Assembly: GCA_003210115.1 (NCBI GenBank)
Contig: QCNM01000005.1
Span: 1 to 40,886, forward strand
Origin: SAR116 cluster bacterium AG-426-A06
Lineage (GTDB): Bacteria > Pseudomonadota > Alphaproteobacteria > Puniceispirillales > Marisalimonadaceae
Length of the DNA: 40,886 nt
Direction: 5' to 3'
Shown here: positions 1-40,886 of the stretch, one piece after another
Layout: every line of letters starts with the position of its first letter
Numbering within the stretch: position 1 is the first letter of the stretch
Position numbers and translations under genes: made by a program
Notes under the pieces: generated by a model
What the model was told of the DNA's origin: nothing
Database searches by the model: none
What the model saw: only the letters and a program-made list of their open reading frames with translations

Positions 1-1
1 G

Positions 2-2287
2 GAAAATTTCAAAATATTAAAAGAAATTGAACAAAAGGTCTTATGGTTATCTTGTTGGATGATACATAATGCTAATCATATTAGAGAAAATTTTGATGGA
101 ATTAAAGTTGGAGGCCATCAAGCAAGTTGCGCCTCAATGGTTTCCATGATGGTTTCTCTATACTTTGGTGTCTTAAAACCCGAAGATAGGGTTGCTGTAA
201 AACCCCATGCAAGTCCAGTATTTCATGCAATACAATATCTGGCAGGATTACAAAAATTAGAGAAAATACAAAATTTTAGAGGCTTTAATGGTGCACAATC
301 CTATCCGTCTAGAACTAAAGATATGGATGATGTAGACATCTCCACGGGTTCAGTTGGTCTTGGTGTTGCAATGACAAGTTTTCTTTCTCTAACTCAAGAC
401 TATATTAGAAAGAAAAAATTTAACAAATATCAAAACAAGGGAAAGATGATTGCATTAGTTGGTGATGCAGAACTTGATGAAGGTAACATATATGAGTGTC
501 TGCAAGAAGGATGGAAACATGATTTAAGAAATGTTTGGTGGATTATAGATTATAATAGACAATCTTTAGATGGTGTAGTTCACGAGGGATTATGGGAAAA
601 GATTGATTCTGTTTTTAAATCTTTTGGTTGGAATGTTGTTGTAATAAAATATGGTGAGTTACAACTAAATGCATTTAATGAACCAGGTGGAGAAAAATTA
701 AAAGAATGGATAGATAATTGTCCTAATCAACTTTATTCTGCATTAATTTTTGAGGGTGGTATAGCGATCAAAGAAAGAATATTAGATGATATTGGTGATC
801 AAGGAAATATCTCTAAACTTCTTGATAGTCGTACCGATGATGAATTTTTAGAATTGATGACAAATCTAGGAGGGCATTGTATTAAATCACTAAAAAATGC
901 TTTTGATACAATCAAGGATGATAAACCTACTGCATTTTTAGCTTATACAATTAAGGGATGGGGTACACCTCTTGCAGGTCATAAAGATAATCATGCCGGC
1001 TTAATGACAAAATCTCAGATGAATGATTTTAAATCTAAAATGAAAATTAATGAAGGTGAAGAATGGAATGATTTTTCAAAAGATAATAAAGAAATTCATA
1101 ATTTTATAATAAATAATTCATTTCAAAAAGCTGGATTTAGAAGATTTAAATCTGAAAAAGTTTCTGTAGACAAATTAAAACCACTTAATGAGACCAAAAG
1201 CTCTACGCAAAATGCATTTGGAAAATTATTAGATCTGTACTCAAGGTTAAATAGTGAATTTTCTAATAGAATATTAACAACATCTCCTGATGTTTCTGTG
1301 TCTACTAATTTAGGACCTTGGGTAAATAGAGTTGGATTATTTAGTAGAGAAGAAAGTCAAGATACATTTAAAAAGAGACAAATTCCATCTGTTCAAAAAT
1401 GGGAATTTTCTCCTGAAGGTCAGCATGTGGAACTAGGTATAGCTGAAATGAATTTATTCTTAATGTTAAGTTCAGCTGGTTTATCACATGAATTTTTTGG
1501 TGAAAGATTATTTCCAATAGGAACAGTTTATGACCCATTCATATCTAGAGGTTTAGACGCATTGAATTATGCATGTTATCAAAACGCTAGATTTTTGTTA
1601 GTGGCAACACCATCTGGTATCACCCTAGCACCTGAAGGTGGTGCACATCAATCTGTAGGAACACCATTAATTGGAATAGGTCAACCTGGCTTAATTAGTT
1701 ATGAACCCGCATTTGTAGATGAATTAGAAGTGATTTTAGATCATAGTTTTAATTATTTGCAGGATGAAAAAAATGGAGGGTCAGTTTATTTAAGATTAAG
1801 TACAAAATCTTTAGATCAACCAAATAGAAATTTAAGTCACGAAGAGATTGAAAATGTCGTCAAAGGTGGTTACTGGTTAAGGGAACCTGGACGCAGTCCA
1901 AAATTTATTATTGCTTATCAAGGAGTAGTTGCTGAAGAAGTCATTAGAGCATCAATTGTGTTGGGAGAAAAAGAAAGAGATTTCGGAATTTTATCAATAA
2001 CATCATCAGATCTTTTATTTTCAGATTGGAAAAAATCTTATGATAATAAAAATAATTCAAATCATCTATCTCATATTGAAAATTTATTTAAAGGTTTACC
2101 AAGTGATTGCAATATAATTACTCTTATAGATGGTCATCCTTTGACTTTATCATGGTTATCTGGTGTAAATGGAAACCCCTTAAAATCACTAGGTGTAGAT
2201 GAATTTGGACAAACTGGAAATTCATTTGAACTATACGAGCATTTTGGGATTGATAGTAGAACTCTTGTAGAAACTGCCATTAAATAG
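2..2287 (+). CDS. Homodimeric-type pyruvate/2-oxoacid dehydrogenase E1 (AceE/MdeB-like, transketolase superfamily), 5'-truncated by window edge
   Basis: Frame is open to base 2 upstream of the called ATG (ENFKILKEIEQKVLWLSCW-MIHNANHIRENFDG). TPP-binding-like GDAELDEGN...DYN, and C-term SLGVDEFGQTGNSFELYEHFGID typical of AceE-like E1. Confidence 0.85.
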   Translation, partial: ENFKILKEIEQKVLWLSCWMIHNANHIRENFDGIKVGGHQASCASMVSMMVSLYFGVLKPEDRVAVKPHASPVFHAIQYLAGLQKLEKIQNFRGFNGAQSYPSRTKDMDDVDISTGSVGLGVAMTSFLSLTQDYIRKKKFNKYQNKGKMIALVGDAELDEGNIYECLQEGWKHDLRNVWWIIDYNRQSLDGVVHEGLWEKIDSVFKSFGWNVVVIKYGELQLNAFNEPGGEKLKEWIDNCPNQLYSALIFEGGIAIKERILDDIGDQGNISKLLDSRTDDEFLELMTNLGGHCIKSLKNAFDTIKDDKPTAFLAYTIKGWGTPLAGHKDNHAGLMTKSQMNDFKSKMKINEGEEWNDFSKDNKEIHNFIINNSFQKAGFRRFKSEKVSVDKLKPLNETKSSTQNAFGKLLDLYSRLNSEFSNRILTTSPDVSVSTNLGPWVNRVGLFSREESQDTFKKRQIPSVQKWEFSPEGQHVELGIAEMNLFLMLSSAGLSHEFFGERLFPIGTVYDPFISRGLDALNYACYQNARFLLVATPSGITLAPEGGAHQSVGTPLIGIGQPGLISYEPAFVDELEVILDHSFNYLQDEKNGGSVYLRLSTKSLDQPNRNLSHEEIENVVKGGYWLREPGRSPKFIIAYQGVVAEEVIRASIVLGEKERDFGILSITSSDLLFSDWKKSYDNKNNSNHLSHIENLFKGLPSDCNIITLIDGHPLTLSWLSGVNGNPLKSLGVDEFGQTGNSFELYEHFGIDSRTLVETAIK

Positions 2288-2341
2288 ATTATTTGATAGT
2301 ATCTTATTAAATGATTTGATAGATTTTATATGGAGGAAGTT

Positions 2342-3385
2342 ATGAGATCTTATCAAGTAACAGAATTTGGAAAACCATTAGAGTTAAAAGAATATGAAAA
2401 TCCAATACCAAAAGGAACAGAGGTATTAATAAGAATTATTGCCTGTGGTGTTTGTCATAGCGATATTCACTTAACTGATGGATTTTTTGATCTAGGGAAT
2501 GGAAAAAGAATTACTCTTGCCGATAGAGGAACAAAACTACCATTCACACCTGGCCATGAAATTACAGGTGAAGTTCTTTCAATTGGAGAAGATGTTAAAG
2601 ATATAAGTATTGGTGACAAAGGAATAGTTTTTCCTTGGATAGGTTGCCAAGAATGCAATGCTTGTAAAGAAAATAATGAAACATTATGTGAGGCGCCAAA
2701 ATATTTGGGTGCAAGATTAAATGGAGGATATTCAAGTCATATTATAATTCCTCATGAAAGATATCTTGTGTCATACGGCAAAATAGATCCAGCTCAAGCA
2801 GCACCATATGCATGTTCTGGACTAACATCATACAGTGCTTTAAAAAAAATTCCAAAAACCAAAAAAGATGAATTTATAGTTTTAATAGGAGCTGGTGGTG
2901 TAGGAACAAATGGTATATTACTATTACCACATATTCATGATGCAAAAATAATAGTTGTTGATACAGATCCAGTTAAGAGAGAAAATGCTAGAAGCAATGG
3001 AGCTAAACATTGTTTGTCTCCAGAAGAAATGCATGAAAACTTAAATGATTTTAATGGAAAAATTGCTGGAGTAATAGATTTCGTTGGAAATGAAAAAACT
3101 GCAAATTTAGCTCTATCAATTGTCAAAAAAGGTGGAACATTTGTAATTGTAGGATTATATGGTGGTTCTTTGTCAATTTCATTACCTCTTATTCCTATGA
3201 GATCAATCAACATTAAAGGTTCTTATGTTGGAGAATTGAGAGAGCTCAAAGAATTAGTTGAATTAATAAATTCAAAAAATGTAGGATTAATTAAAGTTAC
3301 TAAGCAGGATCTTAATACAGCAAATGATGCTATGAAAAAACTTAGAAATGGAGATGTAGATGGAAGAATTGTTTTGGAGCCATAA
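2342..3385 (+). CDS. Zinc-dependent alcohol dehydrogenase (MDR family)
   Basis: GVCHSDIH and GHEITGEV catalytic Zn motifs, structural Zn Cys cluster [15 protein letters not shown], Rossmann GAGGVGTNG. Start moved from 2330 to 2342 because GGAGG at 2332-2336 is the likely SD. Confidence 0.9.
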
Positions 3386-3387
3386 TC

Positions 3388-4038
3388 ATGTCTGATAAAA
3401 AAAATGTAGAACATAATTACGATGATCACAACCACCACAACCATCATGATCATAGCTTATTACCCGAAGAGCCAGAATTAAGAGTTAAAGCTATTGAAAC
3501 CCTTTTGCTAAATAAAGGCATTATAAACTCTGATACAGTTAATGAATTAATCGATACTTATGAAAATAAGATTGGACCAAGAAACGGTGCTAAAGTAGTT
3601 GCAAAGGCTTGGGTTGATCCAGAGTATAAAAAAAGGCTTTTAAAAAATGCTACTAAAGCAATTGAAGAACTTAGTTATACAGGAAGGCAAGGAGAACACA
3701 TGGTTGTTGTTGAAAATACGCCAGAGGTTCATAACGTTGTGGTTTGTACATTATGTAGTTGTTATCCATGGCCTGTATTGGGTATTCCACCAACATGGTA
3801 TAAGTCTGATGAGTATAGATCTAGAACAGTAAGAGAGCCGAGAAAGGTTTTACAAGAATTTGGTTTAGAATTAGATTTAAATACACAAATAAAAGTCTGG
3901 GATTCAACTTCAGAAATGAGATATTTAGTTTTGCCAATGAGACCAGTTGGAACAGAACACTTATCTGAAAATGAACTTGAAAGTCTTGTTACTCGTAACT
4001 CAATGATTGGAACTGGATTACCGGAGATGCCAAAGTGA
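3388..4038 (+). CDS. Nitrile hydratase alpha subunit, cobalt-type signature, His-rich N-terminus
   Basis: [38 protein letters not shown]; the CTLCSC metal claw is the Co-type form (Fe-type is CSLCSC). N-term [14 protein letters not shown]. Confidence 0.95.
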
Positions 4039-4754
4039 CTAGAATACATGATATGGGAGGAAGATTTGGGGATGGTCCAATACCGTTAAAAAAAATTGAT
4101 GGTAAGGTGGTTGATGATGAACCTGCATTTAAAACAGATTGGCATGCAAAGGCTTTTGCTATTACAGTTGCATCTGCATCAGTTGGAAAGTGGAGTATAG
4201 ATAAAGGTAGATTTTTTAGAGAGTCACTTCCTCCAAAAGATTATGCAAAATTTGATTATTATGAAAAATGGTCTTCTGCATTAATTAACCTTTTGGTGGA
4301 AAGAGGGTTAATAAATAGAGAAGATTTAATTGATATTACAAAAAAGGCAAAGGAAAATAATTTAAAAGTTAGCCAAGTTACTGATGAGCATCAGGATGTG
4401 TTAAAAGCAAAAGATGTTGCGATCACCTTAGGTAGAGGTGGTCCTTCAGCAAGAGAGGTACTCCATTCTCCAAAGTTTAGGGTTGGTCAAGAAGTAAGAA
4501 CAATAAATTACAGTCCTAACAAAAATATAATTGGAGGACATACAAGGCTACCCATTTATGCCAGAGGAAAAAAAGGAACGGTTATTTTACATCATAAAGG
4601 TCATGTTTTGCCAGATGCTAGTGCTCATGATTTAGGAGACTCTCCAGAACATCTTTACACTGTTGAATTTTTATCTACTGAATTATGGGGTGAAAAAGAT
4701 GGTAATCAAAAGGATACCATATGTATTGATTTATGGGAAAGTTACTTAATATGA
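4035..4754 (+). CDS. Nitrile hydratase beta subunit
   Basis: [17 protein letters not shown]-term and [12 protein letters not shown]...[16 protein letters not shown]...[15 protein letters not shown]-term of NHase beta; overlaps the alpha stop. Confidence 0.95.
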
Positions 4755-5071
4755 TAAATCAAAATGATTTTGACTTTAAATCATTTGAAAAACCATGGCA
4801 TAGTCAAATTTTTGCTATATCGGTCTCTTTATCTGAAAATAAAGTTTTTGAATGGAGTGAGTTTTCAAAAGCACTAGCTGATCAAATTAAGATAGATAAG
4901 ACGGAAAAACAAAATGGTAGTGATGATTATTTTTTTTCATGGATAAAAGCACTAGAAAACTTAATAATTAAAAAAGATATTGTGGATCAATCTAACTTAA
5001 ATATGACTAAACAAAAATGGAAAGACGCTTTTTTAACTACTCCACATGGTCACCCTGTAAAAATAAATTAA
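4751..5071 (+). CDS. Nitrile hydratase accessory/activator protein (P14K-like, homologous to beta-subunit N-term)
   Basis: EKPWHSQIFAISVSLSENKVFEWSEFSKALADQI...YFFSWIKALENLI...W(K)DAFLTTPHGHPVKI. ATGA overlap with the beta stop supports the start at 4751 rather than 4733. Confidence 0.85.
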   Translation: MINQNDFDFKSFEKPWHSQIFAISVSLSENKVFEWSEFSKALADQIKIDKTEKQNGSDDYFFSWIKALENLIIKKDIVDQSNLNMTKQKWKDAFLTTPHGHPVKIN

Positions 5072-5085
5072 AAGAAGAGGTAATA

Positions 5086-6219
5086 ATGACAATTAAATGT
5101 AAGGCTGCAGTAATTAGAAAAAATGACTGTGACAAACCATATGCAAACAGTAAGCCCTTGTCTATCGAAGAAATTTCAATTGATAATCCTAGAGATAATG
5201 AAGTTCTTGTCAAAGTAAAAGGTGCAGGACTTTGTCATTCTGATTTGTCTGTAATTAATGGCTCTAGAATAATGCCACTTCCTCTTGTGATTGGTCATGA
5301 AGGGTCAGGAGAAGTCGTAGAAACTGGAAATGCAATCAACGATGTTAAAGTTGGTGATCATGTTGTGTTTCAATTTTCACCTAGTTGTGGAAGATGTAGA
5401 AGGTGTCTTGAGGGAAGGCCACAGGTTTGTGAATTAGCAGCAGCTACAAAAGGAAAAGGTGAATTAATGTCTGGTGGTAGTAGATTAAAATCTTTAAATG
5501 GTGAAAGATTAAATCATCACACTGGTATTTCTTGTATGTCTGAGTATGCAGTAGTTGATAGAGGATCTGTTGTGGTAATTGAAAAGTCAATTTCTTTAGA
5601 TGATGCTGCATTATTTGGTTGCGCTGTTATGACAGGAGTTGGTGCTGTAATAAATACTGCAAGAATAAGAGGCGGTGATTCGGTTGCAATATTGGGGTTA
5701 GGTGGAGTTGGTTTAAATGGAATTATGGGTGCAAAGCTTGGTGGAGCAGAAACAATTATAGGAATAGATATTGATGAAACAAAATTTTCAAAAGCAAAAG
5801 AATTAGGTGCTACTCATTGTATGAACCCACAAAACGAAAATTTTGTTGAAGAAGTGATAGATACAACTAATGGAGGAGTTGATTTTGCAATTGATCTTGC
5901 AGGCGTCATGTCCGCAATGGATTCTGCTTATAAAATAATTAGATATGGTGGTGCAGTTGTCACAGCTGGATTAACTCCAGTTAATACTCAATTCAGTTTT
6001 AATCATAGTGATTTAGTAGCTCAAGAAAAATCTATATTAGGAAGTTATATGGGGTCATGTGTTCCTATTAGAGATGTACCCAGATTTTTAAATTTATTCA
6101 AGCAAGGAAGATTACCGGTAGATAAATTAATTGATGATAAAATAGGCTTTGATCAATTAAATGAAGGTTTTGATAAATTAGATTCTGGTAAAGTTGTTAG
6201 GCAAATACTTGTACCATAA
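5086..6219 (+). CDS. Zinc-dependent alcohol dehydrogenase (class III-like MDR)
   Basis: GLCHSDLS, GHEGSGEV, CGRCRRCLEGRPQVC, GLGGVGLNG. Start at 5086 preceded by AGAAGAGG; the 23-residue extension from 5017 lies in the previous gene. Confidence 0.9.
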   Translation: MTIKCKAAVIRKNDCDKPYANSKPLSIEEISIDNPRDNEVLVKVKGAGLCHSDLSVINGSRIMPLPLVIGHEGSGEVVETGNAINDVKVGDHVVFQFSPSCGRCRRCLEGRPQVCELAAATKGKGELMSGGSRLKSLNGERLNHHTGISCMSEYAVVDRGSVVVIEKSISLDDAALFGCAVMTGVGAVINTARIRGGDSVAILGLGGVGLNGIMGAKLGGAETIIGIDIDETKFSKAKELGATHCMNPQNENFVEEVIDTTNGGVDFAIDLAGVMSAMDSAYKIIRYGGAVVTAGLTPVNTQFSFNHSDLVAQEKSILGSYMGSCVPIRDVPRFLNLFKQGRLPVDKLIDDKIGFDQLNEGFDKLDSGKVVRQILVP

Positions 6220-6223
6220 GAGT

Positions 6224-7018
6224 TTATATCATTTTCCAGTTTTTATAAAAAATACCGCGAGATTTTTTTAAAAGGAACCCTACAGAATTCAATAATGACA
6301 TTATAACGAAGTTTGAATAACTAGGTCTTACAATATCAATAAAAGCACAATATCTCAGATTATCCTCTTCATTAAAACTTTGATGAATTAAAGTATCATC
6401 AAAAATAAATAAAGGGTTATTTTTCCAAATATTTATCGTGCCATCAGCTTCAATATAAGATCCATTTTTTTTAACTTTGTTAAAATTGTATAGTAATCTA
6501 TAGGTCAATCTTAATGGTCCAAAATGTCTTGAAGTTGATGTTTTTTCTCTAAATAAAGAGACACCTATAGTTTTTACGTATTTAAAATCTTTTGAAAAAT
6601 CATCAATACTTTCATCTAAATTTTTTCCATACCATTTATAAAATAACATTGTTCTGTTATCTTCACTTTGACTAAATCTTTTTTCAATTTTCTTTTTATT
6701 TTGATCAAATAACTTTTTAACTGTGTTAATTTCATTTTGAAATTCATCAGGAAAATTTTCAATTTTGAAAGAATGGAGATTTCTATGAGAGATTAAGTCT
6801 GCAAATAAATTAAGAGGAGATATAAGAAATGTTAATATACCTTTGCCAATGAAGTATTCTTTGATTAATTTTAACTCCATTGTTTTGTGTCGTGATACAT
6901 CAATTAAACCGCAGATAATCCAAAAAGGAATTAATGCAAAGATGCCAATAATTGAATTAAACAAGATAAATGAAAAAATTAATATTAAAAGTAAAAAAAA
7001 TTTCAGTGCAATATACAT
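6224..7018 (-). CDS. Aspartyl/asparaginyl beta-hydroxylase family protein (LpxO-like lipid hydroxylase candidate), membrane-anchored N-term
   Basis: HFGPLRLTYRLLYNF...W...FIFDDTLIHQSFNEEDNLRYCAFIDIVRP dioxygenase motifs; hydrophobic N-terminus. Confidence 0.8.
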   Translation of the reverse strand: MYIALKFFLLLILIFSFILFNSIIGIFALIPFWIICGLIDVSRHKTMELKLIKEYFIGKGILTFLISPLNLFADLISHRNLHSFKIENFPDEFQNEINTVKKLFDQNKKKIEKRFSQSEDNRTMLFYKWYGKNLDESIDDFSKDFKYVKTIGVSLFREKTSTSRHFGPLRLTYRLLYNFNKVKKNGSYIEADGTINIWKNNPLFIFDDTLIHQSFNEEDNLRYCAFIDIVRPSYSNFVIMSLLNSVGFLLKKSRGIFYKNWKMI

Positions 7019-7038
7019 TTTAAAAAATAATTAGTTAT

Positions 7039-7068
7039 TTTATCTTAATAATCATTTATCTTAATAAT
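7039..7068. repeat. Tandem-spaced 14-bp direct repeat TTTATCTTAATAAT, 16-bp period
   Basis: Copies at 7039-7052 and 7055-7068 in the divergent lpxO-like/yajQ intergenic region. Confidence 0.7.
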
Positions 7069-7091
7069 TATAATATTTCAAGGAGTTACTT

Positions 7092-7577
7092 ATGCCAAGT
7101 TTTGATATAGTTAGTAAAGTTGATTCACCTTCTGTTGATAATGGTGTAAATGGTGTAACTAAAGAAATTACCACCAGATACGATTTTAAAGGTAGTTCTT
7201 GTCGAATTGAAAGAAATGGAGATGAAATTACTATAAACGCTGATGATGAATTAAAAAGAAAACAAATGGAAGATCTATTAATAACTCATTTAACTAGAAA
7301 AGGAATTGATACTAATTGTCTAGAGTTTCAAAAAGCTGAAGCTTCATCTGGCAATACAATTAGACAAAAAGTTATTGTAAAGCAGGGAATAGACAGAGAA
7401 ATTGCTCAAAAAATTATTAAGGAGATCAAAAGCTCTAAAACGAAAGTACAAGCATCTATTCAAGGTGATGAACTAAGAATTTCTGGAAAAAAAAAAGATG
7501 ATTTACAATCTACTATTCAACTGGTAAAAAATATGTCAATTAAATTTCCATTACAATATGTAAATTTTAGAGATTAA
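7092..7577 (+). CDS. YajQ family nucleotide-binding protein
   Basis: MPSFDIVSKVD...EITTRYDFKGS...VIVKQGIDREIAQKIIKEIKSSKTKVQASIQGDELRISGKKKDDLQ; SD aaggag before ATG. Confidence 0.93.
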   Translation: MPSFDIVSKVDSPSVDNGVNGVTKEITTRYDFKGSSCRIERNGDEITINADDELKRKQMEDLLITHLTRKGIDTNCLEFQKAEASSGNTIRQKVIVKQGIDREIAQKIIKEIKSSKTKVQASIQGDELRISGKKKDDLQSTIQLVKNMSIKFPLQYVNFRD

Positions 7578-8452
7578 TTGATTATTATTTCAGCTCTACC
7601 ATCTCTTTTTTTCCAAGATTTATTTTCAATTGATTGATAGAAGCTTGCTAATTGTTGATTAAATAAAGCAGGCTCTTCAAGATTAATAGTATGGCCTGTT
7701 TTTGGAACAACAAAGAGTCCAGAAGTTGAAATAGTTCTTTTTAAGTAAACTCCAACTTCTATGCACATATCATCTTCATCACCATTAATAATCAAAGTTG
7801 GAGTTTCAATTTTCGCAATTTCATCAGTTAGATCATATAAATTTGGACGTTTACTTTGAACACCCAAAAGTGTATTTGCTGAACCTGTTTGGTCATGAGC
7901 GATTAACATATCATTAAACTTTTTCCAGCCATTATAGTCTTTATTTTGAAATTGAACCCTTGAAGGTCCAAGCGCATATTCTGATCCCACAATTTTCATT
8001 CCTCTATTCAAAATATCCTTTGCTGTATTTTCTGAGACTATGGAAAAACCTTCATCATTTTGACTATTTTTTGGCTTTGCACCATATCCACAACCGGCAA
8101 TACAAAGACTTAAAGCTAGATTAGGACAGTTGATACCAAAATGAAGTGTTGCAAATCCACCCATTGATAAACCAACTATATGAGCCTTTTTAAGATCTAG
8201 ACCTTCTACTATATCTCTAATATCTTGCCATGCTCTTTCTTGACTATACATATTGATATCATTAGGTACATCTGATGGTGTATATCCGCGAGCTGAATAA
8301 GATATACAAGTGAAGTTTCTTGAAAAAAAATTAATCTGTGGCTCCCAACTTCTATTATCACCAGCAAATTCATGAACAAAAATTATAGGTATACCTGATC
8401 CAGTTTTTTCATAATATAAATTTATTCCATCTGATGTTTTTAAATATGGCAT
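7574..8452 (-). CDS. Alpha/beta hydrolase fold protein
   Basis: Oxyanion region VHEFAGDNRSW, nucleophile elbow GLSMGG, C-term GHTINLEEP. Start at 8452 (MPYLKTSDG) preceded by ggaggtaa. Confidence 0.88.
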   Translation of the reverse strand: MPYLKTSDGINLYYEKTGSGIPIIFVHEFAGDNRSWEPQINFFSRNFTCISYSARGYTPSDVPNDINMYSQERAWQDIRDIVEGLDLKKAHIVGLSMGGFATLHFGINCPNLALSLCIAGCGYGAKPKNSQNDEGFSIVSENTAKDILNRGMKIVGSEYALGPSRVQFQNKDYNGWKKFNDMLIAHDQTGSANTLLGVQSKRPNLYDLTDEIAKIETPTLIINGDEDDMCIEVGVYLKRTISTSGLFVVPKTGHTINLEEPALFNQQLASFYQSIENKSWKKRDGRAEIIIN

Positions 8453-8528
8453 ATTTACCTCCAATATTAGAATTATAGTTGAAAAAAATTGGATTGAAAG
8501 CCACAATAAATTGAAAAAAATAACTATT

Positions 8529-9224
8529 ATGACTGTCTTTCAAATTCTAACAGCTGAATTACCAGCTATAATTTTAACACTTAAACTATCTTTAATTACT
8601 TGCTTTTTTTTATTTTTAATTGGAACACCGTTAGCTCTTTTACTAGCTTATAAAAAAAATAAATTTAATACTTTTCTTGAAAGTATTTTTACATTGCCTT
8701 TAGTTTTACCCTCAACTGTAATTGGCTTTTACCTTTTAGTATTTTTTAATCCTGATACAATTTTAGGGAAGTTTTTTATTTTATTAACTGGTGAACAATT
8801 AGCTTTCACATTTCAGGGTTTGGTATTAGCTTCAATTATTTATTCTTTACCATTTTGGATACAACCCTTACAAAACTCAATTGAAAAAGTAGACAAACGA
8901 TTAATTCAAGCTTGCACAAATATGGGTTCTAGTAAATCAAGTATCTTTTTCGAAATTTTATTACCTATGTGTAAGAAAGGTTTTCTTACTTCTTTTATAT
9001 TATCTTTTGCTCATACTATTGGAGAATTTGGAATTGTACTTATGGTAGGTGGAAATATAGACGGGCAAACAAGAGTTTTATCTATTTCAATTTATGATAA
9101 TGTTGAGCAGCTAAGTTACCAAAATGCACACGTTTTATCATTATTTCTGATATTATTTTCTACCATTGTTTTGTTTGTCATATATTTTATTAATAATAAA
9201 AATGCTATTGGACTAAAATCGTGA
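8529..9224 (+). CDS. modB: Molybdate ABC transporter permease
   Basis: TLKLSLITC...TPLALLLAY...LPLVLPSTVIGFYLL...EKVDKRLIQACTNMGSS...FAHTIGEFGIVLMVGGNI; ModB/CysW-like EAA region. TTG at 8511 is an alternative start. Confidence 0.88.
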   Translation: MTVFQILTAELPAIILTLKLSLITCFFLFLIGTPLALLLAYKKNKFNTFLESIFTLPLVLPSTVIGFYLLVFFNPDTILGKFFILLTGEQLAFTFQGLVLASIIYSLPFWIQPLQNSIEKVDKRLIQACTNMGSSKSSIFFEILLPMCKKGFLTSFILSFAHTIGEFGIVLMVGGNIDGQTRVLSISIYDNVEQLSYQNAHVLSLFLILFSTIVLFVIYFINNKNAIGLKS

Positions 9225-10324
9225 AGTCTATAAGTGTTAAATTAAATGGAAATTTTTCTGCATTGTCATTCGATTTTAAACATGAGTTTGATAGTGGGAT
9301 TACAACTTTACTTGGCCATATAGGATCTGGAAAATCAACTATAGTTGACTCAATTTCAGGTTTTAATAGACAATTAAAAAGCATAGTTAATATCAATGGA
9401 AATATTTTTGATTCTCATATTCCATCAAAAATAAATTTAAGACCAATTTCTGTAATGTTTCAAGATACAAGATTAATTCCTCATATGAATGTAAAGGAAA
9501 ATATTTCATTTGCTTTAAAAAAATCAAAAATTAAAAAAACAAATTCTGAAAGTCTTGATGTAGAGCATGTAATTCAGTCTTTGGGTATAAAAGAATTGTT
9601 AAATAAATTTCCTGATCAATTGTCTGGTGGTCAAAAGCAATTGGTAAACTTATGTAGGACATTAGCTATTAAATCAGACTTTATAATTCTAGATGAACCA
9701 ATGTCATCTTTAGATATTAAAAATAAAGCTACTGTTCTTTCATTATTAAAAGAAATTAATAAAAAATATGAAATTCCAATTTTGATAATCTCTCATTCAA
9801 TAGAGGAGATAGCTCAAATTTCAGATAATGTAATTATTCTAGAAAAAGGCAAAATAGTTACATATGGTAATTTATCACAAATTTTTTTAAATAAAGAATT
9901 TACAAATATCTTTGGTAAATTTGAGAGTAGTTCCATTTTGGAAGGTATAATTTCTGAAAAAGATTCATCTTTAAATATAACTAAAATTTTAATAAGTGGT
10001 TTTGAAATAATCTTGCCTGGTGACTTTAAAAAAATTGGAGAAAAGATAAGAGTTAGAATTAGGGCTAGAGATATTCTAATAAGTAAAAATATTAATTCAG
10101 ATAGTATCACTGAAAATCAGTTGTTTGGTAATGTTGAAAAAATTAAAGAAGAAGATGATACAGCTTTTTCTGAATTAATAATAAAGATTGGAAATTCTCA
10201 AGATTTTCAATTGTTGTTAATTAGAATAACAAAATATCAATTTGAAAAGCTTAAAATCAAAAAAGATGATAAAATATATATTTTATTTAAATCGACATCA
10301 TTTGATAGGCAGGCAATAATTTAG
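9221..10324 (+). CDS. modC: Molybdate ABC transporter ATP-binding protein
   Basis: Walker A GHIGSGKST, signature LSGGQKQ, Walker B FIILDEPMSSLD, C-terminal TOBE/Mop-like region; GTGA overlap with modB stop. Confidence 0.88.
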   Translation: MKSISVKLNGNFSALSFDFKHEFDSGITTLLGHIGSGKSTIVDSISGFNRQLKSIVNINGNIFDSHIPSKINLRPISVMFQDTRLIPHMNVKENISFALKKSKIKKTNSESLDVEHVIQSLGIKELLNKFPDQLSGGQKQLVNLCRTLAIKSDFIILDEPMSSLDIKNKATVLSLLKEINKKYEIPILIISHSIEEIAQISDNVIILEKGKIVTYGNLSQIFLNKEFTNIFGKFESSSILEGIISEKDSSLNITKILISGFEIILPGDFKKIGEKIRVRIRARDILISKNINSDSITENQLFGNVEKIKEEDDTAFSELIIKIGNSQDFQLLLIRITKYQFEKLKIKKDDKIYILFKSTSFDRQAII

Positions 10325-10327
10325 AAA

Positions 10328-11530
10328 TTAAACTTTTTCAAGAATGACTGCGGATCCTTGACCAACACCAACACACATAGTGCATAAAGCATATTTTAAA
10401 TTGTTTGACTCTAGTTCTTTAGACGCTGACAAAACTAATCTTGTTCCTGACATGCCTAAAGGATGACCATAGGCAATAGCACCTCCATTTGGATTTACTC
10501 TTGGATCGTCGTCTTGTATCCCTAATTCTCTTGTGCATGCTAAAACTTGTGCTGCAAATGCTTCATTAATTTCAACGGTGTCAATTTGATTCAATTTAAT
10601 ATTTGATTTTTTTAAAACTTTTTCGGTTGCTGAAACAGGCCCCATTCCCATAATTCTAGGTTCAACACCTGAGCTTGCAGCATTAACTATTCTAGCTATA
10701 GGTTTTAATTTATTTTTTTTTATAGCATCCTCGCTTGCAATTATTAAAGCAGCTGCGCCGTCATTAACTCCACTAGAATTACCAGCTGTTACCGAACCAT
10801 CATTTTTAAAAGGAGTTGATAATTTTGAAAGCTTTTCTAAATCAGTTTTTCTAGGGTGTTCATCTTTATTAACTATTAAATCGTCTTTTCTTTTTTGTTT
10901 TATAGTTACAGTTAAAATTTCTTTAGAAATTCTACCATTTTCGATTGAATTAGCTGCTTTAATTTGACTTCTATAGGCAAATAAATCTTGATCTTGTCTT
11001 GTGATTTGAAATTTTTCAGCCACATTTTCAGCTGTCTCTGGCATAGAATCTATACCATAATTTGACTTCATTTTAGGATTTACAAACCTCCACCCAATTG
11101 TTGTATCATATATTTCAGCATTCCTAGAAAATGCAGAATCTGCTTTTGGCATTACAAAAGGAGCTCTACTCATGCTTTCTGCACCACCTGCTATTATAAA
11201 ATCTCCTTCTTCAGCTTTAATCATTCTTGCACCAGCTATCACAGCTTCCATGCCCGATGCACATAATCTATTCAATGTTATGCCTGGTATACTTTCAGGA
11301 AAATCAGCAAGTAACAAAGCCATCCTAGCAATATTTCTATTATCTTCACCTGCTTGATTTGCATTCCCAAAAAAAATTTCATCTATACTTTCCCAGTCAA
11401 CATCTTTCAAATCATCTTTCAATTTTTTTAATGGTAATGCAGCTAAATCATCAGTTCTGATTGTGGATAATACTCCACCAAATCTTCCTATTGGAGTTCT
11501 AATACCTTCGCATATAAACGCTTCTTTCAT
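10328..11530 (-). CDS. Thiolase: 3-oxoadipyl-CoA thiolase/acetyl-CoA acetyltransferase
   Basis: NRLCASGMEAV active Cys, GGAESMSRAP, YDTTIGWRFVNPKM (PcaF/PaaJ-like), NPNGGAIAYGHPLGMSGTR, CTMCVGVGQGSA. Confidence 0.92.
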   Translation of the reverse strand: MKEAFICEGIRTPIGRFGGVLSTIRTDDLAALPLKKLKDDLKDVDWESIDEIFFGNANQAGEDNRNIARMALLLADFPESIPGITLNRLCASGMEAVIAGARMIKAEEGDFIIAGGAESMSRAPFVMPKADSAFSRNAEIYDTTIGWRFVNPKMKSNYGIDSMPETAENVAEKFQITRQDQDLFAYRSQIKAANSIENGRISKEILTVTIKQKRKDDLIVNKDEHPRKTDLEKLSKLSTPFKNDGSVTAGNSSGVNDGAAALIIASEDAIKKNKLKPIARIVNAASSGVEPRIMGMGPVSATEKVLKKSNIKLNQIDTVEINEAFAAQVLACTRELGIQDDDPRVNPNGGAIAYGHPLGMSGTRLVLSASKELESNNLKYALCTMCVGVGQGSAVILEKV

Positions 11531-11538
11531 ATCATTCC

Positions 11539-12183
11539 TTAAGTTATAAAATTTGTTATAAGAGGAGAATCAGAAGATTCCCACACTTTATATTTTTTCA
11601 TAATATCATTAAATTCAAGACTTTCTACAATAAATGAATACCAATAATTAAGTTGAGATAAATTTAAATTTTCAAACCATATATGATCTACATTACGAAA
11701 CTGTCTTACGAATGGGAATATGCAATAATCTAAATAGTTAAGTTCATCACTTGAAAGAAATTTTGAATATTTTAATTTACTATTTAATAGAATTAGATAT
11801 TTAACATTTTCGTTTCTGTGATGAATAGGATTAATTCCTTCATATCTTGTTGGATATTTATAACGATCTAGATGCATTTTAAAGTCATTATCGCAAAACG
11901 ATAAAAGGTTTTCAGGATCATGTAATTCAAAAACTCCATTTTCTTTGGATTTTAAAGACCAATTTACTATATCTAAGCTTTCCTGAATAATTATTTCATT
12001 AGAAATAACTAATATAGGCACTGTTCCATCAATTGAAGCATTAAGGAATTCTTCAGGTTTTTTTTTTAATAATATTTCTCTTAATTCTACTTTTATTCCT
12101 GACAACCTTATAGAGAAGCGAGCTCTCATAGCATAAGGACAACGTCTAAAAGAGTATAAGATTGGATATCTATATAAAGTCAC
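11539..12183 (-). CDS. Glutathione S-transferase family protein
   Basis: N-term thioredoxin fold: YPILYSFRRCPYAMRARFSIRLSGIKVELREILLKKKPEEFL...GTVPILV...IQESLDIVNW. Confidence 0.85.
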   Translation of the reverse strand: MTLYRYPILYSFRRCPYAMRARFSIRLSGIKVELREILLKKKPEEFLNASIDGTVPILVISNEIIIQESLDIVNWSLKSKENGVFELHDPENLLSFCDNDFKMHLDRYKYPTRYEGINPIHHRNENVKYLILLNSKLKYSKFLSSDELNYLDYCIFPFVRQFRNVDHIWFENLNLSQLNYWYSFIVESLEFNDIMKKYKVWESSDSPLITNFIT

Positions 12184-12238
12184 AGTATTAAAATATATTC
12201 TAAAATTTTAATTTATAAAATAATAAAATAATTACGAT

Positions 12239-12439
12239 TTATTGAGTTGTTTTTGCGTCTCCGTCAGCATTTAAATATTCATTTAAATGTCCTTTTTTTG
12301 ACAGTTGGTAAATCGTGTTCCAAAGTGAAGGGGGATAATTCTCTCTAATATTTTTAATCATATGTAAAATATGTTTTTCGGTAAAATGATTATTTTTATT
12401 TTTAATTTTATAAAATGGAAAAGGTATTATTTGTGCCAT
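12239..12439 (-). CDS. Small hypothetical protein (66 aa)
   Basis: Complete ORF MAQIIPFPFYK... with cggagtaaaatATG upstream, in an otherwise unexplained gap between GST and pyk. Confidence 0.6.
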   Translation of the reverse strand: MAQIIPFPFYKIKNKNNHFTEKHILHMIKNIRENYPPSLWNTIYQLSKKGHLNEYLNADGDAKTTQ

Positions 12440-12531
12440 ATTTTACTCCGTTGTGAAGCAATTGCAATTTACTTGCCGAAAATACAAATAATTAATTTTT
12501 TTGTAATGTTTTTATGTGTTATACAATCATT

Positions 12532-13947
12532 ATGAAGAATACTCAATTTTTAAGATCCACAAAAATAGTTGCAACGCTTGGTCCATCATCAAATACAGAA
12601 AACAAAATAAAAAAACTTATTTTTGCTGGTGTTAATGTTTTTAGATTAAACTTTAGCCATGGTTCACATGAAGATCATCTAAGCACAATAAATATAATAC
12701 GTCGTATAGAAACTAAGTTAAAATTACAACTTGGCATTTTAGCAGATTTACAAGGTCCTAAATTTAGAATTGGTAAAGTTGAAGATAACGTTAAATTAAA
12801 AGTAAATGATCTATTTATATTAGATCAAGACAAAAAAATTGGTTCAAGAAAAAGAGCTTACTTAGGACACAATGAAATTTATAAATCTATTAAAATAAAC
12901 TCCATAATATTAATTGATGATGGTAAAATAAAATTAAAAGTATTATCCAAAAAAAAAGATATATTAAAAACAAAAGTTTTAGTAGGTGGCAAACTTTCTA
13001 GCAATAAAGGTGTAAACTTTCCAAACTTAATTTTAGATACAAAACCTATAACTGCAAAAGATAGAAATGATTTAAATTTTATTTTAGAAAATGAAATAGA
13101 TTGGATAGCTTTGTCTTTTGTTCAAAAAGTTGATGATGTAAAGTATGTAAAAAAAATTATTAAAAATAAAAAACCACTTATCTCCAAAATTGAGAAACCT
13201 TCCGCGCTAAATGATTTAGATCAAATAATTGAATTGTCAGATGGTATTATGGTAGCAAGAGGTGATTTAGGTGTAGAATTGCCACCTTCTAATGTCCCAG
13301 GTATCCAAAAAAATATAATAATGGCTTGTAGAGTTTTAGGTAAACCAGTTATTGTTGCAACACAAATGCTTGAATCAATGATAAATACTCCAGTTCCTAC
13401 AAGAGCCGAAGCTTCAGATGTGGCAACTGCAGTTTTTGATGGGGCAGATGCAGTTATGCTATCTGCTGAAACTGCTGTTGGTCAATATCCTGTTGACACA
13501 GTAAATACCATGTCAAATATTTTAGAAGCAACTGAAATGCATATTAAGTTACACCCACATGATTCTCCAAGAGCTTTAAAAAAGGAAAACTCAATATATC
13601 ATGCTGTTTCAAATGCAGCCGTAAATTTAGCAGAAACAGTTAATGCAAAAGCTATTGTAGCTTTTACGGCCTCTGGAAAAACTGCTTTTAGAATTAGTAG
13701 AGAGCGACCTGACTTACTTTTGATCGTAATGACACCTGAAAATATAGTTAGAAGAAAACTATCTCTATTATGGGGTGCAAGATCATTTCTTAGTAAAGTT
13801 CAAGGATATGAAGCAGCAATTAAAGAGGCTAGACAAACAATAAAAATAAATAAACTAGCAAAGGTTAATGAGAATATAATTGTAGTAGCAGGCATGCCGT
13901 TTGGGATAGAGGGCACTACGAATTCAATTAGAGTTGTAACTATTTAG
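12532..13947 (+). CDS. pyk: Pyruvate kinase
   Basis: STKIVATLGPSSNTENKI, FRLNFSHG, ISKIEKPSAL, DGIMVARGDLGVELP, VATQMLESMI, DGADAVMLSAETAVGQYP. Start placed at 12532. Confidence 0.96.
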   Translation: MKNTQFLRSTKIVATLGPSSNTENKIKKLIFAGVNVFRLNFSHGSHEDHLSTINIIRRIETKLKLQLGILADLQGPKFRIGKVEDNVKLKVNDLFILDQDKKIGSRKRAYLGHNEIYKSIKINSIILIDDGKIKLKVLSKKKDILKTKVLVGGKLSSNKGVNFPNLILDTKPITAKDRNDLNFILENEIDWIALSFVQKVDDVKYVKKIIKNKKPLISKIEKPSALNDLDQIIELSDGIMVARGDLGVELPPSNVPGIQKNIIMACRVLGKPVIVATQMLESMINTPVPTRAEASDVATAVFDGADAVMLSAETAVGQYPVDTVNTMSNILEATEMHIKLHPHDSPRALKKENSIYHAVSNAAVNLAETVNAKAIVAFTASGKTAFRISRERPDLLLIVMTPENIVRRKLSLLWGARSFLSKVQGYEAAIKEARQTIKINKLAKVNENIIVVAGMPFGIEGTTNSIRVVTI

Positions 13948-14482
13948 TTTTCTTTTTACCAACAAAAGCTTCAATTATTTGATCTGGATCAGAAGGAGGT
14001 TCCCCAATCTCAATTTTTTCGACCACTTCCATTCCAGTTTCAACTTGTCCCCAAACAGTATATTGACCCGTTAAATGACCACAGCCATCAAAACAAATAA
14101 AAAATTGACTATCTCCACTATCTGGGTTCATTGATCTTGCCATGCCAACAGTACCGTATTTATATTCATAGTCAGAGAATTCAGATTTTAAATTTTTACC
14201 GGATCCGCCTGTTCCATTTCCAAGTGGGTCACCTGTTTGAGCCATGAAACCCTCTATAACTCTATGAAAAATAATTCCGTTATAAAATCCAGATGAGACA
14301 AGTTCTTTTATCCTCTTTACATGATTGGGTGCTATTTTTGGTAAGGTTTTTATTATTATTGAACCTTTAGAAGTTTTTAGAGTAATAAAATTTGATTTTG
14401 AGGCTTTAACTGTTTTTGTAGACATAATTGTAAATAATATAATTGTTAATAATTTAATGTTTAGTTGAAAAATTTTTCTCAT
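13940..14482 (-). CDS. Peptidyl-prolyl cis-trans isomerase, cyclophilin type, with signal peptide
   Basis: FHRVIEGFMAQTGDPLGNGTGGSG, MARSMNPDSGDSQFFICF, LTGQYTVWGQV; hydrophobic N-term. Confidence 0.93.
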   Translation of the reverse strand: MRKIFQLNIKLLTIILFTIMSTKTVKASKSNFITLKTSKGSIIIKTLPKIAPNHVKRIKELVSSGFYNGIIFHRVIEGFMAQTGDPLGNGTGGSGKNLKSEFSDYEYKYGTVGMARSMNPDSGDSQFFICFDGCGHLTGQYTVWGQVETGMEVVEKIEIGEPPSDPDQIIEAFVGKKKTK

Positions 14483-14523
14483 AATTACTTGATAAACTGA
14501 AGTGAAATAAAATCAACTTTTTT

Positions 14524-15009
14524 TTAAATTAGATCGTCAATTTGTTCATCAGTCAAATTTCCAGGAACTATTGTAATTGGGACTCGACTCTCAAAACTTG
14601 CATTCATAACAAAGTTTATTAGTGGCCCCGGATTACCAGTTTCTATAGAAGCTCCTAAGACAAGTACAGTAATTCTTTTTTCAGTATTAATTAATTTTAT
14701 TAATTCGTCAGAAGTATTTCCTTTTTTTAGATAAGTTTTAGGTCTAGTTGTTCCTAGGTTTTCACAGTATGAACTTAGCTCAAGAAGTAATTTTTTGCTT
14801 TCTTGTTCAGCTTCATTTTCCATGATATTGCTAACTCCACCCCATAATTGACCTTCTAATGGTTCAATACATCTAAATAAAGCCACCTCTCCATTTGCAG
14901 TTGCAGCTCTTCTTGCTGCATAATATAAAGCTTGATGCATTTCGGAAGTGTTATCAGCGACAACTAAAAAAATTCTTTTGTGCGTTTTATATTTAGATTT
15001 GTTTTTCAT
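14524..15009 (-). CDS. Universal stress protein (UspA-like)
   Basis: VVADNTSEMHQALYYAARRAATANGEVALFRCIEP...VLVLGASIETGNPGPL...VPITIVPGNLTDEQIDDLI. Confidence 0.8.
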   Translation of the reverse strand: MKNKSKYKTHKRIFLVVADNTSEMHQALYYAARRAATANGEVALFRCIEPLEGQLWGGVSNIMENEAEQESKKLLLELSSYCENLGTTRPKTYLKKGNTSDELIKLINTEKRITVLVLGASIETGNPGPLINFVMNASFESRVPITIVPGNLTDEQIDDLI

Positions 15010-15011
15010 AA

Positions 15012-15764
15012 TTAAATTCTTCTAAAAATAAAATTTGTAAACCAACCAAAAAATAATGCCACTATAACAGCAATAATACCATAAATAGCTGAAAAATTTT
15101 GAGCAACATTATAAATGTTTGCACTTATTCCAGTTTTATCAATTTTAATCTTGCTTTTCTCCTGAGAAATAAGGTTACCTTTTCTATAATGTAATATTTT
15201 AACATCATACATCCCTGTAGAAACGTTTGAAGGTAGAGATAGAGTTTTTCTAAATAAGGTGTTTTTATTTAATTTAATTGAATTTTCTTCAATTTTCCAA
15301 AATTGTTTTTTTTTCATATTTCTTTTTAGCGCTTCATACCATTTTTTATCTAAATTTTTGTAATCGATTTTATTGTTCTTTAGTTCAAAATTATTAAAAT
15401 CTAATTTTCTTTTTTTAATCTCACTTTTATTTGTAATTTCTTCAATTTTTCTATTTGAGGCTATGTAGTAATATTTAGGAACATTTGAGAATTTAACGCT
15501 TTCTGTAATCATCCATATTCCGAATTTTTTTTCTTTTTTATCAACTTTTATATTTCCTTTTTGACCAGTTACTACGACGATTATGTCATCATTCTTTTGT
15601 CCGTCGTAAGCACCAAAAAGTAATATATCAGCACCTGAAAATGTTGAAGAAATTTCTACCGTACTTTCTGATAAATCTGTTACTAAATTGTCTTTAGCAA
15701 AAACTGTAAAAGAATTTAAAGCAATAATAGTTATTAATAGAATTTTTTTGATTAAAGTTCTCAT
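15012..15764 (-). CDS. TIGR02186-type alphaproteobacterial membrane protein of unknown function
   Basis: LVTDLSESTVEISSTFSGADILLFGAYDG...DIIVVVTGQ, single C-terminal TM, and position overlapping a TauE gene by ATGA. Confidence 0.75.
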   Translation of the reverse strand: MRTLIKKILLITIIALNSFTVFAKDNLVTDLSESTVEISSTFSGADILLFGAYDGQKNDDIIVVVTGQKGNIKVDKKEKKFGIWMITESVKFSNVPKYYYIASNRKIEEITNKSEIKKRKLDFNNFELKNNKIDYKNLDKKWYEALKRNMKKKQFWKIEENSIKLNKNTLFRKTLSLPSNVSTGMYDVKILHYRKGNLISQEKSKIKIDKTGISANIYNVAQNFSAIYGIIAVIVALFFGWFTNFIFRRI

Positions 15765-16675
15765 TGGATTACGCTAACTGAAAAAATATCTAATGGAATT
15801 GTAACAAGGTCTAAAATTAATTTTAAACCAACTAATAAAATTATAAACGAAAGAAAAAGCCTTAAATGTTCACCTTTCATTAAGTTTGAAAATTTAGAAC
15901 CTATTTGTACTCCTATTACAGACCCAATTAGTAATATGAGCGCTAGAACAATATCAACTGTTTGATTTTGTGAGGCTTGTAAAATTGTAGTATTGGCAGC
16001 AACAAATATGATTTGAAATAAAGAGGTTCCTATCACTAATGAAGTGGGCATTCCAAGTAAATAAATCATTGCTGGTACAATAATGAATCCACCACCTATA
16101 CCCATTAATGCAGCTAAAATACCAACTATAACTCCTATTATTAGAGGTAGGATAATAGATATATAAAGTTTTGACTTTCGGAATCTTGTCTTAAATGGTA
16201 ATCCATGTAACCAATTATGCTGATGTAATTTGCCTCTATTAGGTTTACCTCTTTTAGTTTGAACGATAAGTTTAAAAGACTCTATAAACATTAGTGAACC
16301 TATAATAGCTAAGAATATCACATATGATAATTTTATAACTAAATCTAATTGTCCAATAGCATTCAAAATGTTGAAAATTAATACGCCAATTGAAGAGCCA
16401 ATAACACCTCCGACAAGTAGTATTGTACCCATTTTAAAATCTACATTTCCGCTCTTCCAATGCGAAAGAACTCCTGATACTGAAGGCGCAACTAATTGAT
16501 TAGCAACAGAAGCAACTGCAACAGGTGAGGGAATTCCAAAAAATATCATTAGAGGGGTTAATAGGAAACCTCCTCCAATTCCAACCATTCCCATTATTAT
16601 TCCAACTAACCAACCTATCCCTAAAACAATAAAAGCATTGATAGGCTGTTCTGCAATAGGTAAATAAATATACAT
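15761..16675 (-). CDS. Sulfite exporter TauE/SafE family (DUF81) permease
   Basis: Duplicated GIIMGMVGIGGGFLLTPLMIFFGIP and GILAALMGIGGGFIIVPAMIYLLGMP motifs in a multi-TM protein. Confidence 0.92.
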   Translation of the reverse strand: MYIYLPIAEQPINAFIVLGIGWLVGIIMGMVGIGGGFLLTPLMIFFGIPSPVAVASVANQLVAPSVSGVLSHWKSGNVDFKMGTILLVGGVIGSSIGVLIFNILNAIGQLDLVIKLSYVIFLAIIGSLMFIESFKLIVQTKRGKPNRGKLHQHNWLHGLPFKTRFRKSKLYISIILPLIIGVIVGILAALMGIGGGFIIVPAMIYLLGMPTSLVIGTSLFQIIFVAANTTILQASQNQTVDIVLALILLIGSVIGVQIGSKFSNLMKGEHLRLFLSFIILLVGLKLILDLVTIPLDIFSVSVIQ

Positions 16676-16740
16676 AGTCTAATTTAAACTCATACTATAA
16701 TAATAGTGCAAGTAATAATAATTTATTTTATGTTAAATGA

Positions 16741-17358
16741 ATGATGTTTTCTTTAAATCAAATTAAACAATGTATTGAAAATTGTAAAATTGCTGGAGAT
16801 ACAGAAAGAGATAGCAAAAAACTCATGTTAGCAGCAGTCATGATAATTTTTTCAATAGACAACCTTAAGAATAAGAACCAATTAATTATAATTAAAAAGA
16901 AAAATAATCTTAGAAAACACTCTGGTCAAATTGCTTTTCCAGGAGGAAAAAAAGAGAGTTTTGATAATAATTTGAAAACAACTGCATTAAGAGAAACTCA
17001 CGAAGAAGTTAATTTAAAGAATTCAGATTTAGAAATTTTAGGAGAATTACCTTTTTTTTATACAGGAACAGGTTATAAAGTGAAACCAATAATTTCAAAA
17101 TTAAATGACAATGTCTTTTTAGAAGAAACATTAAAGCCTGATTTAAATGAAATAGAAAAAATTTTTATTGCTGATGCAGAAGAATTGTTAAGTCCTGTAA
17201 ATCACTTTAGAATTAAAGCACCTCAAAATTCATTGATGAACATGACTTGGAAAGTAAAATATAAAAATGAAAATATCTGGGGTTTAACAGCTAGATTATT
17301 AGTCACTTTATCAGCCGGATTTAACTTAAGGGAATATCCTCCATGCAACGATATATAA
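16741..17358 (+). CDS. NUDIX hydrolase (CoA pyrophosphatase-like)
   Basis: LRKHSGQIAFPGGKKESFDNNLKTTALRETHEEVNL matches the NUDIX box plus the UPF0035 region. Confidence 0.92.
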   Translation: MMFSLNQIKQCIENCKIAGDTERDSKKLMLAAVMIIFSIDNLKNKNQLIIIKKKNNLRKHSGQIAFPGGKKESFDNNLKTTALRETHEEVNLKNSDLEILGELPFFYTGTGYKVKPIISKLNDNVFLEETLKPDLNEIEKIFIADAEELLSPVNHFRIKAPQNSLMNMTWKVKYKNENIWGLTARLLVTLSAGFNLREYPPCNDI

Positions 17359-17591
17359 TAATTTTAATTTGTTTACTTGGATCAGCAGTAATTTTTTATT
17401 TATTAAGTAAAATTTTAAAAAGACTTAAAATAAAAAATGCAAATTATTTGGGATTATTAACAAGTGTTATTTTTTTTATAACAACAATTATATTTTCTTT
17501 TTTATATTTTGAGCCTCATAATAATATTACTCTTAAATATACCCCACCAAAAATTATTGATGGAAAAATTGAAAAGGGAAAATTTAAATAA
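17343..17591 (+). CDS. DUF6111-like small two-TM protein
   Basis: Two hydrophobic segments, C-term YTPPKIIDGKIEKGKF; located between NUDIX and cca as commonly seen in alphaproteobacteria. Confidence 0.65.
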   Translation: MQRYIIILICLLGSAVIFYLLSKILKRLKIKNANYLGLLTSVIFFITTIIFSFLYFEPHNNITLKYTPPKIIDGKIEKGKFK

Positions 17592-17595
17592 ATAA

Positions 17596-18327
17596 ATGGA
17601 AAAAACTGTAATAAAGTCTATTAATTTATTTAGCCATATTAAAAATGATGATGTTTTTAAAATTTTTGATTTAGCGGAAAAAAATAAGTTCAATATATGG
17701 ATAGTTGGTGGCGCTATAAGAGATTTTTTCTTAAAAAAAAAAATAAATGATATAGACTTTGTTTTTGACATTAACCCTATAGAATTAGTTGATATTCTGA
17801 AAACTAATGAATTAGATTTTATTAGCTCATATATAAACTTTGGAGTGTTAATCATAAAATTAAATAATAAAGAATATACCCTTACATCACTACGAGAAGA
17901 TTTTAAACAAGATGGCAGATATACAAAAGTAAGATATTTGAAATCAATTAAGAAAGACTGTTTAAGAAGAGATTTAACCTTCAATGCTCTTTACATGGAT
18001 AGTAGCCAAAAAGTATATGATTTTAATAATGGATTAGAACACTTAGAGAATTCAAAAATAATTTTCATTGGTGATTTTAAGAAAAAGTGCCTGGAAGATA
18101 ATCTCCGTATTATACGTTTTATCAGATTTTGTTCATTATTTAAATCTCCAGTATATCCAAGTGAATATACGAGTTTTTTTTTAAAAAATAGAAATTTAAT
18201 CTCGAAACTGAAACATAAGAAAATATCTAATGAAATTGAAAAAGCTTTCAGTTATCACTATAAAGAAAATACTATATCAATATTAAAAATATTAAATATT
18301 GAAAGTTTTGTATTTGAAAAGTTTTGA
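17596..18327 (+). CDS. CCA tRNA nucleotidyltransferase / poly(A) polymerase head domain, unusually short (243 aa)
   Basis: IVGGAIRDFFLKKKINDIDFVF, RRDLTFNALYMD, CLEDNLRIIRFIRFC class II nucleotidyltransferase motifs. Confidence 0.88.
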   Translation: MEKTVIKSINLFSHIKNDDVFKIFDLAEKNKFNIWIVGGAIRDFFLKKKINDIDFVFDINPIELVDILKTNELDFISSYINFGVLIIKLNNKEYTLTSLREDFKQDGRYTKVRYLKSIKKDCLRRDLTFNALYMDSSQKVYDFNNGLEHLENSKIIFIGDFKKKCLEDNLRIIRFIRFCSLFKSPVYPSEYTSFFLKNRNLISKLKHKKISNEIEKAFSYHYKENTISILKILNIESFVFEKF

Positions 18328-18385
18328 TTTTTGCTTCAAAAATGAAAATAGGTTAAATAATCTTCAAAACAGAAATTCATTTATA

Positions 18386-19324
18386 ATGATAAATAAAAAA
18401 AAGCTTATAGAAAATATTTTAAATCAACCTCCTATAAATCAAAACACAGAGATTGATAAGAAGAAAACTTTAGCTGAAAATTGGTTTGTTAATTTAAGAG
18501 ATCAAATTTGTAATGATTTTACAAAAATTGAGTACAATTTTAAAATAAAAAATAATAATTCTGAGAAAGTAACTGAGGTAAAATCTCCAATTTTTACACA
18601 AAAGAAATGGGATAGAGATGGAGGTGGTGGAGGGGTAATTTCTATTATGAAAGGGGATGTGTTTGAGAAAGTTGGCGTAAACATTTCTACGGTCTATGGA
18701 AAATTTTCAGATAAATTTAAGAGTCAGATCCCTGGTGCTGAAAAAACAGGTGATTTTTGGGCAAGTGGCATTTCTGTTGTCGCACATATGAATAATCCCT
18801 TTGTACCAGCAGCTCATATGAATACAAGGTTTTTAGTAACAGGTTTAGGTGAAAATAGAAAATTTTGGTTTGGAGGAGGATGTGATCTTACTCCAATGCT
18901 TCCAGATAAAAAATCTGCAATATTTTTTCATAAAAATTTAAAATCTATCTGCGATAAATATAATAAAGAATACTATGAAATCTATAAAAAATGGTGCGAC
19001 GATTACTTTTTTCTTCCCCATAGGAATGAGGCTAGAGGAGTGGGTGGAATTTTTTTTGATTATTTGAATACTTTTGAATGGGATATGGATTTTAATTTTG
19101 TAAAAGACGTAGGAAAAACCTTTTTAGAAACATATTCAAAAATTGTTGATGAAAGGGTTGATCAAAAATTTAATGATGAAGAAAAAAACATTCAATTGGT
19201 TAAAAGAGGAAGGTATGTCGAGTTTAATTTATTATATGACAGAGGTACTATTTTTGGACTCAATACAGGTGGTAATCCTGAGGCAATTTTAATGAGTTTA
19301 CCACCAAATGTTAAATGGGAATAA
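18386..19324 (+). CDS. hemF: Oxygen-dependent coproporphyrinogen III oxidase
   Basis: KWDRDGGGGGVISIMKGDVFEKVGVN, FWASGISVVAHMNNPFVPAAHMNTRF, WFGGGCDLTPM. Start placed at 18386. Confidence 0.95.
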   Translation: MINKKKLIENILNQPPINQNTEIDKKKTLAENWFVNLRDQICNDFTKIEYNFKIKNNNSEKVTEVKSPIFTQKKWDRDGGGGGVISIMKGDVFEKVGVNISTVYGKFSDKFKSQIPGAEKTGDFWASGISVVAHMNNPFVPAAHMNTRFLVTGLGENRKFWFGGGCDLTPMLPDKKSAIFFHKNLKSICDKYNKEYYEIYKKWCDDYFFLPHRNEARGVGGIFFDYLNTFEWDMDFNFVKDVGKTFLETYSKIVDERVDQKFNDEEKNIQLVKRGRYVEFNLLYDRGTIFGLNTGGNPEAILMSLPPNVKWE

Positions 19325-19401
19325 AAATTAAAAAATTCCAAATTTTTTACTAGAAAAAAATTTTATACGAGCTATATATATATTGTAAGGTATTTCAAAG
19401 A

Positions 19402-19938
19402 ATGACGAATAAAAAAACCCCTGATGATAAAAATAAGAGAGATTTTTTACAAGTCTCTACTTACGCTCTAGGTGCTGTTGGAGCAGCCTCTTTTGTATGG
19501 CCTTTAATAAATCAAATGAACCCAGCTGCAGACACTTTGGCATTAGCATCTACAGAAGTAGATTTAGAACAATTGGAAGAAGGTCAAGCCATCACAGTTA
19601 CATGGAGAGGTAAACCTGTATTTATTAGACATCGTACAAAAGAAGAAATAGCTTCAGCAAAGGATCAATTGTTAGATGGATTAAGAGATCCTCAAACAGA
19701 TGACGAACGTGTTCAAAATGAAAAGTATATTGTACTTGTGGGTGTTTGTACTCATCTAGGTTGTGTTCCACTTGGACAAAAATCAGGTGACGTTAAAGGT
19801 GAATATGGAGGTTGGTTTTGCCCATGTCACGGTTCACATTACGATCATTCTGGAAGAATCAGAAAAGGACCAGCACCAACAAACTTAGAGATACCGCAAT
19901 ACTCATTTTTGTCAGATACATTAATTAAAATAGGATAA
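19402..19938 (+). CDS. petA: Ubiquinol-cytochrome c reductase Rieske iron-sulfur subunit
   Basis: CTHLGC and CPCHGSHYD Rieske cluster motifs; followed by cytochrome b and c1. Confidence 0.97.
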   Translation: MTNKKTPDDKNKRDFLQVSTYALGAVGAASFVWPLINQMNPAADTLALASTEVDLEQLEEGQAITVTWRGKPVFIRHRTKEEIASAKDQLLDGLRDPQTDDERVQNEKYIVLVGVCTHLGCVPLGQKSGDVKGEYGGWFCPCHGSHYDHSGRIRKGPAPTNLEIPQYSFLSDTLIKIG

Positions 19939-19961
19939 GATTATTAGGAGCTTATTAAAAT

Positions 19962-21215
19962 ATGTCTAAACCAAAATTTAAAAACCCTGTAGTCAATTGG
20001 ATTGATTATAGACTACCAATATTTACATTTATGAATCATGAATTGAATGAATATCCAACACCCAAAAACCTGAATTACTTTTGGAACTTTGGTTCATTAG
20101 CTGGTATTACATTAGTTATAATGATTGTGACTGGTATTGTATTGTCAATGAATTACACAGCTCACATTGATTATGCTTTTGATTCGGTCGAAAGAATAAT
20201 GCGTGATGTAAATCATGGTTGGTTGCTAAGATATATTCATATGAATGGAGCTAGTTTTTTCTTCATTGTAGTTTATATCCATATATTCAGAGGGCTCTAC
20301 TATGGTTCTTATAAAGCACCAAGGGAGATATTGTGGATACTTGGAGTTTTAATACTACTACTAATGATGGCTACTGCTTTTATGGGATACGTTTTACCAT
20401 GGGGTCAAATGAGTTTTTGGGGAGCAACTGTTATAACGAACTTATTTTCGGCTATACCATTAGTAGGCGAAAGTATAGTAACGTGGTTGTGGGGAGGATT
20501 TTCAGTCGATAATCCAACGCTAAATAGATTTTTTTCACTACACTTTGTTTTACCATTTGTAATCGTTGGTGTTGTTATTCTCCATCTAGTAGCACTTCAT
20601 AGATTTGGTTCAAACAATCCTATTGGAATAGATGTACAAGGAAAACAAGATACAATTCCATTTCACCCATACTACACTATCAAAGATTTGTTTGGATTAT
20701 CTGTCTTTGCTACTATTTTTGCAGCTGCAGTTTTCTTTTTTCCCAATTTCATGGGTCATCCTGATAATTACATACCAGCCAATCCAATGGTAACACCTGC
20801 GCATATTGTACCTGAATGGTATTTCCTACCTTTTTATGCTATTTTAAGAGCTATTCCTGATAAGCTTGGTGGTGTTTTATTTATGTTTGGTGCAATAATG
20901 GTCTTATTTGTATTACCATGGTTAGATAAATCTTCTGTTAGATCTAGTCAATTTAGGCCTTTATATAAACTATTTTTCTGGTTTTTAGTAATTGATTGTA
21001 TCGCACTTGGGTATTTAGGAGCAATGCCTGCTGAAGGTATTTATGTTGTATTATCTAGATTAGCGACTGCGTATTACTTTTTTCACTTTTTAATTATTCT
21101 TCCTTTGCTTCCAAAAATAGAGAGCACAAGGCCACTTCCAATATCGATTTCGACACCCATTATTACAGCTTCCAGTAACGCAAGTACGGTGATGGCGATG
21201 AGAGAGAAGAAATAA
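19962..21215 (+). CDS. petB: Cytochrome b of the bc1 complex
   Basis: [69 protein letters not shown]. Confidence 0.97.
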
Positions 21216-21992
21216 ATGAGGTTTAGTAAATTAGTATTATACTTTTTAATCTTATTTAATTTTTTTCTTAGTAAATTAGCTTTATCTGCGGGTAAAGCTA
21301 TTGAGTACCCAGACAAAAATTGGTCTTTCTCAAGTATATTCGGAACATTTGACAAAGCTTCAGCTCAAAGGGGTTTTCAAGTTTATAAAGAAGTTTGTGC
21401 TGGATGTCATGGAATGAGATTAATCTCTTATAGAAACTTAGCCGCTTTGGGATATAATCAAGATGAATTAAAAGCGATTGCCTCACAATTTGAAATAACT
21501 GATGGTCCTAATGATGACGGAGAATTTTTCACTAGACCTGGAAGACCGAGTGATAAATTTGCTTCGCCATATCCTAATAAAAAAGCGGCAATTGCAGCAA
21601 ATGGTGGAGCTTATCCTCCAGATTTATCATTAATAATCAAAGCTAGGCCAAACGGTGCAAATTATTTACATGCTCTTTTGAGTGGATATATAGAACCTCC
21701 AAAAAACATGAAAGTCCCAGAAGGTATGTATTATAATAAATTTTATTCTGGCAATCTAATAGCGATGCCTCAACCTCTTTACGAAGATGGAATTGAGTAC
21801 TTAGATGGTACTAAAGCTTCTCCAGATCAGATGGCTATTGATGTAACAACATTTTTAGCTTGGGCCTCAGAGCCTGAACTAGAGGAAAGAAAACAATTAG
21901 GAATAACTGTTATATTATTTTTGATCGTTTTTTCGATATTGTCTTATTTTTCTATGAGACAAATTTGGGCACCAATTAAAAATAAGAACTAA
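21216..21992 (+). CDS. petC: Cytochrome c1
   Basis: Signal peptide, haem site VCAGCHGMR, IAMPQPL, C-terminal TM anchor. Confidence 0.96.
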   Translation: MRFSKLVLYFLILFNFFLSKLALSAGKAIEYPDKNWSFSSIFGTFDKASAQRGFQVYKEVCAGCHGMRLISYRNLAALGYNQDELKAIASQFEITDGPNDDGEFFTRPGRPSDKFASPYPNKKAAIAANGGAYPPDLSLIIKARPNGANYLHALLSGYIEPPKNMKVPEGMYYNKFYSGNLIAMPQPLYEDGIEYLDGTKASPDQMAIDVTTFLAWASEPELEERKQLGITVILFLIVFSILSYFSMRQIWAPIKNKN

Positions 21993-22651
21993 ATTAAGTT
22001 TTTGTTTAAAAACCCGACTGTTCTTTCAAATGCAATCCTTGAACAAACTTCATTGTATTGAGATCTATGGTCGCAATTAAATCCATGGTCAGCTGGATAA
22101 GTAAATAATTTAATGTCAGGATTTTTATTTTTAAATTTAAGAACGTCATCAATAGGGATGCCAGCATCTAACTCGCCAAAATGACACATAGAGGGACATT
22201 TTGTAGTTAATTTAGACGTAGGTATATCTCCACCATAATAAGCAATTGAACAGTTTATATTTGTTAATTCACATCCAGATCTATAAGCTAAAGAACCACC
22301 CCAACAATAACCTACAACGCCAACTTTTCCTGCTGATTTTACATATTCAACTGAGGATTTGATTTCATTCAAAGATAATAAATTATATTTCTCTTTTAGA
22401 ATTCTTCCTTTACTAATATCATTTTTTGTGTAATCAAGTTCTATATTCTTGCCTTCTCGATCAAATAGTGAGGGAGCAATAGTTAAATAACCTTCTTTCA
22501 TAAATTTTTTACAAACTTCACGTATATGTTCATTTACACCAAATATTTCCTGAATTACAACTAACCCTCCTTTTGGTTTAGTGTCTGGACGTGAAATAAA
22601 AGCATTAAAATTATGATTATCTAGAGTTTTTAATTCTATAGTTTCGTTCAT
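21989..22651 (-). CDS. Dienelactone hydrolase family protein
   Basis: GGLVVIQEIFGVNEHIREVC, nucleophile GYCWGGSLAY, DHGFNCDHR. Confidence 0.93.
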   Translation of the reverse strand: MNETIELKTLDNHNFNAFISRPDTKPKGGLVVIQEIFGVNEHIREVCKKFMKEGYLTIAPSLFDREGKNIELDYTKNDISKGRILKEKYNLLSLNEIKSSVEYVKSAGKVGVVGYCWGGSLAYRSGCELTNINCSIAYYGGDIPTSKLTTKCPSMCHFGELDAGIPIDDVLKFKNKNPDIKLFTYPADHGFNCDHRSQYNEVCSRIAFERTVGFLNKNLI

Positions 22652-22663
22652 TTTTCTCTCACC

Positions 22664-23764
22664 TTAAACATTAAATCTAAAATTGAAAATGTCACCATCT
22701 TTAACTATATAATCTGCACCTTCAATCCTTAATTTTCCAGCTTCCTTTGCTCCAGCTTCACCTTGGCAATTTAAGTAATCAATAGTTGAAATAGTCTCAG
22801 CTCTTATAAATCCTTTTTCTATATCTGTATGAATTTTACCTGCAGCCTTAGAAGCTTGTATGCCTTTTTCAATAGTCCACGCCCTTGCTTCTTTAGGACC
22901 AATTGTAAAAAAAGTGATCAATTCAAGAAGAGTGTAGCCAGCTTTTATTAATCTTGACAAACCTGTTTCTGAAATTCCTAGATCCTTTATAAATTCAATT
23001 TTATCATCATCATCTAATTGTGAGATTTCATATTCGATTAACGTTGAAATATAAATTATTTTATTGTTTTTATTGACAAATTTGGTTTCTAGTTCTTTGG
23101 TAAAATTGTTGCCGTTTGATAAATCATTCTCTGAAACATTACAAACAAAAAGTTCTGGTTTTGATGTTATTAAAAACAATTTTTTTATAATTTCTTTTTC
23201 TTTCTCATTTATATCTAATAATTCATTTATTTTTTTTCCATCAGATAGAGCTTTATAAAGTTTTTCCATTACACCATATTGGTATTTTAATTCTTTATCT
23301 TCTGTGCGTATTTTCTTTTTAAGATTATTCATTTGTTTTTCTAAGCTATTTAAATCTGAAAGTATGAGCTCTGTATCAATTATTTCCTTATCTGAAATTG
23401 GGTCTATAATATTATTGACATGCGTAATTTCTTTGTCTTCGAAACATCTTAAAACATGTAATATAGCATCAACTTCTCTAATATGTGATAAAAACTGATT
23501 TCCAAGCCCTTCCCCTTTACTAGCTCCTTTAACTAAACCAGCAATATCTACAAATTGAATTTGAGTAGGAATTATATTTTTTGATTCTGCAATTTTTGCT
23601 AATTTATCTAGTCTATCATCTGGGACTATTACATTACCTACATTTGGTTCTATAGTGCAAAATGGATAATTTGCAGCCTCAGCTGATGTTGTTTGAGTTA
23701 ATGCATTAAACAAAGTTGATTTTCCAACATTTGGTAATCCAACAATTCCACATTTAAATCCCAT
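22664..23764 (-). CDS. ychF: Redox-regulated ATPase YchF
   Basis: GIVGLPNVGKSTLFNALT, FVDIAGLVKGASKGEGLGNQFLSHIREVDAI, GPKEARAWTI, C-term GEAGAKEAGKLRIEGADYIVKDGDIFNFRFNV. Confidence 0.97.
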   Translation of the reverse strand: MGFKCGIVGLPNVGKSTLFNALTQTTSAEAANYPFCTIEPNVGNVIVPDDRLDKLAKIAESKNIIPTQIQFVDIAGLVKGASKGEGLGNQFLSHIREVDAILHVLRCFEDKEITHVNNIIDPISDKEIIDTELILSDLNSLEKQMNNLKKKIRTEDKELKYQYGVMEKLYKALSDGKKINELLDINEKEKEIIKKLFLITSKPELFVCNVSENDLSNGNNFTKELETKFVNKNNKIIYISTLIEYEISQLDDDDKIEFIKDLGISETGLSRLIKAGYTLLELITFFTIGPKEARAWTIEKGIQASKAAGKIHTDIEKGFIRAETISTIDYLNCQGEAGAKEAGKLRIEGADYIVKDGDIFNFRFNV

Positions 23765-23782
23765 TTATAAGCCTTAAAAAAA

Positions 23783-24355
23783 TTATTTATTATTATTAAA
23801 ACATTCAAATTCTTTTGAAATGAGATTTACTAAATTCTGTGATATAAAACTTAAATTTTTTTGTATTATATTTTCTTTTTCAATTTCAGTAAAGTCAGTT
23901 AAAACCCATTTCGAAACAATATGGCTTTTGTTTTCTATTCTGTCAACAAAAGGTCTGTCAACTCCCATTCTAATTCTGTGGTATGATGTTCCTATAAAAT
24001 TGTCTATGGATTTTAGACCGTTATGCCCATTATGGCCACCACCTTTTTTAACTTTAATTTCACCTAATTTCAGATCTATTTCATCGTGAAAAACAAATAC
24101 ATTATCTATATCAATATTATAAAAAGATTTTATTTCTAATACACTTTCACCAGATAAATTCATATAAGTAGTTGGTTTTAGCAATATAACTTTATATGAT
24201 TCAATTAAACCTACGGTAAAAGAAGATTTAGTTTTTTTTTTAAAACTAGGTAACTCATAATTTTTTGCTAAATGATCAATGACCATATAGCCAATGTTAT
24301 GTCTATTATAGTAATATTTTGTACCTGGGTTACCTAATCCAACTAAAAGATACAT
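23783..24355 (-). CDS. pth: Peptidyl-tRNA hydrolase
   Basis: LLVGLGNPGTKYYYNRHNIGYMVID, KPTTYMNLSGESV, VFHDEIDLKLGEIKVKKGGGHNGHNGLKSI. Confidence 0.97.
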   Translation of the reverse strand: MYLLVGLGNPGTKYYYNRHNIGYMVIDHLAKNYELPSFKKKTKSSFTVGLIESYKVILLKPTTYMNLSGESVLEIKSFYNIDIDNVFVFHDEIDLKLGEIKVKKGGGHNGHNGLKSIDNFIGTSYHRIRMGVDRPFVDRIENKSHIVSKWVLTDFTEIEKENIIQKNLSFISQNLVNLISKEFECFNNNK

Positions 24356-24364
24356 ATATGTATA

Positions 24365-25018
24365 CTATTCTTCTTTTTTATCCTCAGTTTTCTCTTCAGT
24401 TTCCTCTGTTGACTGCTCATCAGTTGTTTCATCTTCGTCAGCATCAGACATTCCGCCTCTTGGGGCAGCGATAGTAGCAACTGTAAAATCACGATCTGTT
24501 ATTGTTGGCGTGCAGTTTTCAGGTAAACTTATAGAGCTAATATGTATAGTATCACCAACATTCAGACCTTCTAAATCAACAGTAATTTTTTCTGGGATAG
24601 CTGTAGCTGGACAATTTAACTCAACTTGTGATCTTACTACATTCAAAACCCCACCAAATTTTATGCCGTTACATTTATCTTCATTTATAAACTCAACAGT
24701 AATACCCACATTGACATAAGATTTGTCAGTAACTCTTAAAAAATCAATATGTAAAGTATCTTCCGTCACTGGATGAAATTGGATATCTCTTGGTAAAACA
24801 AAGTGTTTTCCGTCATTGGTTTCAATATTAAAAAGTTGTCCAAAAATGCCAGGTTTTTGCATTAAAAAATACCATTCTTTTTTTTCTAAAGAAATTGGTA
24901 TTGGTTTTTCCTTATTACCATAAATAACAGCTGGTATAAGATTATTTTTTCTAGCAAATCTGGCAGGCCCCTTACCAACCTTGTCTCTTAGATTTGCTTT
25001 TAAATCAATTGCTTCCAT
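24365..25018 (-). CDS. rplY: 50S ribosomal protein L25/general stress protein Ctc
   Basis: GKGPARFARKNNLIPAVIYG, HPVTEDTLHIDFLRV, TL5-like C-term and acidic tail. Confidence 0.93.
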   Translation of the reverse strand: MEAIDLKANLRDKVGKGPARFARKNNLIPAVIYGNKEKPIPISLEKKEWYFLMQKPGIFGQLFNIETNDGKHFVLPRDIQFHPVTEDTLHIDFLRVTDKSYVNVGITVEFINEDKCNGIKFGGVLNVVRSQVELNCPATAIPEKITVDLEGLNVGDTIHISSISLPENCTPTITDRDFTVATIAAPRGGMSDADEDETTDEQSTEETEEKTEDKKEE

Positions 25019-25113
25019 TTTCTAAAAACTCCATAAATAATTAATTGCCTTCAGGGGTGCAATAAGTAAGAATTAATAACCTTTTATTATTAAAATGAAA
25101 AGAAAAATATTAA

Positions 25114-26046
25114 TTAATCAAACAAACTTGATACTGAAGATTCTGTATGTACTCTTCTTATAGCTTCCCCAAGTATAGTTGCTATCGAAATTTGTCTAAT
25201 ATTTGATGCTAATTTGATTGGCTCAGTTGCTTGAATAGAGTCAGTTGTAACTAAATTTTTCAAAGGTGAATTAAGGACCCTAGACACCGCAGATCCTGAC
25301 AGCACACCATGTGTCACATATGCATCAACAGAAATTGCTCCAGCTGAAACTAAAGCTTGAGCTGCATTACATAATGTGCCACCAGAATCAACAATATCAT
25401 CAACTAAAATACAATGATGTTTAGATACATCACCTATTATATTCATAACTTCAGATGCACCAGGTTTTTCTCTTCTTTTATCAATAATTGCAAGTCCAGC
25501 ATTAATTCTTCTTGCTATAGCTCTTGCTCTTAATACTCCTCCAACATCTGGGGAAACAACTATAGTGGGGACATCTGAATATTTATCTTTAATATCTTTA
25601 GCAAAAACTGGTGCTGTAAAAAGATTATCTGTGGGAATATCAAAAAAGCCTTGTATTTGTCCTGCATGCAAATCCATTGTAAGAACTCTATCTGCACCAG
25701 CTGAAGTTATTAAGTTAGCTACAAGTTTTGCAGAAATTGGTGTTCTTGGACCTGACTTTCTATCCTGTCTCGCATAGCCAAAATAAGGAATTACAGCCGT
25801 TATTCTTTTTGCACTTGCTCTTCTTAATGCGTCTAATGTAACTAGTAATTCCATTAAATTATCATTTGCAGGATATGAGGTTGATTGTATGACAAACATA
25901 TCTTCACCTCTAACGTTTTCCTTGACCTCAACAAAAACTTCCATATCAGAGAATCTTTTAACTTCTGCATCCACAAGTTTTAAATTTAATTCTTTTGAGA
26001 TTGAATCAGCTAAGGGCAAATTTGAATTACAAGAAAGTATTTTCAT
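25114..26046 (-). CDS. prs: Ribose-phosphate pyrophosphokinase
   Basis: [62 protein letters not shown] loop. ATG at 26046 preferred over TTG at 26052. Confidence 0.97.
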
Positions 26047-26143
26047 GAACAAACCTTAAAGCAAAATTCTCTATATAAATAACATAATGAAACTACCAAT
26101 AATTATTAAGAAAATAAAGATAATTAAATGTGGCATGATAAAT

Positions 26144-26911
26144 TTATTTTAATCCTATAACTGATACTTGACGACCCGTTGCGTTCTTTAAGAGATCACT
26201 CTTTCTGTTTTGTGTAGTTCTTCTATAACTAAAAAAATTTTTATTCAAATACGTATCTGTCTCGACATCACTAATATTGTTTATTTCATTTAAATTTAAC
26301 TTATGTTTTATGAATAAGGGTAAATTAAAAAAATATCTATTTGATTTTTCAAGAAGAATATTATTTTTTGATTTGTATTCAGTAGAATATTTAATTTTTA
26401 AAGCTAAATCATTGCCAATTTCATAGGAGTTTTGTTTAATTGTGGGGCCTATAATAGCAAGGATATTTTTCCTCAAACTTCCAATTTCAATCATCTTATT
26501 TATTGTATTTTCTATAACCCCATTAAGAGCGCCTCGCCAACCTGCATGACAAGCAGCAATAATACCATTATCTAAGTCAAGAAAAAAAATTGGAGCACAA
26601 TCGGCAGTAAGTATTGACAAACCTATATTTTTTAAATTGGTGACAACTCCATCAACATTTAATTTAGAAGATAATTGTTTTTTATCTTCTAAAAAAAAAA
26701 CTTTATTAGAATGAATTTGATTAATAAAAAAAAGATCATTTAAGCAAATCATATCTTTAACTAATTTTCTATTTTCTATAATATTTTCATAGGAATCTTG
26801 AGTGTTAAAACTACAGTTAAGACTATTATATGGGAAAGATGAAAAACCTCTTTCTGCTGAAAAAAAATTGTAATGAACGTTTTTAATTTTACTAAATTGA
26901 TATTTTGTCAT
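26144..26911 (-). CDS. Purine nucleoside phosphorylase/polyphenol oxidase YfiH (PgeF) family
   Basis: TADCAPIFFLD, CHAGWRGALNGVIENTI, IGPTIKQNSYEIG. Confidence 0.92.
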   Translation of the reverse strand: MTKYQFSKIKNVHYNFFSAERGFSSFPYNSLNCSFNTQDSYENIIENRKLVKDMICLNDLFFINQIHSNKVFFLEDKKQLSSKLNVDGVVTNLKNIGLSILTADCAPIFFLDLDNGIIAACHAGWRGALNGVIENTINKMIEIGSLRKNILAIIGPTIKQNSYEIGNDLALKIKYSTEYKSKNNILLEKSNRYFFNLPLFIKHKLNLNEINNISDVETDTYLNKNFFSYRRTTQNRKSDLLKNATGRQVSVIGLK

Positions 26912-26919
26912 TTGTTTTT

Positions 26920-28041
26920 TTACAATTTAAAAATTGGCACAAGAAGATTTTTATTACTAAAACAATTTACTTTAAATATATCACCCATTTGTCTTTTTGA
27001 AACAAGTCTCTCATATCCAGAGAGTAAATCTCTTCTTTCAAATTCATTTGCATTTAAAGACAAATTTTCAATTCTTTTATTTATACCCATTTCCAATAAA
27101 AATTCTCTTTGTGTTTTAAACTGGTAATACTGTAAATTTTTAATTTCTACAATTTGTTCTATATTACTAAAGTCAACTAAAGATGAATAATCACTTTCAC
27201 CGATTTTATTAAATAAATTACTTCTTTCATTTTTAAATACTGATTGAAGTGTATCACCATAAGGGTCGTTTTTACCATAATCAATTAACAAGTTAGCACC
27301 TTTATTCTTAAGAATTATGTCACAAATTTGATTTATATGTGATAATACAAAAGGTGAGTGTTCAATAGTTGTCTCCTCATTTAATTTATCAAAGTCTTTT
27401 TTGATAATATTTGATATAAAAGGAATATCTTGAGGTTCTAAAACTTGTTCATCGAAAAAAAAGTTGTTTTTATCAAGTCTTAAAATTTTTTTAGTATATA
27501 TATTTTTTGTTTTATAAAATTTATATTGATTGATAGGAAGACAATCAAAAAATTCATTTGAAATAATAATTGTCGGATTATCATTTAGCTGATCCTTAAT
27601 TTTAAAAATATTATTATACCATTTTAATTCGTGACCATATTGTTTTAAATTTTCCTTTTGATAGGATTTTAAAACTTTACTAAACTCTAATAGGTGGACT
27701 TTAATTTTTATATTTTCTTTTTGTTGAGAAAAAATTCTTAATATATCTTTCATTAAAGTCCCTTTTCCAGGGCCTAGTTCAAGTAAATTAATATTATGAA
27801 AATGATTTTCTTTACATAGTTGTAAAATCCATATACCAACGAGTTCACCAAATAATTGAGAAATTTCTGGTGCTGTTATGAAATGACCTTTTTTGCCAAT
27901 TAATTCATTTTTTTTAAAATTAATTGAATTATAAAATCCAAATTTTTTATCATACAAAATAACATCTAAAAAAGTACAAAGATCAAGATAATTATTTTTT
28001 ATCAATAATTCCTTTAGATGATTAATTAATTTGTTGTTCAT
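26920..28041 (-). CDS. Class I SAM-dependent methyltransferase (MidA/NDUFAF7 family)
   Basis: GHFITAPEISQLFGELVGIWILQLC, LLELGPGKGTLMKDILR, IIISNEFFDCLPINQY, LLIDYG, FLLEMGI. Confidence 0.9.
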   Translation of the reverse strand: MNNKLINHLKELLIKNNYLDLCTFLDVILYDKKFGFYNSINFKKNELIGKKGHFITAPEISQLFGELVGIWILQLCKENHFHNINLLELGPGKGTLMKDILRIFSQQKENIKIKVHLLEFSKVLKSYQKENLKQYGHELKWYNNIFKIKDQLNDNPTIIISNEFFDCLPINQYKFYKTKNIYTKKILRLDKNNFFFDEQVLEPQDIPFISNIIKKDFDKLNEETTIEHSPFVLSHINQICDIILKNKGANLLIDYGKNDPYGDTLQSVFKNERSNLFNKIGESDYSSLVDFSNIEQIVEIKNLQYYQFKTQREFLLEMGINKRIENLSLNANEFERRDLLSGYERLVSKRQMGDIFKVNCFSNKNLLVPIFKL

Positions 28042-28819
28042 TTAATTTTTTTACATAAACTAAGAGTACAATTCCAGAGGCAATCATGGGAACACATAAC
28101 AATTGTCCCATAGATAATAAATTCCAAAACAAACCAATATGGGCATCAGGTTCTCTTAAAGTTTCAATAAAGAATCTAAAAATACCGTAAAGGATAAGAA
28201 AAAGACTAGATATTATGCCTGACTTTGATTTAAGGTTTGTAAAGAAAAAAAGACAATTTAAAATTATAAATAAAATTAACCCTTCAAAAAATGCTTCATA
28301 TAATTGACTAGGATGTCTTGGTAATTCACCACCTCTTGGAAATATAATACCAAATGTGTGGTCTGTGACTTTGCCATATAATTCACCATTAATGAAGTTT
28401 GCAATTCTTCCAAGAAAAATACCAATTGGTGATACAAGACAAATAATGTCTGTTAAATCAAAAAAAGATTTATTATTTTTAGAGCTGAACCAACCAATAG
28501 AAATTATGATTCCAACCACGGCTCCATGGAATGACATTCCACCATTCCATATTTTAAGTATTTCAAATGGATTATAAAAATAAAATTCTAAATTATAAAA
28601 GAAAACATATCCTAATCTTCCCCCAATAATTATTCCTAAAATTAAATAATTTAATAAATCATAGACATCTTTTTTTGTTATATTTTTTTTATAAGTAATT
28701 ATAAATTTGTTTATTAAAATTAAGCCAATCAAAATCCCAATTATATATGATAAGGAATACCATCTAACAGCTAGAGGACCAATTGTGAAAGCTATCGGAT
28801 CAATTGCTGGAAAATTCAT
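28022..28819 (-). CDS. lgt: Prolipoprotein diacylglyceryl transferase
   Basis: VRWYSLSYIIGI, GGRLGYVFFYN, GGMSFHGAVVGI, GRIANFINGELYG, RHPSQLYEAFFEGL. Confidence 0.96.
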   Translation of the reverse strand: MNFPAIDPIAFTIGPLAVRWYSLSYIIGILIGLILINKFIITYKKNITKKDVYDLLNYLILGIIIGGRLGYVFFYNLEFYFYNPFEILKIWNGGMSFHGAVVGIIISIGWFSSKNNKSFFDLTDIICLVSPIGIFLGRIANFINGELYGKVTDHTFGIIFPRGGELPRHPSQLYEAFFEGLILFIILNCLFFFTNLKSKSGIISSLFLILYGIFRFFIETLREPDAHIGLFWNLLSMGQLLCVPMIASGIVLLVYVKKLNEQQIN

Positions 28820-28883
28820 AATTTTTGTATATAAGTTGAATTAGTATAGTATTTATAATTAAATATAGATGATAGGTAGAAAT

Positions 28884-29105
28884 ATGAAAGACAAAAATTT
28901 TTTTAACGACAGTAAATCAATTGCATATGGAATTTTATCAACTTTTTCAGGTATTAAAAGTGAGATTGAAAATTTAATTAATATTAAAATTGAAAAATAT
29001 TTAAATAAAAAAGGTTATGTAACACGTGAAGATTTTCATGCATTAGAAGATAGAGTAAACAAATTATCTTTAGAAATAAAAGTATCAAAAGCTAAAAAAA
29101 AATAA
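28884..29105 (+). CDS. Accessory factor UbiK/BMFP-domain protein
   Basis: Short coiled-coil protein with YVTREDFHALEDRVNKLSLEIK; start at 28884 following aggtag. Confidence 0.75.
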   Translation: MKDKNFFNDSKSIAYGILSTFSGIKSEIENLINIKIEKYLNKKGYVTREDFHALEDRVNKLSLEIKVSKAKKK

Positions 29106-29125
29106 ACTAAATATGGACTTTGAAT

Positions 29126-29941
29126 ATGAATCATATTGTATTAATTGGACATGGAAAAATGGGAGCAGCCCTTGCAAAAGGTTGGGTAAAAGAAAACTCT
29201 CAGTATAAAATTTCAATAATTGAAAAAGAAGAACTATTCTTAAATTATAAAAAATTTACAAATTTAAAAATATACAAAAATTTCAATGAATTTTTTACAG
29301 AAAATAAAAAAATTGATTTTGTTGTTCTTGCTATAAAACCTCAACAATTAAATGATATAAAAAATGATATATTAAAATTTGAAAATAAAAGTACAGTTTT
29401 TATATCAATTTTAGCTGGAAAATCTGTTAGTTGGTTTAAAGAAAATATTTCAACTGAAATAAAAATAGTTAGAGCAATGCCTAATCTACCAGCCTCTATA
29501 TCAAGGGGTGTTACAGCTATATATTGTTCTGATTCTATACTGCCTAATGAAAAGCTCATTATAGAAGAACTATTATCATCAATCGGTACAGTTTCTTTTG
29601 TTTCAAATGAAGAACAAATAGATTTAATAACTGCAATTTCTGGATCAGGGCCAGCTTACTTCTTTTATTTAACAGAAGCTCTAACTGAAATTGCTATGGA
29701 TTTAGGAATATCCAAAGATGATGCTACCAATTTTGCTAAAAATACTTTTATTGGTTCAGCCATTTTGTTAGACTCTGACAAGTGTAATAATGCCACTTCT
29801 CTTAGAAAAAATGTTACTAGTCCAGGTGGAACAACTGAAGCGGCTTTAAAAATTCTAATGAATGAAGAAGAAGGTTTAAAAGTTATATTAAAAAAAGCTG
29901 TATTAAATGCTATTAATAGAGCACATGAATTAAAAAATTAA
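29126..29941 (+). CDS. proC: Pyrroline-5-carboxylate reductase
   Basis: VLIGHGKMGAALAKGW, RAMPNLPASISRGVTAI, ISGSGPAYFFYLTEAL, TSPGGTTEAAL. Confidence 0.95.
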   Translation: MNHIVLIGHGKMGAALAKGWVKENSQYKISIIEKEELFLNYKKFTNLKIYKNFNEFFTENKKIDFVVLAIKPQQLNDIKNDILKFENKSTVFISILAGKSVSWFKENISTEIKIVRAMPNLPASISRGVTAIYCSDSILPNEKLIIEELLSSIGTVSFVSNEEQIDLITAISGSGPAYFFYLTEALTEIAMDLGISKDDATNFAKNTFIGSAILLDSDKCNNATSLRKNVTSPGGTTEAALKILMNEEEGLKVILKKAVLNAINRAHELKN

Positions 29942-29945
29942 AAAG

Positions 29946-30530
29946 ATGAATAATTTTGAAATAAAATATTTAATTGCTGATGAATATATTGCTTCAATTT
30001 TAAATGGAGAAAATTTTGATTTAAATGCAATTTCAAAGACATTAAAAATTGATAATTCTGTAATTCAAACATTATTTCCTTATACTGAAAAAATTAACAA
30101 GTTAGAGTATTTAAAAATATTTAATTCAAAAATAGATGATGAAATATTAATTTTATTTAGCAAAGAAATTAGAGATGAAGATGCAACATATTTTGAAAAA
30201 ATTTTAGAAGCATTTTTTATAAAATTTGAAAATTTGCATAAATATAAAAAAGCATTAATTGTTTTAAGTTCTGAAAACAAAGATAAATTGTTAAACTTTT
30301 TAATTTTAAATAATCAAAATCATAAATTTTTTTTAAAGTTGTTGAAATGTTGTGGTGATAAGGATCCATTTATTAAATTAAATATTAAAGCAGCCCTATT
30401 TAATTCTCTTTATGTTAAGAATTTGAACGTCCTTTTAAATAGAGAAAAAATAACTGTAGATAAAATTATGAGTAATTTAGATAAGGACTTAAAGAAAGTA
30501 TTTGAATTACCATTCTTATTTAAAAATTAG
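29946..30530 (+). CDS. Hypothetical protein, possibly TetR/COQ9-like helical fold
   Basis: Complete 194-aa ORF, 4 nt after proC; N-term FDLNAISKTLKIDNSVIQTLFPYTEKINKLEYL resembles a degenerate TetR-type HTH. Family call is weak. Confidence 0.5.
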   Translation: MNNFEIKYLIADEYIASILNGENFDLNAISKTLKIDNSVIQTLFPYTEKINKLEYLKIFNSKIDDEILILFSKEIRDEDATYFEKILEAFFIKFENLHKYKKALIVLSSENKDKLLNFLILNNQNHKFFLKLLKCCGDKDPFIKLNIKAALFNSLYVKNLNVLLNREKITVDKIMSNLDKDLKKVFELPFLFKN

Positions 30531-31837
30531 ATTGGTAGTATTATTCTAGCCCTTAATCCACCTAATGGACTATCATCTAAAATTAGTTCGCCACCATGCG
30601 AAAGTATGGAGTTATTTGCAATTGAAAGTCCAAGTCCAATACCTCCTGTATTTTTATTTCTTGAATGTTCCAACCTATTAAATGGTAGTAATGCCTCCTC
30701 TCTTTTGTCACGAGGTATTCCTGGACCATTGTCATCAATTATAACTTCGCAATGATCATCAAATAATCGAGTTGAAATTTTAGCTTTTCCAGCATATTTA
30801 ATAGCGTTATTCAACAAATTTATTAATGCTCGATTAATTGATCTTACTTGCATAGGAAAAATGGGCAAGTCAGATGTGGGTGGAGATATTTCAATTTTAT
30901 TTAAGCTAGGATCTGACGATTTGGCTGCTAGTTGAACTATTTTAAATAAATTTGCTTCGACCATTTCCTCTTCTCTATCATCTTTTGCAAACTCTAAATA
31001 ACCTTTAATCATTTCTTCCATTTCGTCCAGATCTTCTCCTAAATTATTTTTGAAATTAGTATTTTCATTGAGTAATTCTAGTTGTAATTTCATTCTTGTT
31101 ATTGGAGTTCTCAAATCATGACTTACACCTGCAAGTAATTCCATTCTTTCTGTAATTTGTTTTTTTATTCTATGTCTCATAGCTTGAAAAGCTCTACCAG
31201 CTAATCTTACTTCGGTAGCACCTTCAATATTATAATTTTTAACATCTCGACCAAAACCAATCTGACGAGCAGCATTCGCCAAATTTAAAATTGGTCTAAC
31301 TTGACCTCTTAGAAAAATTATTGCAATAGAAAATAAAATTACTGACGAACCAATAGACCATATAATAAATGTTAGACCGGTAGATGCAAATAACCGTTTT
31401 TTTTCAATTGTCATTCTTACAATACCATTAGCTAATTGTATATCAGTAACTATTTGGCCAGTATTTTCTTGAGTTGATAAATAAAAAGGTTTTTTTATTC
31501 TTAAAAATAAAGCATCTCTGAAATTGAAAAATTTTTTGTCTAAATTTTGATTTGGTTTTAATATTCCTCCTTCTAGCCAATAAAATATAAAATTAAAATA
31601 TTGTCTTGCTTTTGCAGCAGATAATGACCGTTCATCTTCAGAGGGATTAGAACCCAGTTCGTCAATTAAAAGTCCTATATCATTTGCAAGATTTTTTGAC
31701 ATATGTCTTGAGACAGAGTCCCAGTGTCTTTCATAAAAAATAACAACAGATATTATTTGAACCAATATTATAGGAACAAGTATGATGGATAACATTCTTC
31801 CAAATAAACTTTTTGGAGTAATGTTTCTAAGCCTCAT
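30527..31837 (-). CDS. Sensor histidine kinase (EnvZ-like, HAMP domain)
   Basis: Two TM segments, GVSHDLRTPITRMKLQLEL H box, INRALINLLNNAIKYA N box, IDDNGPGIP, GGIGLGLSI. Confidence 0.93.
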   Translation of the reverse strand: MRLRNITPKSLFGRMLSIILVPIILVQIISVVIFYERHWDSVSRHMSKNLANDIGLLIDELGSNPSEDERSLSAAKARQYFNFIFYWLEGGILKPNQNLDKKFFNFRDALFLRIKKPFYLSTQENTGQIVTDIQLANGIVRMTIEKKRLFASTGLTFIIWSIGSSVILFSIAIIFLRGQVRPILNLANAARQIGFGRDVKNYNIEGATEVRLAGRAFQAMRHRIKKQITERMELLAGVSHDLRTPITRMKLQLELLNENTNFKNNLGEDLDEMEEMIKGYLEFAKDDREEEMVEANLFKIVQLAAKSSDPSLNKIEISPPTSDLPIFPMQVRSINRALINLLNNAIKYAGKAKISTRLFDDHCEVIIDDNGPGIPRDKREEALLPFNRLEHSRNKNTGGIGLGLSIANNSILSHGGELILDDSPLGGLRARIILPI

Positions 31838-32549
31838 TGCTAAATTCTCTATTATTAAAAGTATTTAATTTCCATCCAAAGCCCCTTATAGTTTGAAGAT
31901 ATGTTGGAAATCTTTGATCTCTTTCAATTTTTTTTCTTATTCTAGTTATTGCAACATCAATTGATCTATCTTCCATTTTTCCACCTAACATTTTATTCAA
32001 ATCATCTCTAGAGAGAGTTTTATTTGGCATTTTTGCAAAGCATTTTAATAAATTTTGTTCCGAAGTAGTAAGATGTATCGATAAACCATTCTTGTAAAGA
32101 TTTAAGGAATCCATATTAAAGAAAAATGGACCAAACTCTAAATTTGAACTAGGTTTTATTTTATTAATATAAGAATTTCTTTTTAAGATATTTTTTATCC
32201 TTAATAATAGTTCTTTAGGTTGGAAGGGTTTTGATAGATAATCATCAGCACCAGTTTCTAATCCATCAATTCTATCTTGAGTAGAGGACATTGCTGTTAA
32301 CATTAAAATTGGAACTCTACTTTTTTTTCTTATTTCTTTTAAAAATTGAAGTCCTGTTTTTCCAGGCATCATTATATCTAAAATAATTAAATCAAAGATT
32401 ATACTACTCATTAAATTTTGAGCGTCATCAGCGTTAGAAGCATCTGATACTAAAAATTCATTATTTTTTAAAAAATCACTTAAAAGAGTTCTCAATTTTT
32501 GATCATCATCAACAATTAAAATATGTGTATTAATAATAAACCTCTTCAA
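31827..32549 (-). CDS. OmpR-family response regulator
   Basis: HILIVDDDQKLRTLLSDFL, LIILDIMMPGKTGLQFL, ADDYLSKPFQPKELLLRI; winged-helix C-term SIDVAITRIRKKIE...IRGFGWKLN. Exact start uncertain. Confidence 0.95.
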   Translation of the reverse strand: MKRFIINTHILIVDDDQKLRTLLSDFLKNNEFLVSDASNADDAQNLMSSIIFDLIILDIMMPGKTGLQFLKEIRKKSRVPILMLTAMSSTQDRIDGLETGADDYLSKPFQPKELLLRIKNILKRNSYINKIKPSSNLEFGPFFFNMDSLNLYKNGLSIHLTTSEQNLLKCFAKMPNKTLSRDDLNKMLGGKMEDRSIDVAITRIRKKIERDQRFPTYLQTIRGFGWKLNTFNNREFSNEA

Positions 32550-32663
32550 ATATATTTTATTTAAAATTATTACAACTCCAAGTGAAATTACAATTTTATT
32601 TTTTTAATTTAGTAGTTACTTTTTAAAAAAATTTGTTTAAATTAAAATTTTTATGAGGTTTTT

Positions 32664-33539
32664 GTGATACAGGGTTTTGATAATAGAGAAGGAAAAATTT
32701 GGCTTAATGGTAAGTTAGTTGAATGGAACGATTCAAAGATACACGTACTGAATCATGGGTTACATTACGCTAGTTCAGTTTTTGAAGGTGAAAGAGCGTA
32801 TAATGGTAAAATCTTTAAATCTGAAGAACATACCCAAAGATTCTTCGAGGGTGCTCAAACTATGGACATGGAAATACCTTTCACTCAATCTGAAATTTTG
32901 AATGCAAAAAAGGAATTAATTATTTCAAATGGTTTAAAAGACGCATATGTGAGGCCTATAGCATGGCGAGGTAGTGAAATGATGGCTGTATCAGCTCAAA
33001 AAACAACTATTAATGTCGCTATTGCATCATGGGCATGGCCAAGTTATTTTGATCCAAGTGAAAAAATGAAAGGTATTAAATTAGATATTGCTAAATGGAA
33101 AAGGCCTGACCCAAATTGTGCTCCTGTGCATGTAAAAGCATCTGGATTGTATATGATATGTACACTATCAAAACATGATGCAGAAGCAAAAGGTTATAGT
33201 GATGCACTGATGTTAGACTGGAGGGATCTTATAGCGGAGGCAACTGGCGCTAATATATTTTTTAAATTTAAAGACGGAAATTTATATACTCCAAAACCTG
33301 ATTGTTTTTTAGATGGAATTACAAGACGTACAGTAATACAGTTAGCTAGAGATTTAGGTGTAAATACTATTGAAAAACAATTAAAATTGGAAGATGTTCA
33401 TAGTGCTGAAGAATGTTTTTTAACTGGAACAGCAGCAGAAGTTACACCTGTAAGTCAAATTGGTAAAAATATAAAATTTACGCCTGGTGAATTATCATAT
33501 AATTTAATGAAAGCATACGAAAAAATTGTAAATATTTAA
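32664..33539 (+). CDS. ilvE: Branched-chain amino acid aminotransferase
   Basis: HVLNHGLHYASSVFEGERAYNG, YVRPIAWRGSEMMAV, VHVKASGLYMICTLSKHDA, ECFLTGTAAEVTPV. GTG start following gagg. Confidence 0.93.
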   Translation: MIQGFDNREGKIWLNGKLVEWNDSKIHVLNHGLHYASSVFEGERAYNGKIFKSEEHTQRFFEGAQTMDMEIPFTQSEILNAKKELIISNGLKDAYVRPIAWRGSEMMAVSAQKTTINVAIASWAWPSYFDPSEKMKGIKLDIAKWKRPDPNCAPVHVKASGLYMICTLSKHDAEAKGYSDALMLDWRDLIAEATGANIFFKFKDGNLYTPKPDCFLDGITRRTVIQLARDLGVNTIEKQLKLEDVHSAEECFLTGTAAEVTPVSQIGKNIKFTPGELSYNLMKAYEKIVNI

Positions 33540-33543
33540 TGTA

Positions 33544-34002
33544 TCAAATCCATTTTTTGAGGGCTTTGATTTCTTTTTTATCTTGGATTACCCATTTTTT
33601 TTCGCCTTCTAATTCTTCTAATTTCCAAAATGTAGCATTTGATTTTAAATAATCCATGATAAAGTTACATGCATTGAATGCATTCTGTCTATGTTTTGAA
33701 CTCACTCCAACGTAAACAATTTTATCTTTAGGAAATAACTTACCTACTCTATGTATAATAGAAGCATAATTAATATCCCATTTTTTAAAAGCCTTTTCTG
33801 CTATTTTTAAAATTTCATTTTCTGTCATTACAGGATAGTGTTCTAATGTCATTGATAAAATGTTTTTATTATTTTTGTCTTTAGCTCTAACAGTGCCTAA
33901 AAAGTTTACTATTGCTCCAGTATTATTTTTTAAAAGAAACTTATTTTCTCGTTCAATATTAAAAGATTTTTTTTGAATTTTAATTTTGATTTTTCTTGTT
34001 AT
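33544..34002 (-). CDS. moaE: Molybdopterin synthase catalytic subunit MoaE; probable ATA (non-ATG/GTG/TTG) start
   Basis: Called ORF (33544..33852) covers only the C-terminal 102 aa. Manual reverse-strand translation extends the frame with TRKIKIKIQKKSFNIERENKFLLKNNTGAIVNFLGTVRAKDKNNKNILS, which supplies the missing MoaE N-term (GAIVNFLGTVR). ATA at 34002-34000 lies 5 nt after GGAGG. Confidence 0.85.
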   Translation of the reverse strand: MTRKIKIKIQKKSFNIERENKFLLKNNTGAIVNFLGTVRAKDKNNKNILSMTLEHYPVMTENEILKIAEKAFKKWDINYASIIHRVGKLFPKDKIVYVGVSSKHRQNAFNACNFIMDYLKSNATFWKLEELEGEKKWVIQDKKEIKALKKWI

Positions 34003-34003
34003 T

Positions 34004-34255
34004 TTAACCTCCTGTAACAGGAGGAAAAAAAGCTATTTCATCATCATTTCTAATTTTTGTAGATTTTGAAATATAAATTTTATTTTGTGCCACTTTGATA
34101 GTAGCACGTTTACTAAATGCTTTTTTATATTGTTCATTTTTTGTTATTAAAAAATCAATTAACTTTTCTGGGGTATCTATATCTGGGGAAATTGAGATTG
34201 TTTCTTCAGATTTACCTACAATGTCTTTTACCCATGAAAAATATTTAATGATCAT
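34004..34255 (-). CDS. moaD: Molybdopterin synthase sulfur carrier subunit MoaD
   Basis: MIIKYFSWVKDIVGKSEE...IRNDDEIAFFPPVTGG with C-terminal Gly-Gly. Confidence 0.93.
   Translation of the reverse strand: MIIKYFSWVKDIVGKSEETISISPDIDTPEKLIDFLITKNEQYKKAFSKRATIKVAQNKIYISKSTKIRNDDEIAFFPPVTGG
34008..34013 (-). promoter_or_regulatory. Shine-Dalgarno AGGAGG for moaE, embedded in the MoaD C-terminal Gly-Gly codons
   Basis: Reverse strand ACAGGAGGTTAAAATA: GGA GGT TAA is the end of moaD and AGGAGG sits 5 nt before the ATA of moaE. Confidence 0.7.
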
Positions 34256-34266
34256 ATATTAATATC

Positions 34267-34842
34267 CTATAAATGATCCCATACTTTTTTTAGATAATCA
34301 TAACATGTAATTATAGTTATTATCCCTGCAATCCAAATTAAAAAGACTGACAAAATAAAAATAACCTTTGATTCGAAAAAAAATGAATGAGATCTCCAAA
34401 CAAGGTATGTTGAGCAGGCAATGATTTGAATTGTTGTTTTCCATTTGGCTAAAACTGAAACATCAAGTGTTATCTTCATATTGTATGTTTGTTCTCTAAT
34501 GCCAGTTATAAAAATTTCTCTTAATACTATGAATAAAACTGGAATGAAAGTATAATAATAATCAAAAAAACCCTCCATACTAAGAGCTAATAATGTTGAA
34601 ATAATCAACATTTTATCAGCAACAGGATCAATAATTTTACCAAAATTTGATGTTACATTATATTTTCTTGCTAAGAAGCCATCAAAAAAATCGGTAATTC
34701 CAGCAATGATAAAAATTATTGGTGCGAGAATAGCACCAATTTCATCTCCATAAATAATAAACCAAGGCACAATGATACTACTAAGACATCTAAAGCTTGT
34801 AAGAAAATTTGGTATATGTTTTTGTAATTTAACTGAATGCAT
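34267..34842 (-). CDS. pgsA: CDP-diacylglycerol-glycerol-3-phosphate 3-phosphatidyltransferase
   Basis: CDP-alcohol phosphotransferase motif DFFDGFLARKYNVTSNFGKIIDPVADK; N-term IPNFLTSFRCLSS. Confidence 0.94.
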   Translation of the reverse strand: MHSVKLQKHIPNFLTSFRCLSSIIVPWFIIYGDEIGAILAPIIFIIAGITDFFDGFLARKYNVTSNFGKIIDPVADKMLIISTLLALSMEGFFDYYYTFIPVLFIVLREIFITGIREQTYNMKITLDVSVLAKWKTTIQIIACSTYLVWRSHSFFFESKVIFILSVFLIWIAGIITIITCYDYLKKVWDHL

Positions 34843-34865
34843 AAGTTATATTAATAATTTATTTT

Positions 34866-36740
34866 TTAACTACCATTAAAAAAATTAAAAATTATTTCAG
34901 CAGTTTTTTTATTTATATTTGGTACTTTTTCTAAATCTTCAATCGAAGCTTTTTTAATACCATTACTGGATCCAAAATAATTTAATAGATTTCTTTTTCT
35001 GATCTTCCCAATACCTTGTATTTCGTCTACAGGATTTTTGAAAAGAGCTTTTGTCCTTTTACTTCTATGATATCCAATTGCAAATCTATGCGCCTCATCA
35101 CGTAAATTTTGTAAAAAAAATCGTATTGGATCATTTTTATTTAAAAATAGTTCTTTATTATCACCGTAATAAAAATTTTCATTTCCCGAGTTTCTATCTC
35201 TTCCTTTTGAAACAGCTAATACAAAAATTTCATGATTTTTAATTTGATTTAGTGTATCTTGAACTTTTCTTAAATGCCCTTTTCCGCCATCAATAAGAAC
35301 TAAATCTGGTGGCTGAATGGTAGTATTATTTTTAAAGCGTCTCGTTATAACTTCTTCCATCATAGAATAATCATCATTGAATTTAAAAGTTTTCTCTTGA
35401 ATTAACCCTTTAATTATAAATTTTCTATATAAGTTTTTTTCAAAGCCATTCTCTGTAAATGTAATGAATGCTCCAATTGCGTTTGTCCCTTGGTTATGAG
35501 AATTATCATATGTCTCTATTTTCTTAATTTCATTAATGTTAAGCAATTTACTTAAATTAAATAAGTTTTTCTTATTTGAGGTGCTTTGAAAAAGTTTTTT
35601 ATTTAAATTTTGAAGAGCTGTTTTTTCTAAATCATTAAGTATTTTTAATTTAAAACCTTTCAGTGGTTTATAAATTTTTACCAAATTTTTTTGTTGTTTA
35701 GAAAAAAGTTCCTCAAGTAAACTTTTTTGTTCTGGTATAATATTAACAATTATTAATTTTGGTGCGTCATTATTTTTATAATATTGATTTAAAAAGGCAG
35801 ACATAATTTCATTTTCTTTTAAATAATCGCCGTAATCAGTGATTTTTGGGAAATGAGAAATTGAACCATAATTACTTCCATTTCTAATAATTGACATTTG
35901 AACTACACAATGATTTTGTTTTTTTATCATATAAATTAAATCAAGATTTTTAAGGTTTTGATAATTTATATTTTGAGATGTTATAACATTAGATATCGCA
36001 TAAATTTGATTTCTTAAAATCGCAGCTTCTTCATAATTTTGATTTTCAGATTTCTCATACATTTTATCTGACAAAATCTTTTTAATATTTTGTGATTTTC
36101 CTGACAAAAAATTAATTACATTTTGTATTCCCTCTAAATATTCAACTTTAGAAATATAGTTTACGCATGGAGCGCTACATCTTTTTATTTGATATTGAAG
36201 GCAGGGTCTGGATCGAGTATTAAAAATATTATCTGAACAATTTCTGATTAAAAAAACCTTTTGCAACGTTTCGATTGTCTTGTTGATTGAACCTTTAGAA
36301 GTAAATGGGCCAAAATATTTTCCTTTTTTATTTTTCATTCCTCTGTGAGTTATCATTTTTGGAAAGTCATCATTGGTTGATATATAAATAGAACTAAAAC
36401 TTTTATCGTCTTTTAATAGAACATTAAATTTTGGTTCGAATTTTTTAATTAAGTTAGATTCTAGTAGCAAAGCCTCTACCTCAGAATTGGTAATATTGAT
36501 TTCTATTTTTTGGATATTACTAATCATTGTAATTAGACGTCTATTTAGTTTATTAGCTTTAGTATAGCTGAGAACTCTTTTGTATAAATTCTTAGCTTTT
36601 CCAATATATATTGGTTCGTCTGAGGAATTAATCATTTTATAAATTCCAGGTTTTTTTGGAATGTTTTTAAGTTCTAATAAAATAACTTTTATTCCATGTT
36701 CAAGATTTAAATGATTACCAACTTTGGTTATTTTATTCAT
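34866..36740 (-). CDS. uvrC: Excinuclease ABC subunit C
   Basis: GIY-YIG N-term KKPGIYKMINSSDEPIYIGKAKNLYKRV, KYFGPFTSKGSI, ETYDNSHNQGTNAIGAFI, DLVLIDGGKGHL, C-term HhH. Confidence 0.97.
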   Translation of the reverse strand: MNKITKVGNHLNLEHGIKVILLELKNIPKKPGIYKMINSSDEPIYIGKAKNLYKRVLSYTKANKLNRRLITMISNIQKIEINITNSEVEALLLESNLIKKFEPKFNVLLKDDKSFSSIYISTNDDFPKMITHRGMKNKKGKYFGPFTSKGSINKTIETLQKVFLIRNCSDNIFNTRSRPCLQYQIKRCSAPCVNYISKVEYLEGIQNVINFLSGKSQNIKKILSDKMYEKSENQNYEEAAILRNQIYAISNVITSQNINYQNLKNLDLIYMIKKQNHCVVQMSIIRNGSNYGSISHFPKITDYGDYLKENEIMSAFLNQYYKNNDAPKLIIVNIIPEQKSLLEELFSKQQKNLVKIYKPLKGFKLKILNDLEKTALQNLNKKLFQSTSNKKNLFNLSKLLNINEIKKIETYDNSHNQGTNAIGAFITFTENGFEKNLYRKFIIKGLIQEKTFKFNDDYSMMEEVITRRFKNNTTIQPPDLVLIDGGKGHLRKVQDTLNQIKNHEIFVLAVSKGRDRNSGNENFYYGDNKELFLNKNDPIRFFLQNLRDEAHRFAIGYHRSKRTKALFKNPVDEIQGIGKIRKRNLLNYFGSSNGIKKASIEDLEKVPNINKKTAEIIFNFFNGS

Positions 36741-36772
36741 AGTTAGATTATAATTTTTGAAATATCAAAAAT

Positions 36773-38758
36773 CTATTTTTTTAATAGACCAATTTCCTTT
36801 TGTTGAAGTCGATTAATAATATCTCTTAATTTTGCTGCTTCTTCAAATTCTAAATTACTTGCAGCTGCTCTCATTTCTTTTTCAAGTTCAGGAATTGATT
36901 TAACATGTTTCATTAATTTTTTTTCTTCTTTTTTATTATCATCATTTAAGTCGGACAAAATATCAGAAATTTTATTTTGTATAGTTTTAGGTTTAATATT
37001 ATTTTTTTTATTAAAAAAAAGTTGTTTTTCCCTTCTTCTATTAGTTTCATCCATTGCGTATTGCATTGATGTTGTTATTTTGTCAGCATATAGAATTACT
37101 TTGCCCTCAATATTTCTTGCGGCTCTTCCAATTGTTTGAATTAAAGATGTTTTAGATCTTAAATAACCCTCTTTATCAGCATCAAGTACCGCAACAAGTG
37201 CACACTCTGGAATATCTAAACCTTCTCTAAGTAAATTAATCCCAATCAAAACTTCAAATTTTCCTAATCTCAAATCTCTTATAATTTCAATTCTTTCTAA
37301 TGTTTCTACGTCAGAGTGAATGTATCTAACTTTTAAATTAGCCTCATGCATAAATTCTGTGAGGGATTCTGCCATTTTTTTTGTTAAGGTCGTCACAAGA
37401 ATTCTATGATTTTTTTTTATTTCTTTTTTACATTCATCTATTAAATCATCTACTTGGTTTGAAGTAGGCTTGACAATAATCTTTGGGTCAATTAATCCTG
37501 TTGGTCTTACTAATTGTTCAACAAAAACTCCATTTGTTTTATCAAGCTCCCATTCACCAGGCGTTGCTGAAACATAAATTGTTTGAGGTCTAAACATTTC
37601 CCACTCTTCAAATTTTAATGGTCTATTATCTAAGCAAGAGGGCAATCTGAATCCATATTCAGATAGAGTAAGTTTTCTGCTATGATCCCCTTTAAACATC
37701 GCTCCAATCTGACTTATGCTAATGTGACTTTCATCTGCAAAAACTAACGAGTTTTTAGGCAAATATTCAAATAATGTTGGAGGTGGCTCACCTGAATTTC
37801 TACCTGACAAATATCTACTATAATTTTCTATTCCAGGACAAGTTCCAGCTGCTTGTATCATAGCTAAGTCATGATTCGTTCTTTGTTCAAGTCTTTGAGC
37901 TTCAAGTAATTTATTTTCGTTGTAAAATTGATTTAATCTTTTTTTTAGTTCTTCTTTAATTTGTTTAATTGCCTGATTTAATGTTGGTTTGGGTGTTACA
38001 TAATGTGAGTTTGCATATAATTTAATTTGATCAAGTTTACTTAATTTTTTGCCTGTTAAGGCATCTATTTCGTAAATTTCTTCAATTTCATCTCCAAAAA
38101 AATTTATTCTCCATGCAGCATTTTCATAATGCGCTGGAAAAATTTCAACAATGTCACCCCTTACTCTAAATGTACCTCTTGAAAAATTTAAATTATTTCT
38201 CTTATATTGAAGTTCTGTAAATTGTCTAATTAATTTATGTTGTGATATATTATCACCTTTTTTTAAATTAATTGTCATTTGCGAATAAGTTTCAACAGAT
38301 CCAATTCCGTATATGCATGATACCGATGCAACAATTATAACATCATTTCTTTCTAATAAAGATCTTGTTGCAGAATGTCTCATTCTATCAATTTGTTCAT
38401 TGATGCTAGATTCCTTCTCAATGAACGTATCAGATCTTGGAACGTAAGCTTCAGGTTGATAATAATCATAATATGAAACAAAATACTCTACTGCATTCTC
38501 AGGAAAAAATTCTTTCATTTCACCGTATAATTGAGCTGCAAGAGTCTTATTTGGAGCCATTATTAAAGTTGGTTTATTAACAGATTTTATGACGTGAGCC
38601 ATTGTAAAGGTTTTTCCTGAACCAGTTACACCCATAAGTACTTGATCTTTTTCCTTTTTATTTATGCCTTCAATCAAATCATTTATTGCTTTAGGTTGAT
38701 CTCCTGCTGGATCAAAATCTGATTTTAGTTTAAATTCATGATTATTGGCAATAGACAT
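36773..38758 (-). CDS. uvrB: Excinuclease ABC subunit B
   Basis: [74 protein letters not shown] motif at C-term. Confidence 0.98.
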
Positions 38759-38815
38759 AATATTGATTTATGATAGAAAGAAAAATATTCAATAGCATTA
38801 GTGATTGGAGTTTAA

Positions 38816-40018
38816 ATGGATTTTATTTCACACAGTTTAAAAAAAATTAAGCCATCACCTACAATGGTTATTACAGCTAAAGCAAGAGAACTTAGAGCAG
38901 CTGGTGAAAAAATAATTAGCTTATCTGCTGGTGAACCAGATTTTGATACACCAGAGCATGTAAAAGATGCTGCAATTAAAGCTATAAATATGGGTTATAC
39001 TAAATATACTAATGTTGAGGGTATACCTGAGTTAAAACAAGCCATAGTAAATAAATTTAAAAATGACAACGAGATAGATTATAATGTAGATCAAGTTATA
39101 GTTGGAGTTGGTGGAAAACAGATTTTATTTAATGCTTTGTTTGCTTCATTAAATTCAGGAGATGAAGTAATTATCCCTACACCTTATTGGGTTTCATATC
39201 CAGACATGACAATATTAGCTGGTGGTACACCGAAGTTCTTGAATTGCAATGAAGAAAATGATTTTAAAATTAACCCTTCAGAATTAGATAATATTATATC
39301 AGAAAAAACAAAATGGATAATTTTAAATAGTCCTTCTAATCCATCAGGTTCATGTTACACAAAACAAGAGTTAATTAATATTGCAGATATTTTGAGACAA
39401 CATAAAGATGTAAATGTCATAACAGATGATATTTATGAATACATAGTATATGACGATTTTAAATTTTATACATTAGCACAAATTGCTCCAGATCTGAAAG
39501 ATAGAATACTTACTGTTAATGGTGTTTCAAAAAGTTATTGCATGACTGGATGGAGAATTGGTTATGCAGCTGGGAGAAAAGATCTTATACTAGCTATGAT
39601 GAAAATACAAGGTCAATCAACCTCTAATCCAACTTCAATATCACAATATGCAGCCTTAGCCGGATTGAATGGTGATAGAAAATTTTTAGAACCGTGTTTA
39701 AAAGCATTTAATGAAAGAAAAAATCTTGTTGTTGAAGGTTTAAATTCCATTGATGGTATCAGTTGTTTAATGCCAAAAGGAGCTTTTTATGCTTATCCAA
39801 ATGTTTCTGGATTGATTGGTAAAAAAACTAAAAATGGAAAATCTTTAAGCAATGACACAGAAGTTGTTGAGTGGATTTTAGAAGAAGCCAAAGTCGCAGC
39901 TGTACCAGGTAGTGCGTTTGGTTTAGAACCATATTTTAGAGTTTCGTATGCAACAAGCACCGAGGATCTTAAAATAGCAATACAAAATATAAAAAAATCT
40001 GTCAGTGAATTGATCTAA
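38816..40018 (+). CDS. Aspartate aminotransferase (class I/II PLP aminotransferase)
   Basis: ISLSAGEPDFDTPEHVKDAA, NSPSNPSGSCYTKQEL, ITDDIYEYIVY, VNGVSKSYCMTGWRIGY. Confidence 0.95.
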   Translation: MDFISHSLKKIKPSPTMVITAKARELRAAGEKIISLSAGEPDFDTPEHVKDAAIKAINMGYTKYTNVEGIPELKQAIVNKFKNDNEIDYNVDQVIVGVGGKQILFNALFASLNSGDEVIIPTPYWVSYPDMTILAGGTPKFLNCNEENDFKINPSELDNIISEKTKWIILNSPSNPSGSCYTKQELINIADILRQHKDVNVITDDIYEYIVYDDFKFYTLAQIAPDLKDRILTVNGVSKSYCMTGWRIGYAAGRKDLILAMMKIQGQSTSNPTSISQYAALAGLNGDRKFLEPCLKAFNERKNLVVEGLNSIDGISCLMPKGAFYAYPNVSGLIGKKTKNGKSLSNDTEVVEWILEEAKVAAVPGSAFGLEPYFRVSYATSTEDLKIAIQNIKKSVSELI

Positions 40019-40886
40019 ATGTATCTCAAAAAGAAAACATCTTGGGAAATTTCTGAATCATCGGTGACTGATGAAAGTTTTTTTAGAAACAGAAGGTCTT
40101 TCTTCAATTCTCTTGGGAAATCAGCATTGATGTTCTCATTATATCCTTCATTTTCTTTAGCTTCATATGAGACTACAAATAAACTTAATAAGAAATATTT
40201 TCTGCCATTGCCTTACACAAGCGAAAAATTAGCTACGACATACACAAATTTTTATGAATTTGGTTCTAGTAAAAATATTTGGAGAAGAGCTTCAAAACTT
40301 AAAGTAGACAATTGGTCAGTCAAAATTGATGGATTAGTTAAGAAAAAGAAAACGTTTGATGTTGACGGTCTTAAAAAATTAATTGATTTTGAGGAAAGAA
40401 TTTATAGATTTCGCTGTGTTGAGGGTTGGGCAATGGTTGTTCCATGGTTCGGATTTCCAGTGAATAAAATTTTAGAAATTGTTGATCCAGAAAAAGATGC
40501 AAACTATATAAGATTTGAAACTTTTTACGATCCAAAAATTGCACCAGGTCAAAAACAATCTTGGTATCCTTGGCCATATGTTGAGGGTATATCTATTGAG
40601 GAAGCAAAAAATGATTTAGCTTTTTTTGCAACTGGAATGTATGGAAAAGATATCCCTAATCAAAATGGTGCTCCTTTAAGATTGGTATTACCTTGGAAGT
40701 ATGGTTTTAAATCAATTAAATCTATTGTAAAAATTACGTTCACAAAAGAAAAACCAATTGGTTTATGGGAAAAATTAGCACCTAAAGAATATGGTTTTTG
40801 GGCAAATGTTAATCCAAATGTTCCCCATCCTAGATGGTCTCAAAGTAAAGAGCAGTTATTAGGAACAAACGAATTTCAAGCAACAC
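40019..40886 (+). CDS. msrP: Protein-methionine-sulfoxide reductase catalytic subunit MsrP (YedY-like molybdoenzyme), 3'-truncated by window edge
   Basis: Absent from the ORF track; manual translation from ATG 40019: twin-Arg SFFRNRRSFFNSLG, RFRCVEGWAMVVPWFGFPV, NGAPLRLVLPWKYGFKSIKSIVKI, PHPRWSQ. Open to the end of the window. Confidence 0.93.
   Translation, partial: MYLKKKTSWEISESSVTDESFFRNRRSFFNSLGKSALMFSLYPSFSLASYETTNKLNKKYFLPLPYTSEKLATTYTNFYEFGSSKNIWRRASKLKVDNWSVKIDGLVKKKKTFDVDGLKKLIDFEERIYRFRCVEGWAMVVPWFGFPVNKILEIVDPEKDANYIRFETFYDPKIAPGQKQSWYPWPYVEGISIEEAKNDLAFFATGMYGKDIPNQNGAPLRLVLPWKYGFKSIKSIVKITFTKEKPIGLWEKLAPKEYGFWANVNPNVPHPRWSQSKEQLLGTNEFQAT

Follow-up and report, generated by a model that had tools for sequence, protein, structure and literature searches.

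A conserved ATA codon as the probable start of moaE in a genus of SAR116 bacteria

The moaD-moaE junction and its reading frames

The window considered here is a 40,886-nucleotide stretch of DNA from SAR116 cluster bacterium AG-426-A06, in which moaD and moaE lie next to each other on the minus strand. Their upstream neighbours are pgsA-like and uvrC genes, preceded in turn by an open reading frame that, named by eye, is presumably uvrB. The features of the junction are as follows.

34033..34035, minus strand: in-frame TAG, the upstream end of the moaE frame, read from the sequence
34004..34255, minus strand: moaD, C-terminal end ...PPVTGG (TIGR01682 moaD above cut-off; ThiS family)
34008..34024, minus strand: inverted repeat CCTCCTG-TTA-CAGGAGG, a predicted fold that can pair the Shine-Dalgarno sequence within the moaD tail
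34008..34013, minus strand: AGGAGG Shine-Dalgarno (SD) sequence, made up of the MoaD Gly-Gly codons plus the third base of the preceding Thr codon
34000..34002, minus strand: proposed moaE start codon ATA, present in 6/6 genus members
33544..34002, minus strand: moaE, encoding the catalytic subunit of molybdopterin synthase; counted from the proposed ATA it has 152 codons (Pfam MoaE, PRK10678, 1fm0_E)
33544..33852, minus strand: truncated MoaE, an ATG-started ORF of 102 aa without Pfam MoaE positions 1-42
33546-33544, minus strand: moaE stop codon, read from the sequence

The 3' end of moaD reads ...CCT CCT GTT ACA GGA GGT TAA, with TAA at 34006-34004, and a single base separates this stop from the ATA. 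The moaE frame, which is in a different phase from moaD, is open from 34032 to 33544, and its first 50 codons include no ATG, GTG or TTG. Near-cognate codons in this upstream part comprise one CTG, the ATA, an ATC and several ATTs. A first-pass annotation of the interval 33544-34013, which was correctly delimited, had reported that the extension up to the TAG is free of standard starts and that the ATG-started ORF lacks the first third of MoaE, and both observations hold. Translated from ATA, the protein carries a full-length MoaE domain, matching Pfam PF02391 over profile positions 1-113 of 114 (E 6.5e-35) and E. coli MoaE (1fm0_E) with E 5.2e-33. The ATG form matches positions 43-113 only and misses the GAIVNFLGTVR stretch. 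The NCBIfam equivalog PRK10678 aligns over profile positions 3-150, at a score of 146.6, below its cut-off of 175.

The SD sequence ends 5 nt before the ATA and is strong for the genus. In a relative (G002), GGAGG precedes the standard start in just 6/446 surveyed genes, and any of GGAG, GAGG or AGGA in 97/446.

Conservation of the ATA codon within and beyond the genus

The genus is represented by 13 genomes, all incomplete drafts, of which six hold a complete moaE. An alignment of their junctions, as the first-pass annotation had proposed, shows ATA at the moaE start position in 6/6, with GGAGG retained at a spacing of 5 nt in every case, although the kinship among the six sequences means that this conservation does not represent six independent events. 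ATA by itself is not rare here, since 36% of Ile codons in the genus are ATA. No standard start precedes the conserved core in any of the six, apart from GTG in three and TTG in one (G009); the GTG found in three of the six genes lies inside the core, as the valine codon of IVNF, and the TTG sits 21 codons downstream of ATA. The frame is closed by a stop five codons ahead of ATA in G012 and G009, so that from there to codon 7 ATA is the only near-cognate codon that is conserved. Apart from ATA, moaE of the genus offers no conserved candidate start that is preceded by an SD sequence.

The sequence that follows ATA behaves as coding sequence. The next codon is ACA in the window, the other five genomes having TCC, TCT or TCA, and across the six genomes 72 of the 152 codons are invariant, 41 show synonymous changes only and 39 change the residue. 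Judged by these codon changes, the moaE frame is under purifying selection from the codon following ATA. In addition, the N-terminus of E. coli MoaE falls within one residue of ATA in the alignment, and the PRK10678 alignment begins at profile position 3. Synonymous change after ATA and alignment with known MoaE N-termini are what translation from ATA should show, without proving the start codon. A requirement for MoaE is also to be expected, as MoaC was found in 7/13 and molybdenum-hydroxylase domains in 10/13 of these incomplete genus genomes.

Outside the genus, a standard start codon lies near the N-terminus in all 54 moaE loci examined, and none has ATA (0/54). Within the same family, ATG follows the moaD stop immediately in 22/22 loci of genus g4, while GTG is used in 2/2 loci of g2; in family f3, ATG, GTG or TTG lies near the N-terminus in 30/30 loci read. 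A census of the pattern "moaD tail, stop, one nucleotide, start" across 136 genomes of the order, the sole source on start codons in families f2 and f4, found the ATA version confined to the six genus members. ATG, GTG or TTG stands in the same register in 14 genomes, all of them from other genera. For instance, the G100 junction has CAGGAGGTTAAA-ATG, placing ATG in the ATA register (G100, CCGCCTGTAACAGGAGGTTAAAATG; window, CCTCCTGTTACAGGAGGTTAAAATA).

The register itself varies by genus, with the start one base past the moaD stop here and in g12 and immediately after it in g4.

These comparisons also bear on the proposal that the Gly-Gly tail of MoaD drives an ATA-started moaE. The comparison lends good support to the arrangement itself, but the placement of the SD sequence is not special: GGAGG or GGGGG occurs at the same place in many order-mates that start with ATG or TTG, and GGA is the first Gly codon of the MoaD tail in 12/22 loci of g4.

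Initiation at AUA and alternative explanations

Initiation at AUA is the best reading of the moaE junction and very probably the correct one. The full proposal, in which AUA at 34002-34000 is the start, AGGAGG places the ribosome and an ancestor switched to AUA, is probable at nearly the same strength. Under this proposal, AGGAGG would position a ribosome coming straight from the end of moaD one base upstream, or else a 30S subunit, and initiator tRNA-fMet would read AUA through two Watson-Crick pairs, so that the protein would begin with fMet. Initiation would be expected to be weaker than at AUG and sensitive to IF3. The AUA would have arisen in the ancestor of the genus, as relatives carry ATG, GTG or TTG at or beside the position. 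Translation of moaD may further aid moaE by opening the hairpin that covers the SD sequence.

As a selected regulator or coupling device, the hairpin was rejected. Its Pro-Pro and Gly-Gly codons are naturally complementary, which largely accounts for the pairing, and no excess covariation was found among 51 moaD tails, where pairing at the free third positions is no more frequent than in shuffles (17 against 18.7 and 24 against 20.5). Recoding of AUA or an unusual initiator tRNA was also set aside: the aragorn tRNA list of G002, which is incomplete and therefore weak evidence, holds only CAU tRNAs as Met and no UAU.

A start slightly further inside, giving a somewhat shorter protein, is improbable but draws on real conservation, as the ATT at codon 9 is invariant in 6/6 and codon 7 is ATT or ATC throughout the six genomes. 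However, neither candidate has an SD sequence upstream (AAAATCAAA), the sequence from ATA onwards already shows synonymous changes and a match to the N-termini of E. coli MoaE and PRK10678, and the starts of order-mates fall at the ATA register rather than at codons 7 or 9. Those same order-mates, which start with ATG or TTG at this place and require no shift, also count against programmed +1 frameshifting at GGT TAA, the end of moaD. Such a shift would produce a MoaD-MoaE fusion for later cleavage, like mycobacterial MoaX, a known fusion that requires cleavage after Gly-Gly (PMC4326299). The +1 relation of the two frames and the SD-like sequence at the stop would suit it, but tRNA-Gly would have to re-pair from GGU to GUU, or from GGC to GCU in G005, a poor slip, and we regard this route as quite improbable.

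Decay of moaE, with the ATG-started fragment or nothing as its product, is less probable still. The only standard start does lie on the 102-aa fragment, but the full-length frame is kept in 6/6 with the codon conservation described above, each genome has one MoaE, and MoaC and molybdenum-hydroxylase domains occur in the genus. The main alternative named by the first-pass annotation was a sequencing or assembly error hiding an ATG or GTG. The window does come from an incomplete draft assembly (57% complete), but ATA without a usable ATG, GTG or TTG recurs in six separate assemblies, including the contigs AG-914-E17, AH-287-A08, AH-326-A17 and MED-G100 from separate projects or cells, and this explanation is in effect refuted.

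For initiation at AUA itself, the first-pass annotation had suggested that a weak start could keep MoaE low relative to MoaD. It is equally possible that the strong SD sequence compensates for the weak start, because MoaD and MoaE function as a 2:2 complex (PMC4326299). The ATA start may be regulatory or simply tolerated.

Related starts and known precedents

AUU and AUC starts of infC underlie the classical autoregulation of IF3. The IF3 gene was found in 11/13 genus genomes, and in 9/11 of those read (L191-L201) infC has no standard start, the single option in G011 and G003 being a TTG well upstream. GGAGAAATTAGTATAAAC is present at infC in 8/11, with one-base variants in G001, G005 and G007, and the infC start is likely ATT or ATA.

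Other candidates came from a survey of starts that set G002 in full (1.406 Mb) against 796 kb of G011 and covered 500 non-overlapping gene pairs. Its raw list consisted mostly of short antisense ORFs, which were removed partly by eye. Beyond moaE, this comparison yielded one gene, listed here together with the regulator that adjoins moaE.

G000:C1:24958-26511; G002:C15:31688-33241; G011:C14:3447-4999, minus strand: pccB-like acyl-CoA carboxylase subunit
31827-32549, minus strand: OmpR-type response regulator adjoining moaE, likely start near 32534-32532

The top NCBIfam match of the pccB-like subunit is mmdA, under its cut-off. The N-terminal part of the gene has no ATG, GTG or TTG in G002 and G011, and AAGGA followed by ATTAGAAAAACNAG is found in 10/13 genus genomes; the gene probably starts at AUU, the ATT after AAGGA. 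The response regulator presents a weaker case. Its start is TTG in the window and GTG in G011, with none standard in G005, G002 and G012, and an ATT start after AAGAGG or ACGAGG, which fits the usual receiver N-terminus, is possible. It could be imagined that infC, moaE, the pccB-like gene and perhaps the response regulator start only at AUA or AUU and that the level of IF3 thereby adjusts the synthesis of molybdenum cofactor together with acyl-CoA carboxylation, but we consider this unlikely.

As members of the near-cognate AUH class, infC and moaE may be expected by analogy to share repression by IF3, although only infC belongs, as far as is known, to the IF3 feedback loop. Natural AUA starts with strong SD sequences have been identified in S. 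aureus, in infC, ccpN and citZ (PMC13009471). In reporters, expression from the non-canonical starts was about 10% of that from AUG in poor medium and, for ccpN, as much as 30% in rich medium (PMC13009471). These genes resemble moaE in combining AUA with a strong SD sequence at proper spacing, and S. aureus and B. subtilis share a conserved AUA in ccpN (PMC13009471). They differ in that ribosome profiling, together with reporters for ccpN and citZ, supports the S. aureus starts, whereas the moaE start is predicted by sequence comparison. Furthermore, moaE is a metabolic gene of an uncultured alphaproteobacterium, with its SD sequence inside the end of the upstream coding region.

Another precedent is Streptomyces sigR, with a GTC start and repression by IF3 (PMC5472188). 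Both sigR and moaE have lineage-conserved non-canonical starts, belong to a two-gene partner pair and are misannotated by gene callers; in sigR, however, the codon is GTC rather than ATA and its regulatory role has been shown experimentally. Mycobacterial MoaX (PMC4326299) resembles moaD-moaE in tying expression together at the Gly-Gly junction, but it is a single polypeptide needing cleavage, whereas here a stop codon splits the two genes. A literature search by title and abstract found no paper on the moaE start codon.

These observations have practical consequences for annotation. Gene callers limited to ATG, GTG and TTG would trim MoaE of this genus by a third, dropping GAIVNFLGTVR, and would likewise mis-call infC and the pccB-like gene. 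Moreover, G100 (ATG) and G000 (ATA), with equal SD sequence and spacing, offer a natural comparison for SD compensation of a weak start. The genus-conserved AUA start of moaE very likely adds to a kind of start already known elsewhere in bacteria, and an AUA fixed genus-wide in an ordinary metabolic gene would lengthen the short list of natural AUA starts.
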